Shown here one piece after another: positions 1 through 64,000 of a stretch of 64,000 nucleotides of DNA. Source of the DNA: an uncultured bacterium. Its GTDB lineage: Bacteria; Bacteroidota; Rhodothermia; Rhodothermales; UBA10348. The notes under the pieces were generated by a model. The model was given only the letters and a program-made list of their open reading frames with translations. It was not told the DNA's origin and searched no databases. Location: positions 1 through 64,000 of the forward strand of contig CALIKL010000033.1 of NCBI GenBank assembly GCA_938018055.1, given 5' to 3'. The number at the start of each line of letters is the position of its first letter. Position 1 is the first letter of the stretch. Position numbers and translations under genes: made by a program.

Positions 1-2
1 GA

Positions 3-149
3 AGGTTGCTCAAAGCCAATGGCAGATTGTCGCCGTACCATTTGATGTGTCGCCAACGAGATTTTCCTGACCCTGTTCTTTCTCGCTACTGGATTGACCA
101 ATTCAGGTCATCGCAACCCAATCGGTATTTGGCTTCGTTGGGGTGGTGA
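3..149 (+). CDS. possible 3' end of a CDS cut by the left window edge
   Basis: This frame is open from the window edge to a TGA at 147-149, giving 48 residues ending NRYLASLGW. No family is recognised. The frame could be the C-terminus of a gene starting left of the window, or simply a chance open frame in AT-richer accessory DNA; the other two forward frames stop at 46 and 68. Support is weak and rests only on the absence of stops. Confidence 0.2.
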   Translation, partial: RLLKANGRLSPYHLMCRQRDFPDPVLSRYWIDQFRSSQPNRYLASLGW

Positions 150-387
150 TTCATGTGTTATTTCGGCTGGTTGAAAAAAGGCGGAATCGGCTGATTTTCG
201 AGGATTTCTCTCCTATGAGAATTGGCACTTTGTGTACAGGTATGGAGCACTACCCGAAAATCACGTGTAGTTTGCTTTGAATCGGCTTTTTGGCTGAATC
301 CGTAGCTCAGGGAACCACGTTTTTCTTGTTGTTCTCTCGTGGAGTTTGTACATGAGCGAAAGGGTCGTAAGTCGGAACAGATAGGAA
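150..387. other. non-coding stretch at the left end of the island
   Basis: No convincing gene is seen. The DNA is visibly richer in A/T than the core genome to the right. It contains GAATCGGCT twice (about 184-192 and 279-287) and a weak CCACG/CGTGG hairpin around 315-345. It lies downstream of the leftward phage-like operon ending at 388, where a replication origin or element boundary would be plausible, but nothing in the sequence proves either. Confidence 0.3.
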
Positions 388-786
388 TCAGTCTTTCTCA
401 GCGGGATTGTCTTCGGAATGTGGTCGATTCCTGTTCATGGTCGGAGCTCGATCAGGAGCTCGAAATCCGATCATGGCATGAGATGCTGAGCGACGAAGTT
501 TGCCCTTGATCTCGGTAAGGATTCTCTTGTGTAGCTGATTGCCATGGTGAGTGACTGACAGGTTCACCCGTCTACTATGAGATGCGTTCAAGTGGCTGCG
601 AGCGGCGCGCCGTGCGCGAACTCCTCCTACAGCCTCGAAGCACTCCAGCAGATCATCTCGTCCCACGATTTTGCTCAGTGCTTCCGCCCCATGATCTTGA
701 TAGAGACGCGCTACCCATTTTCCTCCATCCTCGTGGTATCGAGCAATCTCAGAACGTATTGCTTCGAGTTCAGACTTATCCTTCAA
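388..786 (-). CDS. small hypothetical protein downstream of gpII-like initiator
   Basis: This 132-residue protein is not assigned to a family. Its first ~65 residues are charged and probably helical (KWVARLYQDHGAEALSKIVG), followed by a basic, Arg/His-rich C-terminal half. Its start lies inside the last codons of the upstream initiator gene (11-bp overlap, different frame), so the two are very likely co-transcribed and translationally coupled. In filamentous phages the initiator gpII carries a C-terminal module also made separately as gpX; this ORF could be a detached counterpart, but similarity is only suggestive. It could equally be an unrelated accessory protein. The basic tail would suit nucleic-acid binding. 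Confidence 0.5.
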   Translation of the reverse strand: MKDKSELEAIRSEIARYHEDGGKWVARLYQDHGAEALSKIVGRDDLLECFEAVGGVRARRAARSHLNASHSRRVNLSVTHHGNQLHKRILTEIKGKLRRSASHAMIGFRAPDRAPTMNRNRPHSEDNPAEKD

Positions 787-1561
787 GTATTCCCTCCCAC
801 GTCTTCAGGTGCCACGTCAGTGCCGCGCCGTGTAGCTCATCGATCCTATTGAGATTGTCGACCTCAAGCTTGTTTCGAACTGCAGCCGGGGTGAGAACGG
901 CGGATTCAAACCGAACCGTGTTCGAGTCCGGCATGATCAGGTTGTCGGCAGCAGCTCCGTACCGGTGTCTGAGTTCATAGTATTTCCCATAGGCCTTGAT
1001 CGCGGAGCGACCGTTGAACCACGAAATACCGTTGTTTCGGCGTCTCTTCCTCATTCGAGACGGTGGAGGACAATCTTCGAGAACCTCCCAGTATGCTTCC
1101 AAACAGTTGTCGACGGGGATATCCGAACAGACTTCCAGTCTTCTCACAACAGCGCTGGACAGGTCGGATTCGATCCCAATCTGAGGAAGTTGCCGCCCCA
1201 ACTCTGCGACGGCCCTTCGGACAAGAGCCGGATCAGCCGCGGGGTAGTTTATCAGGTTCTCAAACCTTGAAGCATTAAAGCCTAACAGACAGTGTCTGAT
1301 GCCGGGCCGTGGCACGATAATGTTCAAGTACCACCAGTTCGACTTGTAGTGAGCTCCATATCCAAACACTGGGCCTGTCGACGTGCGAAACAGCAGGGTC
1401 GGAATCTTGTGGCTGCTCCTGTGATGGATGGACAGCATATGATCATGCCGGACAGTCCAGTCGGTGAGCCTCAAATCGATCTTGTCAAATCCGGTCGACG
1501 ACGGTATTAACGTCGAAGTAGTTGTTGATATAGAATCGGGGCGAGTGGTGGCAACCGTCAT
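776..1561 (-). CDS. replication initiator resembling filamentous phage gpII / RstA
   Basis: The 261-residue product has the order of blocks I recall for the filamentous phage gpII/CTX RstA family, which nicks double-stranded phage DNA to start rolling-circle replication: FDKIDLRL (25-32), a beta block around WWYLNIIV (76-83), VVRRLEVCSDI (138-148), KAYGKYYELRH (189-199, candidate active-site tyrosines) and NTVRFE (214-219). f1 gpII has corresponding blocks near its start and at ISRIDATFSA, VAYLKHVELQH and LVRFEAR. The protein is shorter than gpII (about 410 residues) and ends where the gpX module would begin. It overlaps the upstream HTH gene by 4 bp (ATGA), so the genes form one operon. A plasmid-type initiator of the same superfamily is the main alternative. 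Confidence 0.6.
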   Translation of the reverse strand: MTVATTRPDSISTTTSTLIPSSTGFDKIDLRLTDWTVRHDHMLSIHHRSSHKIPTLLFRTSTGPVFGYGAHYKSNWWYLNIIVPRPGIRHCLLGFNASRFENLINYPAADPALVRRAVAELGRQLPQIGIESDLSSAVVRRLEVCSDIPVDNCLEAYWEVLEDCPPPSRMRKRRRNNGISWFNGRSAIKAYGKYYELRHRYGAAADNLIMPDSNTVRFESAVLTPAAVRNKLEVDNLNRIDELHGAALTWHLKTWEGILEG

Positions 1562-1863
1562 GCAGCATTTCTCGGCTTAGTTGCTACCACGTGCCCCGCT
1601 TTGATCCAGTCGATCAGGTCGGTGTATTTGAACAGCACCCGATTGCCGTTCATGTAGAAGTCGATCTGGCCGGTTTTCCTGAGGTGGTCAAGTTGCCGAA
1701 CGCTCCTTCCCGTGATTCCTGCGGCCTCCTTGTTGGTGACGAACTCCTTGTTTCGGAGTTGATCTACCATGAGCGGTACCAGTTCTTGGACCGCGGTGCT
1801 GATCTCGGTTCTGACCAGCTTTGTCATTTCGTCGGTGGTGACCCACCTGAGTTCTCCAACCAT
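1558..1863 (-). CDS. small HTH (excisionase/MerR-type) DNA-binding protein
   Basis: This 101-residue protein has a helical N-terminal stretch (about 1-38) followed by a winged helix-turn-helix of the HTH_17/excisionase type at about 41-90: NKEAAGITGRSVRQLDHLRK, then the wing strand NRVLFKYTDLIDWI. Such proteins act as excisionases, recombination directionality factors or accessory replication/transcription factors of phages and integrative elements. It is the first gene of the leftward operon, its stop overlaps the initiator start by 4 bp, and its promoter faces the XRE repressor gene across a region with inverted repeats. The operon layout supports a phage or plasmid function rather than a housekeeping one. 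Partner recombinase is not in the window. Confidence 0.7.
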   Translation of the reverse strand: MVGELRWVTTDEMTKLVRTEISTAVQELVPLMVDQLRNKEFVTNKEAAGITGRSVRQLDHLRKTGQIDFYMNGNRVLFKYTDLIDWIKAGHVVATKPRNAA

Positions 1864-1884
1864 CCTGTTGTGTTGTGATGAAAC

Positions 1885-1939
1885 TTGTCGTATTTACCGG
1901 CGTGCCACATGTGAGCAACACGACATAACAATACGACAA
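1885..1939. promoter_or_regulatory. divergent promoter region with 10-bp inverted-repeat operators
   Basis: TTGTCGTATT (1885-1894) and its exact inverse AATACGACAA (1930-1939) lie 35 bp apart between the leftward HTH/initiator operon and the rightward XRE gene. A third, imperfect copy (TGTCGTGTTG on the minus strand, near 1916-1926) is next to the right arm. This is the expected place and form for binding sites of the divergently encoded XRE repressor, as in the rstR-rstA control region of CTX-type phages. The repeat is seen; its binding protein is inferred. Confidence 0.6.
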
Positions 1940-2009
1940 ATGTGCGCGCATGACACATCTCTTTAGATGAAGAGCGTGTGAATATGCGCCATAAGTGCAC
2001 TGGTGACAT

Positions 2010-2579
2010 ATGACGGTATTTGGATCCGATCCTCAGATAGGCGACCGAATGCGAGTGGCCCGAAAAAAGGCGGGATTGAGTCAGAGAGAAGTGGCAGACA
2101 AACTCAGGTGGTCACTTCGAACCTATTCTCGCTATGAAAACAACCATTTCAGATTGCCTCTGAACCGGATTCCGATCGTGGCAGATGCTTTGGGAACTGA
2201 CGAAGATTGGTTGAGATGGGGAGTGGGCAACCAAGAAGTTGAAGTCGACTCTGAGCTGGTTTCGATAATGAACGGTGTTCACGCAGTCCGTGCGGCGTTG
2301 AATGATGAATGGTCCATGGGCGAGTGGAAAGCAGATATGGATTCTGCCCTGCATCGATCCGGACTGATCAATCGAATGACCGAGTCGGAGAAAGAGCTGT
2401 CACCAGCGGAATCATCACCTACGGTATTCTTAAACGTTCGCATTGATGCCATGAAGCGTGACGAGCTTCATGAGACCGCAGCACTGCTCGGAGTTACGAT
2501 TCAAGAAGCTGTGGCTCTATCAATTGCTACCCTTACAGAATTGCTGAGGGGTGGTCAAGCTGACGAGGCAGCTCCATAG
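2010..2579 (+). CDS. XRE-family HTH transcriptional regulator
   Basis: The protein has 189 residues. Residues 10-70 form a Cro/CI-type helix-turn-helix (IGDRMRVARKKAGLSQREVA, then LRTYSRYENN, ending in DEDWLRWG). The C-terminal region (about 140-180) is a helical segment without a recognised peptidase motif, so LexA-like self-cleavage is not indicated. It diverges from the phage-like operon and is probably its repressor, binding the inverted repeats at 1885-1939. It is also the first gene of a tight three-gene operon: the ATPase gene starts 5 bp after its stop codon and the DUF4325 gene follows. That suggests the same regulator also controls the cargo module, perhaps autogenously. Confidence 0.85.
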   Translation: MTVFGSDPQIGDRMRVARKKAGLSQREVADKLRWSLRTYSRYENNHFRLPLNRIPIVADALGTDEDWLRWGVGNQEVEVDSELVSIMNGVHAVRAALNDEWSMGEWKADMDSALHRSGLINRMTESEKELSPAESSPTVFLNVRIDAMKRDELHETAALLGVTIQEAVALSIATLTELLRGGQADEAAP

Positions 2580-2584
2580 TACCC

Positions 2585-3538
2585 GTGACTACAACAATAA
2601 AACTTCCGTATTTGCTGAGCCAAAGGCAGTTGGAGACCATCGTGCCACTCACGACTTTGGACAATCAAACGACCGAGGTGGAGTTCGACATATCGGGGCT
2701 CAGATTTATAACCCCAGTTGGTGTAGTCCTGTGGATTTGTTGGATTCGTTTCTTCGAGAAGATCGGGGTGACATGGACGATCGTTGGCGTGGACGAGCAA
2801 GCAGATATTTATCGATACCTGCAGCGGATTGATTTCTTCAGCACGATTGGAGTGGAAACTGTTGAGTCATTTGTTCGAAGGCCAAGTAGGCGACGATTCA
2901 TTCCAATCGAAAATGTTGGAAGGGCATCACAGGCCAATGTCAATCAACTTGCGTCGCGTGCTGCAGAATGCATTAGCCCAGATCCTATTGAAGGTTTGGA
3001 AGGCGACTACCCGGGATATCTCAACTGCTTGAAGTTTGGAATTTCAGAACTCGTCAATAACGTTTCCCAACATGCATCTGGCATGGGGTGCATAATGGCT
3101 CAATACTTTCCCAGATTCGATTCAGTCACGGTTGCGGTTGCTGATATTGGGATGGGAATACGAGAGAGCTTTCACATGGTCAGATATGAGCAAGAGCATG
3201 AAGTGTCGCACTTAAAATCTCTTCAGCAAGCATTGCTGCCGCTCATGTCTTCCAAGAAGGGAACTCTCGGTTGGGGCGAATCTGTCAATCAGGGAGTAGG
3301 CTTGACACTGTTGGCTGAAATTGCTGAAGCTTGCGGTGGAGAATTTTGCATTTTATCCGGTGATGGGATGGTGCACAACAGAGTGGGTACGCAACTTGAC
3401 GGTATGTTTTTTGGTACGTTAGTTGCATACAGGTTCAATAGAGACCGGATGCACGACTTTGCGGCTGTGCTCGAAGTCGCGAAGCAAAATTCCGGTCTTG
3501 ATGACAGCAGCGGAGCTGTAAACAAATTTTTTGGGTGA
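2585..3538 (+). CDS. STAS-like + GHKL (HATPase) fusion protein
   Basis: The 317-residue protein begins at a GTG. Residues about 1-90 resemble a STAS fold (VEFDISGLRF, then a hydrophobic helix and ADIYRYLQRIDFF), but the usual DSSG phosphorylation loop is TPVG (43-46). Residues about 145-285 form a GHKL ATP-binding domain with an N box (ISELVNNVSQHA, 153-164), a G1 box (DIGMG, 187-191) and a G2 box (GVGL, 237-240), as in anti-sigma kinases such as SpoIIAB/RsbW. No His-kinase dimerisation domain or membrane segment is seen, so it is cytosolic. It sits between an XRE regulator and a DUF4325 gene with almost no spacing. A partner-switching kinase is the simplest role; a defence or phage-regulatory role is conjecture. 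Confidence 0.75.
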   Translation: MTTTIKLPYLLSQRQLETIVPLTTLDNQTTEVEFDISGLRFITPVGVVLWICWIRFFEKIGVTWTIVGVDEQADIYRYLQRIDFFSTIGVETVESFVRRPSRRRFIPIENVGRASQANVNQLASRAAECISPDPIEGLEGDYPGYLNCLKFGISELVNNVSQHASGMGCIMAQYFPRFDSVTVAVADIGMGIRESFHMVRYEQEHEVSHLKSLQQALLPLMSSKKGTLGWGESVNQGVGLTLLAEIAEACGGEFCILSGDGMVHNRVGTQLDGMFFGTLVAYRFNRDRMHDFAAVLEVAKQNSGLDDSSGAVNKFFG

Positions 3539-3542
3539 AGTC

Positions 3543-3836
3543 ATGACATACAGCATGCAGATCGAAAGCACTTTCGGCAGCTACTGCGCCTCGCCAAGCC
3601 CAGTAGGTCAGATGCTGTCAGGGAGTCTTCCCAGCGTGACCCTGAAATTGGACCGTGTAGAATTTGATTTCAAAGGGGTTCACGGAATCAGTAGCTCGTT
3701 CGCAAATGCTCTGATTTCCCACATCTACGGGCTGGATGAAGGAGTAACTCTTGGTCGAGCTCGATTCGTTAATTGCACCCCGGCCGTTCGTTCAATTCTC
3801 AGTACAGCTCTGAGCCAAGCAATGAAGTATGCGTAG
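3543..3836 (+). CDS. STAS-like protein of the DUF4325 family
   Basis: The 97-residue protein is nearly all one domain. The signature FDFKGVHGISSSFANAL (41-57) matches DUF4325, a STAS-like family in which the I-S-S-S-F loop stands where STAS anti-sigma-factor antagonists carry their phosphorylated serine. The ATG at 3543 follows the ATPase stop by 4 bp; an in-frame TTG at 3531 would overlap the upstream gene and is a possible alternative start. Adjacency to a GHKL kinase-like protein suggests it is the partner or substrate of that kinase, in the manner of SpoIIAA with SpoIIAB. No sigma factor lies nearby, so the final output is unknown. Confidence 0.75.
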   Translation: MTYSMQIESTFGSYCASPSPVGQMLSGSLPSVTLKLDRVEFDFKGVHGISSSFANALISHIYGLDEGVTLGRARFVNCTPAVRSILSTALSQAMKYA

Positions 3837-3894
3837 GTCATTGGATTCTGGAAGCAGGTGAAATATCCTGTAGACACTGCAATTGTTTTACCCA

Positions 3895-3946
3895 TGTTGT
3901 ACCTCTACAACAAAGCCTCTTGCAGTGCAATGACTTACAAGAGGCT
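3895..3946. repeat. two adjacent hairpins at the tRNA 3' flank
   Basis: Two inverted repeats lie directly beside the tRNA 3' end: TGTTGTA/TACAACA (3895-3901 and 3906-3912, 4-nt loop) and AGCCTCTTG/CAAGAGGCT (3914-3922 and 3938-3946, 15-nt loop). On the minus strand they follow the tRNA and could terminate its transcript. They also mark the junction with the accessory island and could belong to an attachment site. Confidence 0.55.
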
Positions 3947-3949
3947 GTG

Positions 3950-4022
3950 TGGGCCCGGCAGGATTTGAACCTGCGACCTACCGATTATGAGTCGGCAGCT
4001 CTAACCACTGAGCTACGGGCCC
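3950..4022 (-). tRNA. tRNA with CAU anticodon, probably tRNA-Ile2 (elongator Met possible)
   Basis: Read on the minus strand, the 73-nt gene folds as a normal cloverleaf: 7-bp acceptor starting GGGCCCG, D arm GCTC/GAGC, anticodon arm GCCGA-CTCATAA-TCGGT, T arm GCAGG-TTCAAAT-CCTGC, discriminator A. CCA is not encoded. The anticodon is CAU. C4-G69 and C5-G68 pairs, and general likeness to E. coli ileX in the D and anticodon arms, favour tRNA-Ile2, whose C34 is modified to lysidine by TilS and which reads AUA. Elongator tRNA-Met cannot be excluded. The accessory island abuts its 3' end, a usual integration site. Confidence 0.92.
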
Positions 4023-4240
4023 GGCTCGCGTGGAGCGAGGCCAAAGATACGGGGTTTGAGCCGGATGATGCCCGCGAAGAGGGCGCAAAATTATGTTCGG
4101 CCTTGGGCTTCAAATAAAAGGGCACTACCGGGTGACGGTAACCCATAACTGCCTTGGGCCTTCATGGTGAACGCCCCGGGTTCTTCCATTCTGAAAAACC
4201 AACTCGAACGGCTACAACGAATGATGCAGAATCGTTTTGC

Positions 4241-5257
4241 TCAGTTACCCTTGGCGCGATCGAGAACGTCTCCTAAGATGGCCCCGCGGGTGGAGAAGAG
4301 CGTCGGCAGCTGTTCGATGGTAGTAAACGTGCCGGTTGAGTCAGGAATCAGGCGCCAATGAAAAATGGGATCTCCTTCCTGTTTCAGCCAGGAGTCATTT
4401 CGCCCGAAGCGATAGTCGATAAATCGCAGGCCGAGGGAGTCTTCCTCCACGGCATACCACCCTTGGGAGAACCACAGTAACCGGGACACGGCGCGGTCAC
4501 CTTCATGGCCCACGAGCAGATGGGAGTTGCGAGGAATGGTCAGGTAGGTACGGGGAAGACCTTCATCCAGCACCGAGTAAAGCCCTGCATGCAGCGAGTC
4601 GTCATTCAGAGCGAGACCCTGCCACAAGACGGTATTCATAAGGGTCGGGGACGTCATGACACGCTCTGTCTGCAGACCTTTGGACGCCAGGCCCTGCATG
4701 AAAGAGGAGTGGACAATCAGCTTCACACTCATTCCCCAGCTCAGATACAGCGTCGAAAGGATGAGTCCCGCGGCATTGATGCGGAAACGTTTCCGCGAGC
4801 CCACTTTCTGGAACAGCGCCAAGACCACTCCGATCACCAAGGGCAAGGTGTACAGGGGGTCGATGATGAATATGGAATTGATCGCAAACGGGTGGTCCGT
4901 AATCGGCCAGAAAATCTGGGTGCCGTACACGGTGAGCAGGTCGACGAAGATGTGGGTCGCCAGCACCAGAAAGACCATAGCGGTCCATTCCATGAACGGA
5001 ACCTTGTCCTTGGCGTGCAGCTTCTTCAACAGGGCACCGATGATCGGTGCAGCCACCAGGACCACAATGAACGAGTGCGACGCTGCGCGGTGGGCAGCGA
5101 GAGAGCCGACCGGATCCAGAAACAGATTCGCAATAATGTCCAGATCAGGTAGCGTCCCAAGGGCGGCTCCCCACAAAGCCCCCTTGCGACCCACTTTATG
5201 GCCGACCGTTGCCTCGCCAAAAGCGGCTCCGAGGGCGATCTGTGTAATGGAATCCAT
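4241..5257 (-). CDS. YdjM/DUF457-type membrane-bound metal-dependent hydrolase
   Basis: The 338-residue inner-membrane protein starts with MDSITQIALGAAFGEA, the typical N-terminus of the YdjM/YbcI (DUF457) family of predicted metal-dependent hydrolases. Conserved polar residues lie in LPDLDII (about 36-42) and HRAASHS (about 56-62), the expected metal-binding His/Asp positions, with HIFVDLLT (about 102-109) next. About five hydrophobic segments fill the first 190 residues; the last ~150 residues are soluble and less conserved. The family's substrate is not established. It is a single-gene unit facing the tRNA, with a divergent gap to the Lrp-type gene. Confidence 0.85.
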   Translation of the reverse strand: MDSITQIALGAAFGEATVGHKVGRKGALWGAALGTLPDLDIIANLFLDPVGSLAAHRAASHSFIVVLVAAPIIGALLKKLHAKDKVPFMEWTAMVFLVLATHIFVDLLTVYGTQIFWPITDHPFAINSIFIIDPLYTLPLVIGVVLALFQKVGSRKRFRINAAGLILSTLYLSWGMSVKLIVHSSFMQGLASKGLQTERVMTSPTLMNTVLWQGLALNDDSLHAGLYSVLDEGLPRTYLTIPRNSHLLVGHEGDRAVSRLLWFSQGWYAVEEDSLGLRFIDYRFGRNDSWLKQEGDPIFHWRLIPDSTGTFTTIEQLPTLFSTRGAILGDVLDRAKGN

Positions 5258-5573
5258 ATGCGGGAGATGAAGCGAAGTGTGGGGAGGGGACCGTCAGGAA
5301 AGGATCGTCCGAAGAGGACACAAACAATTCCGGGTACCCGACAGGTGGAGGGAAAATCTTTTACGACGATGCGACTCGCAAGTACGGCTTGAACCGGATG
5401 ATTGCAGCGCGTTGTGGCACAACGATATGTCGGTTCTGGGGCTACTTCGTTACGATCCGGTGGCTGAAAGAAAAGAAGCCAAATTTGTGAAAATGATAAA
5501 TAGTATGCGCATCATGTGGACACTAAACAAAGGCAGTCATATATTTTGACCTAAATAAATAAAGTCATCTCCT
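5258..5573. other. divergent intergenic region before the Lrp-type gene
   Basis: No gene is seen in this 316-bp stretch. The right part is AT-rich and includes TATATTTTG (5540-5548), close to the Bacteroidota -7 box TAnnTTTG but one T longer, 26 bp before the regulator start. Promoters for both flanking genes must lie here. Auto-regulatory Lrp sites are likely, but none can be pinpointed by eye. Confidence 0.4.
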
Positions 5574-6065
5574 ATGGGCCGAATAGACGAAATCGACGCA
5601 AGAATTCTCGAGCTGCTTCAGGAGCGCGGGCGCATCAAGCGCAATGAAATAGCAGAGGATGTATCCCTCTCCGTTCCCTCTGTAAGTGAGCGGATGCGCA
5701 AACTGGAAGAACGGGGTGTAATCAACGGATTCCACGCTGTCGTCAATCCGAGACGCGTTGGTTTTGACATTCTGGCCTTCATTCGCGTGATGGTGGACGG
5801 ATCGAGACACTACAACGGATTTGTTGAGAGGGCCTGCGCCCTCGAAGAAGTCCAGGAAGTGCACTCTATCACCGGCGATGGATCGCACATCTTGCGCGTG
5901 CTGATCCGCAATACCTCCGGACTCGAGCAGATTCTGTCCACCATCCAGTCGTGGCCGGGTGTCCATGGCACCTCGACATCCATCGTTCTGTCGAGTTTCA
6001 AGGATACCCGCGCTGTTCCGGTCGAGCCGATGACGCTCGCCGACCTTTTCGAACCCGTCGCCTGA
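5574..6065 (+). CDS. Lrp/AsnC-family transcriptional regulator
   Basis: The protein has 163 residues, the usual size. Residues 1-60 are the winged HTH (RIDEIDARILELLQERGRIK, then LSVPSVSERMRKLEERGVI), and about 70-150 the RAM/AsnC effector-binding domain (GFDILAFIRVMV, EVHSITGDGSHILRVLI). Such proteins form octamers that sense amino acids or related metabolites. It starts 36 bp before the glutamine synthetase gene in the same direction, so it is likely co-transcribed and probably controls nitrogen assimilation through glnN, perhaps with glutamine as effector. That target assignment is inferred from position only. Confidence 0.93.
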   Translation: MGRIDEIDARILELLQERGRIKRNEIAEDVSLSVPSVSERMRKLEERGVINGFHAVVNPRRVGFDILAFIRVMVDGSRHYNGFVERACALEEVQEVHSITGDGSHILRVLIRNTSGLEQILSTIQSWPGVHGTSTSIVLSSFKDTRAVPVEPMTLADLFEPVA

Positions 6066-6101
6066 TCCTTCTCACGCCAACCGCACGCTCAAAAACACGC
6101 C

Positions 6102-8279
6102 ATGAGTCGCCACGCATCGGACTTCAACGTCCTCGCCGCTACCAAATTCACGCCCAACGGATCCAAGCCAAATCCGATGGACATCGAGTCCATCTTCGGA
6201 GAGAATACCTTCGGACTGGAAGAAATGAAGAGCCGCTTGGCTCCCGAAACGTTCGCCAGTTTGCTCGCTACCATCGACAAAGGGGAGCGCATTGATGCTG
6301 CCATTGCTGATGAAGTTGCAACAGCCATGAAAGAGTGGGCCATCGAACGCGGTGCTTCCCACTTCACGCACTGGTTTCAGCCGCTGACAGGAAGCACGGC
6401 AGAAAAGCACGACTCCTTCATCACGCCGAACAAGGGGGGTGGAGTCGTCGCCAAGTTCTCCGGCAAGGAACTGATCCAGGGCGAGCCGGATGCATCTTCT
6501 TTCCCCTCGGGTGGTCTGCGCGCCACGTTTGAAGCCCGTGGCTATACGGCTTGGGACCCGACCTCTCCGGCTTTCATCATTGAGAACAAGAACGGGTCAT
6601 ACCTGGCGATTCCAACGGCTTTCGCCTCCTGGTCCGGCGAAGCGCTGGATATGAAGACGCCGGTCCTCCGCTCCATGCTGGCCATCGACAAGCAGGCTCG
6701 CCGCGTGCTGTCTCTCTTCGGGCATGATGATGTCCATAAAGTGACGTCTACCGTGGGCGTGGAGCAGGAGTACTTCTTGGTTGACGAGGAATACTACTAC
6801 CGCCGTCCCGATCTCATGACCAGCGGTCGTACCCTCATCGGGGCCAAGCCACCGAAGGGGCAGGAGCTGGACGACCACTATTTCGGATCCATTCCAGAGC
6901 GTGTACTGAGCTGCATGCTGGAGACCGAAAAGGAACTCTATCGTCTCGGCATTCCCGTCAAGACGCGTCACAATGAAGTGGCTCCGAGCCAGTACGAGAT
7001 CGCGCCAATCTTTGAGAACACAAATGTCGCGTGTGACCACCAGCAGCTTCTGATGATCACGCTGCAGCGATTTGCCCGCAAGTATGGCCTGGTTTGCCTG
7101 CTCCACGAAAAGCCATTCAAGGGTGTAAATGGATCGGGCAAACACAACAACTGGTCCATTGGCACGGATACCGGCATGAACCTGCTGGAGCCGGGCGACA
7201 ACCCGCACGACAACGTGCAATTCCTTTTCTTTTGCACCGCCGTGATCAGTGCGGTGTACAAGCACCAGGATCTGCTTCGTGTGTCGGTGGCGTCTGCAGC
7301 CAACGATCACCGTCTGGGTGCCAACGAAGCACCTCCGGCCATCATTTCGGTCTTCCTGGGTGAGCAGCTTGAGGATGTTTTCAACCAGATCCAGAAAGGA
7401 GCGGCGACGGAAAGTATCCAGAGCGGCCTGATGGGTCTTGGCACACCGGTCCTTCCGGATCTGCCGCGTCACGCTGGCGATCGTAACCGCACGTCACCGT
7501 TTGCATTCACGGGCAACAAATTCGAATTCCGCGCCGTGGGTTCGAGCCAGTCAGTGTCCTTCTGCAACGTCGTTCTAAACACGATCGTGGCCGAGGCGCT
7601 CGACGGCATGTCTTCCTCGTTGGAAGCAAAGATGGAAGGCGGAGCTTCGCTGGAAGCCGCCGTGGCTGAAGTGGTCCGCGAGACCGCTTCTGCTGCATCG
7701 CCAATCATCTTTGGTGGAGACAACTACTCGGACGAGTGGCATCAGGAAGCTGAGCGTCGCGGTCTGTTGAACCTGAAAACCACGGTCGATGCGCTCGGCA
7801 CGCTCATCTCTGAAAAGAACATCAAACTGTTTGAAGCTTACGGAGTGTTGTCCGAACCTGAACTGCGCAGCCGCGAAGAGATCTGGACGGAACAGTACTT
7901 CATCAAGATCAACATCGAAGCAGAGACGACGGAGTCGATGGCCCGCACGATGGTCATGCCGGCCGCAACCCGTTACCTCAAGACGCTCGTTGACACCATC
8001 GAGCAGGGCAAGGATGTCGGTATATCGGTCAAAGGGGTCACAGAGGCAGCAAAGCACGTCGCGGCTTATGTAGATGAGCTGCAAGATGCCTTGTCTGAGC
8101 TCATCGATGCCAACAAGGATCTCGGCGGCGACAGTGTGCACGAGAAAGCGCATCACATCCTCAAGGATGTCATCCCTGCGATGAACAAGGTCCGTCATGC
8201 CTGTGATCGCCTCGAGCGCATTACGCCAGCTGATCAGTGGCCAATACCGACCTACCGGGACATCTTGTTTGTCAAGTAG
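6102..8279 (+). CDS. glnN: type III glutamine synthetase GlnN
   Basis: The enzyme makes glutamine from glutamate, ammonia and ATP in the cytosol. At 725 residues it matches GSIII enzymes (about 700-730), not the ~470-residue GSI. GSIII hallmarks are visible: [10 protein letters not shown] near residue 85, [11 protein letters not shown] for metal binding, [27 protein letters not shown] and [20 protein letters not shown] in the ATP/glutamate site. GSIII is common in Bacteroidota and cyanobacteria. An Lrp-type regulator gene lies immediately upstream. The transcript probably ends before the membrane-protein gene at 8358, which has 78 bp of leader. Confidence 0.97.
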
Positions 8280-8357
8280 GCCACACGGACTTATTAGCAT
8301 CCTTGCGAAGCGTAGAAGGCGCGGTGGTGACATCGCGCGCCTTCGTATTATCTACCC

Positions 8358-8888
8358 ATGTTGAAAACGTATTACATACCCAGAGCCGGAAGTCTGGGAC
8401 TGGCGATCCTGATCATTATCGTTCTCGGACTGCTGATCATGACGGGATGGATATTCGATCATCGGGCCGATAATCTTGTCGGTACCATCTTTGGTATGTC
8501 TGTCACCTTCGCGGTTGCGGTCCTTTTTGCCTGGTTCCTGCTTCAGCAGAATCGCTCCTCCATTATAATGGACGACGACAAGCTGACCTTGAGCGTGCCC
8601 TGGTACGGCCGGAAGGTGGCGCTCAGTGATGTGCTCATCGAACAGGCACGCGTGCTTGAGTCGGGCGACGAGGAGTGGTCGCTTCGATGGCGCACCAACG
8701 GCATTGGATTGCCGGGGTATCAGGTGGGCTGGTTTCGTACAAAAGGCGGTCATCGGGTGCTGGCTGCGCGAACCCAGGGAGACGCCGTGCTGATCCCGAC
8801 AACCAAAGGGTACTCCCTCGTGGTTTCATTGTTGGATGCGCACGAATTCGTGGAAGGGTTACCGATCCAACCTTCCGACCAGGACTGA
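8358..8888 (+). CDS. small membrane protein with PH-like domain
   Basis: The product has 176 residues. Two hydrophobic segments (about 12-31 and 40-63) are followed by a beta-rich soluble domain (IIMDDDKLTLSVPWYGRKVA, then LRWRTNGIGLPGYQVGWFRT) resembling bacterial PH-like domains; EFVEGL near the end fits the last helix. The PH-like call is from pattern only and no function is known. A strong terminator follows immediately, so the transcript ends here. Upstream is glnN, but the gap makes operon membership uncertain. Confidence 0.65.
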   Translation: MLKTYYIPRAGSLGLAILIIIVLGLLIMTGWIFDHRADNLVGTIFGMSVTFAVAVLFAWFLLQQNRSSIIMDDDKLTLSVPWYGRKVALSDVLIEQARVLESGDEEWSLRWRTNGIGLPGYQVGWFRTKGGHRVLAARTQGDAVLIPTTKGYSLVVSLLDAHEFVEGLPIQPSDQD

Positions 8889-8893
8889 AAAGA

Positions 8894-8930
8894 AAAGGGG
8901 GCGCGGCCAAATGGCCGCTCCCCCTTTTTC
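8894..8930. terminator. bidirectional rho-independent terminator
   Basis: Arms GGGGGCGCGGCCA (8897-8909) and TGGCCGCTCCCCC (8912-8924) pair with one mismatch over a tiny loop, followed by TTTTT on the plus strand and preceded by AAAA, which serves the minus strand. It lies between two convergent genes and can stop both. Confidence 0.9.
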
Positions 8931-8958
8931 GTAGTAGAGCTACGAAAGAATCGGACGC

Positions 8959-9207
8959 CTACCGAACACCAATGGTGTAGGTGCCACCGTCAGGTCCGGT
9001 GACTGATCCCCCATTGTTGATGGGGCCCAAAAGAGTAATACCGGCAGCGTGTGGCGTCGCCATGTCCGGATCGAGTCCAGCCTCTGAGCCAACCTGCTGG
9101 AGCTCCTCAATGGACAGACCAGCCGCATTGGTGCCGGATTCATCCTGGGACAGTTCAGCCGCCCTTTTCAGGATGGCACCAATTTCCTTTTCGTTGTAGA
9201 GCTTCAT
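8959..9207 (-). CDS. short protein with an N-terminal EKEI..ILKRAAEL domain
   Basis: Starting at the ATG at 9207 the product has 82 residues. Its first ~55 (YNEKEIGAILKRAAELSQ, GLSIEELQQVGSEAGLDP) resemble a small helical domain that I recall at the N-terminus of longer membrane proteins in Rhodothermia. Here it ends soon after, with a Gly-rich tail (GSVTGPDGGTYTIGV). An upstream in-frame extension to 9372 is not protein-like. It may be a stand-alone regulator or a truncated remnant. It faces the terminator at 8894-8930, and its promoter region is shared divergently with the sigma factor gene. Confidence 0.6.
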   Translation of the reverse strand: MKLYNEKEIGAILKRAAELSQDESGTNAAGLSIEELQQVGSEAGLDPDMATPHAAGITLLGPINNGGSVTGPDGGTYTIGVR

Positions 9208-9442
9208 CGCGGGGGAGGGGTCGTTGAACAAAGTATACGCAGGGACATGGTTCTGGGTGCATCGAATCGTTGATTTTGGGACCGTACCGGCTAGGTTGAA
9301 GGTCGAGTGCAACTCGATGCCTTGTGTCTCGTCTCTTCTTAGGGAGCGACCAAGTGCCCGAATCTTTGACAACGGTACTTGTCTGCAGTAGCTATCTTGC
9401 AGAATCTCTGATTCTACCCCACTACCAGCTGCACATCACCGG

Positions 9443-10054
9443 ATGGCGAAAGGCGCCAAAGACAACACGCCTTCGCAGTCGAGCGAACAGGATCGACTGC
9501 TGGTCGCCCGTGCGCTCGAGGGCGACCAGGGGGCCTATCAGGAGTTGATGGCCAAGTACCAGGGAGCCCTGTCGCGTCACGTTCAGCGGATGGTGCGTAA
9601 ACAGGGAGAAGTTGACGACCTGGTTCAGGAGTGCTTCATCAAGGCATTTTCTGCGCTGAAGTCCTATTCAACGGACTATGCGTTCTCGACGTGGCTATAC
9701 AAAATCGCCACGAATCATACGATCGACTTCTTACGAAAGAAGAAGCTGCAGACCATGTCGATCGATCGCCCGATCCAGACGAAGGACGGCGAAGTGGAGT
9801 ACGAAATTCCGGATACGTCGTATCGGCCAGATCGACACATTGTAGAGGATCAGCGCAAGGCGCTCATCCAGGAAGCCATTGAGCAGCTTCCCGAAAAGTA
9901 TCATCGCGTGATCGTGATGCGACACCAGCAGGAAAAGTCGTATGACGAAATCGCTGCCGAACTGGACCTGCCACTGGGTACTGTCAAAGCGCACATCTTC
10001 CGCGCTCGTGGCCTGCTGTATAAGTATTTGCGGGACAAGCGTCATTTGATGTAG
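9443..10054 (+). CDS. ECF-type RNA polymerase sigma factor
   Basis: The protein has 203 residues. Region 2 (about 18-95) holds DDLVQECFIKAFSALKSY and FSTWLYKIATNHTIDFLRKK; region 4 (about 140-195) holds IEQLPEKYHRVIVMRHQQ and YDEIAAELDLPLGTVKAHIF. These are the classical SigW/RpoE-like motifs. No anti-sigma factor gene is adjacent on either side, so control may be by abundance or by a distant partner. The 235-bp divergent upstream region contains TATCTTG near 9393, similar to the -7 box expected in this phylum. Confidence 0.95.
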   Translation: MAKGAKDNTPSQSSEQDRLLVARALEGDQGAYQELMAKYQGALSRHVQRMVRKQGEVDDLVQECFIKAFSALKSYSTDYAFSTWLYKIATNHTIDFLRKKKLQTMSIDRPIQTKDGEVEYEIPDTSYRPDRHIVEDQRKALIQEAIEQLPEKYHRVIVMRHQQEKSYDEIAAELDLPLGTVKAHIFRARGLLYKYLRDKRHLM

Positions 10055-10136
10055 GCGCGACATCGGTCTTCAATACAGTGATGATTCGGTGGGCATGGAG
10101 GGTATGAGTGAGGGTCGTAAGGATCGCAATCTGAGA

Positions 10137-10670
10137 TTATCCTTTCCGCAGGGTATTGAGCTTCTCCAATCCCAGCTCATTCATCAGCGCGATGTTGCGT
10201 GCCGGAATGCCCTGGACATCGGGGTGCCGCAAGGCAGCTTGCTCCACGTCTGCCTCCCGAATCAGGTGCAGCATCGGATAGGGAGAGCGGTTGGTGAAAT
10301 TGGACAGGTCGTCAGGCCGTGTGCCCGCAAACTGATAGTCTGGATGAAAACTGGCGATCTGGATGTCGCCTTCCAGTTCCTTTTCGACAAGCACCTGATC
10401 GGCCACCGCAAGGAAGTCGAGATACGCTCCAAAATCTGCCAAGGCCTTTGGATGAACGATCAGCGTGGTGCCGATGGCCGCATCATCCCGGATCGCATCC
10501 AACTCCTGCTCAAGCACAGAGGCAAGCGCCAGTGCTGAATCAGCTTCGGTGACCAGGATGCGGAGGCGATCCCGGTCCACCTCGCGCCGAGCAAACGGGC
10601 AGAGATTCAGCCCGATCACGAAAGTGTCGACCCAGTGCCGGGTTTCCGCAATGATGGTGTCTGTGCTCAT
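10137..10670 (-). CDS. DUF1415 family protein
   Basis: This 177-residue cytosolic protein is recognised as DUF1415 by TRHWVDTFVIGLNLCPFARR at its N-terminus, LIVHPKALADFGAYLDFL in the middle and FTNRSPYPMLHLIRE towards the end. The family is widespread, of full length here, and without an established function; conserved Cys and His residues (Cys23 in NLCPFA, His in ASFHPDYQF) hint at an enzyme or metal protein. It stands alone between the sigma factor and purB, transcribed leftward towards the sigma factor gene. Confidence 0.85.
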   Translation of the reverse strand: MSTDTIIAETRHWVDTFVIGLNLCPFARREVDRDRLRILVTEADSALALASVLEQELDAIRDDAAIGTTLIVHPKALADFGAYLDFLAVADQVLVEKELEGDIQIASFHPDYQFAGTRPDDLSNFTNRSPYPMLHLIREADVEQAALRHPDVQGIPARNIALMNELGLEKLNTLRKG

Positions 10671-10871
10671 CGAAGGGTCGGGTTAGAATCTCCGCAGCGC
10701 GCGGAAAGCTCCGCTCAAAGTACCAAGGGGATCACTGGGGCGACAGGATGCGGTTCAATTAGCACGTCGCATTCACTCTTCCACCCCGATTCACCGTCGG
10801 GCGGAGCAAAACAGGGTATCTTTTGGTTTCTGGACAAGCCAGCCTGATCCGAACCTCGACGCCGCATCCCG

Positions 10872-12164
10872 ATGATTGATCGTTATACCCGCCCCGAAAT
10901 GGCCGAACTCTGGAGCGAAGAAGCCCAGTTCGATGCCTGGTTGGAAGTGGAAATTGCTGCTGCCGCAGCCTGGTCCAAGCTCGGGGTCATCCCGGCCGAG
11001 GATGTCGAGAAGATTCGCGAGAAAGCGACCTTCAACATCGATCGGATCCACGAAATCGAGGAGATCACCCGGCATGATGTGGTCGCCTTCACGCGCTCCG
11101 TCAGCGAAAGTCTGGGCGATGAGCGCAAGTGGGTGCACTACGGCCTGACGAGTTCGGACGTGGTCGATACCGCTTGGTCCGTGCGCCTGAAGAAGGCCAA
11201 CGCCCTCATCCTGGAGCAAATCGATCGGATGATTGCCATTCTGGGTCGACGCGCAGACGAGCATCGCCATACACTGATGATGGGTCGCACCCACGGAGTT
11301 CACGCGGAGCCTACGACGTTTGGTGTGAAGTTAGCTCTTTATTACGACGAGATGCGCCGCAACCGGAAGCGTTTTGTTGACGCCGCTGAAGCCATGCGAG
11401 TGGGTAAGGTTTCAGGGTCTGTAGGCACATTCGCTCACCTGCCGATGGAAGTCGAACAGTACACCTGCGAATTCTTGGGTCTGGAGCCTGCTCCCGTCTC
11501 AACGCAGGTGCTGCAGCGCGATCGGCATGCCTTCTATATGGCCACCCTGGCCGTGATCGGCGGCACGTTAGAAAAAATGGCGGTCGAAGTACGCGGGCTT
11601 CAGAAATCAGAGGTTCGCGAAGTCGAGGAAGCATTCCGCAAGGGACAGAAAGGGTCCTCGTCCATGCCGCATAAGCGCAATCCGGTTACGAGTGAGAACA
11701 TCACTGGCTGCGCCCGTATGCTGCGCGGCTACATGGTAACGGCCTACGAAAACATGCCGCTCTGGCACGAGCGCGATATTTCGCACTCATCGGCCGAGCG
11801 GGTCATCCTCCCCGACGCTACAACAATCCTGCATTATGCCCTGAGCCGGTTTGCCGGGCTCATGGACAACCTGGTCGTCTTCGACAACAACATGCGCCGC
11901 AACATGCAGCGCACGTTTGGCCTCTATAACAGCCAGCGCGTGCTCAACGCGCTGATCGAGAAAGGCCTGATGCGAGAGGACGCCTACGATCGTGTGCAGC
12001 CTTGCGCGATGCAGGCCTGGGAGACCGAAGAGCAATTCAAGGACATCTGTCTGGCCAATGACGGCATCCGCGAGCACATGAGCGCGGAAGAGATCGAATC
12101 CTGCTTCGACGATGCCTATCACCTCAAGCGGGTGGACGCCATTTTGGCACGGGTCGGACTGTGA
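10872..12164 (+). CDS. purB: adenylosuccinate lyase PurB
   Basis: The enzyme cleaves SAICAR to AICAR and adenylosuccinate to AMP, two steps of purine synthesis, each releasing fumarate. The 430-residue protein has the aspartase/fumarase superfamily signature [11 protein letters not shown] (about 260-270), substrate-binding [11 protein letters not shown] (about 92-102) and the catalytic His region [14 protein letters not shown] (about 138-151). The length is normal for the Bacillus-type PurB. It begins [18 protein letters not shown], the usual N-terminus, which fixes the start. It is apparently monocistronic; the FMN riboswitch of the rib operon follows after about 85 bp. Confidence 0.97.
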
Positions 12165-12247
12165 TGTACAGGCTTTTTCGATTCTTCGATAAGTAGCGGT
12201 AACCTTCGGGCGTCATTGGGATACAAAGGCGCTCAAGTCAAATGTTC

Positions 12248-12400
12248 ATCTTCGGGGCACGGTGAGGTCGCACGCGACCAATTCCTGACCGACGGTATGC
12301 GCCCTTTGGGTGCGAGCCCGTGACCTCCGGCGGCATTCGCCAACGGAGTTGATCTGGTGAGAGGCCAGAGCCGACGGTATAGTCCGGATGGGAGAAGATG
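12248..12400 (+). ncRNA. FMN riboswitch (RFN element)
   Basis: Conserved RFN blocks occur in order: TCTTCGGGGCACGGTGAGG at the start, CCTGACCGACGGTAT, GCGAGCCCGTGACCT, GATCTGGTGAGAGGCC and GCCGACGGTATAGTCCGGAT, closing with GGGAGAAGATG that pairs with the start. This aptamer binds flavin mononucleotide. It precedes ribD by about 100 nt, which would hold the expression platform, and should switch off the downstream riboflavin operon when FMN is plentiful. No clear poly-U terminator is seen, so translational control of ribD is plausible. Confidence 0.95.
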
Positions 12401-12496
12401 ATGCCTGTGTACGGCACGGTGCAGCGTTCATGCGTTGCGCTCCTGTCGTCGCAGCCTGTGGACATCTCCCGGTGTCTCTCGTGCCCCTGTATTGTC

Positions 12497-13609
12497 GTGA
12501 CTCACAAGGAGCACATGCAGCGGGCACTGGACCTGGCGTTTCCCATACGTGGATTCGTCAGCCCGAACCCGTGTGTCGGCGCGATCGTGGTCAAGGATGG
12601 CCGCATTGTGGCCGAAGGCGTGCATCGCAAGGCGGGTGCACCCCATGCAGAGGCAGATGCCCTTGAAAAAGCTGGAACAGACGCTCTTGACGCCACGCTG
12701 TATTGCACCCTGGAGCCCTGCAACCACCATGGACGTACGCCTCCCTGCACGGAGGCTATCATCGCGTCGGGTATCTCGGAAGTGGTGATCGCCAGTGAAG
12801 ACCCCAACCCTCACGTAGCTGGAAAGGGAGCCGAACGTCTTCGTAAGAGCGGGATTTCCGTGATCGAAGGGGTCCTTCGCGAAGACGCGGACCACATGGT
12901 CCGCGAGTTTCTTCACGTCTGTCGCGAGGGACGTCCCTGGGTTGTTTCCAAGACCGCTTCGTCGTTGGATGGGAAAGTGGCTACCGCTTCCGGGGAAAGT
13001 CGGTGGATCACCTCGCCGTCAGCGAGGCAGCACGGGCATCGCCTGCGCCATGAAGTGGATGCCGTGATCGTGGGTGCGGGTACGGTAATCGCGGATGACC
13101 CGACGCTTTCTGTACGGCTTCCGGGCGGTCCCTGGAGCCAGCCCACGCGAGTCGTCATGGACAGTGCGGGTCGATGTCATCCTGACGCCCACGTCTTCGA
13201 TCCATCTGGTGCTCCTTCTCCCGTTCTGGTAACGACTGAGGCCATATCAGCGTCCAGGAGAGCCGCCTTCGAAAAGCGAGACGTGCGCGTTGTCGTTGTC
13301 GAAGCCACTCCAGAAGGTCAGGTCCACCCTCGTGCTCTGCTGGAGGCCGTGATGAAGCTGGGAATCCAGTCTTTATTGATCGAAGGAGGACCTGCGATCA
13401 CCGGGTCTTTCCTGGAGCACGATCTGATCGACGAGGTCGTCACGTATCTCTCGCCCTCGATCATCGGAGGAAGTGGGGCAAGAGGGGCCGTTGGAGGAAG
13501 CGGTCGATTGCAGCTGGATCAGCGACTCTGGCTGGACAACGTATCGGTCGAGCGATGCGGATCGGACATCGTGGTGAGCGGACTGACCAAACGTAACTCA
13601 CATCTTTGA
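12497..13609 (+). CDS. ribD: bifunctional deaminase/reductase RibD
   Basis: The enzyme performs the second and third steps of riboflavin synthesis from the GTP cyclohydrolase II product. Residues about 1-145 form the deaminase domain with zinc motifs HAEADAL and TLYCTLEPCNHHGRTPPC; about 150-370 form the NADPH-dependent reductase (VVSKTASSLDGKVAT, LLIEGGPAITGSFLE). A GTG at 12497 gives the normal N-terminus (THKEHMQRALDLAF) and 370 residues. An in-frame ATG at 12398 would start inside the riboswitch and adds an atypical Cys-rich peptide, so it is rejected; ATG 12515, preceded by AAGGAG, is another option. First gene of ribD-ribE-ribBA-ribH. Confidence 0.93.
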   Translation: MTHKEHMQRALDLAFPIRGFVSPNPCVGAIVVKDGRIVAEGVHRKAGAPHAEADALEKAGTDALDATLYCTLEPCNHHGRTPPCTEAIIASGISEVVIASEDPNPHVAGKGAERLRKSGISVIEGVLREDADHMVREFLHVCREGRPWVVSKTASSLDGKVATASGESRWITSPSARQHGHRLRHEVDAVIVGAGTVIADDPTLSVRLPGGPWSQPTRVVMDSAGRCHPDAHVFDPSGAPSPVLVTTEAISASRRAAFEKRDVRVVVVEATPEGQVHPRALLEAVMKLGIQSLLIEGGPAITGSFLEHDLIDEVVTYLSPSIIGGSGARGAVGGSGRLQLDQRLWLDNVSVERCGSDIVVSGLTKRNSHL

Positions 13610-13615
13610 CGGATC

Positions 13616-14215
13616 ATGTTTACAGGAATCATAGAGGAAATTGGACGCGTGGTGACCTTGGCGGAGGCGCATGATGGCACCACCATGACCATCGAAGGCA
13701 CGAAGGTCATTGAAGACGTTCGGCTGGGTGACTCCATCGCCGTCAACGGCACGTGCCTGACGGTCACGGAGTTTGACGCCCAAACGTTCAAGGTGGGTCT
13801 TGCACCCGAAACGCTTAGGCGGACCAGTCTTGGGGTATTGAACCCCGGTGACCAGGTAAACCTGGAGCGGAGTATGCCGGCCAATGGGCGTTTCGGCGGT
13901 CACGTGGTTCAGGGTCATGTCGATACCACGGGACGCATTCGTCATCGAGTGAAGGATGGAGACAGCCTTGTCTTGACCATCGAACTGGATTCCGAATATC
14001 TCAAATATCTGGTTCCTAAAGGCTACGTGGCGATTGATGGGACCTCGCTGACCGTGATTGATGTGCTTGAGGATGCCTTCACCTTGATGCTCATCGCCTA
14101 CACGCAAGAACACGTCACACTGGCCGATCAACCCGTCGGATACCGACCCAACATAGAAGTCGACATTTTTGGCAAGTACATCGAGCGCCTGATGCGCGCG
14201 GAGGAGAGGGCATGA
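13616..14215 (+). CDS. ribE: riboflavin synthase, alpha subunit
   Basis: The enzyme dismutates two 6,7-dimethyl-8-ribityllumazine molecules to riboflavin. The 199-residue protein shows the duplicated lumazine-binding barrels: MFTGIIEEIGRV at the start of barrel one (1-95), then GGHVVQGHVDTTGRI opening barrel two (about 97-190), with NGTCLTV and DGTSLTV as the matching loops. The start lies 6 bp after ribD and the stop overlaps ribBA by 4 bp, so the gene sits within a coupled operon under the FMN riboswitch. Gene naming varies (ribE or ribC). Confidence 0.95.
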   Translation: MFTGIIEEIGRVVTLAEAHDGTTMTIEGTKVIEDVRLGDSIAVNGTCLTVTEFDAQTFKVGLAPETLRRTSLGVLNPGDQVNLERSMPANGRFGGHVVQGHVDTTGRIRHRVKDGDSLVLTIELDSEYLKYLVPKGYVAIDGTSLTVIDVLEDAFTLMLIAYTQEHVTLADQPVGYRPNIEVDIFGKYIERLMRAEERA

Positions 14216-15450
14216 GTCATTCCATGCAGGATGCGATTATGGCAATCAGGGCCGGCAAGCCCGTCATCATCATGGACCATCCGGAACGCGAGAATGAGGG
14301 CGACCTGGTCATGGCGGCAGAGCATGCGAGCCCCAGATGGGTGAATTTTATGGCCCGATTTGGCCGCGGACTCATTTGTGCCGCAGCGGCTCCCGAGGTA
14401 ATCGACCGACTCGACATTCCCCGCATGGTGGACGGATCAGCCGGAGGCGCCAGGCATGAAAGCCCATTCACCGTATCTGTAGAAGCCTCGCGAGGCATCA
14501 GTACTGGAATTTCGGCGGCCGACCGTTCCCGTACGCTGGCTACTCTCGCCGACCCGGCGTCCGCCCCGTCCGACATCAATGTGCCAGGCCACATCTTTCC
14601 ACTTCGAGCGCGCAGCGGCGGCCTGCGCGAGCGAAGAGGTCACACGGAAGCCTCCGTCGAGCTGATCAAGCTGGCTGGATTGAATCCCGTGGCGGCTATC
14701 TGCGAGATCATGAAGCCGGATGGCAGTATGGCCCGTCGAACTGATCTGGAGCTGTTCTCGAAACAGCACGGTCTCGTACTGATTTCCATTGACGATATCG
14801 TCCGGTATATGGCTATTGACGAACCGGTTACGTTACTCAGTGAAGCATCCGATACGGCCCTGCGCGTGCGTCGAGCAGCATCCTCCGAGCTGCCCACCGA
14901 ATATGGACGCTTTCGTGTGGTGGCCTACCATGACGATCGCGGGCGAGAGCACCTTGCATTGATTAAAGGCACGCCTGCCGAATCAGATCCTGTTCTTGTG
15001 CGGGTCCACTCGGAGTGCATGACGGGCGAAGTCTTCGGATCCCAGCGGTGCGACTGCGCCGATCAGCTTCGGCAGGCGATGGCCTCCATCGCTCAGCGAG
15101 GATCGGGTATTATTGTCTACCTGCGCCAGGAGGGGCGAGGAATCGGTTTGGTCAACAAGATCCGGGCCTATGCCCTGCAGGATGAAGGCTACGACACCGT
15201 CGACGCCAATCGAGCACTCGGTTTTTCAGACGATTTGCGCTCCTATCGCGCAGCGGCCGAGATCCTGGATGATCTGGGTATCCAGCAGGTCCGTCTGATG
15301 ACCAACAATCCGGCAAAAGTGACCGGTCTCAAGGAGGCAGGTGTACCGCACGTGGAGCGACTCCCCATGGAATTGGCATGGCGTGCGGAGAATCGGGACT
15401 ATTTGTCCACTAAACTGGATCGAATGAACCACATCGGAGAATGTGTATGA
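14212..15450 (+). CDS. ribBA: bifunctional DHBP synthase / GTP cyclohydrolase II RibBA
   Basis: The protein supplies both starting compounds of riboflavin. Residues about 1-205 form the 3,4-dihydroxy-2-butanone-4-phosphate synthase domain (DHPERENEGDLVMAAEH; GHTEASVELIKLAGL); about 210-412 form GTP cyclohydrolase II, with zinc ligands in HSECMTGEVFGSQRCDCADQ and catalytic YLRQEGRGIGL. All key residues seem present, so both activities are likely. The length of 412 fits the family. It overlaps ribE (ATGA) and ribH at its ends, and belongs to the FMN-controlled operon. Confidence 0.96.
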   Translation: MSHSMQDAIMAIRAGKPVIIMDHPERENEGDLVMAAEHASPRWVNFMARFGRGLICAAAAPEVIDRLDIPRMVDGSAGGARHESPFTVSVEASRGISTGISAADRSRTLATLADPASAPSDINVPGHIFPLRARSGGLRERRGHTEASVELIKLAGLNPVAAICEIMKPDGSMARRTDLELFSKQHGLVLISIDDIVRYMAIDEPVTLLSEASDTALRVRRAASSELPTEYGRFRVVAYHDDRGREHLALIKGTPAESDPVLVRVHSECMTGEVFGSQRCDCADQLRQAMASIAQRGSGIIVYLRQEGRGIGLVNKIRAYALQDEGYDTVDANRALGFSDDLRSYRAAAEILDDLGIQQVRLMTNNPAKVTGLKEAGVPHVERLPMELAWRAENRDYLSTKLDRMNHIGECV

Positions 15451-15962
15451 GACGTTCGTTGACATATGACGCATCTTCACTCGACGCTTCCGGAAAAAGG
15501 GTTGCCATTGTCGCTTCGCGGTTCAACGAAGAGGTCGTATCCGGGCTGCTGAAAGGAGCCCAAACGACTCTTGAACAATGCGGGGTTTCTCCGGATGACA
15601 TGCCAATGTACTGGGCACCGGGTGCGTTCGAGCTTCCGATCATTGCGCAGCGTTTGGCAGCCACCGGCAATGCGGATGCAGTCGTCTGTCTGGGCGCCGT
15701 CATCAAAGGTGACACGGCACACTTCGAGTACATTTCTGCCGAAGTAGCATCGGGATTGGCTCGCGTATCGCTCGATACGGGAGTTCCTTGCGCATTTGGT
15801 GTCCTGACCTGTTATACGCAGGAGCAGGCTGTTGCTCGATCATCCGATGATGCGCATAACAAGGGGATCGAGGCGGCTCGTGCCGCTTTGGAGACGCTGC
15901 ACGTCCTGGATCAGATCGCAGACGATTCGGTGTCAAATCCTATACTATCCGCTCGTATGTGA
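15447..15962 (+). CDS. ribH: 6,7-dimethyl-8-ribityllumazine synthase RibH
   Basis: The enzyme condenses dihydroxybutanone phosphate with the ribitylaminopyrimidine to lumazine. The 171-residue protein has VAIVASRFNEEVV, the substrate-binding APGAFELPIIAQRLA and the catalytic histidine in VIKGDTAHFEYISAE. GVLTCYTQEQAVARS departs from the usual GVLTxxTxEQAxxRA but keeps the shape. The ATG at 15447 overlaps the ribBA stop; an ATG at 15441 is a two-codon alternative. The 3' end overlaps the convergent folA gene by 23 bp with no terminator between them. Confidence 0.95.
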   Translation: MRRSLTYDASSLDASGKRVAIVASRFNEEVVSGLLKGAQTTLEQCGVSPDDMPMYWAPGAFELPIIAQRLAATGNADAVVCLGAVIKGDTAHFEYISAEVASGLARVSLDTGVPCAFGVLTCYTQEQAVARSSDDAHNKGIEAARAALETLHVLDQIADDSVSNPILSARM

Positions 15963-16458
15963 CGAAGTCATACCCGTCGCGCTCATCGCGGCTGGTTTCC
16001 TCGTACTCCGTCCCGATAAGGTGACGGTATTCTGGAAAGAAGACGTCTCCCTCGTGCCCACCGTAGACTTCGGTCAATTCCAGGCGGTCGGCACGACTCA
16101 GAAATTCCGCATACAGCGTGGCTCCTCCCGTGATGAAGATGCGTTCGACATCGCTGGCGGCGGCCAGTGCGTCATTCACGGATGGATACACCTCTACGGA
16201 TGGCCACTGTGGCCATGTCTTCGTTCGGGTCAGTACCAGATTGCGTCGACCGGGGAGGGGTTTGCCCAGTTGGTGGAGCACCGAGTCAAATGTGCGTTTC
16301 CCCATCAAGCACGGCCAACCTGAAGTGAGACTCTTGAAGTGCTTCAGATCCTCAGGGAGGTGCCAGGGCAAGTCCTGCCCTTTACCGATGACCCGATTTT
16401 CGGCCCCAACCGCCGCAATGATCACCAACTCCGGCCCGTCGTTTTCAACTCCGCTCAT
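15940..16458 (-). CDS. folA: dihydrofolate reductase
   Basis: The enzyme regenerates tetrahydrofolate after thymidylate synthesis. The 172-residue product carries [20 protein letters not shown] (NADPH and substrate loop), [10 protein letters not shown] with the catalytic acidic residue, GKRTFDSV and [14 protein letters not shown]. The ATG at 16458 overlaps the thyA stop (ATGA), which fixes the start; an upstream in-frame extension over thyA is ignored. The thyA-folA pair is a classical operon. Its 3' end runs 23 bp into the convergent ribH. Confidence 0.95.
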
Positions 16459-17249
16459 ACGGCCACCGGGGCCTTGATCGACGGATGGAACTGATAGCCC
16501 ACCAGCTCGAAGTCCTCGTACTCGTAATCGAAGATGGAGGCAGGCTTGCGGTTGATCTTCAGTTCGCACAGCTCATAGGGGTCGCGCGACAACTGCTCCT
16601 CGATCTGGTCAAGATGATTCAAGTAGATGTGCGCATCTCCAATCGTGTAGACCAGTTCGCCAACCTCCAGGTCGCATTGCTGAGCGATCATGTGGGTGAG
16701 CAGGGCATACTCGGCAATGTTGAAGGGCGCGCCCAGGAAGAGATCGTTCGAGCGCACGTACAACTGACAGCTCAGGCGGCCATTTCCAACCCAGAACTGA
16801 TAGAACATGTGGCAGGGGGGAAGCGCCATGTCCTGCAGATCGGATACGTTCCACGCATTGACGATATGACGCCGGGAGTCTGGATTTTTCTTGATGCCCT
16901 CGATCACCCGCTCGATCTGGTTGATCGACTCCCCATTCTGGCCGGCCCAACTGACCCACTGCTTTCCATAGACTGGCCCAAGATCTCCGTTCTCTGCCGC
17001 CCAGGCGTCCCAGATGTGGACGTTGTTGTCCACGAGATACTGGATGTTGGTACCGCCTTTCAAGAACCAGAGCATTTCTACGGCGAGTCCCTTGAAATAA
17101 ACTTTTTTCGTGGTAACGAGGGGAAAGCCTGTCTGCAGATTGAAACGCATCTGATGGCCGAAGACTGACCTCGTCCCGGTACCGGTGCGGTCTGACTTTT
17201 CAAGGCCATTGTCGCGAACGTGACGGAGGAGGTCGAGATACTGCTTCAT
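16455..17249 (-). CDS. thyA: thymidylate synthase ThyA
   Basis: The enzyme methylates dUMP to dTMP using methylene-tetrahydrofolate. From [11 protein letters not shown] the product has 264 residues, the same as the E. coli enzyme. Visible motifs are [24 protein letters not shown]-like [10 protein letters not shown], the active site [12 protein letters not shown] with the nucleophilic Cys, and [16 protein letters not shown]. Upstream in-frame residues to 17327 are not family-like. It is followed by folA with a 4-bp overlap, forming a complete thymidylate cycle module. Confidence 0.97.
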
Positions 17250-17414
17250 GGACCGTTCTGGATAACCGGTGAAGAGCTGAAGGGGGCGGAACGTTTGGAT
17301 TCGGATCGGAATAAAGGAGAACTTCAATCGATGCCATCATCCGGAGTCCTAAAGGTAATGCAGGAGCGAACCAACATCCCCCCCAATCTCCATCGTCAAC
17401 AAGGCGTGAATCAC

Positions 17415-17636
17415 ATGAACAAGGTGCTCGGGTACGCGCCGATGGTAGCCGAGAACGGGGAAGCCGAGGTTTTTCTAACCGCCGAGGATTGGCACGTGGT
17501 CGCAGATACCCTTTTTCACATGGATACGCCGCGCGAGGAAGTGCCGCAGGCGATCGAGGAATTCACCCGTTCCGATGATGGACAGACCATCCATTTCAAA
17601 ACGGCGGACTTGGTGATAGCCGTCAAGATGATCTGA
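17415..17636 (+). CDS. small hypothetical protein
   Basis: Starting at the ATG at 17415 the product has 73 residues, acidic and soluble: MNKVLGYAPMVAENGEAEVF, then WHVVADTLFHMD and a C-terminal strand TADLVIAVKMI. The open frame extends upstream to 17220 over the thyA 5' end, but that part looks non-coding. It is not recognised. It lies divergent from thyA and convergent with apaG. The regular alternation of helix- and strand-like segments suggests a real folded protein. Confidence 0.5.
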   Translation: MNKVLGYAPMVAENGEAEVFLTAEDWHVVADTLFHMDTPREEVPQAIEEFTRSDDGQTIHFKTADLVIAVKMI

Positions 17637-17693
17637 GCGCTGTCGCGAAAGGACAAGCGTAACGAAGAATCCAGGTGACCCTGACCGGTGTCG

Positions 17694-18077
17694 TCAGTTC
17701 ACTGCTGCTTTCAGATCGAAGCGGGGAATTTCGACTTTGAAGCGCTCACCGTGGTAACGCTCCATGATGTAGTGCCCACGCATGCTGCCGGTGAAGGTCT
17801 CAAGCACACAGAAACTGTTGTACTGGTGCGCCTCGCCTGGTTCGATCACTGGCTGCTGGCCGATAACGCCTTCTCCTTCCACTTCGTCAACTTTCCCTGA
17901 TTCGTCGGTAATGAACCAGTGGCGACGCAGCAGTTGGATGGGTTCAATCCCATGATTCTCAATACGCACGAAGTAGCCGAAGACGAACTTGCGTTCCATC
18001 ATGTCGGATTGGCCATCCAGATAGACCGGACGGACAGTGACTACGATGTCTCGGGTTGTGGCGTGATACGGAATCAT
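17694..18077 (-). CDS. apaG: ApaG family protein
   Basis: The 127-residue protein has a fibronectin-III-like fold. Motifs of the family are VTVRPVYLDGQSD near the start, FVFGYFVRIENHGIEPIQLL, RHWFITDESGKVDEVEGEGV and the C-terminal GSMRGHYIME with the conserved Gly-Xaa-Gly-like loop. ApaG has been linked to Mg/Co tolerance and to diadenosine-tetraphosphate metabolism; the biochemical role is not settled. The length is standard. It diverges from korA across a 219-bp region. Confidence 0.93.
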   Translation of the reverse strand: MIPYHATTRDIVVTVRPVYLDGQSDMMERKFVFGYFVRIENHGIEPIQLLRRHWFITDESGKVDEVEGEGVIGQQPVIEPGEAHQYNSFCVLETFTGSMRGHYIMERYHGERFKVEIPRFDLKAAVN

Positions 18078-18296
18078 ACGTAGGAGGGTTGTTTCGCGGA
18101 GCGGGTCGATCCGGGCCCGTTTGCTGGATCATCCCCAATAAGTCGGGGCATCCGGGGGACCACTGCGCTTGCACGGCAAGAATAACCATTTTGCTCTACA
18201 TTACCGTCGTAATACGAACCTGAGCCGACTTCTTTCCCGGCCCAATGGTAGCGGGAGCAGACAGGTCGCTGCTCATCTCTTTATTCGACTCACTAC

Positions 18297-20150
18297 ATGA
18301 GTTCAAAAACAGTAGAAACCCTGCCCGAAGCCACCGTGCTGTTCGCGGGGGATTCCGGTGACGGCATGCAGCTGACCGGAACGCAGTTCACGCTGGCCAC
18401 CGCGCACGCGATGAATGATTTGGCCACCCTGCCCGACTTCCCGGCAGAAATTCGTGCCCCTGTCGGGACCACCTACGGGGTCTCCGGATTTCAGCTTCAC
18501 TTCGGGTCTGTGGACATCCGCACGCCCGGCGACGAGGTCGATTTGCTGGTTGCCATGAATCCGGCTGCCCTCGTTGTGAACCTGGATCGCGTCAAGCCCG
18601 GCGGGACGATTCTGGTCAACTCGAATTCATTCGAAAAGAAGGACCTGAAACTGGCCAACCTCAAGGAGAATCCGCTCGAAGACGGTTCCTTGGACAAGTA
18701 TCGGGTGATTCAGGTCGAGTTGACGCGGCTCACGCGCGAGACGCTCAAGGATTCCGGATTGGACCACAAGGCCATTGATCGGTCGAAGAACATGTTCGCC
18801 CTGGGTCTTTCCTTGTGGCTGTATTCCCGCCCGATTGAACCGGCACAGCGTTGGTTGACGACCAAATTTGCCAAGAAGCCTGACATCCGGGATGCCAACC
18901 TGGAGCTTCTCAAGAAGGGCTATCATTTCGGGGAAACGACTGAACAGTTCGTCACCCGATACGAAGTCACGCCTGCCACATTACCTCCCGGCCGATACCG
19001 AGCCGTTCAAGGCGTGCAGGCCCTGGCCATGGGCATTGTGGCAGCTGCTGACAAAAGTGGTTTGCCGATTACATACGGCTCATACCCCATCACACCGGCA
19101 TCCGATCTGCTTCATGCCTTGAGTCGCTACAAGAACCACGGCATCATGACCATTCAGGCCGAGGATGAAATCGCGGCGATTGGAATGACGATTGGTGCCA
19201 GCTTTGGCGGATCACTCGGCATAACGGGGACGTCAGGGCCTGGTATTGCGCTCAAAGGCGAGGCCATGGGGCTCGCACACATTCTTGAATTGCCCCTCGT
19301 TATCGTGAATGTGCAACGGGGTGGTCCTTCAACTGGCTTGCCCACGAAGACGGAGCAATCTGACTTGATGCAAGCCCTGTTCGGGCGAAACGGAGACGCC
19401 CCGATGCCGGTCATCGCGGCTTCGACCCCTGGCGACTGTTTCGAGGCCGCCTATGAGGCCTGTCGCATAGCGGTAAAGTACATGACGCCTGTCGTCCTGC
19501 TTTCGGATGGCTACTTGGCAAACGGATCAGAGCCGTGGCTCATTCCCGACCCCGACTCGCTCCACGATTTCCCGGTTGAATTTGCGACTGAGTTCAATGC
19601 GGAAGAAGAAGGGGAAGAAGTATTCTGGCCTTACGTGAGGGATGAACAGACGTTAGCCCGCCCTTGGGCCAAACCAGGAACTCCGAATCTGGAGCACCGG
19701 GTAGGCGGTCTGGAGAAGGCTGACAAGACGGGCAACGTGTCATACGATGCGGCCAACCATGAGAAGATGATCAAGCTGCGTACCGAGAAGGTGGAGCGTG
19801 TCCAGCAGGACATGAAACCGCTCGAAATCTTTGGGGACGAGGATGCTGATCTACTCATCATCGGTTGGGGTTCGACGCGCGGCGCTATCGAAGCGGGCGT
19901 TACCCGGGCTCTCAATGCTGGGCACAAGGCTGCTGCCGTGCATTTGCGATGGGTGAATCCGCTGCCGGCAGATCTAGGTGAGGTGCTGAGTCGCTTCTCT
20001 ACCTACCTCGTGCCCGAGCTCAACAACGGTCAGTTGGTGCGCATCCTGCGGGATCGGTACCTGCTTCCATTCGAAGCGATGAACAAGATCCAGGGTCGCC
20101 CCTTTGGGCCCTCGGAAATCGAAAGAAAGATTGCAGAAATGGTGGGTTGA
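18297..20150 (+). CDS. korA: 2-oxoacid:acceptor oxidoreductase, fused gamma/alpha subunit KorA
   Basis: This subunit of a CoA-dependent 2-oxoacid (probably 2-oxoglutarate):ferredoxin oxidoreductase has 617 residues. Residues about 10-190 form the gamma domain (LFAGDSGDGMQLTGTQF); about 220-600 form the alpha, pyrimidine-binding domain (YGSYPITPASDLLHALS, IQAEDEIAAIGMTIGASFGG, TSGPGIALKGEAMGLA). Specificity for 2-oxoglutarate is inferred from the fused KorA type, common in aerobic bacteria. korB starts 18 bp downstream, so the two subunits are co-translated. A second, fused 2-oxoglutarate dehydrogenase is encoded at 34085-37684. Confidence 0.93.
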   Translation: MSSKTVETLPEATVLFAGDSGDGMQLTGTQFTLATAHAMNDLATLPDFPAEIRAPVGTTYGVSGFQLHFGSVDIRTPGDEVDLLVAMNPAALVVNLDRVKPGGTILVNSNSFEKKDLKLANLKENPLEDGSLDKYRVIQVELTRLTRETLKDSGLDHKAIDRSKNMFALGLSLWLYSRPIEPAQRWLTTKFAKKPDIRDANLELLKKGYHFGETTEQFVTRYEVTPATLPPGRYRAVQGVQALAMGIVAAADKSGLPITYGSYPITPASDLLHALSRYKNHGIMTIQAEDEIAAIGMTIGASFGGSLGITGTSGPGIALKGEAMGLAHILELPLVIVNVQRGGPSTGLPTKTEQSDLMQALFGRNGDAPMPVIAASTPGDCFEAAYEACRIAVKYMTPVVLLSDGYLANGSEPWLIPDPDSLHDFPVEFATEFNAEEEGEEVFWPYVRDEQTLARPWAKPGTPNLEHRVGGLEKADKTGNVSYDAANHEKMIKLRTEKVERVQQDMKPLEIFGDEDADLLIIGWGSTRGAIEAGVTRALNAGHKAAAVHLRWVNPLPADLGEVLSRFSTYLVPELNNGQLVRILRDRYLLPFEAMNKIQGRPFGPSEIERKIAEMVG

Positions 20151-20168
20151 ACCCCGCTCGAATGACTT

Positions 20169-21440
20169 ATGTCTGACAACGATTCCAACAAGCCCTCTGG
20201 TCGTAAGCCAACTCTTCCCCCTGGAATGGGCGAACCGACTGGCAAGAAACCGACGCTTCCGCCGGGCGCTCCGGCGGGACGTAAACCAACCCTTCCGCCG
20301 GGCGCTGGCAAACCTGCAGCCCGCAAGCCGTCCAAGCCTCCTGGATCGAAGCCTCCTGGATCGAAGCCACCGGGAGCGATGCCTCCTGCGGCAAAGCCTC
20401 CTGGAGCCATGCCTCCGGGCGTTCCCAGTGGCGACGGGGCGAGCGTTCTGACACGAGCCGACTTTTCATCTGATCAGGATGTTCGCTGGTGCCCAGGTTG
20501 TGGTGATTATGCCATTCTTGCTACGGTCCAGCGCCTTATGCCGGAACTCGGTGTACCGCGGGAGAATCTGGTGTTCATTTCCGGTATTGGCTGTTCCAGT
20601 CGCTTCCCGTACTACATGAACACCTACGGAATGCACTCCATCCACGGACGTGCCCCAACTATTGTGACTGGTCTCAAGACAGCCAGGCCCGAACTGGATG
20701 TCTGGATGATTACGGGTGATGGCGACAGCCTTTCCATCGGTGGAAACCACATCATCCACATCATGCGCCGAAACGTGGATGTGCAGATCATCATGTTCAA
20801 CAACCAGATCTATGGGTTGACGAAAGGACAGTATTCGCCTACCTCGGAGATTGGCAAAGTCACCAAGTCCACGCCATTCGGTTCGATCGATCATCCATTC
20901 AATCCGATTGCTCTGGTCCTGGGTGCAGACGCTCCTTTTGCTGCGCGCACCATGGACCGGGATCCAAAGCACATGAAGGAAATCCTGCGCAAGGCGCATG
21001 ACTTCAAGGGCACTGGATTCGTAGAGGTCTACCAGAACTGCAATATTTTCAACGATGGAGCCTTCTTTGACTACACCGAAAAGGCTACCAAGTCGGATCG
21101 AGCCATCTTCTTCGAGCATGGCAAGCCATTGACCTATGCCGGTGGAACACGTGGCCTTCGTCTGGATGGCTTCAATTTGGAGGACATCGACCTCGAGTCT
21201 GGGGAGTGGGGTGTAGACGATTGCCTGGTCTATGACGAGACATCTCGCGAGCTTGCCACCATCCTGGCCCGTGTGTACTGGCGGGAAGAGCTTCCCCAGC
21301 CATTTGGCGTGTTCTATAGAGAAGAGCGCCCCACCTACGACGCACAAGTCAATGATCAGGTCAATGCCGTCATCGAGCGCTCCGGAAAGGGGTCGCTGGA
21401 AGACCTGCTGGCGGAGGGTGATACCTGGTTGGTTGAGTAG
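20169..21440 (+). CDS. korB: 2-oxoacid:acceptor oxidoreductase beta subunit KorB with proline-rich N-terminus
   Basis: The 423-residue protein is the thiamine-diphosphate subunit: WCPGCGDYAIL (about 107-117), GIGCSSRFPYYM, the ThDP motif GDGDSLSIGGNH and FNNQIYGLTKGQYSPTS. Residues 11-86 are an added low-complexity region: RKPTLPPG or KKPTLPPG three times, then a run of KPPGS/AMPPG units, total about 75 residues. KorB enzymes normally start a few residues before the catalytic domain, so the extension is unusual. It may tether or polymerise the enzyme, or hold it near an acceptor; no known function. It follows korA by 18 bp. Confidence 0.93.
   Translation: MSDNDSNKPSGRKPTLPPGMGEPTGKKPTLPPGAPAGRKPTLPPGAGKPAARKPSKPPGSKPPGSKPPGAMPPAAKPPGAMPPGVPSGDGASVLTRADFSSDQDVRWCPGCGDYAILATVQRLMPELGVPRENLVFISGIGCSSRFPYYMNTYGMHSIHGRAPTIVTGLKTARPELDVWMITGDGDSLSIGGNHIIHIMRRNVDVQIIMFNNQIYGLTKGQYSPTSEIGKVTKSTPFGSIDHPFNPIALVLGADAPFAARTMDRDPKHMKEILRKAHDFKGTGFVEVYQNCNIFNDGAFFDYTEKATKSDRAIFFEHGKPLTYAGGTRGLRLDGFNLEDIDLESGEWGVDDCLVYDETSRELATILARVYWREELPQPFGVFYREERPTYDAQVNDQVNAVIERSGKGSLEDLLAEGDTWLVE
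20199..20427 (+). repeat. KPTLPPG/KPPG repeat segment inside korB
   Basis: In-frame degenerate repeats encode three (R/K)KPTLPPG heptad-like units followed by about six shorter (K/M)PPG units. The DNA shows the same repetition (CCTCCTGG and GCCTCC recur), so slippage-driven growth and variation in copy number between strains is likely. Confidence 0.8.
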
Positions 21441-21548
21441 GGCTGGAGCAAATCATAGTCCGTCTGCCTGCCCCGAACGATTGCGTTTCTGACGGAATAG
21501 AGGTCGTTTGACCCCGGAAATCGGGTGTTCTGGATTGAACGAATCTTC

Positions 21549-21579
21549 TTGAACCCGCCTTGAGGGATTCGTATATTTC
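21549..21579 (+). promoter_or_regulatory. Bacteroidota-type promoter before rpmE
   Basis: TTG at 21549-21551 and TATATTTC at 21572-21579 are separated by 20 bp, matching the -33/-7 arrangement TTTG-N19-21-TAnnTTTG used by the primary sigma factor of Bacteroidota. The rpmE start codon lies about 90 bp downstream. The same TATATTTC box is found before rpsU. Confidence 0.6.
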
Positions 21580-21667
21580 TAGGCTCACCGGATTTCCGGT
21601 TCCCGTTAACATAACAGCCACTCCGACGGCTTTGAGCGCTCCCCCCGCGCGCCGTGAGGACATCAGC

Positions 21668-21892
21668 ATGAAAAAGGATCTCCATCCCGAATACAACACC
21701 GTAACCGTCAAATTGGCCGACGGAACGGAGTACCAGACGCGTTCGACGATGACCAGCGATACGTATACATCCGAGGTCGACTCTACGAACCACCCGTTCT
21801 ACACTGGTAAGCGCCAGTTCGTCGATACCGCTGGCCGTGTTGAGAAATTCAACCGTCGTTACGGTAAGAAAGCAGCCAGTACCGAGGAATAA
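21668..21892 (+). CDS. rpmE: ribosomal protein bL31 (zinc-free form)
   Basis: The 74-residue protein starts MKKDLHPEYNTVTVKLADGT, continues with TRSTM and ends in HPFYTGKRQFVDTAGRVEKF, the conserved C-terminus of bL31. The CxxC pairs of zinc-binding bL31 are absent, so this is a C-minus version that needs no zinc. The ATG at 21668 fits the family; an in-frame extension to 21560 overlaps the promoter and is rejected. A strong terminator lies 115 bp downstream, so the gene is monocistronic. Confidence 0.93.
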   Translation: MKKDLHPEYNTVTVKLADGTEYQTRSTMTSDTYTSEVDSTNHPFYTGKRQFVDTAGRVEKFNRRYGKKAASTEE

Positions 21893-22006
21893 GTCGGTAC
21901 GTCCTGGAGGGTATGTGGTCGACACGGCGTGCGCCAAGTGTCCGATGCCACGTTTTCCATGCCAGGATGGATGCAAAAGCATGATCACAACCCCTTGGGG
22001 GTGCAG

Positions 22007-22037
22007 AAAGGGTCGCCCAGTTGGCGACCCTTTTTTT
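22007..22037 (+). terminator. rho-independent terminator of rpmE
   Basis: AAAGGGTCGCC (22007-22017) pairs with GGCGACCCTTT (22023-22033) over the loop CAGTT, and the T tract runs to 22037. It is a near-perfect intrinsic terminator in the gap before the nucleoside phosphorylase gene. Confidence 0.93.
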
Positions 22038-22127
22038 GTCGCCAGCATATGTAGGACGTCAGACTCCAATGCGCCTAAAATGTGTCCTGGAATTGCAATG
22101 TCCTTTGATCGCCTCTAGGTTCTCGGC

Positions 22128-23474
22128 ATGAACTACGATCCTTCCATCAATATTGTTGATCTCATTCTCCGGAAGCGTGACAGCGGAACACTCACGCGCA
22201 ATGAGATTGCCTCATTTGTCTATGGGTATACCATTGGCGATATCCCCGACTATCAGGCTGCTGCGTTCTTGATGGCTGCTTTTCTGCAGGGGATGAATGA
22301 GGAGGAAATGCTTTCGCTTACCGATGCGATGCTGAATTCAGGCCGTGTTCTGGATTTATCTGACATTCCCGGCCGCAAAGTCGACAAGCATTCCACGGGA
22401 GGCGTAGGAGACAAGGTGTCCATTCCGTTGGCCCCGATCGTGGCTGCGTGTGGCGTGCCGGTTCCGATGATTTCCGGTCGCGGATTGGGGCACACGGGAG
22501 GTACGCTGGACAAACTGGAATCCATCCCCGGATTCTCTACGGCATTGTCCATCGAGCAGTATCGAAGGCAGTTGGCCGACATCGGACTCGTCATGATTGG
22601 CCAGACCGACGACATCGCTCCAGCAGACCGAAAACTCTATGCGCTGCGTGACGTGACGGCGACAGTAGAGTTTGTGCCTTTCATAGCAGCATCGATTCTC
22701 TCGAAGAAACTCGCGGAAGGAATTGACGCGTTGGTGCTTGATGTGAAATATGGTTCGGGAGCCTTCATGCAAGAAGAGTCTCGAGCTCGCTTTTTGGCAG
22801 AAACGCTTGTCAGAGTGAGCGAGCACTTCGGAAAGCCGACGGTAGCGCTGCTGACTGACATGGATCAGCCGCTGGGGCAGGCCGTCGGAAACTGGCCGGA
22901 AATTGTTGAGTCAATCGAACTGTTGAAGGGGAAAGGACCAATAGATCTGAAAGAAGTCACTATGGCGCTGGCTGCCGAAATGATCGTTGCAGGAGAACGG
23001 GCAGGTACCATCGAGGAGGCATTCGAAGCTGCTCAGGCGGTGATTGATTCGGGCATGGCATTGGATCGATTCAAGCAGATGGTCGCGGCACAAGGTGGGG
23101 ACGTTGCCCTCATTGACGAGCCTGGTAGGCGTACGGAAACGGCTTTGACCGCGGAAATCCGTGTACCATCCGGTGTGCCGGGGGTCATCGAACGAATCGA
23201 TGCACTGGAGGTCGGCCGCGCCATGATTACGCTCGGAGCGGGTCGAATGCAGAAGGAGGATGACGTCGATCCATTGGCTGGGTGTTTCCTGCACAAGCGG
23301 CAGGGTGATGAAGTACGTGAGGGCGATGTGCTGGCGACGGTTTACGCTTCTTCGGATGATCGCTTGTCTGCAGCCGTTGATGCGTTGACCGAAGCCTGGG
23401 CGTTTACCGAGACGGTGAAGGCACCATCGCCGCGCATTCGAGATCGATACGTTGATAGATCCTGGTCGGGATAG
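22128..23474 (+). CDS. pdp: pyrimidine-nucleoside (thymidine) phosphorylase
   Basis: The enzyme cleaves thymidine or uridine with phosphate to base and (deoxy)ribose-1-phosphate. The 448-residue protein has the signature SGRGLGHTGGTLDKLESIPG (about 115-134), the phosphate loop KHSTGGVGDKVS (about 85-96) and DVKYGSGAFM (about 204-213). Residues 1-75 are the helical domain; about 345-440 the C-terminal PYNP domain. Length fits the Pdp/DeoA family (about 435-450). Pdp and DeoA cannot be told apart with confidence. The gene is flanked by a terminator upstream and a 200-bp gap downstream, so it stands alone. Confidence 0.95.
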   Translation: MNYDPSINIVDLILRKRDSGTLTRNEIASFVYGYTIGDIPDYQAAAFLMAAFLQGMNEEEMLSLTDAMLNSGRVLDLSDIPGRKVDKHSTGGVGDKVSIPLAPIVAACGVPVPMISGRGLGHTGGTLDKLESIPGFSTALSIEQYRRQLADIGLVMIGQTDDIAPADRKLYALRDVTATVEFVPFIAASILSKKLAEGIDALVLDVKYGSGAFMQEESRARFLAETLVRVSEHFGKPTVALLTDMDQPLGQAVGNWPEIVESIELLKGKGPIDLKEVTMALAAEMIVAGERAGTIEEAFEAAQAVIDSGMALDRFKQMVAAQGGDVALIDEPGRRTETALTAEIRVPSGVPGVIERIDALEVGRAMITLGAGRMQKEDDVDPLAGCFLHKRQGDEVREGDVLATVYASSDDRLSAAVDALTEAWAFTETVKAPSPRIRDRYVDRSWSG

Positions 23475-23680
23475 CGGGCTCGCAGCCTGGATCCAGGCCA
23501 ACAAAATCAACGAAGCTGGGTCCGAAAGCCGCCCCGAGTGAATCTACCCGGCTATCGCCCCGTAAGGAGCATGTCCATCCGGTCGTCCCCGTGATCGGAT
23601 TAGAATGGGTGGACCCAACCACCTTCACTATATTATCGGATAGGGATTCCTCCTCCCAACCATTCAACTTTTCGAAAGAC

Positions 23681-24445
23681 ATGTCGATCTGGTCCCGCTT
23701 TACGCGATTCATAAAATCCGTCTTCGGGGGCGCCATCTCTGCGCTCGAAGATCCCAAGCTCATTCTCGAACAAAATATCCGGGAGCTGAATGATCAGGTT
23801 CCGAAAATGAACGAGAACATCGCGACGGTCAAAGCCAACGTGATGATGCTTCAGAAGGAAGTCAAGAAGTACGAAAAGGAGCTGGCGGACGTAACGGCCA
23901 AAATCAAGGCAGGCATCCAGGCCGGCCGGGACGATATTGCCGAGCGCTACGCCATGCGTCTGGAAGGCGTTCAGGAAAACCTGGCCAGTACGAAAGAGCA
24001 GCTCAAGTACGCTTCGGCAGCCTACGACAAAGCTCTTCAGGTCAAGAAAGCCTTCATGCGTGAGAAAGAGCGCAAGATCGCCGAGGCCAAAGATGCACTG
24101 CGTGCGCATGAGCGCGCCAAATGGCAGGCCAAAGTAGCTGATACCCTGGAGTCGTTTGAAGTAACCGGCATCGATCAGACGCACGACGAAATGATTTCTC
24201 GTCTGCAGGAGCAGACTGCTCGTAGCGAAGCCCGTATGGAAATAGCGCTCGACTCGGTCGATTCCGAAACACTCAAGATCGAGGAGGATGCTCAGCAAAT
24301 TCGGGCTTCCGAGCTGGTCAAGCAGTTCAAGCTCGAAATGGGCGTGGGCGACACAAGCGGCTCAAAAGAAGAGCCTCAGCTGGACGTGCCTGAGAAGGAA
24401 TCCGAGACCGGCGGTAAGACCATCGGTCGCGAGCGGACGCAGTAA
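23681..24445 (+). CDS. pspA: PspA/IM30 family membrane-stress protein
   Basis: PspA/Vipp1 proteins are ESCRT-III-like and coat and protect the inner membrane. From MSIWSRFTRFIKSVFGG the product has 254 residues: an N-terminal amphipathic helix, DPKLILEQNIRELNDQV (about 22-38) and a long alpha-helical coiled coil to about residue 215. The tail (about 216-254) is disordered and ends GGKTIGRERTQ. The open frame continues upstream to 23591, but family alignment fixes the ATG at 23681. It leads a three-gene operon with two helical proteins, the first sharing its C-terminal features. Confidence 0.92.
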   Translation: MSIWSRFTRFIKSVFGGAISALEDPKLILEQNIRELNDQVPKMNENIATVKANVMMLQKEVKKYEKELADVTAKIKAGIQAGRDDIAERYAMRLEGVQENLASTKEQLKYASAAYDKALQVKKAFMREKERKIAEAKDALRAHERAKWQAKVADTLESFEVTGIDQTHDEMISRLQEQTARSEARMEIALDSVDSETLKIEEDAQQIRASELVKQFKLEMGVGDTSGSKEEPQLDVPEKESETGGKTIGRERTQ

Positions 24446-24474
24446 GGTGTCGACCGAACAAACGGTGCTAAGTC

Positions 24475-24972
24475 GTGGCAATGACTCCCGAGGAATACGA
24501 ACAGTTCAAGGAGGCTGAAAAGGCGCACCTGCGCAAACTCCGTGAACTGAAAAAGACCCATCAGCAGCTTCAGAGAAAGGCCAAGGTTACGGGTGCCGTG
24601 ACCGACATGGCCGACGGTATGAATCAGCTCTTTGATGAGCACGGGGAAATGGTCGAGAAGCTGCAGCGGGACGCAATCGAATCCGAGGCTCGCATGGAGG
24701 TGGCACTGGACCAGGTCGACATGAACGATTCGGTTCAGGAAGCGCAAGATGCTGCCGATCTCGAAGCAGCGGAAACCCTTCGGAAGGCGCGCGCTCAGGA
24801 GTTGATTCGTCAGATGAAAGCAGCTGAGGGTGTAGGTGCCACAACATCTTCCACAGCGTCTTCCGCACCGTCTGCTTCCCTGCCCTCCTCTGAATCCGGT
24901 TCGGATGCAACTACGGACGGCGAGTCCTCGTCCGAACTACCAGAAAAAACCATAGGCCGGATGAAGCGTTGA
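24475..24972 (+). CDS. coiled-coil protein related to the C-terminal half of the adjacent PspA
   Basis: The 165-residue product (GTG at 24475; ATG at 24481 also possible) has a charged coiled coil at about 8-120 and a Ser/Thr-rich disordered tail. SEARMEVALDQVD and the following GVGATTSS closely match SEARMEIALDSVD and GVGDTSGS of the preceding PspA, and both proteins end in a KTIGR motif. It therefore looks like a truncated or diverged PspA paralogue without the N-terminal membrane helix. It lies 29 bp after pspA and overlaps the next gene by 4 bp. A regulator or partner of PspA polymers is a reasonable inference. Confidence 0.75.
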   Translation: MAMTPEEYEQFKEAEKAHLRKLRELKKTHQQLQRKAKVTGAVTDMADGMNQLFDEHGEMVEKLQRDAIESEARMEVALDQVDMNDSVQEAQDAADLEAAETLRKARAQELIRQMKAAEGVGATTSSTASSAPSASLPSSESGSDATTDGESSSELPEKTIGRMKR

Positions 24973-25895
24973 CGTCTGATCGAAGCGTTGCGCTTCGACT
25001 CCGGTCTTTTTTCCTGCCAACCGACGTGAGCCGACAACACCTCGATATCAACTACACCCGGGAAGCGTTCCTGCATCCCTGGAACCTGACCTTCCTCATC
25101 GTCTCGATGTTGGTAGCGTTTGGCGTGTCGTTGACAGGAGCCACGTGGCCATTCGACGTTGCTCTTCTTGTTACGTCGGGCGTTGAATTGGCGTATCTGG
25201 GTATGATGCCGCGCAATGATCGTTTTCGTCGTGCCATCCGCTCCCGCCGCGCTGCCGAGCACGCCAAACCGCTTTCTCAAAAAGAGTTGTTCCAGAATCT
25301 GGCGGCTCCGGATCGACGTCGATACGCGCGTCTGCGAAAGCTCGAGAAAGACATACGTGGTAACTACCGCAAGCTCAGCTATGCATCCCAAGGCATGCTG
25401 GACTCGCACCTGAAGAAGATCGATGGCCTGCTTGAGTCGTACATGAAACTTCTTTATCAGAAGGAGCGCTACGAATTCTCAGTCCATTCAGGTGTGGAAT
25501 CCGAGGTCTTGCGTGCCATTGAGGCATTGCGAGAGGATATGGAAGACGATACGCCCCGGGTGCGAGCCATCAAGGCACGTCGGCTGCGCATTCTGGAGCA
25601 GCGACTCGAGCGCTCCAAGAAAGGGCAAGAGAATCTGGAAATCATCGAGGCGCAGTTGGAGACCATCGAGGATGTCGTCAAGTACATCCATGAGCAGTCA
25701 CTCACCCTCCGTAATCCGGAAGAGATTTCATTCCAATTGGATACGCTGCTGACCGAGGTTGAGGAGACGCAAGCTTCCGTTGAAGAGCTGGAAGAGGTTT
25801 TTGCCAATCCAGTAGACCTGCTGAGTGAAATGGACTCGTTCGAGGACCCAACTCAAGCCGTTTCGGACCCGCTCCAGGACAAGGTCAAGGAATAG
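24969..25895 (+). CDS. membrane-anchored coiled-coil protein of the PspA operon
   Basis: The 308-residue product starts at a TTG overlapping the previous stop. Two hydrophobic segments (about 39-57 and 61-79) form a hairpin anchor; the remainder is long, charged helix (about 95-275) with an acidic C-terminus (about 276-308). No known domain is recognised. Coupling to pspA and the coiled-coil gene suggests it recruits or restrains PspA at the inner membrane, a role played by PspB/PspC or LiaF/PspM in other bacteria, but no sequence similarity to those is seen. Confidence 0.75.
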   Translation: MTSDRSVALRLRSFFLPTDVSRQHLDINYTREAFLHPWNLTFLIVSMLVAFGVSLTGATWPFDVALLVTSGVELAYLGMMPRNDRFRRAIRSRRAAEHAKPLSQKELFQNLAAPDRRRYARLRKLEKDIRGNYRKLSYASQGMLDSHLKKIDGLLESYMKLLYQKERYEFSVHSGVESEVLRAIEALREDMEDDTPRVRAIKARRLRILEQRLERSKKGQENLEIIEAQLETIEDVVKYIHEQSLTLRNPEEISFQLDTLLTEVEETQASVEELEEVFANPVDLLSEMDSFEDPTQAVSDPLQDKVKE

Positions 25896-25960
25896 ACACG
25901 TCCGGTCCCGGATTCGCCGTATCTTGTGGTTCGCGAATCCCGATCATTGCTACCCGATTC

Positions 25961-26743
25961 ATGTCCTACACAACACTGCTCGTTGATGTCGATGACCACG
26001 GTATTGCTACCGTCACCATCAACCGTCCTGACAAGCTGAATGCCCTCAATGCAGATGTCATCGACGATCTGGACGCCTTCTTTTCACGAGCAGAAACGGA
26101 TGCCACGATCAAGGGCGTAATCCTCACAGGCGCGGGCGAGAAGAGTTTTGTTGCGGGTGCAGATATCGCTCGCTTTCGCGAACTCAACGGTGAGTCTGGG
26201 CGCATTTTTGCCGATCGCGGGCAATCGGTTTTCAACCGGATTGAGAACATGCCGAAGCCGGTCATCGCTGCCGTAAATGGATTCGCATTGGGTGGTGGAA
26301 GTGAATTGGCGCTCGCCTGTCACATCCGCACGGCTGCCGATAACGCAGTTTTTGGTCAGCCAGAAGTGAATCTGGGTATTCTACCGGGTTACGGCGGGAC
26401 GCAGCGACTACCTCGTCTTGTGGGTCTGGGAATTGCTACAGAAATGATCCTGACCGGAGCCATGATAAAGGCCGACCGCGCCTACGAAATTGGTCTGGCC
26501 AATCTGGTCGTTCCAGCTGGAGAGCTCATGGATGCGACGCGCAAGATGATGCTGACCATCCTTTCCAAGGCACCCACCGCAGTAGAGCTGTCGCTCAAAG
26601 CCCTTCGGGTGGCCGATGAACCGCTGGCCAAAGGACTGGAAGTTGAAGCAGACCTGTTTGGACAGGCCTGTGATACGGAGGATTTCAAAGAAGGGGTCGA
26701 TGCGTTTCTGAATAAGCGAAAAGCTTCGTTCACCGGCCGCTAG
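25961..26743 (+). CDS. enoyl-CoA hydratase/isomerase (crotonase) family protein
   Basis: The 260-residue enzyme has the crotonase fold: INRPDKLNALNADVIDDL, the oxyanion-hole segments FVAGADIARFREL and NGFALGGGSELALACHIR, and catalytic residues in FGQPEVNLGILPGYGGTQRL, whose Glu pair (E in GGGSE, E in QPE) supports hydratase activity. It closely resembles short-chain enoyl-CoA hydratases (FadB/Crt-like). Substrate cannot be set from sequence; fatty-acid or butyryl-type beta-oxidation is likely. The next gene starts 12 bp downstream, so the pair may be co-transcribed. Confidence 0.92.
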   Translation: MSYTTLLVDVDDHGIATVTINRPDKLNALNADVIDDLDAFFSRAETDATIKGVILTGAGEKSFVAGADIARFRELNGESGRIFADRGQSVFNRIENMPKPVIAAVNGFALGGGSELALACHIRTAADNAVFGQPEVNLGILPGYGGTQRLPRLVGLGIATEMILTGAMIKADRAYEIGLANLVVPAGELMDATRKMMLTILSKAPTAVELSLKALRVADEPLAKGLEVEADLFGQACDTEDFKEGVDAFLNKRKASFTGR

Positions 26744-26755
26744 GCGCACCCGTCC

Positions 26756-28045
26756 ATGGAACTCGCCCTTATTCTGGTCACCCTGGCGTTCAGCGCCTTT
26801 TTCTCCGGCTCCGAAATCGCCTTCGTAGCCGCGAATCGACTGAGGGTGGAAGTATTCGCCAGACGTGGCGGTATGGTGGGTAAACTGGTATCTGGATTCC
26901 TGGAAAAGCCCGCAACGCTGCTCACCACGACGCTGGTTGGCAACAATCTCGCGCTGGTACTTTACTCGACCCTTGTTGCCTTGTACCTCGAAGCACCGCT
27001 TCAGATGTTCTTCGGTGACCTTCTGGGACTGCCAGGCGCTGCGGATGTATTGGCTCTGGCCATGCAGACCATCATCGCTTCGGTGGTCGTGCTCATCGTA
27101 GGGGAAATTATTCCCAAGTCGATTCTTCGGGAGACGGCCAACCGGGCCGTTTTCTGGCTCGCGCTACCTCTGCGATTTACTTATTTCCTGCTGCTTCCGC
27201 TCATTTTGATTTCGCGCTGGACCGCGTCTGGACTGATGAAGGCGGCGCGGATTGATTCCGACTCGTTTTCCGATTTCATCCGGCGCGACTTCGAGCTGCT
27301 GATCGAGGAGAGTAAGCGATCCGGCGAGCTGGATCTGGATGAAGAGGAGTCGACTCTGGTCTTCAACGTGTTTGCGATGGGCTCCATTCGTCTAAAAGAA
27401 TCGATGGTGCCTCGCACAGAGATCATTGCGCTGGATCAGACCGCCACGATCGACGAGCTGCGCACGGCATTTGTGACTACGGGCCATTCCAAGATTCCGA
27501 TCTACCAGGACAACATCGACAATATTGTCGGTGTGGCTTTCGCGTACGACCTCTTCAGCAATCCGAAGTCCATCGAGGACATCATTCGACCAGCTACGTT
27601 TGCACCAGAGACCAAGCTGTCGAAAGAGCTTCTACAGGATTTTCTGGAGTCCAATACGTCTATCGCCATCGTGATTGATGAATATGGCGGGACGGCCGGT
27701 CTTGTGACCTCAGAGGATCTGCTCGAAGAGATCTTTGGAGATATTCAGGACGAGTTTGACGTCGACGAGAACATGCTGCGGATCCTGAGCGATGAGGCCG
27801 TAATTGCCAGTGGCCGACTTGAAGTTGATGAACTCGCCGAGCAAAGTGAAATCACGTTGCCTGATGGTGACTTCGAGACCGTGGCCGGATATCTGCTTGA
27901 ACGCCTCGGCACGATCCCGAAGGTGCGGGACGAATTCGAAATGGACGCCTACCGGTTTGTGATCCTGCGCGCTACAGCGAACAGGATTGATCTGGTCCGC
28001 ATTTCCAAGGTGCCGCCTGAGCAACAGACTGAGTTACCCGCCTGA
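26756..28045 (+). CDS. CNNM/DUF21-CBS-CorC (hemolysin C-like) membrane protein
   Basis: The 429-residue inner-membrane protein begins with the DUF21/CNNM transmembrane domain (about 1-185; SAFFSGSEIAFVAANRLR, LVGNNLALVLYST). Next come two CBS domains (about 205-330; MVPRTEIIALDQTATIDELR, IAIVIDEYGGTAGLVTSEDL) and the C-terminal CorC_HlyC domain (about 345-425; GDFETVAGYLLERLGTIPK). Members act in Mg/Co export or as transport regulators; the name hemolysin is historical. It follows the crotonase gene by 12 bp and converges on floA. Confidence 0.93.
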   Translation: MELALILVTLAFSAFFSGSEIAFVAANRLRVEVFARRGGMVGKLVSGFLEKPATLLTTTLVGNNLALVLYSTLVALYLEAPLQMFFGDLLGLPGAADVLALAMQTIIASVVVLIVGEIIPKSILRETANRAVFWLALPLRFTYFLLLPLILISRWTASGLMKAARIDSDSFSDFIRRDFELLIEESKRSGELDLDEEESTLVFNVFAMGSIRLKESMVPRTEIIALDQTATIDELRTAFVTTGHSKIPIYQDNIDNIVGVAFAYDLFSNPKSIEDIIRPATFAPETKLSKELLQDFLESNTSIAIVIDEYGGTAGLVTSEDLLEEIFGDIQDEFDVDENMLRILSDEAVIASGRLEVDELAEQSEITLPDGDFETVAGYLLERLGTIPKVRDEFEMDAYRFVILRATANRIDLVRISKVPPEQQTELPA

Positions 28046-28125
28046 TTGCTGTCGACTGACAAGATGTTGTCGACTCAGCGTTTCCGGCGAAACGTCGAAA
28101 GGGTCGGCTGCGCTTCGGGAGTCGG

Positions 28126-29112
28126 CTATTTTTTGTCCGAGGACTCTCCGCCGCCGATCGAGCGCCGCATCTGGGTATCGGCCTCAACATTACGGAGATT
28201 GTAGTAGTCCATGACACCTAGGTTGCCACTGCGGAAGGCCTCGGCCATGGCAAGTGGTACCTCTGCCTCGGCTGCGATTACCTTCGCACGCTGTTCCTGA
28301 ACCGCCGCGCGCATTTCCTGCTCGTGTGCCACAGCTGCGGCGCGACGCTCTTCTGCTTTAGCCTGGGCAATCTTCAGATCGGCCTCGGCCTGATCCGTCT
28401 GCAGCTTGGCGCCGATGTTCTCGCCGACGTCAACGTCTGCAATATCGATAGACAGGATTTCGAAGGCCGTACCCGAATCCAGTCCTTTGGAAAGAACCAC
28501 TTTGGAGATGGAGTCCGGATTTTCAAGTACGGCTTTGTGCGTCTCGGACGAACCGATCGTGGATACAATCCCTTCCCCGACGCGGGCAATGATGGTTTCC
28601 TCGCCAGCACCACCCACGAGGCGCTCGATGTTGGCCCGCACGGTCACGCGCGCAATGGCCCGAACCTGGATACCATCTTTGGCGACCGCAGAAACCGGTG
28701 GGGTCTCGATTACTTTCGGATTTACCGACACCTGGACCGCTTCGAATACATCACGCCCCGCAAGATCGATGGCTGTTGCACGTTCAAATGGCAGGTCGAT
28801 GTTGGCTTTGTCTGCTGAAATCAGTGCATTGACTACTTTTTGGACCTGACCGCCCGCGAGGAAGTGGGCTTCCAACTGGGGTGGACTTACGTCGATGCCC
28901 GCCTTGTGTGCGGTGATAAGCGGCTTGACGATGTGCGCCGGGGGCACCTTCCGAAGTCGCATTCCCATCAGGTCCCGAACCAGCTTGACGCGAACTCCGG
29001 AGAAAAAGGCAGTTACCCAAAGGCCTACCGGAATGAAATACAGGAAAACTACCAGACCGAGGAAGATCAGGACGATCAGAAAAAGTCCGGACGAGGTGAT
29101 CAAGGATTCCAT
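28126..29112 (-). CDS. floA: flotillin-like protein FloA
   Basis: FloA organises ordered membrane microdomains. The 328-residue product has an N-terminal membrane segment (about 8-38), a PHB/SPFH-like domain beginning [17 protein letters not shown] and [16 protein letters not shown], continuing [18 protein letters not shown], and a C-terminal coiled coil rich in EA repeats (about 240-300). The order and length match FloA (formerly YqfA, about 330 residues) rather than the larger FloT. It seems monocistronic; its NfeD partner, frequent in other genomes, is not adjacent. Confidence 0.95.
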
Positions 29113-29182
29113 GACGCGGTGGGTATTGAAAAATGGAGAGGAAAGTCAGCTTGCAACGCAGGATGAGCTGCCGGGTGCCCGG

Positions 29183-29683
29183 TCAATTCGATTCCGACGC
29201 GAGAGATGTCGTCCGAAGGTAGTCACCACTCGCACCGCCGGTCTTCGCCAGCAAATGAATGTCCTGAATCCGGATGTCTTTGGTTATCGATTTGCACATG
29301 TCATAGACCGTGAGAGCAGCCACGCTCACTGCCGTGAGGGCTTCCATTTCGACACCCGTGGGTCCCAGGCTCTTGGCAAACGCGCGAATGGTGACGGCAT
29401 GCATATCGTCATCAAGGGACAGATCTACATCTACGCCTTGAATCTGGACCTGGTGACAGAGAGGGATCAGGCGCGGTGTTTCCTTGGCTCCCATGATGCC
29501 TGCAATCTGTGCAATACTCAGGACGTCACCTTTTCGGACCGTGTTGTCCCGGACACGTTCAAACGCTTCGGGTCCTAGAACGACTTTGCCTACGGCTACG
29601 GCAGTGCGAAGCGTATCTGCTTTGCCCGAAACATCTACCATGTGGACGCCGCCTTCAGCGCGGACGTGGGTGAAATCAGCCAT
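29183..29683 (-). CDS. moaC: cyclic pyranopterin monophosphate synthase MoaC
   Basis: MoaC completes cyclic pyranopterin monophosphate formation in molybdenum-cofactor synthesis after MoaA. The 166-residue product carries VDVSGKADTLRTAVA, AGIMGAKETPRLIPLCHQVQ and GVEMEALTAVSVAALTVYDM with the catalytic Lys in CKSITKDI. The length is normal. It lies 84 bp downstream of moaA on the same strand, so the two consecutive enzymes are likely expressed together. Late moa genes are not in the window. Confidence 0.96.
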   Translation of the reverse strand: MADFTHVRAEGGVHMVDVSGKADTLRTAVAVGKVVLGPEAFERVRDNTVRKGDVLSIAQIAGIMGAKETPRLIPLCHQVQIQGVDVDLSLDDDMHAVTIRAFAKSLGPTGVEMEALTAVSVAALTVYDMCKSITKDIRIQDIHLLAKTGGASGDYLRTTSLASESN

Positions 29684-29767
29684 GGAGGACGATCAATGGT
29701 TATAGGTTCTGAAATTGATAGGGATGCTCTCCAACGATTCAAGTTGGTTGCAGTTCGTGATGGTGCC

Positions 29768-30784
29768 TCATCCACCAATCAGGATCATGGGTCGATTGTC
29801 GCTTTCTGCGAGTACTTCCATCCCCGCATGGGAGGCGGCCTTCCGGGACAGGGCAGACTGCACGGTTTGCAGTAGCCGCTCGTCGTTGATGCCACCACGC
29901 ATCATGTCCCGGAGGTTGATCTCGTTCGATCCAAACAAGCAAACCTTGAGTTTGCCATCAGCTGTGATGCGTATCCGGTTGCAGCCGGCACAGAAGTGAT
30001 CGCTCATGGAAGAGATGAATCCAACTTTCCCCCGGTATCCCGGCACCTGCCACAGCTTGGCAATCTCCAGATCATCACCTCCATCTGCTTCAAAGTCCGG
30101 CCAGCGCTCCTTGATGAGGTCCACCATTTCCCGGTAGGGCAGGAAATCGGCTGTGTTCCACGAGTTGCCGTCGAACGGCATGTACTCGATGAACCGCATT
30201 TCGATGGGCAATTCGCGGGTCATGGCTACGAAATCAACCAATTCATCTTCGTTGAATCCGCGAATGACGACACAGTTGACCTTGACCGGATTGTAGCCCG
30301 CTTCGACGGTCATGCGAATGGCTTCCAAGACCGTTTCCAACCCAGGTCGTCGTGTGATCTCCTTGAATCGGTCTTCGCGAAGCGTGTCCAAGGAAATGTT
30401 GAACCCGGTGACGCCCGCTTGCTGCAGATCAGCCAATTTGCGAGGCAGTAGCAGTCCATTGGTCGTGATGGTCAGCTCTTTGAGACCATCCAGTTGGGCG
30501 ATGCGCTCGACGAGCTGTACCAGCTCTTTCCGAATGAGCGGCTCGCCGCCGGTCAGACGGATCTTGGTCACGCCGTGTGCCACCAGCAATTCTGCCAGCC
30601 GCATGATTTCCTCGAAGGAGAGGATATGATCCCTGGGCTTGAGGTCCACTCCTTCTGCTGGCATGCAATACGTGCAGCGCAGATTGCAGCGTTCCGTCAG
30701 CGAGATACGTAGGTATGTGTGCTCCCTGCCAAACGAATCCGTCAGCTGGGGGGATACGGCGTTATGAGACGGTGTCTCGCTCAC
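29768..30784 (-). CDS. moaA: GTP 3',8-cyclase MoaA
   Basis: This radical-SAM enzyme turns GTP into 3',8-cH2GTP for molybdopterin synthesis. The 338-residue protein has the SAM cluster motif ERCNLRCTYCMPAEG, RLTGGEPLIRKELV, the second 4Fe-4S ligands FCAGCNRIRITADGKLKVCL and the C-terminal Gly-Gly (ILIGG), all needed for function. Its start overlaps the end of the preceding amidohydrolase gene by 4 bp, so it is translated from a longer rdgB-dtd-amidohydrolase-moaA-moaC transcript. Confidence 0.96.
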   Translation of the reverse strand: MSETPSHNAVSPQLTDSFGREHTYLRISLTERCNLRCTYCMPAEGVDLKPRDHILSFEEIMRLAELLVAHGVTKIRLTGGEPLIRKELVQLVERIAQLDGLKELTITTNGLLLPRKLADLQQAGVTGFNISLDTLREDRFKEITRRPGLETVLEAIRMTVEAGYNPVKVNCVVIRGFNEDELVDFVAMTRELPIEMRFIEYMPFDGNSWNTADFLPYREMVDLIKERWPDFEADGGDDLEIAKLWQVPGYRGKVGFISSMSDHFCAGCNRIRITADGKLKVCLFGSNEINLRDMMRGGINDERLLQTVQSALSRKAASHAGMEVLAESDNRPMILIGG

Positions 30785-32439
30785 TCGCTTCCGAACGTTC
30801 CATGAATGGTCTTGCCACCAACCACGGTTGCGATCACACTGGTCTCAAGAACCTGGGCAGGGGGGATTTGCATGATATCATCCGAAAGGACAACAAAGTC
30901 TGCCCATTTTCCCGGCGAGAGGGATCCCAGTTGATCTTCCTGAAACGCGGCAAATGCCCCACCCTGGGTAAAGGCTTCCAGCGTCTCTTCCCGGGTCAGC
31001 CGCTCTTCCGGATACCATCCACCCTCCGGGAGCAAGTCTCTCGTCTGGCGAGTGATACTGGCAAAAAAACCCTCCAGCGGATGCGCTCGCTCGACTGGAA
31101 AGTCAGAACCAAATGCCAGGGGAATCCCTGCTTCCTTGAGCGTGCGCCATGCATATCCACCCTTGATGCGGTGCGGCCCAAGACGATCTTCGGCCATGTT
31201 CAAATCACTCGTGGCATGGGTTGGCTGCATGGAGGCAATGATGCCCAGATCCTGGAAGCGTGGAATATCCTCCAAGGCAATGATCTGTGTGTGCTCATTA
31301 CGCGGGCGCATGTCCGGGGTGATGCTGGCCAGCTCGTAGCTTTCCAAAAGTACACGATTGCCTCGGTCACCAATGGCGTGCGTGTTGACCTGGTATCCGC
31401 ACGCTACAGCGCGCTGGACGACGCCCGAAAACTCGTCGGGCTCGACGAATAACAGTCCGCGATTTCCAGGATCGTCGGCATAGTCATGGAGCAGCGCAGC
31501 CCCGCGACTGCCCAGTGCGCCATCGAGGTAGAGTTTGACGGACCGCACGGTCAGAAAGTCGCCATAATCGATGATGTGCTGGTTGCACAATGCGTCAAAT
31601 GTGGATCCGGCGCCACCGATCATGGCATACATGCGCACCGAGAATCGGTCCTCGTCGATGAAGCGCTGATAGCGTTCGATGGTCGTCATGTCGACTCCCG
31701 CATCGTGTACACCGGTCAGGCCCACTTCGGCTGCTGACTGCATGGCAATCTCAAGGGCGCGATCCAGCTCCTCCTCCGTCCAGGCGGGTACATGTCGTTC
31801 AACGAGGTACGCCGCCGCATCCACAAATACGCCCGTAGGAACACCCTCTGCGTCCCGGATTATGGCACCACCCACCGGATCCTCTGCATTCTGGATCGCC
31901 TCGAATCCGGCAATGTCCATGGCCGCTGTATTGTACCAATCCGCATGGCCGTCAATTCGGGAGAGGGCTATGGGATTGTCCCGGAAATGGAGGTCGAGAT
32001 CCTGTCGTGTGGGGAACGCCCGTCCTGGCCAAAGCTCCTGATTCCAGCCTCGACCGCGAATCCATTGTCCGGGTTCGAGGTCGGGGTAAAAGGCACGGAT
32101 ACGCTCAACAACCTCGTCAATGGAACGTGTTCCGCGCAGGTCGACGGAGAGTTTCTCCAATCCCAGTCCCATGAAGTGGCCGTGGGAATCCGTAAACCCG
32201 GGGACAATCGACTTTCCGCCAGCCGAGCGCGCTGAGAGGTCTGGGTAGGCTTCTCGAAGATCCTCTTCATGCCCGATGGCCGCTACCTTTCCGTCAAGAA
32301 CCACCATGGCCTCTGCGACAGGCTCACCCGCATCCATGGTATAAATCACTGCGTCCGTGACCACGTAACCGTCAGGGCCGGCGGATGTGCAGCCAGTGAC
32401 AAGGAAAAGGATTACGAGAAAGGAGAATAGACGGGTCAT
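30781..32439 (-). CDS. lipoprotein amidohydrolase of the YtcJ-like family
   Basis: The 552-residue product starts with a lipoprotein signal (MTRLFSFLVILFLVTGC, lipobox LVTGC), so it is exported and lipid-anchored. The rest is an amidohydrolase-superfamily metal hydrolase of the YtcJ/N-substituted formamide deformylase type: GFTDSHGHFMGLG supplies the metal-binding HxH, THAIGDRGNRVLLE and NEHTQIIALEDIPRF further ligands, and FGSDFPVERAHPL the final Asp. Substrate is unknown. It is overlapped by moaA by 4 bp, an unexpected neighbour for molybdenum-cofactor synthesis. Confidence 0.88.
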   Translation of the reverse strand: MTRLFSFLVILFLVTGCTSAGPDGYVVTDAVIYTMDAGEPVAEAMVVLDGKVAAIGHEEDLREAYPDLSARSAGGKSIVPGFTDSHGHFMGLGLEKLSVDLRGTRSIDEVVERIRAFYPDLEPGQWIRGRGWNQELWPGRAFPTRQDLDLHFRDNPIALSRIDGHADWYNTAAMDIAGFEAIQNAEDPVGGAIIRDAEGVPTGVFVDAAAYLVERHVPAWTEEELDRALEIAMQSAAEVGLTGVHDAGVDMTTIERYQRFIDEDRFSVRMYAMIGGAGSTFDALCNQHIIDYGDFLTVRSVKLYLDGALGSRGAALLHDYADDPGNRGLLFVEPDEFSGVVQRAVACGYQVNTHAIGDRGNRVLLESYELASITPDMRPRNEHTQIIALEDIPRFQDLGIIASMQPTHATSDLNMAEDRLGPHRIKGGYAWRTLKEAGIPLAFGSDFPVERAHPLEGFFASITRQTRDLLPEGGWYPEERLTREETLEAFTQGGAFAAFQEDQLGSLSPGKWADFVVLSDDIMQIPPAQVLETSVIATVVGGKTIHGTFGSE

Positions 32440-32487
32440 TTCAAGTTTGGTAAGAGGATAGGGGCCAGGACCTACAACCGGTTCGGT

Positions 32488-32937
32488 CTATTGGTTTCGA
32501 CGTTCGATGGAGAGCGTGACAGGACCCCAATTGAGCAGGTCGACATCCATCATGGCACCAAACTCACCGCGAGCGACGGGATGTCCGATAAGGGAGGATA
32601 CCTCTTCGCAAAAAGCCTCATAGAGGGGCTCTGCGATTTCGGGTCGTGCTGACTCGATGAAGGATGGCCGATTGCCCTTCTCTGCATTACCGTACAACGT
32701 GAATTGTGACACGACCAGAATGGAGCCGCCGTGGTCAACAACTGAACGGTTCATCCGTCCCTCGATGTCCGGGAATATGCGCAGGTTGGCACACTTGGCG
32801 GCCAGCCACGGGATCAGGTCCTCGGTATCCGTGGTGTGGACACCGAGCAGGATCAGGAGGCCTTCTTTGATGGCTCCTGTCTCGCGGTCATCGACCGTGA
32901 CGCGAGCATGCTTGACGCGTTGGACAAGAGCGATCAT
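32488..32937 (-). CDS. dtd: D-aminoacyl-tRNA deacylase Dtd
   Basis: Dtd removes D-amino acids (and Gly from mischarged tRNA-Ala). The 149-residue protein has IALVQRVKHARVTVD at the start, the catalytic SQFTLYGNAEKGNRPSF and the cross-subunit Gly-cisPro motif in NWGPVTLSIE, where the usual residue after Asn is Asp or Glu. The length is typical. It overlaps rdgB by 4 bp, so the two quality-control enzymes are translationally coupled. Confidence 0.95.
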   Translation of the reverse strand: MIALVQRVKHARVTVDDRETGAIKEGLLILLGVHTTDTEDLIPWLAAKCANLRIFPDIEGRMNRSVVDHGGSILVVSQFTLYGNAEKGNRPSFIESARPEIAEPLYEAFCEEVSSLIGHPVARGEFGAMMDVDLLNWGPVTLSIERRNQ

Positions 32938-33551
32938 GCTGAATCACCTTCTTTTGCATGTTCCAGCCATGACGAGTCGAAGGCGTCAGCAAACGCTTGC
33001 AAGGCGCGGCCTCGATGGCTGATGCGATTCTTTGCGTCCGATGGCATCTGAGCAAAGGTCAGCGACTGGCCCTCAGGTTGGAAGATCGGATCATATCCGA
33101 ATCCACCGTCCCCTCGTTCATCATGAATGATGATACCGTCACAGATTCCTTCGAAGAGGCGCGTGCCTTCGGATGTTGCAAGAGCGATAACGGTACGGAA
33201 TCGGGCGCGCCGGTCTTCCGCGTCGCGTAGACGTTTCAGCAGGAGGGAACGGTTGGCCGCATCATCGGCATTCTCGCCGGCATAGCGTGCGGAGCGGACA
33301 CCCGGCGCGCCTGCCAATGTGGAGACTTCGAGGCCCGTGTCGTCCGCAATGGTGGGTAGACCGGTGTGAGCGTGCAAATCCTCAGCTTTCTTGATCGCAT
33401 TGCCTTCCAGGGTATCACGATCTTCGTCTACTTCTGGCGCATCCGGAAAAGCGTTCAAAGAGACCAGTTCAACGCCCAGCAGCTGCATGATCGCAGTAAT
33501 TTCACGGAGTTTGTGCGCGTTTCGCGTCGAAACAAGCAGTTTCAGGGCCAT
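32934..33551 (-). CDS. rdgB: non-canonical purine NTP pyrophosphatase RdgB
   Basis: The enzyme hydrolyses dITP, XTP and related bases to keep them out of DNA. The 205-residue protein has the HAM1/RdgB signature: LLVSTRNAHKLREI near the start, PTIADDTGLEVSTLAGAPGV, GDGGFGYDPIF and SHRGRALQAF. It is first in the leftward operon followed by dtd. Its start is next to the divergent rpsU promoter. Confidence 0.95.
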   Translation of the reverse strand: MALKLLVSTRNAHKLREITAIMQLLGVELVSLNAFPDAPEVDEDRDTLEGNAIKKAEDLHAHTGLPTIADDTGLEVSTLAGAPGVRSARYAGENADDAANRSLLLKRLRDAEDRRARFRTVIALATSEGTRLFEGICDGIIIHDERGDGGFGYDPIFQPEGQSLTFAQMPSDAKNRISHRGRALQAFADAFDSSWLEHAKEGDSA

Positions 33552-33567
33552 TCGAGGTCAGTCAGTT

Positions 33568-33601
33568 TTTGCTATCAACGGGGAAGGCGCCGTATATTTC
33601 G
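33568..33601 (+). promoter_or_regulatory. Bacteroidota-type promoter of rpsU
   Basis: TTTG (33568-33571), a 21-bp spacer and TATATTTCG (33593-33601) match the primary-sigma promoter form TTTG-N19-21-TAnnTTTG of Bacteroidota, 43 bp before the rpsU start. This is one of the best-matched promoters in the window and supports the phylum assignment. Confidence 0.75.
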
Positions 33602-33644
33602 AGGCTGTCTCAAAAAATTTCAACCACTCAAGGAGTGATCTGAC

Positions 33645-33836
33645 GTGCCTGTAGGTATTAAAGTAAGGGATAACGAGTCCATCGACCGCGCACTGCGCCG
33701 TTTCAAGCGTGCCGTCAACCGTAGCCGCGTACTGCGGATCTACCGTGGCAACATGGCCTTCACCAAGCCCTCCGAAGAGCGTCGTCTGGCCCGTCAGAAG
33801 GCTGCACGCAATTCGCGCCGTCGTCCCCGCTATTAG
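33645..33836 (+). CDS. rpsU: ribosomal protein bS21
   Basis: The 63-residue, very basic protein starts at a GTG preceded by AAGGAG (in CAAGGAGTGATCTGAC). VGIKVRDNESIDRALRRFKR and the Arg/Lys-rich end RQKAARNSRRRPRY are typical of bS21, which helps start-site selection on the 30S subunit; in Bacteroidota it is linked to anti-Shine-Dalgarno occlusion. Interestingly this gene has a recognisable Shine-Dalgarno while most neighbours lack one, which would allow autoregulation as seen in Flavobacteria (inference). A terminator follows. Confidence 0.95.
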   Translation: MPVGIKVRDNESIDRALRRFKRAVNRSRVLRIYRGNMAFTKPSEERRLARQKAARNSRRRPRY

Positions 33837-33917
33837 TCAGCGGCCGTCTGCGACATAGACATCATCCGGCTTCCGGCACATCCCACTTCGCTGCCTGAAG
33901 CTTCAGAGAGGTGTAGA

Positions 33918-33956
33918 GCAGCGTCTTCCGTTTTGGAGGACGCTGCTTTTATTTTG
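33918..33956 (+). terminator. rho-independent terminator of rpsU
   Basis: GCAGCGTCTTCC (33918-33929) pairs with GGAGGACGCTGC (33935-33946), with one G-U pair, over the loop GTTTT, followed by TTTTATTTT. It is placed about 80 bp after the rpsU stop. Confidence 0.92.
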
Positions 33957-33986
33957 CCCTCTTTATCGGGGCATGACAGATGTCCG

Positions 33987-34023
33987 TCCAAAAATGGCGC
34001 CCGTCCGCGTGGAGGGCGCCATT
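33987..34023 (-). terminator. rho-independent terminator of the 2-oxoglutarate dehydrogenase gene
   Basis: On the minus strand AATGGCGCCC (34023-34014) pairs with GGGCGCCATT (34002-33993), followed by a T run (33994-33990). It lies about 60 bp after the stop codon of the leftward gene at 34085 and faces the rpsU terminator. Confidence 0.85.
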
Positions 34024-34084
34024 CCGGAGAGGGTCCTTTGGGACAGGGCCTCGCTGCCCTAAGGGCTTAACCAAGTCGATGATT

Positions 34085-37000
34085 TCAGCTCAGATCCAGC
34101 GCTTCGCCTACTATCACGGCCTGTTCGGCTGCATGGATATGAGCTGAGCCAGTTGCCGGGCTCGCGGATGCTTTGCGTCCAACGTACCTGACCCGGCCAT
34201 TCATTCCCGCAGCCTCCATGGCGCTATCCAGTCTGCGATGCAGGTAGTGCCAGGCTCCCATGTTCTCTGGTTCCTCCTGGACCCAAAGCACATCCTTGGC
34301 GTCACTGAAACGCTTCAGTTGCTCGATGATTGCTTCTTCAGGGAACGGATAGAGCTGTTCGACACGGACCAGGGCAACGGGTGCATCAGCGAGTTTCTCG
34401 ACGAGGTCGTAGTAGACCTTTCCGCTGCAGAACACCACGCGTTCGGCCGAATCGATATCGGCAGGAATGACTTCCTGAAAGCGTCCACCTGTCAGTTCCT
34501 CGGGGACGGATATTACGGATGGATGCCGAAGCAAACTCTTCGGCGACATGACCACCATGGGTTTACGAAGCTCTTTCGATGCCTGACGTCGCAAACCATG
34601 GAAAAGATTGGCCGGCGTAGAAAAGGAGCAGACAATCATGTTGTTCTCGGCGCACAGCTGTAAGAATCGCTCCAATCGAGCGGAAGAGTGCTCCGGTCCC
34701 TGCCCTTCGAAACCGTGGGGAAGAAGGAGCACCATGCTGCTGGTTTGTCCCCACTTCTCTTCCGCGGCTGAAAGGAACTGGTCAAAAACAATCTGTGCTC
34801 CATTGGCAAAGTCACCGAACTGCGCTTCCCAGATCACGAGTGCATCGGGATTGGCCACCGAATACCCGTATTCAAAACCACAGACCGCGTACTCGGAGAG
34901 TAGCGAGTCATAGATGAACAGTCGCTCCTGCTCTTCCTTGATATGGTTCAGTGGGATGTATTCGCTGCCGTCTTCCTGATCATACAGCACCGCGTGACGA
35001 TGGCTGAATGTCCCGCGTCGTGAGTCCTGGCCGCTGATGCGAACACGCGTACCTTCTGCCAAAATGGATCCCAGGGCCAAGGCTTCGGCAAATCCCCAAT
35101 CGATCCTCTTGTCTTCGAAGTAAAGCTTCTCACGACGCGAGAACTGGCGGACCAGCTTCTTGTGCACGTTGAACTCTTCCGGCAGGTTATTCAGTGCCTT
35201 GACTACAGCCTCGAGGTCTTCGCTCGTGGCTTTCGTCTCAACCACAGGCAGGGGAGTGGGCTCCCGCTTCTTCAGAAGCTCCTCATTGGAAGGAGCTTCC
35301 CGTTGTACCAGCTCCTTGGTCCGGTCGAAGGCTTCCTGCAGGCGGGAACGGTAATCCTGGAGCATTTGCTCCGCATGCTCCGGCTGCATGTCTCCACGAC
35401 GGAGCAGCAGCTCGGTATAGAGTTTTCGCGGTGAGCGCTTTGCTTCAATCTTCCGATAAAGCGTCGGCTGCGTGTACGTTGGCTCGTCGCCCTCGTTGTG
35501 TCCACGAACGCGGTAGGAGAGCATGTCGATCACGACATCCTTGTTGAATGCCTGTCGGTACTCCAGAGCAAGGCGGGCTACACGGACGCAAGCTTCCGGA
35601 TCATCTCCGTTGACATGGAAGATGGGTGCCTGAATCATGCGCGCCGAATCCGTTGCATAGGTCGAGCTACGAGCCATTTCCGGACCCGTGGTGAATCCGA
35701 TCTGGTTGTTGATCACGACATGAATCGTTCCGCCCGTCTGATAGCCCGGTAGCTGACTCATGTGCAGCGTCTCCGCAACAACACCCTGACCAGCAAATGC
35801 GGCATCGCCGTGGATCAGGACGGGGATGACCGAATCGAGATAATCGCCGTCCGGGTTATCAATGGACTCGGTCCGGAATTCCTGTTTTGCACGCACCATG
35901 CCCTCTACGACTGGGTTGACCGCTTCGAGGTGACTTGGATTGGAGGCCAACGAGATGGTCACTTCCTGGCCGCCGGGCGCCACATGCTGAGCCATTGATC
36001 CGAGGTGATACTTGACGTCGCCCGATCCTTGCGTCGTATTGGGATCGATGTTGCCCTCAAACTCAGAGAATATCACCTCGTAGGGCTTGTTCATGATGTT
36101 GGCCAGGACGTTCAGACGGCCGCGGTGGGCCATTCCCATCACTACGTGGTCCACGTCCTTTTCGGCTGCATCAGACAAAATGCGATCGAGCATCGGGATG
36201 ATCGTCTCGGATCCCTCCAATGAGAACCGCTTGTGTCCGATGTACTTCGTATGCAGGAACGATTCGAAGGCTTCCGCAGCGTTCAATTTCTGCAGCATGC
36301 GGTGCATGTCTTTTTCTCCGATCGAGTAATCCGATTCACTCGGCTCGATACGATCCTGCAGCCACCGCTTCTCTTCGGGAGAAGAGATGTGCATGAACTC
36401 GATTCCGACCTGACGGGTGTAGGTTCGGCGCAGGATATCCAGGATATCACGCAGCGGCAACAGGTCTTTGCCTCCAAGGCCTCCTGTGACAAACTCACGG
36501 TCCAGGTCCCAGATGGTCAGGCCGTAGGTAGCCGGATCCAATTCCGGATGCGGTTCCCAATCGTAACCCAGCGGGTTGATGTCCGCCTCAAGATGTCCGC
36601 GTACGCGATATGCACGGATCAGCTGAAGGACCGAGGCTTCCTTGCGTATCGCGTCGATCTTGGAGCTCTGCGAACGCTTGCCGACCCGAGGGGTCGTGTC
36701 CTGGGCCAGTGTCCAGGGCTGGAAAGGAATATTCAGGTCCCGGAATATTCCCTGGTAGAAGTCGTGCTCGCCTCTGAGCAGGGCATCGATATGCGCCAGG
36801 AATCCTCCGCTTTCGGCACCCTGAATGACGCGGTGGTCATACGTCGAGGTGATGGTCATGACCTGCGAGATGCCGGTCTGACTGATCATCTCTGGCGGTA
36901 CAGCATAGTACTCGGTTGGATACCCAATCGAGCCCACGCCCACGATAACGCCCTGACCCGGCATGAGGCGTGGTACACTCAGGTTCGTACCGATCATACC

Positions 37001-37684
37001 CGGGTTGGTCAATGTGGCTGTCGTCCGCGCAAAGTCCTCGATCTCGAGTTTGTTGTCGCGTGCTCTTTTGACGACGTCGTTGTAGGCCCCCAACAACCGC
37101 GCGAAGTTGAGCTGATCTGCCGCTTTGACATTGGGTACCAGAAGTGTGCGCTTACCCCGACGCTCGATATCGATCGCGAGTCCCAGATTCACGTCATGGG
37201 GGATGACGTGAATGTGACCATCTTCTTCTTTGCGATACGTCGTATTCATCGCCGGAAATTTCTTCAAGGCGGTGATGATGGCGTAGGCAATGATGTGCGT
37301 GAAGGAGACCTTGTTGCCTCCGACGTGTCGCTGATGATCATTGATCAAGGCCCGGTTTTCCGCCATCAGTTTGACGGGGACCGTCCGGACAGAGGTCGCG
37401 GTCGGCACACCGAGGCTGGCCTCCATGTTCTCAACAATCTTTGCTCCCGGGCCGCGGATTACTTTTTCGTCCGCATGAACCGGTTCAGTGGCAGGAGCAG
37501 AAGCGGGTGCAGGTTTCGACGAGTCAGCCGGCTTCGAAGGCGCTGGAGCGGGTGCGACAAAACCATCGTCCGGCTTGAAGTCCTGGAAGAACTCTTTCCA
37601 GTTTTCGCCTACACTGTTGGGGTCTTGCAGGTACTGGCGATACAGTTCTTCGATGTAGCCGGTATTGAATCCGAGCGGTGTCAC
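34085..37684 (-). CDS. kgd: fused E2-E1 2-oxoglutarate dehydrogenase (Kgd/OdhA type)
   Basis: The 1199-residue enzyme oxidatively decarboxylates 2-oxoglutarate in the TCA cycle. Residues 1-40 are the E1 N-terminal peptide (YIEELYRQYLQDPNSVGENW); 41-75 a Pro/Ala linker; about 95-330 an E2 succinyltransferase domain with catalytic His284 in DHRVIQGAESGG; about 360-1199 the ThDP-dependent E1 (HRGRLNVLANIMNK, GDAAFAGQG, INNQIGFTT). No lipoyl domain is seen, so lipoyl arms must come from another E2, as in Actinobacteria. Such fusions are the rule in Actinobacteria; in Bacteroidota-type genomes separate SucA/SucB are more usual. It is monocistronic with its own terminator. Confidence 0.95.
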   Translation of the reverse strand: MTPLGFNTGYIEELYRQYLQDPNSVGENWKEFFQDFKPDDGFVAPAPAPSKPADSSKPAPASAPATEPVHADEKVIRGPGAKIVENMEASLGVPTATSVRTVPVKLMAENRALINDHQRHVGGNKVSFTHIIAYAIITALKKFPAMNTTYRKEEDGHIHVIPHDVNLGLAIDIERRGKRTLLVPNVKAADQLNFARLLGAYNDVVKRARDNKLEIEDFARTTATLTNPGMIGTNLSVPRLMPGQGVIVGVGSIGYPTEYYAVPPEMISQTGISQVMTITSTYDHRVIQGAESGGFLAHIDALLRGEHDFYQGIFRDLNIPFQPWTLAQDTTPRVGKRSQSSKIDAIRKEASVLQLIRAYRVRGHLEADINPLGYDWEPHPELDPATYGLTIWDLDREFVTGGLGGKDLLPLRDILDILRRTYTRQVGIEFMHISSPEEKRWLQDRIEPSESDYSIGEKDMHRMLQKLNAAEAFESFLHTKYIGHKRFSLEGSETIIPMLDRILSDAAEKDVDHVVMGMAHRGRLNVLANIMNKPYEVIFSEFEGNIDPNTTQGSGDVKYHLGSMAQHVAPGGQEVTISLASNPSHLEAVNPVVEGMVRAKQEFRTESIDNPDGDYLDSVIPVLIHGDAAFAGQGVVAETLHMSQLPGYQTGGTIHVVINNQIGFTTGPEMARSSTYATDSARMIQAPIFHVNGDDPEACVRVARLALEYRQAFNKDVVIDMLSYRVRGHNEGDEPTYTQPTLYRKIEAKRSPRKLYTELLLRRGDMQPEHAEQMLQDYRSRLQEAFDRTKELVQREAPSNEELLKKREPTPLPVVETKATSEDLEAVVKALNNLPEEFNVHKKLVRQFSRREKLYFEDKRIDWGFAEALALGSILAEGTRVRISGQDSRRGTFSHRHAVLYDQEDGSEYIPLNHIKEEQERLFIYDSLLSEYAVCGFEYGYSVANPDALVIWEAQFGDFANGAQIVFDQFLSAAEEKWGQTSSMVLLLPHGFEGQGPEHSSARLERFLQLCAENNMIVCSFSTPANLFHGLRRQASKELRKPMVVMSPKSLLRHPSVISVPEELTGGRFQEVIPADIDSAERVVFCSGKVYYDLVEKLADAPVALVRVEQLYPFPEEAIIEQLKRFSDAKDVLWVQEEPENMGAWHYLHRRLDSAMEAAGMNGRVRYVGRKASASPATGSAHIHAAEQAVIVGEALDLS

Positions 37685-37878
37685 GATGTGGACTCCGGGT
37701 GGTGATTGGAGAGCATTATGGGCACGGCGTGAACGAACCGGTTGGAAGCAGGATTCGGCACAACGGATACATATGTCCTTTTCGCAGCGCCTTCAAAGTG
37801 TAGCATGAGCACCCGAGGATATGATCCGGGCAGAAATGGGTCTTTAGCGTCACATCGACGCGCTTCATTTCTGAGCGA

Positions 37879-38901
37879 CTATAGCCATCCTTCGCCGCGA
37901 TACCAGGAAATCGTCTCGCGGATGCCCGTATCCAAGTCCACTCCTGGGGCATATCCCAGTTCAGTATGCGCCCTTTCATTACTGCACATAAGGGCAGCTT
38001 CGAGGATTTCGCGTGCTTTTTCCCGGTTCAGCGGTGGGTAGGACCCAAACAGTTTGCCTGCCAACTCACTTACCGCACCAACCGTGGGAACGATAAATCG
38101 GGGGACAGGAAGCGTCAAAACGCGGCGTCCCAATGCCTTGGATGCAGCGTCCCGCACCGCGTGCCAAGCAACCTGGTCTGGCCCTCCAAGGAAATACGTT
38201 TTCCCGACGGCATCCGGATGCGTGGCAGCGAGCAGTGTACCTTCAATCAGGTCACGCACGTGAACAAGGCTCAAGCTCGGAATGGCACCTTTGCCCACAA
38301 TGGGACAGATCCCGCGGGCTACCGACTGAAAAAACGTGTAGATGTCTGTTTCGCGCGGCCCGTACACGGCAGGTGGGCGGACGATCGTGAGATGTAGTTC
38401 GTTCATCCACGTATTCAAGCGCTCCTCCATCACCGCTTTCGAGTAGCCATAGTCCGAGACAGGTTCGAGCGCGACAGATTCATCCACGATGCCCCGTCCT
38501 CCACGACCTACGGCAGCAAGACTGGAGGCAACGACAACCCTGGGTGATCCGTCGGACTCGGCGACCGCTTTCATCAGGTTGTCTGTGCCCTCCACATTAT
38601 CCCGAATAAAGGCCGAACGTTCTGGTGCTCGCGTACGAGCGGCCATGTGGAATACAGCATCGACTCCCGCGACTCCCTGCTCAAGCACCGGACGATCATG
38701 CAACGTCCCTCTGCAGGTTTCGATGGGCAACCCCTGCAGCCATTTTGGATCTGTCCGCACCAGACACCGCACCATGGCACCCTGTGCCAGGAGTTCATCT
38801 ACTAGATGACTGCCTACGAAGCCTGTTCCGCCCGTCACGAAGACGGTTTTTCCAGTCCATTCGGAGGGTGAAGATGTTGAGGAAGAGGACATACCGAACA
38901 T
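37879..38901 (-). CDS. NAD-dependent epimerase/dehydratase family protein
   Basis: The product is an extended short-chain dehydrogenase of about 340 residues. It has the Rossmann motif VFVTGGTGFVGSHLVDEL (about 20-37), a YGYSKAVMEE segment with the catalytic Tyr-x-x-x-Lys (YSKAV form), and VRPPAVYGPRETD. The Ser-rich N-terminus makes the start unsure: ATG 38901 or 38892; an upstream ATG at 38940 adds atypical residues. It resembles NAD-dependent sugar epimerases, dihydroflavonol-reductase-like and sterol-dehydrogenase-like enzymes; substrate is unknown. rlmD lies upstream on the same strand with a ~95-bp gap. Confidence 0.85.
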   Translation of the reverse strand: MFGMSSSSTSSPSEWTGKTVFVTGGTGFVGSHLVDELLAQGAMVRCLVRTDPKWLQGLPIETCRGTLHDRPVLEQGVAGVDAVFHMAARTRAPERSAFIRDNVEGTDNLMKAVAESDGSPRVVVASSLAAVGRGGRGIVDESVALEPVSDYGYSKAVMEERLNTWMNELHLTIVRPPAVYGPRETDIYTFFQSVARGICPIVGKGAIPSLSLVHVRDLIEGTLLAATHPDAVGKTYFLGGPDQVAWHAVRDAASKALGRRVLTLPVPRFIVPTVGAVSELAGKLFGSYPPLNREKAREILEAALMCSNERAHTELGYAPGVDLDTGIRETISWYRGEGWL

Positions 38902-38996
38902 CACATCAAGGGCTATGTCACGAGAGTGCAGCGTGCGCACTGTCAGCTGTACAGGGCAAATACTGAATACGCAGGATGGGTTTTACCTGCTGGATT

Positions 38997-40397
38997 CTAG
39001 GTGCGCAACTTCAGTTGTGCAACGGACTCGATGTGGTGCGTATGTGGAAAAAGGTCAACCGGCTGGACCTGTACGACCTCAAATTGGTCTGTCAGGTAGG
39101 ACAGATCCTTGGCCTGTGATTGGGGATTGCAGGACACATAGACAAATCGTTCAGGCGCCAGCTCACCAATTTGTCGTACCACCTTCGGATGTAGACCAGC
39201 TCGCGGTGGATCAACAATCAGCACATCCGGCTTACCGTGCTTGGCAATGAAGTCGTCATTGAAGAGCTTCATCATATCGCCGGTCTCGAAGGTCACATTG
39301 GAAATGCCGTTCGCCTCGGCGTTGCGTCGAGCATTCTGAACGGCTTCTTCCACCAACTCAACACCTACAACGTGTTTGACATTCGGGGCCACGTACAGGG
39401 AGATGGTCCCGGCGCCGCAATACAGATCGTAAACCAGGTCGTCGGGAGTAAAGTTGGCATATTCCGCCGCTACCCGGTACAGCGTTTCAGCCTGACGCGT
39501 ATTGGTCTGGAAGAAGGCGTTGGATGCGATCTCAAAGGTGTGATCGCCAATCCGGTCGTGGATGACACCCGGTCCGAATACCACGTGCATTTCCTCGCCA
39601 AAAGCCGTCTGGGCAACGCCGGAATTGATGGTATTGATGAAGGTCGTCACACCCGGCGCCGTCTCCTGAATCCAAGCAGCGAGCTCTTGCATCTGCTCTT
39701 CGTCGTAATGGCTGGTCACCAGATTGACCATCACCTCTTCCGTATGGGTAGCTTGCCGAATCACCAGGTGACGGAGAAAGCCTGTGTGCTTTCGGGGATG
39801 CCACGCTTTCCAATCCCGTTCCAGGCTATAGGCTCTCATGGCGTTTACAAACGAGGCACTCCATTCGGACTGCAGATGACATTCGTGCAGATCCAGAACC
39901 TTGGCAAAATTGCCCGGGACATGCAGTCCGAGGGCGAACGATGTGTTGAAGTCCTCTCCGGACTTGATTTCCGCCGGTGTCAGCCAGCGCCCGGCGCTGA
40001 AACTGAATTCCATCTTGTTGCGGTAGTAGAACGTGTCGTCTGCGCCAAGGGCCGGGTGGACGGTGACATCCGAACGCCCCCCAGCATGTTCGAAGGATTC
40101 TTTTACCGATTGCGTCTTGGCGTCCAGCTGAGCCTCGTACGTTACATGCTGCCATTTGCAGCCACCGCACGTCCCGAAATAGGAACACTTGGCCTCTGTG
40201 CGTAACGGCGAAGGCTCGATGACTTCCAGCAAGGCCGCCTCGGCAAATTTTTTCCGTTTGCGAAAGACCCGAGCCTTGACGCGATCGCCGGGGACAGCGC
40301 CCGGTACAAAAATGACATAGCCATCCAGCCGCGTCAGGGACTTGCCCCGGTCGGCGAACTTTTCGATGTCCAGTGTCAGAATGGAGCCTTTTTTCAC
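38997..40397 (-). CDS. rlmD: 23S rRNA (uracil-C5)-methyltransferase RlmD family
   Basis: The 466-residue enzyme methylates a uracil of 23S rRNA. Residues about 1-60 form a TRAM domain; four Cys in CSYFGTCGGCKWQH (about 71-84) plus a later Cys bind a 4Fe-4S cluster; the SAM domain has LVYDLYCGAGTISL (about 330-343), GVELVEEAV and the catalytic DPPRAG and SCNPQSQAKDL with the nucleophilic Cys. RlmD and the closely related RlmCD cannot be separated by eye. Downstream of it lies the epimerase gene; upstream is a BamA-like gene after 42 bp. Confidence 0.92.
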   Translation of the reverse strand: MKKGSILTLDIEKFADRGKSLTRLDGYVIFVPGAVPGDRVKARVFRKRKKFAEAALLEVIEPSPLRTEAKCSYFGTCGGCKWQHVTYEAQLDAKTQSVKESFEHAGGRSDVTVHPALGADDTFYYRNKMEFSFSAGRWLTPAEIKSGEDFNTSFALGLHVPGNFAKVLDLHECHLQSEWSASFVNAMRAYSLERDWKAWHPRKHTGFLRHLVIRQATHTEEVMVNLVTSHYDEEQMQELAAWIQETAPGVTTFINTINSGVAQTAFGEEMHVVFGPGVIHDRIGDHTFEIASNAFFQTNTRQAETLYRVAAEYANFTPDDLVYDLYCGAGTISLYVAPNVKHVVGVELVEEAVQNARRNAEANGISNVTFETGDMMKLFNDDFIAKHGKPDVLIVDPPRAGLHPKVVRQIGELAPERFVYVSCNPQSQAKDLSYLTDQFEVVQVQPVDLFPHTHHIESVAQLKLRT

Positions 40398-40439
40398 GTC
40401 AGGTCACAGGTTGAAGGTGGGGAAGAAGCGACACATGGG

Positions 40440-42968
40440 TCAAAAAGTATGACCGATGCCGAATTGCAATACGGGGTCGCGGAATCGATCGGGAAGAAAA
40501 TCGCCGCGTCTTCTCGGGTCGTGGACCTTGTACGCCGCGTCGAGTCGGACTATCAGGTATTCCCAACCCAGGCGGAGACCAAATCCGGCTCCCAATCCCA
40601 TGTCGCCCACGAACGAGTTGAATCGGAAGCGACCATCGTCGGTACCCGGATTACGCGGTCCAAGCCAAACGTTTCCCGCGTCTGCGAAGAGGGTGAAGAT
40701 CCAGTCGGCTTCAAATAGTCGTCGGATCACGACGATACGTAGTTCAGCCGAAGCCTCGATCTTGATGTCGCCTCCAAGAATATTGGCTCCGTCGCTGGCA
40801 ACCAGTGAATCCGTGTCCGAGGTGAACCGGGCGGCTCCCGGTCCAAGCTCTCGCAATCGCCAGGCCCGAACGGAATTTGCGCCACCACTGTAAAATCGAC
40901 GGTCAAAGGGAACGACATCTGAACTGCCCGTGGGGTGCGCCATACCTACAAGTGCCTTCCAAGCGAATGTGCTGCGCTCCGTTAGCGGTTGGTAGGATCG
41001 TGCTTCGGCTGAGAATCGAACGTATTGCCGATAGATCATGCCGCGGTTCTGGCCGCTTCCACTGAAAAGCCCGAATCCAGGAATGGTGCCATCGATCGTC
41101 CCTGGTGAAAACACCCAGCCATCGAGGAGGCGCCCCAGGTTACCGCCGACTTCCAGCGCTGCTTCCCGCACGTGGCCCTCGTCCCGTCTGAACGGATCCG
41201 CGGTCGAACTTCGAAGGGTGTAGCGAAGCGCGTTGTTGAATTGTGGACGGGTATAATCCTCGATGATCTGTGCCTGCTGAACCGGGTCATCAACGGTTGT
41301 CAGGATGTCATCAAGGAAAATCTCCTGGAATCCATCAAGCGTATCTGGATTCGAAACACTCAGGTCTACGAGATCGATAATCGACGAACGTGTCTCGTTA
41401 TGCCTCAGCTCAAAGCGATACCGCGCGCCGCCTCGGCCGCGGAGCGTTAGCCGAAGCGCATCACGGCGCGCGGCCAACATCGAAAGGGTGATCTGACTTC
41501 GCGCGTCATAAAGCGATGAAAGCTCGTCAAACCGACCAAGAGGGAACGTCAGGTACGGATAGGAAAGACCGATCCTGTTCTCCCATTGAGCAGACGTGAA
41601 GCCCCCGAATCCTGCGATATCAGCCGAGATACTTCCTGTCGAGCTGATGGTCAGCGCTTCGCCACCTCCGAAAAGGTTGAGGTTTGAATAGGTGACACCC
41701 AGCCCCATCCCCAATTCATTGTCAGAATCGGCCAAGGCGCCGTTGCGCTGCTGCATGAATGTCTCGAACCGAACCTGGTGACGAACCCGGGTTCTGAGTC
41801 GAATCAGATGATCCAGGCGAATCGCGCCGTTTTCCAACGTATCCGGAACGGCCGGCTCGATGTCTGAGAACGCAAAAACACCTGTGGCGTCAAGACGCCG
41901 TTTGGTGGCCAGAAGACGGCTCTGGTTGAACTGGTCACCGGGCCGGAACTGAAGTGTTTGGGTCAACAAGTCAAATTCCAGTCGTTTCTCACCCGTGAAA
42001 TCTGCTGAGAGCGTCCCTCCTGTCTGACCCGGTTCGGACGAATCCAGGAACGTCGTGTCTTGACGTGCATCGACATTCTGCTGAGGTCCCTCGATTTGGT
42101 AGTGGACATTCCCGAATCGGTACCTCGAGCCCAGATCAACCGCCATGGTCACGTCAAACGAATCCGGATACATGGGATAGACGACGGCATGAATCGCATC
42201 CCGATAAACATCGGCGAAACCTCTATCCCGCAGAAAACGGATGAGGCGTTGCCGCTCTTCTACGAGCAAGGGCTCGGAGTAACGTAGATCGGCAGGGTAC
42301 CAGGACAGGGAATCCGAGACGGCCATATCCTGGGCAGGAATCAGTGATTCACCCCAAAGCTCCCGCTTTTCTGATTCGCGAAGCTCATCCAGTCCGTGGT
42401 ATTTGAACCGACGGATCGTGGTCGGAGCGTCTTCATCGATCTGGAAGTCAACCCGAACACGCTTTCCTAGCGCTAATCGGGTTACAACCGGAGTCACAGT
42501 CGCCTGCCGAAATCCTTCTCGCTGGTAAAAAAGACGGAGTTGCTCGGTATCCGATTCCAATATGGTTGACTCCAATACGGCAGGTGGCTCTCCTGCGCGC
42601 ATGAAGACGCGTCCCACCGCGCTTTCTCCAAGCGGACCTGCGCCGAACTGATACAGCCAGCGCCACCACGTAAAGCCGGGAACGCCCACCATGCGTCGAT
42701 TTCGTCGCGTCCGGATGTAAAGCGCGAGCTCATCGTCGGGGAAGAAGTCGTTTCCACTGAAGCCAACCTCCCAGACCAGGAGACTGTCAGGAATACTTGT
42801 CTGCTGCGCCGCACTATCAGAGGGAAGAGCGGTAACGGCCAGGAAGAAAAGCAGGCAAAGCCAGCAGCCGGACGAGTAGCGTCTATTCGTCTTCGTAGTA
42901 GAAGTCGTCGTCCTTGGTCGGAAAGTCCGGCCAGACTTCTTCAATACTTTCGTAGGGCTCTCCGTCAT
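40440..42968 (-). CDS. BamA/TamA-like outer-membrane beta-barrel protein
   Basis: The protein, about 842 residues, has a signal peptide (SSGCWLCLLFFLAVTALPSD, cleavage near AAQQ), several POTRA-like repeats (about 55-340; WEVGFSGNDFFPDDELAL, RRFKYHGLDELRESE) and a C-terminal 16-strand-type barrel (about 400-842) ending in a terminal Phe (FGIGHTF), as for Omp85 proteins. GANSVRAWRLRELGPGA contains the RGF-like barrel-lid motif in altered form (VRAW). It probably inserts or exports outer-membrane or lipid components, TamA-like rather than the essential BamA. The start is unclear: ATG 42968 or a TTG at 42944 follows the DUF2795 gene with overlap. Confidence 0.85.
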   Translation of the reverse strand: MTESPTKVLKKSGRTFRPRTTTSTTKTNRRYSSGCWLCLLFFLAVTALPSDSAAQQTSIPDSLLVWEVGFSGNDFFPDDELALYIRTRRNRRMVGVPGFTWWRWLYQFGAGPLGESAVGRVFMRAGEPPAVLESTILESDTEQLRLFYQREGFRQATVTPVVTRLALGKRVRVDFQIDEDAPTTIRRFKYHGLDELRESEKRELWGESLIPAQDMAVSDSLSWYPADLRYSEPLLVEERQRLIRFLRDRGFADVYRDAIHAVVYPMYPDSFDVTMAVDLGSRYRFGNVHYQIEGPQQNVDARQDTTFLDSSEPGQTGGTLSADFTGEKRLEFDLLTQTLQFRPGDQFNQSRLLATKRRLDATGVFAFSDIEPAVPDTLENGAIRLDHLIRLRTRVRHQVRFETFMQQRNGALADSDNELGMGLGVTYSNLNLFGGGEALTISSTGSISADIAGFGGFTSAQWENRIGLSYPYLTFPLGRFDELSSLYDARSQITLSMLAARRDALRLTLRGRGGARYRFELRHNETRSSIIDLVDLSVSNPDTLDGFQEIFLDDILTTVDDPVQQAQIIEDYTRPQFNNALRYTLRSSTADPFRRDEGHVREAALEVGGNLGRLLDGWVFSPGTIDGTIPGFGLFSGSGQNRGMIYRQYVRFSAEARSYQPLTERSTFAWKALVGMAHPTGSSDVVPFDRRFYSGGANSVRAWRLRELGPGAARFTSDTDSLVASDGANILGGDIKIEASAELRIVVIRRLFEADWIFTLFADAGNVWLGPRNPGTDDGRFRFNSFVGDMGLGAGFGLRLGWEYLIVRLDAAYKVHDPRRRGDFLPDRFRDPVLQFGIGHTF

Positions 42969-43101
42969 CTTCCATGGCTTCGAGGTTGTCCACAACCTCC
43001 AGCGGGGCGCCAGTGCGTTCTGCATAGTCAATCAACTCCAGCCGCGTGGCAGGCCATGGTGCATCTTCCAGATGCGATGCCAAGTCAAGGGTCCAGTACA
43101 T
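42883..43101 (-). CDS. DUF2795 family protein
   Basis: The 72-residue acidic protein (MYWTLDLASHLEDAPWPATR, LIDYAERTGAPLEVVDNLEA, DDGEPYESIEEVWPDFPTKD) is DUF2795, a small helical domain often found in Bacteroidota. The first Met could also be 9 bp upstream. Its 3' end overlaps the 5' end of the Omp85-like gene by up to 86 bp in another frame, so their expression is linked. The family's function is not known. Confidence 0.9.
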   Translation of the reverse strand: MYWTLDLASHLEDAPWPATRLELIDYAERTGAPLEVVDNLEAMEDDGEPYESIEEVWPDFPTKDDDFYYEDE

Positions 43102-43225
43102 TGAACACAATTTGGATGATTCGTTGCCCGTTCGTGGGACGATAGGTGCTGCCTTTCAAAGATGCAAGGCGCACCCCGCAGCGTGCAGGTTGGTCCCTTG
43201 CGCAAGGCGGTCCGCAAAAACGGCG

Positions 43226-44203
43226 TCAGTCGAAAATGAGTGTGGTGCGCTCAGCTTCCAGAAGCAATCGCTCGTACTCTGATGGTGTCATCGAGGGTGC
43301 AAGGAAATGGAGCGGGTTGAGCTGGTTGCCATCTAGGTCGCGCACTTCGTAGTGCAGATGCGGTGCTTCCGACAGGCCGGTGTTTCCGCTGTATCCCAGC
43401 AGATCTCCTCGTTTGACGGATCGTCCAGCTCTGATTCCAGGCGCGATCTCGGACATGTGGGCAAACACGGTCAGGTATCCTGCCGTTTCGTGAAGAACTT
43501 TTACGTACCGCCCCAGACCGCCGCCTACTTTCGCTTCTTTGATGACGCCGTCCCCGGTAGAATAAATCGGTGTTCCAACAGGGGCGTGGAAATCCAATCC
43601 TGGATGCATTCGGCGCACTTTAAGGACGGGATGAAAACGGATTCCGTAGCCGGACGTGATACGCCCATTGACGGGCTGGATCGCCGGCATTTGGCGAAGC
43701 TGTTCTTCGTGCTCTTCTGCGAGCTCTGTCAGTTCGCGGTACGAGGAGCTTTGCAGCATCAAGAGCCGCTCCAAGCGGTCGATCTTCGCTGCGTTGTCGG
43801 TCAGTAATTCGGCAGCGGGCTCGCTGAATCGATTGAACTGTGCGTAAGGATCCGTTCCCCCGACGCCAACTTGGGCAACGTCTTCTGAGATACCCTGTGC
43901 GTTCAGCAGAACACGATACAATTCTTCGTCTGTCTCACGGATCTCCATGAGATCGGTGGTCACATCGTCCAGTCGTTCGTTGACCGACTCGAGCTGCTGT
44001 TGCAAGACTCGGTTTTCATCCAGCAGGGCCAACTCTTCTGGCGTGTCAATAATCCAGTCGAGCCCCATGGTAGCCGCTCCAGCCACCAAAATGGCAAACA
44101 GGGCAACCCAGGCGAACCTCCGGACTTTATCCCAAGGGCTGATTTCCACTTCGACGAACGAGCAAGTCTCGTTGTCAAAGGTATACATGCGCTTTTCAGA
44201 CAT
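43226..44203 (-). CDS. M23-family peptidase (LytM domain) membrane-anchored
   Basis: The 325-residue product begins MSEKRMYTFDNETCSFVEVE, a start typical of Bacteroidota M23 peptidases. It has one membrane segment (about 29-49), a coiled coil (about 60-180) and a C-terminal LytM domain with the zinc ligands in HPGLDFHAPVGTPIY (His and Asp) and HLHYEVRD. It likely trims peptidoglycan cross-bridges during growth or division, or is a scaffolding EnvC/NlpD-like protein if a catalytic residue is altered; the His residues seen suggest activity. The frame upstream of ATG 44203 is not family-like. Confidence 0.92.
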   Translation of the reverse strand: MSEKRMYTFDNETCSFVEVEISPWDKVRRFAWVALFAILVAGAATMGLDWIIDTPEELALLDENRVLQQQLESVNERLDDVTTDLMEIRETDEELYRVLLNAQGISEDVAQVGVGGTDPYAQFNRFSEPAAELLTDNAAKIDRLERLLMLQSSSYRELTELAEEHEEQLRQMPAIQPVNGRITSGYGIRFHPVLKVRRMHPGLDFHAPVGTPIYSTGDGVIKEAKVGGGLGRYVKVLHETAGYLTVFAHMSEIAPGIRAGRSVKRGDLLGYSGNTGLSEAPHLHYEVRDLDGNQLNPLHFLAPSMTPSEYERLLLEAERTTLIFD

Positions 44204-44309
44204 CCTGGGCGATCTGGCGATTGGCGGAACTACGACGGGGCAGAATATCCGGTGAAGATACCTCGAACAGGCCCCCAACGTCAATGTTCGGCTGAATTGT
44301 GTACGAGAT

Positions 44310-44729
44310 TTAGCCGGAACTTGAATCAGTGGAAAGAGGCAAGTCCGGTACAATGGCGGTGGCTTCGATTTCTACGAGCATGTCGGAGTCGATCAAACCG
44401 GCAACCTCCACCATGGTTGAGGCCGGTCGAATGGAGCCGAAAAATTCTCCATGCGCCCGTCCTACCTGTTCCCAGGTGCTGATATCGGTTATATAGACAC
44501 GCGTCCGAACAACATGGTCCATGGATGCTCCAGCTTCTTCAAGGGCCTGTTTGATGATGGTCAGGATCTGCCGTGTTTGGGCATAAGCGTCTCCTTTCCC
44601 GACCAAAATGCCGTTTTCGCCCACAGACGTTGTTCCGGCAACATGGATTTGATTGCCGACTCGAACGGCACGGGAGTAGCCTACAAGGGGCTCCCAGGGT
44701 GCGCCAGAGCTGATCAGAGTGCGGTTCAT
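44310..44729 (-). CDS. RidA/YjgF-family protein lacking the catalytic arginine
   Basis: The 139-residue protein has the Rid fold: ISSGAPWEPLVGYSRAVRVG, AYAQTRQILTIIKQAL, VVRTRVYITDISTWEQVG and ASTMVEVAGLIDSDMLVEIE. In deaminating RidA the loop reads PARSxVEV with Arg105; here it is PASTMVEV, so the arginine is missing. The protein may therefore belong to a Rid subgroup without imine-deaminase activity. It lies 11 bp after the SpoIIE-type phosphatase gene on the same strand and is probably co-transcribed. Confidence 0.9.
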   Translation of the reverse strand: MNRTLISSGAPWEPLVGYSRAVRVGNQIHVAGTTSVGENGILVGKGDAYAQTRQILTIIKQALEEAGASMDHVVRTRVYITDISTWEQVGRAHGEFFGSIRPASTMVEVAGLIDSDMLVEIEATAIVPDLPLSTDSSSG

Positions 44730-44740
44730 ACAGGCCAGGT

Positions 44741-45850
44741 TCAGGAATTCGTTTTCGGGATTCGTCGCAGAATGATGAGCGACAAATCATCGCTCTGCCG
44801 GGCTGTCTGCACAAAACCGCTTACCGCCTCTATGATGCGATCACCCAAGGCGTGGGCACTCATTCCGTGACAGTGCTTGACCAGGTCAAGAAAGCGTTCA
44901 TCGGAGAAGAAGCGACCAATCTCGTTGCGTGCCTCGGTGACGCCATCCGTGTAGAAGACGAGCAGGTCGCTTCCGCTCAGCTGCACAGATTGGGCATTGA
45001 AGGCCGAATCAAAACTCAATCCGATGGCTGGATTACCCCGGTCCAGCTCCTTCAGGCCGTCCTCATGAATGTGGAGTGGGGGATGATGACCAGCATTGAC
45101 GAAGTCCACCTGGCCTGAATTGGCCGTCACGTCTGCGTGCAGCATGGAAACGAAGAGATTCGGAAGACCATCGCGTCGAATGATACGGTTCACTTTCGAG
45201 GCTCGGGTAGCAAGGTCATCGACGTCCGGTACGATGGCTCGAAGGGTAGCCTGAAGTTTGGCCGCCATAAGCGCGGCAGGGAGCCCTTTGCCAGCAACAT
45301 CCCCGAGGGTCAAACCAACACGTCCGTCGCCGAGAGAGATGTGATCCACAAGATCACCTCCAACATCGTTGGCCGGCGTCGAGTGCATCCATATTTCCCA
45401 GCCATCCAGTTCCGGAGTCGTAACGGGCATGATGGCCAGCTGGACGGCGCGACCTTCTTGTAACTCAACGCGGGCTTGGGTCTTGTCCTTCAATTCCAGT
45501 CCCAGGACGAACAACAAGACAATGAACCCCATGAATGTATCCTCCCCGCCATCGGTAACCCCGCCCCAGGCGAGGATCGTTGCCAGAACGAGGATCAGGC
45601 GACGGACCGGGCTCAGTTTCAGGAAAAGCCCCCGAAGGATATACCACGTCGAAAACACCGATCGCTGAAACGTCCCCATTGTGGCCAGACGCTGTCGTTC
45701 GCCATCGGAGACATAGAAATCGTACGTCTCACGGAAATCCCGACGCAACGTGTCCGGAATATCTCTGCTTGCAAAATCGTCGATCACACTCTGGGTGTAT
45801 CGGGAAGCGTCGTCAATGACATTCTTGAATCGACCTTGAGAATCGCTCAT
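44741..45850 (-). CDS. SpoIIE/RsbU-type PP2C serine phosphatase, membrane protein
   Basis: The product of about 369 residues has two hydrophobic segments (about 78-100 and 104-117) and a C-terminal PP2C SpoIIE domain (about 135-365): NDVGGDLVDHISLGDGRVGL with metal-binding Asp residues, GDVAGKGLPAALMAAKLQA, FVNAGHHPPLHIH, LLVFYTDGVTEARN and QSDDLSLIILRR. It would dephosphorylate STAS-type antagonists in a partner-switching pathway. The matching antagonist and kinase are not adjacent; note the GHKL/DUF4325 pair 41 kb away. Start ATG 45850 chosen on the MSDSQGRF context. Confidence 0.92.
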   Translation of the reverse strand: MSDSQGRFKNVIDDASRYTQSVIDDFASRDIPDTLRRDFRETYDFYVSDGERQRLATMGTFQRSVFSTWYILRGLFLKLSPVRRLILVLATILAWGGVTDGGEDTFMGFIVLLFVLGLELKDKTQARVELQEGRAVQLAIMPVTTPELDGWEIWMHSTPANDVGGDLVDHISLGDGRVGLTLGDVAGKGLPAALMAAKLQATLRAIVPDVDDLATRASKVNRIIRRDGLPNLFVSMLHADVTANSGQVDFVNAGHHPPLHIHEDGLKELDRGNPAIGLSFDSAFNAQSVQLSGSDLLVFYTDGVTEARNEIGRFFSDERFLDLVKHCHGMSAHALGDRIIEAVSGFVQTARQSDDLSLIILRRIPKTNS

Positions 45851-46087
45851 GCGGGACGGTCCTGCTGTATCTACCGACACAGGGTGTATTGGGGTGAGGG
45901 CTCAATGTAGGAGCTATACGAGAGAGATTCCCTCGGGGTGCAGCAGCCGTTCAAATCGCCTCGGTTTGGAGGAATCAACAGGGCATGAGATGAGGCGATT
46001 TCAAAACACCCCGGAGCGCATCGTCACCTAATGCTGCTATCGCGTAGATTCGTCTTCCCCGACCATCATCATCGCCCCCTGATTCCA

Positions 46088-47518
46088 ATGGAGTGGATCG
46101 TACTGCTTCCCCCGATTCTGGCCATCGTTCTAGCGCTCTGGACGAAAGAAGTCTATCTGTCCCTTCTGGCAGGACTCTGGCTGGGTACAACCATCCTTGT
46201 GGGTGGCAATCCCATTCTGGGTCTGCGCGAGCTGATTGATCAGTTGGTGACCGTATTTGCCGACCCGAGCAATGTGCGCATTCTGCTCTTCAGCTTGATG
46301 GTGGGTGGACTCATAGCACTGGTCCAAGCAAGTGGTGGGGTCAACGGTTTCATTGAATGGGCTTCCCGACAAGGATGGGGGCAGACCCGTCGTGGCGCAG
46401 AAGTGTTGGCCTGGGCGACCGGGATGATCATTTTTGTAGAATCCAGTATCACGTGCCTGATCACGGGTGCCATCAATCGGCCACTTTTCGACAAACTGCG
46501 CATTCCCCGAGAGAAGTTGGCATTCTATTGCGATACCACCAGCGCGCCGGTCTGTATGACAATTCCGCTCAATGGGTGGGGCGCTTTCGTACTGGGCCTG
46601 CTGGCGGCGCAGGGCGTATCCGAAGGAGCCGTGGGCCTGCTGGCTGGCGCCGTGGCGTTCAATTTCTATGCCCTGCTGGCCATTGCTGGCGGATTGGTTC
46701 TGGCGCTTACCGGATGGCGTTTCGGGTCAATGAAAACGGCTGAAATGCGTGCCGAAGAGACAGGTGCTCTACTGCGCGAAGGCGCCGTACCACTGGTTGC
46801 GGAAGAAATCGTTGAGCTACCCCCGGTTGAGGCTTCCGGTGAAAAGGCTCGTCATCTCATGATTCCCATTCTTGTCATGGTAGCCATGATATTCTTCGGC
46901 CTCTATGTGACCGGAGATGGCGTGATCATGCAGGGTAGCGGCTCCACATCGGTTTTGTGGGCCGTGATTGCCGCGATCGGATCTGCCATGATCATGTATG
47001 CTCTGCCCGGTTCGGGCAAGGACGGAGCGGTGCTGATGAAACCCACCGAGTCCATGGCGCTGGTGCTCAAGGGATCGGGTGGGCTTATTGGAATGGTGAC
47101 GCTGGTTGCATTGGCTTTTGCGCTGGGTCAGGTTTCACGAGCCCTTGAGATGGGCCCCTACATCATCAGTGTCGTGGGTACGGGCTGGCCCACGTGGTGG
47201 CTGCCGTCGGTAATTTTCCTGGTGGGTGCCTTCGTTTCTTTCACGTTGGGCTCTTCCTGGACCGGCTTTGCCATTCTCATTCCCATTGCCTTGCCGCTTG
47301 CCGAAGGGCTCGGCATCTCGATGCCGCTGATGCTCGGAGCGGTGCTGGCCGGTGGTGTTTTTGGAGATCATGCGTCACCGCTCTCGGATACCTCCCTGAT
47401 TGCGTCCATGTCTGCTGCTTCAGATCACGTGGATCATATCAATACCCAACTTCCCTACGCTCTCATCCTCGCAGGATTATCCGTTGTCGCCTTCCTCATC
47501 GCCGGACTCCTGGTCTGA
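46088..47518 (+). CDS. NhaC-family Na+/H+ antiporter
   Basis: The 476-residue membrane protein has about 11 hydrophobic segments. Family-specific stretches are ESSITCLITGAINRPLFDKL, DTTSAPVCMTIPLNGWGAF and FTLGSSWTGFAILIPIALPL, with FGDHASPLSDTSLI near the end. NhaC-type antiporters exchange Na+ for H+ (or malate/lactate in some). The ATG at 46088 (MEWIVLLPPILAI) starts the first membrane segment directly; the extension from 46031 is unlikely. A small membrane protein gene follows 43 bp later. Confidence 0.9.
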   Translation: MEWIVLLPPILAIVLALWTKEVYLSLLAGLWLGTTILVGGNPILGLRELIDQLVTVFADPSNVRILLFSLMVGGLIALVQASGGVNGFIEWASRQGWGQTRRGAEVLAWATGMIIFVESSITCLITGAINRPLFDKLRIPREKLAFYCDTTSAPVCMTIPLNGWGAFVLGLLAAQGVSEGAVGLLAGAVAFNFYALLAIAGGLVLALTGWRFGSMKTAEMRAEETGALLREGAVPLVAEEIVELPPVEASGEKARHLMIPILVMVAMIFFGLYVTGDGVIMQGSGSTSVLWAVIAAIGSAMIMYALPGSGKDGAVLMKPTESMALVLKGSGGLIGMVTLVALAFALGQVSRALEMGPYIISVVGTGWPTWWLPSVIFLVGAFVSFTLGSSWTGFAILIPIALPLAEGLGISMPLMLGAVLAGGVFGDHASPLSDTSLIASMSAASDHVDHINTQLPYALILAGLSVVAFLIAGLLV

Positions 47519-47561
47519 TGACCGATCATGGGACGTAAAAAGCAAGAATCGAGGGGCGGCC

Positions 47562-47795
47562 GTGCGCGAGCTCGATGAAATAATTTTGGGATCGATCCCC
47601 CTTATTTTCGCGATGGCCCTGTTTTTCGGGGCAGCGTTTGCGACGGTATTCGGGTTGGTTGCGCTCGTGATGGAAGGTGTATTCGAGCTCAGTGATCAGG
47701 CCATCATGGCCGGTCTCTCGGCCACTCTTGGGTTTCTGGTTGTGACCCTCTTGATGCGACAGCGCATGTTCGATGAGAGCCGACCTGAAGACTGA
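47562..47795 (+). CDS. small membrane protein, two transmembrane segments
   Basis: With the GTG at 47562 the product has 77 residues: a short N-terminus (RELDEIILGS), a hydrophobic stretch IPLIFAMALFFGAAFATVFG and a second one around AIMAGLSATLGFLVVTLLMR. It is not recognised. Its position right after the antiporter gene suggests a helper or independent small inner-membrane protein; no more can be said. The earlier in-frame start at 47400 lies inside the antiporter gene and is rejected. Confidence 0.55.
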   Translation: MRELDEIILGSIPLIFAMALFFGAAFATVFGLVALVMEGVFELSDQAIMAGLSATLGFLVVTLLMRQRMFDESRPED

Positions 47796-47973
47796 TCAGC
47801 CTGAGTCCTCCGCTGCTTTTGGTCCGTTTCCCGTGAATCAATCCGGATGAATCTTGCGGCTCAATCTGGCGTACTAGTATTCTCTGGATAACACTGTTAA
47901 GTACAGGTGGGACAGCCTCCTTTTCCTTACCTGCGTGAACTGACATATCGGACCTCATAGTTGACTACGTCTC

Positions 47974-48810
47974 ATGAATGAATTGCACGCCGAAACGACT
48001 GCTACCGAAGATGCTCCGCTGTCTGCTTACGAACGCGCAGCTGAGGAGGGGGGCGATCCTCGCTGTATTCCACAATACCTGGAGGAAGCGCCGCCTGTAG
48101 GGTCTGACATTGCGACACCGGTTTACTCGGATGAGCATAATCAGAACTGGAGATACCTGTTCAACCGACAGATGCAGTTGCTTCCCGGGCGCGCGGGTCA
48201 GTCCTACATGAATGGGGTACGCCTTCTGGGGATGGATGACACAGGCGTACCCGCGCTTCGCGACCTGAGTACCCGTATGGAGGCTGCTACGGGATGGTGC
48301 ATTGCACGCATTCCTGGTCTGCTCCACGAGAAAGATTTCTTCAAGCTCCTGTCAGAGCGGATTTTTCCTTCGACCGATTACATCCGTGAAAAGCATGAGC
48401 TCGATTACACCCCGGCTCCGGACTGCTTTCACGATATGTTCGGCCACATGCCCATGCTCACCGAACCCGCCGTTGCCGACTTCTATCATTTGTTTGGTAA
48501 GACGGCACTGAACGCTACGGGCATTCAGCGAACCTGGCTTGAGCGACTACATTGGTTCACCATTGAATTCGGGCTGATTCGTCAGGCGGAAGGGCTCCGC
48601 ATTTTTGGGGCGGGTATCATTTCGTCCAAGAATGAAGTTACCCACGCCCTCTCCGATGCCGTTGACGTTCGGGACTTCTCCATGGAGGCCGTGATCAATC
48701 AAGACTATGAAGTCTGGCATCTTCAGCCCCGGCTGTTTGCCTTGGAGTCCTTTGAGCAATTGGAAGACGCATTTCGGCACTGGACAAAAAAAGAGGGGCT
48801 GTCGATCTGA
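47974..48810 (+). CDS. phhA: phenylalanine 4-monooxygenase PhhA
   Basis: The enzyme hydroxylates phenylalanine to tyrosine with tetrahydropterin and O2. The 278-residue protein has the iron ligands in PDCFHDMFGHMPML (two His) and the Glu in WFTIEFGLIR, with the pterin-binding region RIPGLLHEKDFFKLLSERIF. It is monomeric-size bacterial PAH, lacking the regulatory ACT domain of animals. It stands alone, with 178 bp upstream in which no clear promoter is picked out. Its last codons form part of a hairpin for the convergent glgP transcript. Confidence 0.95.
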   Translation: MNELHAETTATEDAPLSAYERAAEEGGDPRCIPQYLEEAPPVGSDIATPVYSDEHNQNWRYLFNRQMQLLPGRAGQSYMNGVRLLGMDDTGVPALRDLSTRMEAATGWCIARIPGLLHEKDFFKLLSERIFPSTDYIREKHELDYTPAPDCFHDMFGHMPMLTEPAVADFYHLFGKTALNATGIQRTWLERLHWFTIEFGLIRQAEGLRIFGAGIISSKNEVTHALSDAVDVRDFSMEAVINQDYEVWHLQPRLFALESFEQLEDAFRHWTKKEGLSI

Positions 48811-48822
48811 CAACCCCTCTTT
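48786..48822 (-). terminator. rho-independent terminator of glgP, embedded in the 3' end of phhA
   Basis: On the minus strand AAGAGGGGTTGTC (48822-48809) pairs with GACAGCCCCTCTT (48803-48791) with one mismatch, followed by TTTTT (48790-48786). It is placed downstream of the leftward glgP and overlaps the phhA stop codon. On the plus strand it lacks a T tract but may slow polymerase. Confidence 0.75.
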
Positions 48823-48864
48823 CGCGTAGTCCCGATGGACTGATTCCTATCTCGCATCGGGCGT

Positions 48865-50916
48865 TCAGACGACTTCGCCGACGGGCTCACGATACATGTC
48901 ATTGACATAGTCCAGGATCATGCGATGCGCGCTGAACTGGTACGTCAACGAACGGATGGAGGAGCGGATCATGCTGATCCATTCCTTCGGCAAGCCATCT
49001 TCTCCTCGTTTATTGAACAGCGGCAGCACTTCGCTTTCCAATGTGCGATACAGGAATTCGGCATCTTCAGCGTCCTGAATTTCCGGATCCTTGATCTCGT
49101 GGGAAGCCTCGTGTCCGATGGCCCAGCCGTTTGAGCCGTCGTAGCCCTCGGGCCACCATCCATCCAGAATGGACAGGTTCAAACCACCATGCAGGGCAAT
49201 CTTCTGTCCGCTCGTTCCGGAGGCTTCGTAGGGGCGTCGTGGGTTGTTCAACCAGACGTCACAACCAGAGACCAGCATGCGACCGATTTCCATGTTGTAA
49301 TTCTCAAGGAAGATCAGACGGCCCTTGAATTCAGCTCGCTGGGATAGCTCGTAAATCTGCTGGATAAAGGCCTGCCCCCCCTCATCTTTCGGGTGGGCCT
49401 TTCCAGCATAAATGACCTGGATGTTGCGCTCATATTTGGAGAACAAATCGGCTACGCGGTCCACATCGGAAAAGAGCAGGGGAGCGCGCTTGTACGTAGC
49501 AAATCGGCGAGCGAATCCGATGGTGAGAGCACGTGGATTCAGGAGACTCTTTTGTGGAAGCGTCTGATGCTGGACCTGACGATTGACGAAGTCAATCAGG
49601 TTCTGGCGCAGTTTCCTGCGGTATTCCCACAGATTAGCGTCGGAGACCTCATCGATACGATCCCAGGTTGACTGTTTTTCGCGATCATTCGTCCAGGACC
49701 CCAGGTTCACGCGCAGAAAGGTGCGTGAGGCAGGAGAGGCCCACGTCGGCAGGTGAATACCATTCGTGATGTGCGAAATGGGTACCTCGTCAACGCTTCG
49801 ATCCGAATACAAGTGATGCCACTGACGACGAGCAACCTCACCATTTAGCTTGGATACCCCGTTTGCTGCACGTGCCAGCTTGAGGCCGAGGATGGTCATG
49901 GTGAACTCTTCTGCGTCATCATCTGCGTTGACGCGTCCGAAGCTCAGCATGGTGCGCTCGTCCATGCCCAATTCACGGCGCATGGTGGACATGGCCCAGT
50001 TGAATTGCTCGGGAGCAAAGCGATCGTGCCCGGCCGGGACGGGTGTATGAGTCGTGAAAACGCACTGTTCACGAACATGCTTGCTGGCGCGCTCCAGATT
50101 CATGCCACTGGCCAGTGCGTCGTTCAGCAGCTCCAGACTGAGGAAGGCGCAATGTCCTTCATTCATGTGGTAGACGTCGGTTTCTACACCGAGTGCCTTG
50201 AGTATGCGCAGTCCACCGATACCCAAGATGATTTCCTGTTGGAGGCGTGTGATACGGTCACCTTGATAGAGGCGACGCGTCAGGAAGCGAATCCAATATG
50301 GGTTCTCAGAAAAATCTGAATCCAGCAGGTAGAGTGTGGACTTGCCGACCTGCAAACGGAAAGCACGCAGATGAATCGGCTCATCACCCGAATGGACTGT
50401 GACCACTATGGCGCGCCCGTTCTCGTCGGTGACGAGTTCTACCGCATGGTTTGTGACGTCGATGGCCGGGTAATCATCATGCTGACGCCCCTGCTCGTCG
50501 AAGTACTGGCGGAAATAGCCTTCGCGGATGAAGAGGCCAACCGCCGTGAATGGAAGGCCAACGTCGGAGGCTGCCTTTACGTGATCGCCAGCCAGAATGC
50601 CAAGGCCTCCCGAATAGAGCGGCATGCTTTCGTGCAGACCGTACTCCATGCAGAAGTAGGACACACGCGGTCCCGCTTCTTGCCCGCCGGGCTCATCCAT
50701 GTAGCGACGGAATTTGCGGTATACCGAGTCGATTTGCTCGATGACGTATGGATCCTCGAGGGCATCCCGCTTGGCGTACTTTAGCGCCATGAGGGGGTTG
50801 TTGCGGGAAGACTGGAAAGCATGCCTGTTCAGACGCGTAAACAGCGTCAGCGCGTCGGGATTCCAGCTCCACCAGAGGTTTTTGCTCAGTTCGTTAAGTT
50901 GGTCCTGGGGAGTCAT
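48865..50916 (-). CDS. glgP: alpha-glucan phosphorylase GlgP (DUF3417-less type)
   Basis: The PLP enzyme releases glucose-1-phosphate from glycogen or maltodextrins. The 683-residue protein is of the short, archaeal/thermophile-like GT35 type: FCMEYGLHESMPLYSGGLGI near residue 88, HMNEGHCAFLSLELL, TTHTPVPAGHDRF and the PLP-lysine region EASGTSGQKIALHGGLNLS (about 574-592). Plant/E. coli-type phosphorylases are about 800 residues. Upstream, a LacI-type palindrome at 51007-51020 and a TATATTTG box at 51098-51105 (minus strand) point to control by the glucan-responsive LacI regulator encoded at 56304. Confidence 0.95.
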   Translation of the reverse strand: MTPQDQLNELSKNLWWSWNPDALTLFTRLNRHAFQSSRNNPLMALKYAKRDALEDPYVIEQIDSVYRKFRRYMDEPGGQEAGPRVSYFCMEYGLHESMPLYSGGLGILAGDHVKAASDVGLPFTAVGLFIREGYFRQYFDEQGRQHDDYPAIDVTNHAVELVTDENGRAIVVTVHSGDEPIHLRAFRLQVGKSTLYLLDSDFSENPYWIRFLTRRLYQGDRITRLQQEIILGIGGLRILKALGVETDVYHMNEGHCAFLSLELLNDALASGMNLERASKHVREQCVFTTHTPVPAGHDRFAPEQFNWAMSTMRRELGMDERTMLSFGRVNADDDAEEFTMTILGLKLARAANGVSKLNGEVARRQWHHLYSDRSVDEVPISHITNGIHLPTWASPASRTFLRVNLGSWTNDREKQSTWDRIDEVSDANLWEYRRKLRQNLIDFVNRQVQHQTLPQKSLLNPRALTIGFARRFATYKRAPLLFSDVDRVADLFSKYERNIQVIYAGKAHPKDEGGQAFIQQIYELSQRAEFKGRLIFLENYNMEIGRMLVSGCDVWLNNPRRPYEASGTSGQKIALHGGLNLSILDGWWPEGYDGSNGWAIGHEASHEIKDPEIQDAEDAEFLYRTLESEVLPLFNKRGEDGLPKEWISMIRSSIRSLTYQFSAHRMILDYVNDMYREPVGEVV

Positions 50917-51006
50917 ATTCGGCCTGTTTAGACAGGAGATTGGGTCTGGGACGAGAACGGTACCGGGCGAAAGGGTTGGCGGGCTTCCGGCTGTTCCGGG
51001 GCGCCA

Positions 51007-51020
51007 TGTAAACGCTTACA
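51007..51020. promoter_or_regulatory. LacI-type operator upstream of glgP
   Basis: TGTAAACGCTTACA (51007-51020), embedded in CCATGTAAACGCTTACATGG, is a palindrome with one mismatching base pair at its centre. It agrees with the palindromes before the LacI gene (56209) and the receptor gene (60468). It lies 91 bp upstream of the glgP start and 78 bp downstream of the putative -7 box. Confidence 0.75.
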
Positions 51021-51038
51021 TGGCTTTTCCAAAAAAGG

Positions 51039-51064
51039 CCCGGTCGAAAACAGATTTGACCGGG
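51039..51064 (-). other. terminator-like hairpin in the glgP leader
   Basis: On the minus strand CCCGGTC (51064-51058) and GACCGGG (51045-51039) pair over a 12-nt loop, followed by CC and TTTTTT (51036-51031). It lies between the putative promoter (-7 box TATATTTG at 51105-51098) and the operator. If transcription starts upstream of it, it could attenuate glgP; otherwise it ends antisense transcripts from prmC's region. Confidence 0.45.
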
Positions 51065-51097
51065 TGGATCGGAGTCTCGTCCTGAATGTTGAAGGCG

Positions 51098-51105
51098 CAA
51101 ATATA
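51098..51105 (-). promoter_or_regulatory. Bacteroidota -7 box, probable glgP promoter
   Basis: Read leftward, TATATTTG fits TAnnTTTG exactly. A TTTG lies only 15 bp upstream (at about 51121-51124), closer than the usual 19-21 bp, so the -33 element is doubtful. Confidence 0.4.
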
Positions 51106-51127
51106 CGATCATGGTCAGTTCAAATTC

Positions 51128-51991
51128 ATGGATGCCGGTCAAACCATCTCAATTCTGCTTTCCTCAACCGCTTTGCGGCTGAACGAGGCCGGTATTGAAA
51201 GTGCCCGGACCGAAGCCTCCTGGATGCTCATGCACGCCACAGGCCGATCCAAAATGGATCTGATTATGCGGCCTGACGAAAAGATGACGACTGATCAGGC
51301 GGAGCATCTCCAAATCCTCCTCAGTCGCCGGCTAGAGGGGGTACCTATCCAGTACGTGCTCGGCGTGGCGGACTTTTACGGCCGATCTTTTACCGTCAGC
51401 CCGGACGTACTGATTCCGCGACCGGAGACAGAAGAGCTGGTCGAGAGCGTGTTACGCCTGGATGCCGAGGTGCTGGGCGGAGGAGTGATAGATCTTGGAA
51501 CGGGTTCCGGGTGTATTCCCATTACCATTGCTTGCGAGCGACCTGGAGCCCTGTGCGTTGGCGTAGATGTATCCGCTGCGGCACTTCGGGTTGCACGATC
51601 AAATGCTTCACAGCTTGGTGCAAACGTGCAGTGGGTAGAAGCAGATATGTGCGATCCTGCACTTCAGGAGATGCTGGGAAGGACCTTTTCTGTGCTGATT
51701 TCCAATCCCCCGTACATACCGGACGAGGAGGCAGCCAGTCTGCAACCCGAGGTTCGGAATCATGAGCCTGGTTTGGCTTTGTTTTCTGGCTCGGATCCTC
51801 TGCATTTCTACCGAGCCCTATGTGAACAAGCACCCCGAATCGTGCGTTCCGGAGGCTATGTTCTCGTGGAGATACACGCCGACGCCGGCCTTGCGGTCCT
51901 CCATCTGTTCGAGCAGGCAGGTTGGATTGATTGCGCTCTCCAACAGGACTTGTCCGGTCGGGATCGCATCATCCGGGCAAGGATGCCGTGA
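51128..51991 (+). CDS. prmC: release-factor glutamine N5-methyltransferase PrmC
   Basis: PrmC methylates the GGQ glutamine of peptide-chain release factors. With the ATG at 51128 (MDAGQTISILLSS) the protein has 287 residues; the ATG at 51086 is a less likely start. It has the N-terminal helical domain (about 1-80; RRLEGVPIQYVLGVADFYGR), FTVSPDVLIPRPETEELVE, the SAM motif VIDLGTGSGCIPITIA and the active site SNPPYIP. All family residues seem intact. It diverges from glgP. Confidence 0.95.
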   Translation: MDAGQTISILLSSTALRLNEAGIESARTEASWMLMHATGRSKMDLIMRPDEKMTTDQAEHLQILLSRRLEGVPIQYVLGVADFYGRSFTVSPDVLIPRPETEELVESVLRLDAEVLGGGVIDLGTGSGCIPITIACERPGALCVGVDVSAAALRVARSNASQLGANVQWVEADMCDPALQEMLGRTFSVLISNPPYIPDEEAASLQPEVRNHEPGLALFSGSDPLHFYRALCEQAPRIVRSGGYVLVEIHADAGLAVLHLFEQAGWIDCALQQDLSGRDRIIRARMP

Positions 51992-52096
51992 ACGGACCTT
52001 CCTGAGCGTGCAGGACGTTTAAGCGATTCGGGCTTGGGTCGATCACGATAACGAACCAATATCTCGAAATCTGACCTTCTGAAAGGTACTCTCTCC

Positions 52097-52768
52097 GTGA
52101 TCCATCGCTCCTTCGTACGTCCTATAGCCTATCTGATGGCACGGTCCCTGCTGGTGGCCGGGTGTACGTCCACGCGGCCGGTAGCTACACCGTCCCAGGG
52201 GGATCACATTGAGACGGTTGCTTTCACAAGCATGGCTGAGCGCGTCGATATTGTGGATCGAGCGACATCTGCCTTAGTGGGTTCCAACTTTGCCATCACG
52301 CTTGCCAACGATCGCATAGGTCTTGTCCAGTCCGATTTTGTACCCCTTTCGCGGGTGCAGCAGGCGTTGGCGGATACGCTGGATCCCGAGCCAGATTTCA
52401 GAAATATCCTCATGCGCGTTGCGGTGAATGCCGAGCGTGGAGAAGAGACCAAATATGTACAGGTCAAAGGCACGTTTCAGCGGATTGCCGGCTCACCTCG
52501 CTCCACGGATGATCTCATCGGACTGTACTGGTTGGAGCAGCTGACGGATCGCATTGCCTCGGGAGTTGACGCACCATTCACCCATCAAATCAGCGATTCG
52601 ACGTATGTTCAGTTGCTGTCCAGCAGCGCACCTGAAGAGGAAATCAACGAGTCTCCTGGCCTGAACGGGGCTCTGAAGGTGGCAGGAGTCTTGCTTGTCG
52701 TCCTCTTTGTCGTCAACCTGGCCTCAGGTGCCTTTGGGCCGGTGACCTCTTCTACTCCTACCCAATAG
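52097..52768 (+). CDS. putative lipoprotein with C-terminal membrane segment
   Basis: The 223-residue product (GTG start at 52097) has a signal with lipobox LLVAGC (cleavage before Cys23), then an exported domain of about 150 residues with regularly spaced Asp/Arg residues (VDIVDRATSALVGSNFAITL, VAVNAERGEETKYVQVKGTF) and a hydrophobic C-terminal segment (about 194-212). It is not recognised as a family. A nitrilase-superfamily gene starts 8 bp after its stop, so the two may be co-transcribed. Confidence 0.7.
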   Translation: MIHRSFVRPIAYLMARSLLVAGCTSTRPVATPSQGDHIETVAFTSMAERVDIVDRATSALVGSNFAITLANDRIGLVQSDFVPLSRVQQALADTLDPEPDFRNILMRVAVNAERGEETKYVQVKGTFQRIAGSPRSTDDLIGLYWLEQLTDRIASGVDAPFTHQISDSTYVQLLSSSAPEEEINESPGLNGALKVAGVLLVVLFVVNLASGAFGPVTSSTPTQ

Positions 52769-52776
52769 CAGTATTC

Positions 52777-53625
52777 ATGGCCCGGATTGCTTTGATCCAA
52801 CAGTTCGCAGGACCTGACAGGAATGAAAATCTGCGGATTGGTCTGAATCGCGCGCGGCAGGCTGCCGATGCGGGCGCCAACATCATCGCTTTTGCAGAAG
52901 TTGCGTTCCAGCAGTTCTTCCCGCAAAAGCGACTGGAAGGCGACCGGTTCCGATTCGCTGAGCCCATCCCAGGTCCGACGACCGATGCCTTTTGCGAGCT
53001 GGCGAAGGAGAAGGGCGTTGTTATCGTGCTGAATCTGTTTGAACAGGATGGGGACAAAGCCTTTGACAGTTCGCCAGTGATAGACGCGGATGGATCCATT
53101 CTGGGAACCACGCGGATGATGCACATCACCCATTACGAGGGTTTTTTCGAACAGGACTACTACGATCCGGGCGACAACGGCGCGCCCGTTTACGAAACGG
53201 CCTATGGCCGGATCGGTGTCTGTATCTGCTACGATCGACACTACCCGGAGTATTTGCGCTCTCAAGCGTTGCAAGAGGCCCAACTGATCGTCGTTCCCCA
53301 GGCAGGAGCAGAGGGTGAGTGGCCTGAGGGCGTGTATGAAGCGGAATTACAATCCGGCTCGTTTCAGCATGGATTCTACATGGCGTTGGCCAACCGCGTC
53401 GGAAAGGAAGAAGTCCTTACTTTCGAGGGGGCCTCATTCATCACAGACCCCAATGGTTCGGTGATTGCACGAGCACCGAAGGCCGTTGAGCACACTCTGT
53501 ATGCGGATTTGGACTTCAACTTGGTCGAAAAGTCTGCAGCAAGACAGCTGTTCATGCAACATCGACGGCCTGAGGCGTATGAGGGCGGTGCCGTGACGAT
53601 TAACAACCCGCAATCCCAATCCTGA
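52777..53625 (+). CDS. carbon-nitrogen hydrolase (nitrilase superfamily; N-carbamoylputrescine amidase-like)
   Basis: The 282-residue enzyme has the Glu-Lys-Cys triad of the nitrilase superfamily: FAEVAFQQFF (Glu), RMMHITHYEGFFEQDYY (Lys replaced in this stretch is not seen; the usual K lies in RKxHxP) and ICYDRHYPEYLRSQAL (Cys). It resembles N-carbamoylputrescine amidase (AguB) and beta-ureidopropionase in length and order. The proposed lysine position (RMMHIT) lacks a Lys, so activity or substrate may differ from the model enzymes. It overlaps nothing and sits between a lipoprotein and a PH-like gene. Confidence 0.85.
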   Translation: MARIALIQQFAGPDRNENLRIGLNRARQAADAGANIIAFAEVAFQQFFPQKRLEGDRFRFAEPIPGPTTDAFCELAKEKGVVIVLNLFEQDGDKAFDSSPVIDADGSILGTTRMMHITHYEGFFEQDYYDPGDNGAPVYETAYGRIGVCICYDRHYPEYLRSQALQEAQLIVVPQAGAEGEWPEGVYEAELQSGSFQHGFYMALANRVGKEEVLTFEGASFITDPNGSVIARAPKAVEHTLYADLDFNLVEKSAARQLFMQHRRPEAYEGGAVTINNPQSQS

Positions 53626-53629
53626 TTTC

Positions 53630-54214
53630 ATGGCAACTGAGAAAGGCGGCATGCAGGTATTGGAATCAAGATTCCAATTGAACGACCAGCACGTCTGGTT
53701 CGGAAAGGCCAAACTGTTGGCCGACCGTGTTGTGCTCAAGGGAATTGGCTATAAAAAGCTGATTCTGCTTGCTGATATCGTCGAAGTGCGCTGGGCTTCT
53801 GATGAGTTGGTCATTGTGACGCGTGATGGAGAGGAACTGGATATGACCATCCCCGCAGCGGCCTTGTGGAAGTATGAGCTGCAAAATCGATGTGGGTTGA
53901 AAGATGCGGCTCAGGCATCCTCCCAAGACTTGAATGCCGCGCCATTAACCAACGAGCCCTCACCCGACAAGGGCCTGGGCGACTCGGCAGCGTCATCGTT
54001 TTCGACTCCCGTAGCTGAACCGGAACTGCGTGTCAATCCGCCATCCTCGGGCGATGGATTTGATGAGCCGGCCCACCCGAGTGATTCAGAAGAAAAGGAT
54101 GCTGGCCAGCAGAAAGATATGTTCCTGAACAAGGAATCGACCTATCGCCTCCGCAGTTCGTTTGCCGAAGATCGTCCTCAGCACCCGAAGCGCGGCGACG
54201 AGACCGATCGGTAG
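53630..54214 (+). CDS. hypothetical protein with PH-like N-terminal domain and disordered tail
   Basis: The 194-residue protein, starting 4 bp after the nitrilase-family gene, has an N-terminal beta-rich domain (about 8-88; FQLNDQHVWFGKAKLLADRV, EVRWASDELVIVTRDGEELD) that resembles small PH-like domains, and a long Pro/Ser/Asp-rich disordered part (about 95-194). No membrane segment or signal is seen. Not recognised; the tight spacing suggests co-expression with the upstream enzyme. Confidence 0.6.
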   Translation: MATEKGGMQVLESRFQLNDQHVWFGKAKLLADRVVLKGIGYKKLILLADIVEVRWASDELVIVTRDGEELDMTIPAAALWKYELQNRCGLKDAAQASSQDLNAAPLTNEPSPDKGLGDSAASSFSTPVAEPELRVNPPSSGDGFDEPAHPSDSEEKDAGQQKDMFLNKESTYRLRSSFAEDRPQHPKRGDETDR

Positions 54215-54246
54215 GGTCCCGGTAGCGGAACGACGCAGGCGACCCA

Positions 54247-54798
54247 TCAGTCGCCGTCGGACGCCATGAAGTCTTCGAATGACATCTCACGGAACGACTC
54301 CGTTCCGATGAATCGCAGGACGTTGAAGAAATCCTCATAGGCGTGAAAGCCTTGCAGTCGGGTGATGTACTGCCCGTCCGGCTCGAGGAAAATGGTAGTT
54401 GGAGTAGCGGTTGCCCCAAAGCCTGCAGACAGCATTTGCGAACTCATCGTGTACCCACGGTACGAAAGCGTGTCGCTGTCCTGGTCAATGTCCAGGCGTC
54501 CAAGCTCAAACGTCTCCAGTAGAAAGGCTTGCAAATCGGGTTGCGTGTACACTTCCTCTTGCTGCTTGCGGCACCAGCCACAGGTATGTGACCACACATC
54601 GACCAGGACGATACGCTCAGAGGCAACAGCCGCTTCCAAGGCGTCCGGGAAGGCGGGCCACTTCAGCTGGGGTGCAAGCTCAACGGCATCCATAACCGGA
54701 TCGGTCTGTGCGTGAGAAGGGTTCATCACGAACGCCATGATCGCGAGGAAGAGCAGCACCCGAATCGGGCAGGAAGAATCGGTGCAAGACAGAGGCAT
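54247..54798 (-). CDS. secreted thioredoxin-fold protein
   Basis: From ATG 54798 the product has 183 residues: a signal peptide (IRVLLFLAIMAFVMNPSHAQ) and a thioredoxin-like domain with the redox motif HTCGWCRKQQEEVY (CGWC) and cis-Pro region FGATATPTTIFLEPDGQYI. It belongs to the DUF255/thioredoxin_7-like or SoxW-like oxidoreductases that act in the periplasm. Its 5' end lies 53 bp after the glycosyltransferase gene on the same strand. The electron donor is unknown. Confidence 0.85.
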   Translation of the reverse strand: MPLSCTDSSCPIRVLLFLAIMAFVMNPSHAQTDPVMDAVELAPQLKWPAFPDALEAAVASERIVLVDVWSHTCGWCRKQQEEVYTQPDLQAFLLETFELGRLDIDQDSDTLSYRGYTMSSQMLSAGFGATATPTTIFLEPDGQYITRLQGFHAYEDFFNVLRFIGTESFREMSFEDFMASDGD

Positions 54799-54851
54799 GA
54801 ATCGAGGTCGCAAGTTCAGAACGGTCGGACCGTCCAATGATGGGCAGGCAG

Positions 54852-56036
54852 TCATAATCGCGCAGAGAGCGCCTGAACCATTCCGTCCAGGAAGCGCTGA
54901 GATGCAGATTCCCATGTAAATGTTTCGGCCGCCCGGGGCAGATTTGAGCGCCATCGGTTCTGACGATCATCATTCAACATGTCCAGCAAGGCGTTCGCAA
55001 TTGAACGAGGATCGGATGGGTCGGCCGTCATGCCGATATCGAAGCGCGAAATAATGGTGTCGACTTCATCGAGTGCCGCGCCCAGGACGGGAACGCCAGC
55101 GTGGACATAATCGAAAAGTTTGTTCGGTAGTGAGTAGCGGTGATTCAGGCAGGTGTCTTCCAGCATGGTGACTCCAATACGGGCATCACGAATCGTCGTA
55201 CGAATTTCGTCCGGGGCGACTGGCTCCAGAAAATGGATACGTTCGGAAAGCCCGAGATCCCGGGTCAGCTCCTCCAGATTGGCTTGCTCTGAGCCATAAC
55301 CAAGGAATACAAGCTGCGCCGCGTCCACATCCAGCATGGCCCGAACAAGTCCCTCACCACCGCGATGAGCTTTCATCTGGCCGAGGTGCAGGATTACAGG
55401 GGTATCGACTCCGGTGCGAGATGCCAATCCGGGAAAATCCCCTGACACACTGGACGAATCCGAAACGGGAGCATTGTGAACTACATGGGGGCGACGAATA
55501 CCATAATCCGACGCAAGAGCGTCGGCGATGGAATCGGACACCGTGAATACGCTGTCAGTCCTAGTGATGTCGCGCCGTTCGGTTCGAGCCCACCACCATC
55601 GGGACCAGGGGCGTCCAACCGTACCGGCGACGTGCGGATAGTATTCTCTTGCGTCGTAGGTCAGGGCTGATCCGGATTCGTCCGCACGTCGCCGGCACGC
55701 CGAAAGGGCGTACAGGTCCGAGGCGTGCCAGATATCGGCTTTGATGTTCGCCAGCGATGCAAGGAACAGGCGGCTCACTTGCCTGAAGAAAAGCGGTCCT
55801 TTTCCTTCGGGACGCTTCAGATCCACAATCGATGCCCCTTCAGGTAGCGCGATGGCAGGAGCAGATCCGGCCAGGTGAAAGACGGTGACGCTGAAGCCAG
55901 CGCTCGTCAACGAGCGAACCTGCTTGATGGCTCTCGCATTTCTATGGAAGTCACCCGTCATCGCGAAAGCAATGTGACCATCCAGCCCGCCGTTCATGGC
56001 GGCTGAATCAGTGATGGCGGGAGCGTTGAGCGTCAT
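54852..56036 (-). CDS. GT4-type glycosyltransferase
   Basis: The product has about 394 residues. The N-terminal half carries HIAFAMTGDFHRNARAIKQV and a long Rossmann domain; the C-terminal half has VILHLGQMKAHRGGEGLVRA, FLGYGSEQANLEELTRDLGL, IHFLEPVAPDEIRTTIRDAR and YSLPNKLFDYVHAGVPVLGA, the acceptor/donor motif of the glycogen synthase-like GT-B fold of family 4 with the donor-binding Glu replaced by Lys-Leu-Phe context (NKLFDY). Donor and acceptor are unknown. It ends close to the thioredoxin-fold gene and diverges from lacI. Confidence 0.88.
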   Translation of the reverse strand: MTLNAPAITDSAAMNGGLDGHIAFAMTGDFHRNARAIKQVRSLTSAGFSVTVFHLAGSAPAIALPEGASIVDLKRPEGKGPLFFRQVSRLFLASLANIKADIWHASDLYALSACRRRADESGSALTYDAREYYPHVAGTVGRPWSRWWWARTERRDITRTDSVFTVSDSIADALASDYGIRRPHVVHNAPVSDSSSVSGDFPGLASRTGVDTPVILHLGQMKAHRGGEGLVRAMLDVDAAQLVFLGYGSEQANLEELTRDLGLSERIHFLEPVAPDEIRTTIRDARIGVTMLEDTCLNHRYSLPNKLFDYVHAGVPVLGAALDEVDTIISRFDIGMTADPSDPRSIANALLDMLNDDRQNRWRSNLPRAAETFTWESASQRFLDGMVQALSARL

Positions 56037-56208
56037 TACGGGGTCCGGCTCTTGGGCCGGAGGGGGAGATCTGTTCAAAAAGCGCCATTACAACCCATCC
56101 TGCGCCCCCGATGATCCTCTGTCCGGAGACCTGTCCTTTGTCGGGAATCCCGGCATGAATTCTTGACACTTGCTCTTCTCCAGAACAGCCCCTACCATTC
56201 GGCCGTGA

Positions 56209-56234
56209 TGTAAGCGCTTACAATTCGCTTACAT
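56209..56234. promoter_or_regulatory. LacI-type operator in the glycosyltransferase/lacI intergenic region
   Basis: TGTAAGCGCTTACA (56209-56222) is a perfect palindrome, followed by the half-site CGCTTACAT (56226-56234). It lies 82 bp before the lacI start, downstream of a possible TTGACA (56163-56168). This fits autoregulation of lacI and may also affect the divergent glycosyltransferase gene. Confidence 0.85.
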
Positions 56235-56303
56235 GGGTGCTCTTTCTTCTGGCGTTCAGGTGGGAAGGGGTAAACAGGACCTTTCAAAGATTGGAGTGAC
56301 GGC

Positions 56304-57320
56304 GTGGGAATAACGATTTATGATATCGCGGAAGCGGCTGGAGTATCCATTGCAACCGTCTCGAGAGTGTTCAACGACAACCCCAGGGTATCTGAATCCA
56401 CCCGGGCCGCCGTCATGGAAGTTGCCGATAAGTTGGGGTACCAGCCTCACGCATCTGCACGGAGTCTGGCCAGGCAGCAGACCGAGACCATCTCGGCTAT
56501 CGTTCCCATGTTGTCGAACTACTTTTATGCGGAGGTTCTCAAGGGTCTGCAAGATCGAATGGCTGAGACTTCGTTTGATCTCTTGGTGTACTCGGCCCCG
56601 ACGCTTGACGAGGTCGAAGGACAATTGGAAAAGGCGCTTCACAGGGGGCGATCGGCAGGGGTCATGCTGTTTTCGGCACCCGTCAGAGATGGGTTGGAAC
56701 AGCGTCTGCAACAGTCTGACATTCCAGTCGTCCTCGTCGATTGCTACCACCCGGCTTACGATTCGATTTCGACTGATAACCGGCGCGGAGGGGAGATTGC
56801 AGCAGATTATTTGCTTTCGACCGGGGTCCGTAATCCGGCGGTCTTGATGGCGAATCCCCACTCTGTTCCTGCCAGCCACCGTCTTGAGGGATTCAGGGAT
56901 GGACTCTCCCGTCAAGGGGTCATCTTGGAGGAGGATCATCTGATCGTTTCCTCCATGGGATACCATGACGGCTTCAATGAGCAGGCGGGTTACGAAAGCA
57001 TGACTGCATTGCTGGAGGCAGGAATCAAGCCTGACGGTCTGTTCGCCACATCTGACGTGCAGGCAATTGGTGCGATGGAGGCTCTTCGCCATTCGAACAT
57101 GAACATACCCGAGCATATCCAGATCATTGGATTCGACGATCTGCCAATCGCGCGCTATGTGGGTCTGACCACGTTGCGTCAGCCAATGTCCGAGATGGGT
57201 GCGCGCGCTTTCGAATTGCTGATGGAGCGAATGACCCGGCCGGCGAGTACCGTTGCACACACCGTATTTGCTCCGACACTCATTCCCCGGACCACTACGA
57301 GAGAGCAGGTGGCCGTCTAA
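56304..57320 (+). CDS. LacI-family transcriptional regulator of alpha-glucan genes
   Basis: The 338-residue protein begins at a GTG; residues 2-58 form the LacI HTH (ITIYDIAEAAGVSIATVSRV, plus hinge helix ASARSLA), and 60-330 the periplasmic-binding-protein-like sensor (ISAIVPMLSNYFYAEVLKGL, IQIIGFDDLPIARYVGLTTL). Its likely effector is maltose, maltodextrin or a related sugar, judged from the next gene. Palindromic operators TGTAAGCGCTTACA-like occur before this gene, before the receptor gene at 60673 and before glgP at 48865, suggesting one regulon. Confidence 0.93.
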   Translation: MGITIYDIAEAAGVSIATVSRVFNDNPRVSESTRAAVMEVADKLGYQPHASARSLARQQTETISAIVPMLSNYFYAEVLKGLQDRMAETSFDLLVYSAPTLDEVEGQLEKALHRGRSAGVMLFSAPVRDGLEQRLQQSDIPVVLVDCYHPAYDSISTDNRRGGEIAADYLLSTGVRNPAVLMANPHSVPASHRLEGFRDGLSRQGVILEEDHLIVSSMGYHDGFNEQAGYESMTALLEAGIKPDGLFATSDVQAIGAMEALRHSNMNIPEHIQIIGFDDLPIARYVGLTTLRQPMSEMGARAFELLMERMTRPASTVAHTVFAPTLIPRTTTREQVAV

Positions 57321-57353
57321 CGATCTCCCCGGCATTCACCAATTGGTTTTTTG

Positions 57354-60335
57354 ATGCACACTCCAGTGCGACATAACCTCCTCAAGAAGACCATCCTTCT
57401 CGCGCTCACCGTCTTGATCACGGGATCTGTTGTCGCGCAATCGGTGGACGTTCCATTCCGCTATCCCGACAGTGCTGGCACCACGTCTGTGACGGTGCCA
57501 GGTACGTTCAACGGGTGGCAGACCAGCGGTGCCTCCTTCATGCAGCGTGTGGATTCCCTGGGGCAGTGGTTGCGGACGCAAAGCCTGACTGTAGGCCAAA
57601 CGGTCCAGTACAAGTTTTTTGTAAGCACATCAGCTGGGTCGCAGTGGATCACAGATCCGCACAATGCTCGAACGAATCCTGCCGACAACAACAACTCCGT
57701 CCTGGAAGTAACCATTCCGTCTGTTTTCCAGCCCATTCTACGAACGAATGATGACGGTCTGGTATCACACTATACGGCCGGAGTAATAGCAGCGGGCGTC
57801 TTGCAGTCGGCAACCCTTGCCATTGGTGGGGCAGATCCTGTCGACGTCACGTCCCGGTTCGATCCGGTCTCGCGGGTTCTTCAGGTACAGCTGGACAATC
57901 CGGTGGTGGTCGGAACGCGCTTCGACCTTTTGATCCAGACAGAAGATGGTCAGGCCACCTCCACACTGGGCACTTTATCTGCGCCTCTAGCCCTGACAAC
58001 GGTTGACCGCCGGACGACAGAATCGACGTTTCGCCTGCGGGGCGTGGCGACCGCCTCGAACGGGCAGGTCGATTCGACCTTGACACAGGTTGCTGTTTTG
58101 CGCAACGGTGTGAGTGCCGGTACAGCGCCGGTGGTGAATGGTCAGATCGACACCGCGGTTCAGTTGGAGGAAGGCGTCAACCGCTTCACGATTTCGGCGA
58201 CGATTGACGACACGGAGGTCCAGAGCGACGAGGTCGTGCTGACCCGCTGGGAAGGGCCCCTGGCAGACCGATGGTTTGCTATTGCCGTTTCCGGATCCGC
58301 CAATACGTTTGCGATTGAGGTGATTGAAACGAGCGCCTCCCCGGGACTTGTCAGCATCTCGTATACCCCGGACGAATCCCTTTCTACCTCGTCGTTGACG
58401 GCTTTTTCGGGTAGTGGCAACGCAGGTACTGGTGTCGTCTCAGGACCTGGTGAAGTGTTTGTCGACATCGTTGCGACTGACGCAGACGGTGAGGTCCAAT
58501 ATGCCCGAGCCGCCATTCGAATCGACGCAGACGGTTCGATTTCAGATTACGATTGGGCTGATACAGCAGCTTGGATCGACCAGGCCGTTGTCTACGAGAT
58601 TTTTCCGCTTTCTTTCGGGCCGGTCGAAGCGTCGGGCACCGTGGGCAGCGAAGGCAACCGATTCAATGAGATTCGCGAGGAGCTCGACTACATCGCCGGG
58701 ATGGGATTCAATACGATCTGGTTCATGCCCATCATGCGCAATGTGAACATGGATCAGATTGGCGGGGGCTATAACGTCATTGACTTCTACACGGTAGATC
58801 CCAAACTCGGCACCAACGAGGATTTCAAAGCGCTGGTCACGCGCGCCCACGAATTGGGAATCCGGATCATTCTCGATCTGACGGTCAATCATGCCTCTCC
58901 CGATCATCCGTGGGTCAGCAGTCTGTCCAGCGACGGCGACTATCCGGGATTTGTTCAGACCACGCCAAGCTCCCACAATCGGGGAGATGACAGTCGTGGT
59001 TCTTCATTGCCGGAGCAATGGAGCGATAACGGCTTGTACCGGGTTTACGACGGCTTCGGACAATTGGCTAATCTGAACTGGGACAACGATGATCTGCAGG
59101 CTGAAATGCTTGACGTCGTTTCCTGGTGGCTGACGGAATTCAAAGTCGACGGATTCCGGTTCGACGCCTACTGGGGTCCATGGCGCCGGTATGGTGCCGA
59201 TCGATTCGGCCGTCCGGTCCGTGAGTTGATCCGTCAAATCCGCCCAGACAGCTGGCTCCTCGGTGAGATCGAAGGGACTGGCAATGATACGGAGGTCTAC
59301 TATGCCGATGCCGTGAATGGTCGGCCCTACGTGGGAGGCCTGGATAGTGGATATGATTGGTCCTATTCGTCCTTTCTGCGCAATCCGGTCTACTATGCCC
59401 GTGTTTCTGACTACCAGACCCGGATGACGAATTACGGGTTCTCGCCGGGCCCCAACGCTCGCGTATTCAGGTTTCTTGAGAATCACGACGAGTCGCGCAT
59501 CCAGCAGGTCCATCGATCGAGTCCTGGTCGAGTTCGCGCCTTGACGGGATTGCTTATGACTGGCCCGGGCATTCCCATGGTTTTTCAGGGGCAGGAAGTG
59601 GGCTACGGAGAAGGATCGGGGGATCGTCGCCGGCTGCCTGTGAATTGGACGACGACAAACAACGGTCAGTGGGCGCAGTGGCATCGTCTGTGGGCCAGCA
59701 CGCGGTCTCGATTTCCGGCTTTTGGAACGCAGGAAGTCACCTTTTTAAGTGCTCCGGGGAGCGCGATGGCATTCGTTCGGCCCTATTTGGACGAAAACGC
59801 CCTGGTCCTGATCAACTTTGCCGGTACACCGCAGGCCATTTCTGTAGATCCATCGCAAGCGGTTCTGATGTCTACTGATGGGCCCATCCCGTATTTCGAC
59901 GTAGCTGCCGATACCTCGGCGACGTATCTGGACGCATTTACAGTCACGCTGGATGCCTATGAAGTGGTTACCTACATCACCTCCGATAATGCTTCGCTGA
60001 ATCTGGGTCCTCTTCCTTCGCTTCCTTTTTCAGGAATCTACACGGGTTCAAAACGCGCACATGAGCAGCCAGATAATGAAATGTTGCAGCCGCCATGGCC
60101 CAATCCGTCCGCCGGGACCATTCGTCTTGCGTGGTCAGTGAGTACGCCGGGCCGCGTGGATGTGGATCTCTTCGACATGCTTGGAAGGAAAGTGATCTCG
60201 GTTCATGCCGGCTTTGCTGCGATGGGTGCCTATTCGGAGTCCGTCGATCTGAGATCTCTGAGTCGCGGCGTTTACATGGTCCGGTACAGCGGGCCAGATG
60301 GGTCAGAGACGAAATCCATCGTTCTCCATCAGTAA
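57354..60335 (+). CDS. secreted GH13 alpha-amylase-family enzyme with CBM-like and type IX tail domains
   Basis: The 993-residue enzyme hydrolyses alpha-1,4 (possibly alpha-1,6) glucans outside the cell. It has a signal peptide (1-27, cleavage near VVAQ), an E-set/CBM48-like domain (about 30-118; VTVPGTFNGWQTSG), one or two beta-sandwich domains (about 120-400) and a GH13 catalytic barrel (about 405-790) with DLTVNHASPDHPW, GFRFD (nucleophile D604), LLGEIEG (acid/base E638) and ENHDE (D712). The last ~80 residues (PPWPNPSAG to SIVLHQ) form a type IX secretion sorting domain. It resembles cyclomaltodextrinase/neopullulanase. It lies 33 bp after lacI. Confidence 0.93.
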   Translation: MHTPVRHNLLKKTILLALTVLITGSVVAQSVDVPFRYPDSAGTTSVTVPGTFNGWQTSGASFMQRVDSLGQWLRTQSLTVGQTVQYKFFVSTSAGSQWITDPHNARTNPADNNNSVLEVTIPSVFQPILRTNDDGLVSHYTAGVIAAGVLQSATLAIGGADPVDVTSRFDPVSRVLQVQLDNPVVVGTRFDLLIQTEDGQATSTLGTLSAPLALTTVDRRTTESTFRLRGVATASNGQVDSTLTQVAVLRNGVSAGTAPVVNGQIDTAVQLEEGVNRFTISATIDDTEVQSDEVVLTRWEGPLADRWFAIAVSGSANTFAIEVIETSASPGLVSISYTPDESLSTSSLTAFSGSGNAGTGVVSGPGEVFVDIVATDADGEVQYARAAIRIDADGSISDYDWADTAAWIDQAVVYEIFPLSFGPVEASGTVGSEGNRFNEIREELDYIAGMGFNTIWFMPIMRNVNMDQIGGGYNVIDFYTVDPKLGTNEDFKALVTRAHELGIRIILDLTVNHASPDHPWVSSLSSDGDYPGFVQTTPSSHNRGDDSRGSSLPEQWSDNGLYRVYDGFGQLANLNWDNDDLQAEMLDVVSWWLTEFKVDGFRFDAYWGPWRRYGADRFGRPVRELIRQIRPDSWLLGEIEGTGNDTEVYYADAVNGRPYVGGLDSGYDWSYSSFLRNPVYYARVSDYQTRMTNYGFSPGPNARVFRFLENHDESRIQQVHRSSPGRVRALTGLLMTGPGIPMVFQGQEVGYGEGSGDRRRLPVNWTTTNNGQWAQWHRLWASTRSRFPAFGTQEVTFLSAPGSAMAFVRPYLDENALVLINFAGTPQAISVDPSQAVLMSTDGPIPYFDVAADTSATYLDAFTVTLDAYEVVTYITSDNASLNLGPLPSLPFSGIYTGSKRAHEQPDNEMLQPPWPNPSAGTIRLAWSVSTPGRVDVDLFDMLGRKVISVHAGFAAMGAYSESVDLRSLSRGVYMVRYSGPDGSETKSIVLHQ

Positions 60336-60672
60336 TCCACATGGCTCGATGATCCGGTTTGGACACCATACGGGGGTATTTGCCTTTGAAGGGGAGCAGA
60401 TCTCCTCCTATGAGGTGATTCCCGCCTTGACGTTTTCTTCCGTGTAACGTACCATTATTTCGCACCATGAAAGCGCTTACACAGCTCTTCATCGAACGGT
60501 ATCGTCCTTATCGGCCGAATTCGGTCGCTAGGGCCGTTTCTGTTTGCTCAGAGTTGGAACCGCTTCCGAAAAGAGTGCTCCGGAAAGAGAATCGATTGCG
60601 AGCCCACCAAGCACCCCGTCCCATTCGTGCTCCCTTTCCACCATCAGCTGAGGCTATAATCGGATCGAGTCT
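60336..60672 (+). promoter_or_regulatory. intergenic region with promoter and LacI operator for the receptor gene
   Basis: No gene is seen. TTGACG (60427-60432), a 17-bp spacer and TACCAT (60450-60455), with TATTTCG at 60456-60462, form a possible promoter. TGAAAGCGCTTACA (60468-60481) is a LacI-type palindrome with one mismatched pair, lying just downstream of the putative -10/-7 box, a typical repressing position. The TonB-receptor start is 192 bp downstream. Confidence 0.6.
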
Positions 60673-63411
60673 ATGAGATCTTCGAGCCCCATTTCTGCCG
60701 GGATCGTTGCCCTGCTCCAACGGATGACAGGGTTGGGTCTGGTTCTGCTGTTTTTATCTGCAGGACCAGCGGCTATGGCGCAGACTACCGGGAAAATTGC
60801 TGGCGTCGTGACAGACGCAGATTTCGGGAGTGGTCTGCCAGGCGTCAACGTATTCATCGAAGGCACCACGCAGGGAACGGCCACCAACGTAGAAGGCGCC
60901 TACTCCATCATCGGGGTACCGCCCGGGACGTACACCGTAGTGGCCTCTTACATAGGGTTCGCTACTCAGAAGACCGAAAACGTAGTCGTCAATGCCGGGT
61001 TGACCGTCGAGGTCGATTTCGAACTGCGTGAGGAAGTATTCGAGGGTGAGGAGATCGTGGTTGTTGCCGAGAGGCCACTTGTCCAGAAAGATTTGACGGC
61101 GACGACGGCTATTGTCTCGGGTGATGAAATTCGCTCCCTGCCGGTTGAGAACTTCGGTCAGGTTCTCGGTCTTCAGGCCGGTGTCGTGGATGGTCATTTT
61201 CGCGGCGGGCGTATCGGAGAGGTTGGCTACTGGGTAGACGGTATGCCGGTCACCGATGTGTTTGACGGGAGCCTGGGTGTATCAGTCGAGAACAACATGG
61301 TCGACGAACTTCAGGTGGTCACGGGAGCCTTCAATGCCGAGTACGGCCAGGCCATGTCCGGAATCGTCAACATTGTGACGCGAGACGGCAACAACCAGTA
61401 CTCTGGTGGTCTACGCACCTTCTTTGGAGACTACCTCACCGGCCATGATGACATCTTCTGGAATCTGGATTCGGTCAGCCCCACGGCGGTGCGGAATATT
61501 GAGGGCGATTTTTCTGGTCCGATCATCAAAGAGAAACTGTTCTTCAACACCTCGGCGCGCTTCTTTGCCAATGATGGCCATATCTACGGTCGCCGTGTTT
61601 TTGAGTCGCAGGACGTCGGGATCGATCAGACAGGCCGACTGACCTTGCTCAATCCGGGTGGGTCGGGAGACTCCACCTTTGCGTCCTTGAATCCGTATGA
61701 AAAAGTTTCGGGCCAGGCAAAGCTGACCTACAAAATGGGCAATATGAAATTTGCCCTGACCGGTATCGCTTCTCGTGAGGACTTCCAGGGCGGTGGCGAT
61801 ACGCAGGACTTCTTCTTCATGCCGAAGGGACGTCGCGACGAGACCAAGGATGCGTTTACTACCTTTTTCAAGGTGACTCATACGCTGTCGGCTTCGACGT
61901 TCTACGAGTTCGGATTGACGCGTACGAAGACCACATTCGACAGCTTCCTGTTTGAGGATCCCTTCGATCCGCGCTATGTCGATAACACGTACCTGGGATT
62001 CACGGACGGTATCAAGACATCGAACTTCCGCATTGGTGGAACGGACAATGGCCGTTTCAATCGCTCCACTGAGACCTATCTCGGAAAGGTCGACCTCACA
62101 AGCCAGGTCAATCAGCGCAACATGGTCAAGGCAGGTATTGAGCTGCGTCGCCATGACCTCGTATTCAACGACCAGTTTACGGCCGTCTTTCCGGTTGGTA
62201 ACGAGTTCGAAACACGTCTGATCACGAATGGCTACTACCAGCGCAAGCCAACCGAGGCCTCGGCCTACATCCAGGACAAGATCGAATTTGACGGCCTGAT
62301 CGTGAACATCGGCCTTCGCTGGGACTATTTTGATAGCGATGGTCCGATCCTTGCCGATGAAAGTGACCCCGACATTGTATTCGAGGAGCGTCGCCAGAAC
62401 CTGTCTGAAGATCAGATCTTCGCCGAAGCCTCGACCAAGTCCCAGCTGAGCCCGCGTCTCGGTGTTTCGTTTCCGATCTCGGAAGGCGGAGTGGTGCATT
62501 TCTCGTACGGCTGGTTTTTCCAGATTCCCAACTTTGAGCTGCTTTACCGAAATCCTGATTTCCGTCTTGGAACGTCCGGATCCGGTTTGATCGGTCTGAT
62601 CGGAAACGCGGACCTGAAACCGCAGAAGACGATCAACGGGGAAATCGGTCTCAAGCAGGCCCTATCCAGTAATACAAGTGTCGAGATCACGGCCTACTTC
62701 CGTGACATCAATGACCTGGCTGGCACGGCCACCGATCCTATTCTGGTTCGGGGTACGTCGGCTCGGTACGGCAAGTTTGTCAACTCCGATTTCGGGTTCG
62801 TGCGTGGCATCATCCTGCGCCTGAACCAGCGCGTCATGGACAACCTGTCGGTAAACCTCGACTACACCTATCAGGTAGCGAAGGGCAATGCCTCGGATCC
62901 TGCTTCGGTCTACAATGCAGCGGCTGCCAAGCAAGAGCGCGAGCAGCAGATAGTCTCCCTGGATTGGGATCAGCTGCATACGGCCAACGTGAGCATGACC
63001 TACGACGATCGTGCAAACAATTGGGGCATGAGCATCATATCCTCGATGGGCTCGGGTCTCCCCTACACGCCGCAACAGACCACGCAGCAAACGGGCGTCA
63101 TCCTGCCAACCACGATCCAGCTGAACAGTCAGGCCAAGCCAACAACCTGGGATGTGGATGTGACGGCCTACAAGTCTTTCGACCTGGGTGAAGCTGACCT
63201 TCAGATCTTCACCAAGATCGACAACCTGTTCGATCGCCAGAATGAATATGGTGTCTTTGGCGATACGGGTCGTGCGACCTATTCGCTGCAGCGCAACGTG
63301 GATGAAGCCTCGTTCCAAGGCAATACGGCTTTCCTCGATCGCTGGTACACTCGCCCCAATTTTTACGCCGAACCGCGACGCGTTACGATGGGCATTCAAT
63401 ACCGATTCTAA
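60673..63411 (+). CDS. TonB-dependent outer-membrane receptor (SusC/RagA-like)
   Basis: The 912-residue receptor imports ligands, here probably maltodextrins, across the outer membrane. It has a signal peptide (about 1-37), a carboxypeptidase-regulatory-like domain (about 40-125; GKIAGVVTDADFGSGLPGVN), a plug domain (about 135-240; TATTAIVSGDEIRSLPVENF, YGQAMSGIVNIVTRDGNNQ) and a 22-strand barrel ending in an aromatic residue (RRVTMGIQYRF). A canonical TonB box was not identified. It follows the GH13 gene, a LacI-type operator lies in its leader, and a secreted protein gene follows 9 bp later, replacing a SusD partner. Confidence 0.92.
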   Translation: MRSSSPISAGIVALLQRMTGLGLVLLFLSAGPAAMAQTTGKIAGVVTDADFGSGLPGVNVFIEGTTQGTATNVEGAYSIIGVPPGTYTVVASYIGFATQKTENVVVNAGLTVEVDFELREEVFEGEEIVVVAERPLVQKDLTATTAIVSGDEIRSLPVENFGQVLGLQAGVVDGHFRGGRIGEVGYWVDGMPVTDVFDGSLGVSVENNMVDELQVVTGAFNAEYGQAMSGIVNIVTRDGNNQYSGGLRTFFGDYLTGHDDIFWNLDSVSPTAVRNIEGDFSGPIIKEKLFFNTSARFFANDGHIYGRRVFESQDVGIDQTGRLTLLNPGGSGDSTFASLNPYEKVSGQAKLTYKMGNMKFALTGIASREDFQGGGDTQDFFFMPKGRRDETKDAFTTFFKVTHTLSASTFYEFGLTRTKTTFDSFLFEDPFDPRYVDNTYLGFTDGIKTSNFRIGGTDNGRFNRSTETYLGKVDLTSQVNQRNMVKAGIELRRHDLVFNDQFTAVFPVGNEFETRLITNGYYQRKPTEASAYIQDKIEFDGLIVNIGLRWDYFDSDGPILADESDPDIVFEERRQNLSEDQIFAEASTKSQLSPRLGVSFPISEGGVVHFSYGWFFQIPNFELLYRNPDFRLGTSGSGLIGLIGNADLKPQKTINGEIGLKQALSSNTSVEITAYFRDINDLAGTATDPILVRGTSARYGKFVNSDFGFVRGIILRLNQRVMDNLSVNLDYTYQVAKGNASDPASVYNAAAAKQEREQQIVSLDWDQLHTANVSMTYDDRANNWGMSIISSMGSGLPYTPQQTTQQTGVILPTTIQLNSQAKPTTWDVDVTAYKSFDLGEADLQIFTKIDNLFDRQNEYGVFGDTGRATYSLQRNVDEASFQGNTAFLDRWYTRPNFYAEPRRVTMGIQYRF

Positions 63412-63420
63412 GCTGTACCT

Positions 63421-64000
63421 ATGAGCACGTATCCAATGTTTGCAGCGATGAAGCGTAGCAATACGGTGTCACATGGCGCGGTCGGTGTCCTTCTGCTGAC
63501 ACTGATGTTTTCGGGTGTAGTGTCGGTTGACACGGCCAAGGCACAGAGTCGCTCGGATCTTCCTCAGTTCTTGTTTGAATCCCAGTATTGGGGCAGCCGC
63601 GACAACGAGAAGAAAAACATCCACGATGGCAATCAGATTGCCATCACGTTCTTCAATACCGGTCTATGGGCAGGTGTAGGTGAGACCCGAGGCAATTGGC
63701 CGAAGGGAACGCGTGATTTTTACATCGGGGATGTCGTACCAGTCATCGTGGCTGAAGTCCCGGTGGATCTCGATGGGGATGCTCGCCCTGACACGAATGT
63801 CGTCAAGGCACTTACTCCTCGTCACCCGCGCGCTGGGTCGAACAACAATCCGGAAAACCCGTCCATCTTCTGGGGCCTCGAGCCCATGGGCGGGTTCGCG
63901 AATGATTCCGAGGACAACGAGAGCCCGGCAATTTCTACCGACCCGACTACGTGGCCGGATCGGTGGCCGGATCAGCCAAACTGGATCGACTCCGAAACGG
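63421..64000 (+). CDS. secreted protein of unknown family, truncated at the right window edge
   Basis: The open frame from ATG 63421 is unbroken to the edge (193 codons). It starts with a signal peptide (hydrophobic core GVLLLTLMFSGVVSV, cleavage near AKAQ) followed by an Asp/Asn/Trp-rich region (QYWGSRDNEKKNIHDGNQIA, ITFFNTGLWAGVGETRGNWP, TDPTTWPDRWPDQPNW). It starts 9 bp after the receptor stop, so it belongs to the same transcript. No SusD-type TPR/lipobox pattern is seen, so it is not an ordinary SusD. Acidic Ca-binding-like DLDGDARPDTN is present. Function unknown. Confidence 0.85.
   Translation, partial: MSTYPMFAAMKRSNTVSHGAVGVLLLTLMFSGVVSVDTAKAQSRSDLPQFLFESQYWGSRDNEKKNIHDGNQIAITFFNTGLWAGVGETRGNWPKGTRDFYIGDVVPVIVAEVPVDLDGDARPDTNVVKALTPRHPRAGSNNNPENPSIFWGLEPMGGFANDSEDNESPAISTDPTTWPDRWPDQPNWIDSET

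What the first reader, a model, noticed from the sequence alone, without database searches (positions are those of the whole stretch)
2010..3836. XRE - STAS/GHKL-ATPase - DUF4325 operon as a candidate undescribed system
Three genes with gaps of 5 and 4 bp join a phage-type repressor to a STAS+GHKL fusion and a STAS-like DUF4325 protein, within an island beside a tRNA. Partner-switching modules (kinase + STAS antagonist) normally steer sigma factors (established), but none is here. The association with a phage-like control region suggests the pair links host signalling to element control or to defence (inference). I am not aware of a described system with this composition.
Basis: partly seen in the sequence, partly recalled or inferred. 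Interest (0 to 1): 0.75.

Follow-up and report, generated by a model that had tools for sequence, protein, structure and literature searches.

The report
Toxin-less kinase–STAS pair on mobile island
Next to a tRNA gene this bacterium carries a small mobile element whose swappable cargo slot holds a kinase and its small protein target, related to a DNA-damage-sensing immune switch published in June 2026 (CapK/CapS and VapKSC) but lacking the toxin; the repressor gene in front belongs to the element and is not part of the switch.

Summary
The three genes are real and placed as reported. The composite 'XRE–STAS/GHKL–DUF4325 system' does not hold. (1) The GHKL–DUF4325 pair belongs to the CapK/CapS–VapK/VapS kinase–STAS family (PMC13373217, 2026): a family profile of the small protein hits the solved VapS structure 9z7o (E 1.6e-10), and GHKL and DUF4325 genes are neighbours in 36 of 40 loci examined. 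(2) The XRE gene is backbone of a tRNA-Met-integrated element. A sister element at the same tRNA in another genus keeps XRE, HTH, 261-aa and small genes in order, but carries a PADLOC defence candidate (PDC-M02A/B) where the window carries the pair. I found the element's other end (attachment copy plus tyrosine integrase) on another contig. (3) The window pair is not VapKSC: no PIN toxin follows, the STAS protein lacks the C-terminal tail VapS needs to block VapC, and the kinase falls outside the PIN-linked clade. Similar tail-less, toxin-less pairs occur in Streptococcus prophages, a Pseudomonas plasmid and other genomes. Best reading: defence-slot cargo, an ssDNA/damage-responsive phospho-switch whose output partner is not encoded beside it. 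New variant of a known kind.

The parts
2585..3538 (+). STAS-GHKL kinase, CapK/VapK-like (317 aa, GTG start); cargo gene 1
   Evidence: PHROG_3364 2.2e-25; family alignment with invariant N-box and G-boxes; predicted fold matches SpoIIAB and STAS domains; followed by DUF4325 as in 36 of 40 loci
3543..3836 (+). DUF4325 STAS-like protein, VapS-like but tail-less (97 aa from ATG 3543; longest ORF from TTG 3531); cargo gene 2. Middle Ser of the SSSF motif (Ser51 from ATG 3543) aligns with VapS Ser48
   Evidence: Pfam DUF4325 27.2 bits; family profile hits PDB 9z7o VapS 1.6e-10; motif alignment; only 44 residues after the motif against 58-67 in PIN-linked relatives
2010..2579 (+). XRE repressor-like protein of the element backbone (189 aa, N-terminal HTH_3, C-terminal part perhaps ribbon-helix-helix-like)
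   Evidence: HTH_3 2.9e-12; full-length homologue (34% identity) at the same place in the sister element G412:C175 without the kinase-STAS pair; absent from 395 other genomes of the phylum
1866..1938 (.). Cluster of operator-like half-sites (CAAYACGACA) between the divergent HTH and XRE genes
   Evidence: perfect 10-bp inverted repeat TTGTCGTATT/AATACGACAA plus further copies; 4 of the 9 matches (up to 1 mismatch) in the 64-kb window fall in these 73 bp, where chance expects about 0.01
1558..1863 (-). Excisionase-type HTH protein (101 aa), element backbone, divergent from XRE
   Evidence: HTH_17 2.3e-6, TIGR01764 4e-5, PHROG_66 excisionase 1.8e-5; conserved order in L033, L034, L143
776..1561 (-). 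Conserved 261-aa element protein; initiator-like by inspection only, no family match
   Evidence: 55% identical in G412, about 30% in G085 and G183; no significant Pfam or PHROG family
388..786 (-). Small conserved element protein (132 aa)
   Evidence: same position after the 261-aa gene in L033, L034 and L143
24..117 (-). Remnant, cut by the contig start, of a further backbone ORF (122 aa in G412)
   Evidence: 71.6% nucleotide identity to G412:C175 2879-2972, inside ORF 2641-3009(-)
3881..3946 (.). Element end beside the attachment site, with GTTGTACC-type repeats
   Evidence: conserved beside the same tRNA-Met in L022, L027, L028, L030 and G412, absent from L029 and L031, where the neighbouring sequence differs
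3948..3968 (.). attR core in the 3' end of tRNA-Met; identical 21-bp copy at G000:C91:30672-30692 next to a tyrosine integrase
   Evidence: exact 21-bp match; integrase at C91 30813-32033 with Phage_integrase 9.6e-17
3949..4022 (-). tRNA-Met (CAT), integration target
   Evidence: ARAGORN

Best explanation
The locus is the tRNA-proximal end of a small integrative element. Its backbone is a tyrosine integrase, two conserved unnamed proteins, an excisionase-type HTH and a divergent XRE repressor with an operator cluster. Between XRE and the attachment site lies an exchangeable cargo slot, filled here by a two-gene kinase-STAS switch of the CapK/VapK-CapS/VapS family. [quoted passage not shown] inferred from VapS Ser48 and CapS Ser54), which changes the STAS protein's binding partner. 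Unlike VapKSC no toxin is encoded beside it and the STAS protein lacks the antitoxin tail; unlike CapS it has no DNA-binding domain. The output must therefore go through a protein not encoded in the pair, most likely a host protein. Placed 5 bp behind the element's repressor gene, the pair is probably expressed in the quiescent state, like lysogenic-conversion genes, and most likely serves defence or superinfection exclusion. Shown: genes, element, slot exchange, family membership, missing toxin and tail. Inferred: kinase activity, signal, co-expression with XRE, partner, defence role.
For: Family: DUF4325 profile to PDB 9z7o VapS 1.6e-10; catalytic GHKL boxes intact; fold matches SpoIIAB and STAS; kinase and STAS genes adjacent in 36 of 40 loci, fused in others. 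Slot exchange: G412 has the same tRNA-Met, the same order small - 261-aa - HTH - XRE and different cargo, which PADLOC names PDC-M02A (1e-40) and PDC-M02B (2.7e-85); the more distant element in G085 carries a ThsB-type TIR plus an 8xMP membrane protein. Element ends: 21-bp attachment copy plus integrase on C91, flanked by the genes that adjoin tRNA-Met in G242. Not VapKSC: no PIN gene downstream, tail length 44 against 58-67 in 23 PIN-linked STAS proteins, kinase outside the PIN clade (98/94 support). Mobile occurrence of toxin-less pairs: Streptococcus prophages between lysin and integrase, Bacteroides phage, Pseudomonas plasmid. RM MTase/HsdS and PIN genes recur as neighbours of the family. 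Mechanism model: PMC13373217.
Against: The window kinase is only 20-25% identical to its relatives and its place in the tree is weak (89/86 with the plasmid protein L014, both long branches). The STAS model alone gives no significant structure match (best STAS hit prob 0.85, E 0.3). The ssDNA-contact aromatic of CapK (W68) / VapK (F54) could not be mapped with certainty. No effector is visible, so the defence role rests on slot and kin. The element is split over two contigs with an unsequenced gap, so a partner in the gap cannot be excluded.
Confidence: 0.7

Rival explanations
1. The pair is a damage-responsive controller of the element itself: the STAS protein binds the XRE repressor, and phosphorylation by the ssDNA-activated kinase changes that contact, de-repressing the divergent HTH - 261-aa operon, so that the element excises or replicates when the host's DNA is damaged.
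For: XRE lies 5 bp upstream in the same operon; no protease domain was found in XRE; clustered half-sites lie in the divergent promoter; CapK/CapS is precisely such a damage-to-transcription switch and uses a DNA-binding domain that the window STAS protein lacks but XRE could supply (PMC13373217).
Against: The sister element keeps XRE with 34% full-length identity, including its C-terminal part, without any kinase-STAS pair; no other surveyed locus has XRE directly upstream.
Confidence: 0.15
2. Degenerate VapKSC: a toxin-antitoxin operon that has lost its VapC toxin and the antitoxin tail and now decays, or serves as an anti-toxin decoy against a host VapC.
For: Same family; PIN-linked relatives are common.
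Against: Both ORFs and all catalytic boxes are intact; the kinase lies outside the PIN-linked clade; tail-less toxin-less pairs recur in unrelated phages and genomes; without the tail, which VapS needs to block VapC (PMC13373217), a decoy role is unlikely.
Confidence: 0.12
3. XRE-GHKL-DUF4325 is a dedicated, conserved three-gene system, for example a CapK whose N-terminal HTH became a separate gene.
For: CapK is HTH-STAS-GHKL (PMC13373217) and the window has HTH, STAS-GHKL and STAS in that order with 5 and 4 bp gaps.
Against: XRE stays without the pair in G412 and the pair occurs without XRE in all other surveyed loci; XRE is a 189-aa protein with its own C-terminal part.
Confidence: 0.05
4. 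A conventional partner-switching regulator of a host sigma factor that was picked up by the element.
For: Fold similarity to SpoIIAB and STAS domains.
Against: No sigma factor in the operon, nor among the 25 most frequent neighbour families; family kin act on repressors or toxins (PMC13373217).
Confidence: 0.04

Closest known systems
VapKSC (VapK-VapS-VapC; PMC13373217, VapS structure 9z7o)
   Same: STAS-GHKL kinase followed by a small STAS protein with the Ser aligned to VapS Ser48; found on mobile elements and near defence genes; the family profile matches VapS.
   Different: No VapC/PIN gene; the STAS protein lacks the C-terminal antitoxin tail; the kinase is outside the PIN-linked clade; an element XRE gene precedes it.
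CapK + CapS (PMC13373217)
   Same: Kinase-STAS pair; proposed damage/ssDNA input; linked to defence genes.
   Different: CapK carries an N-terminal HTH and CapS a wHTH; here the kinase has no HTH and the STAS protein no DNA-binding domain; no immune operon follows.
SpoIIAB/SpoIIAA and RsbW/RsbV partner switches
   Same: GHKL kinase fold and STAS substrate with a serine in the equivalent loop.
   Different: No sigma factor; the kinase carries its own STAS domain; mobile location.
PDC-M02 (PADLOC candidate system)
   Same: Occupies the same cargo slot, between XRE and tRNA-Met, in the sister element of G412.
   Different: Unrelated proteins (DUF4365 plus a 384-aa protein).
Prophage lysogenic-conversion genes placed behind or beside the repressor (lambda rexAB type; own knowledge)
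   Same: Accessory genes directly behind the repressor gene of an integrated element.
   Different: Different proteins; the element here has no structural genes in the part that was seen.

Membership tests
CapK/VapK-CapS/VapS kinase-STAS family | STAS + GHKL kinase with intact N-box and G-boxes | tested here: met
CapK/VapK-CapS/VapS kinase-STAS family | Kinase gene directly followed by a STAS-domain gene | tested here: met
CapK/VapK-CapS/VapS kinase-STAS family | Conserved Ser/Thr at the VapS Ser48 position | tested here: met
   SSSFAN motif
CapK/VapK-CapS/VapS kinase-STAS family | ssDNA-contact aromatic (CapK W68 / VapK F54) | tested here: inconclusive
   F41 lies in an aromatic (F/W) column of the STAS domain, but the published residue could not be mapped because those sequences were not held
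CapK/VapK-CapS/VapS kinase-STAS family | ssDNA-stimulated phosphorylation of the STAS protein | not testable with these tools
   needs biochemistry
VapKSC | PIN/VapC gene directly downstream | tested here: not met
   the tRNA and attachment site follow; 23 other STAS proteins belong to PIN-linked loci
VapKSC | STAS protein with a C-terminal tail that blocks VapC | tested here: not met
   44 residues after the motif Phe against 58-67 in PIN-linked proteins
VapKSC | Kinase within the PIN-linked clade | tested here: not met
   98/94-supported clade of 19 PIN-linked kinases excludes the window; the window row is a long branch
CapK + CapS | Kinase with N-terminal HTH and STAS protein with C-terminal wHTH | tested here: not met
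   kinase and STAS proteins too short; no HTH hit in either
CapK + CapS | Immune operon directly downstream | tested here: not met
   tRNA-Met and core genes follow
tRNA-integrated element of the G412 type | Attachment repeat in the tRNA 3' end and a tyrosine integrase | tested here: met
tRNA-integrated element of the G412 type | Backbone order small - 261-aa - HTH - XRE | tested here: met

The most novel reading that the evidence does not exclude
The toxin-less, tail-less kinase-STAS pair has been wired to the XRE repressor that precedes it, making an ssDNA-sensing phosphorylation switch for induction of a mobile element: an alternative to RecA/LexA-type prophage induction built from an immune regulator.
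Probability: 0.13. Interest if true: 0.7.

Novelty: new variant of a known kind. Interest (0 to 1): 0.42.

Why it matters
CapK/CapS and VapKSC were described only in June 2026, each with an obvious output (a repressor's DNA-binding domain or a toxin). The window shows a branch with neither, carried as cargo on a mobile element. It suggests that the kinase–STAS pair is a plug-in sensor whose outputs are still incompletely known, and it marks a cargo slot (between XRE and tRNA-Met in this element family) where other defence genes can be looked for.

Tried and rejected
Scans of genome contigs and viral contigs with the window kinase found no close relative, and the family alignment was too divergent for pattern scans. 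XRE against plasmids: no match. A sigma-factor partner: not seen among the most frequent neighbour families. The PADLOC DrmA hit of the kinase (3e-13, residues 29-268 against positions 31-249 of a 1750-position model) was not taken as DISARM membership: the protein is 317 aa and no other DISARM gene is adjacent. The replication-initiator identity of the 261-aa protein could not be confirmed. The STAS protein's own structure search was not significant. No overlap between the ends of C91 and C33, so the gap stays open.

Full report
Observation. The window begins at the first base of contig C33 of a draft genome (G000, 93 contigs, 85% complete). The three ORFs exist as described: XRE 2010-2579, STAS-GHKL 2585-3538 and DUF4325 to 3836, with gaps of 5 and 4 bp if DUF4325 starts at ATG 3543. 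Pfam supports HTH_3 and DUF4325; the GHKL domain is weak in Pfam (0.015) but the protein matches PHROG_3364 at 2e-25. A tRNA-Met lies at 3949-4022 on the other strand.

The element. A 21-bp copy of the tRNA 3' end (window 3948-3968) lies at C91:30672-30692, 120 bp before a tyrosine integrase of 406 aa (Phage_integrase 9.6e-17). C91 ends 172 bp after that gene. The genes to the left of this attachment copy are the ones that adjoin tRNA-Met in the relative G242. So the island runs from C91:30672 to window 3968, with an unsequenced gap between the contigs. HTH (1558-1863), a 261-aa protein (776-1561) and a 132-aa protein (388-786) recur in that order in G085, G183 and G412. The elements in G085 and G183 also lie beside a tRNA and have an integrase at the far end, and in G085 an exact 25-bp repeat flanks the element. 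I could not confirm that the 261-aa protein is a replication initiator: no library names it.

XRE belongs to the element. In G412, a different genus of the same family, a sister element sits at the same tRNA-Met. It has the small gene, the 261-aa gene (55% identity), HTH, and a divergent XRE with 34% identity along its length, including the C-terminal part. Instead of the kinase and STAS genes it has two other genes, named PDC-M02A and PDC-M02B by PADLOC at 1e-40 and 2.7e-85. This XRE type was otherwise not found in 395 genomes of the phylum. In the window, four half-sites of the type CAAYACGACA lie within 73 bp between the divergent HTH and XRE genes, out of nine matches in 64 kb, which is what a repressor-controlled divergent promoter would show. 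None of the other loci with the kinase has an XRE directly upstream; the detection used a local profile and could miss distant HTH proteins.

The pair. I collected 55 loci from genomes of the phylum, phages and plasmids. The kinase gene is directly followed by a DUF4325 gene in 36 of 40 loci with a free-standing DUF4325 gene, window included; in five further loci the two domains are one protein. The kinase alignment keeps the N-box and both G-boxes. The predicted structure of the window kinase (mean pLDDT 74.6) matches SpoIIAB (prob 0.99) and STAS domains (prob 1.0) in separate parts. The DUF4325 profile matches PDB entry 9z7o, Escherichia VapS, at 1.6e-10.

Known system. PMC13373217 (EMBO J, June 2026) describes CapK (HTH-STAS-GHKL) and CapS (STAS-wHTH): ssDNA activates CapK, which phosphorylates CapS Ser54 and releases it from DNA. 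It also describes VapKSC, where VapS blocks a VapC toxin through its C-terminal tail and a Ser48 phosphomimic breaks the complex; the operon protects against a phage. The loci here with a PIN gene after DUF4325 are evidently VapKSC, and several are embedded in type I, IIG or III RM loci.

What differs in the window. No PIN gene follows. The STAS protein has 44 residues after the motif phenylalanine; 23 PIN-linked STAS proteins have 58-67, and 14 of 16 proteins without a third gene, window included, have 44-53. The PIN-linked kinases form one clade (98/94) that excludes the window; kinases followed by a small membrane protein form another (100/99); the window falls outside both, weakly with a Pseudomonas plasmid protein. 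Its STAS motif, SSSFAN, resembles other toxin-less proteins (SSSFxN in L017, L038, L039, L043, L112). Such pairs are mobile cargo elsewhere: between lysin and integrase in Streptococcus prophages, in a Bacteroides phage (its STAS protein has a longer tail), and on a Pseudomonas plasmid.

Mechanism. By family knowledge the kinase should be switched on by ssDNA and should phosphorylate Ser51 of the STAS protein (numbered from ATG 3543). With neither toxin, tail nor DNA-binding domain, the output partner is missing from the pair. I consider a host target and a defence or exclusion role most likely, because the same slot carries a PADLOC defence candidate in G412 and a more distant element carries TIR plus 8xMP genes. 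The alternative, that XRE is the partner and the pair is an induction switch, is attractive but is weakened by XRE standing alone in G412.

Verdict. A real, correctly read locus; the three-gene system is not supported as a unit; the pair is a toxin-less, tail-less variant of a family described in 2026, carried in the exchangeable slot of a tRNA-Met element.

Noticed in passing
L104:7375-9328, L106:6875-8893, L109:6944-8896, L113:2229-4048: Kinase-STAS pairs whose third gene is a small membrane protein instead of PIN; the kinases form a 100/99 clade, three of the membrane proteins are related (about 1e-7 to 1e-8 in a five-sequence comparison), and L104's matches a PADLOC 2TM effector (3.7e-6). 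Possibly an undescribed kinase-STAS-membrane-effector branch.
   Followed up: partly
L121:7038-8324, L122:8047-9159, L123:7241-8257, L124:7191-8231, L126:7281-8297: Kinase and DUF4325 fused in one protein; four of the five have GQAF/GQGF/GRAF instead of Ser/Thr at the phospho-site position, so they may work differently.
   Followed up: no
L012:7944-8963, L013:4757-5788, L016:4998-6002, L035:8326-9351, L040:7921-8916: A supported clade of related kinases with no DUF4325 gene beside them, on small plasmids, a phage and chromosomes.
   Followed up: no
L033:9536-11875: A tRNA-Leu element in G085 carries a ThsB-type TIR protein next to an 8xMP/DUF7701 membrane protein, a candidate TIR-membrane defence pair.
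   Followed up: partly
L034:11278-13121: The tRNA-Met element in G183 carries two or three related acetyltransferase-like genes in tandem plus an EamA-like transporter as cargo (by inspection).
   Followed up: no
L039:6317-9457: A toxin-less pair lies between two copies of a gene that looks like an SOS-response-associated peptidase (SRAP/YedK) by inspection.
   Followed up: no
window 2585-3538: The PADLOC DrmA model PDLC02567 (1750 positions) matches the kinase at 3.2e-13 through its N-terminal 250 positions; that model may include a fused GHKL region and could mislabel such kinases.
   Followed up: no
G000:C5:5254-6656 (L056): A second tyrosine integrase of the same type next to a tRNA-like sequence in the same genome, probably another element.
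   Followed up: no
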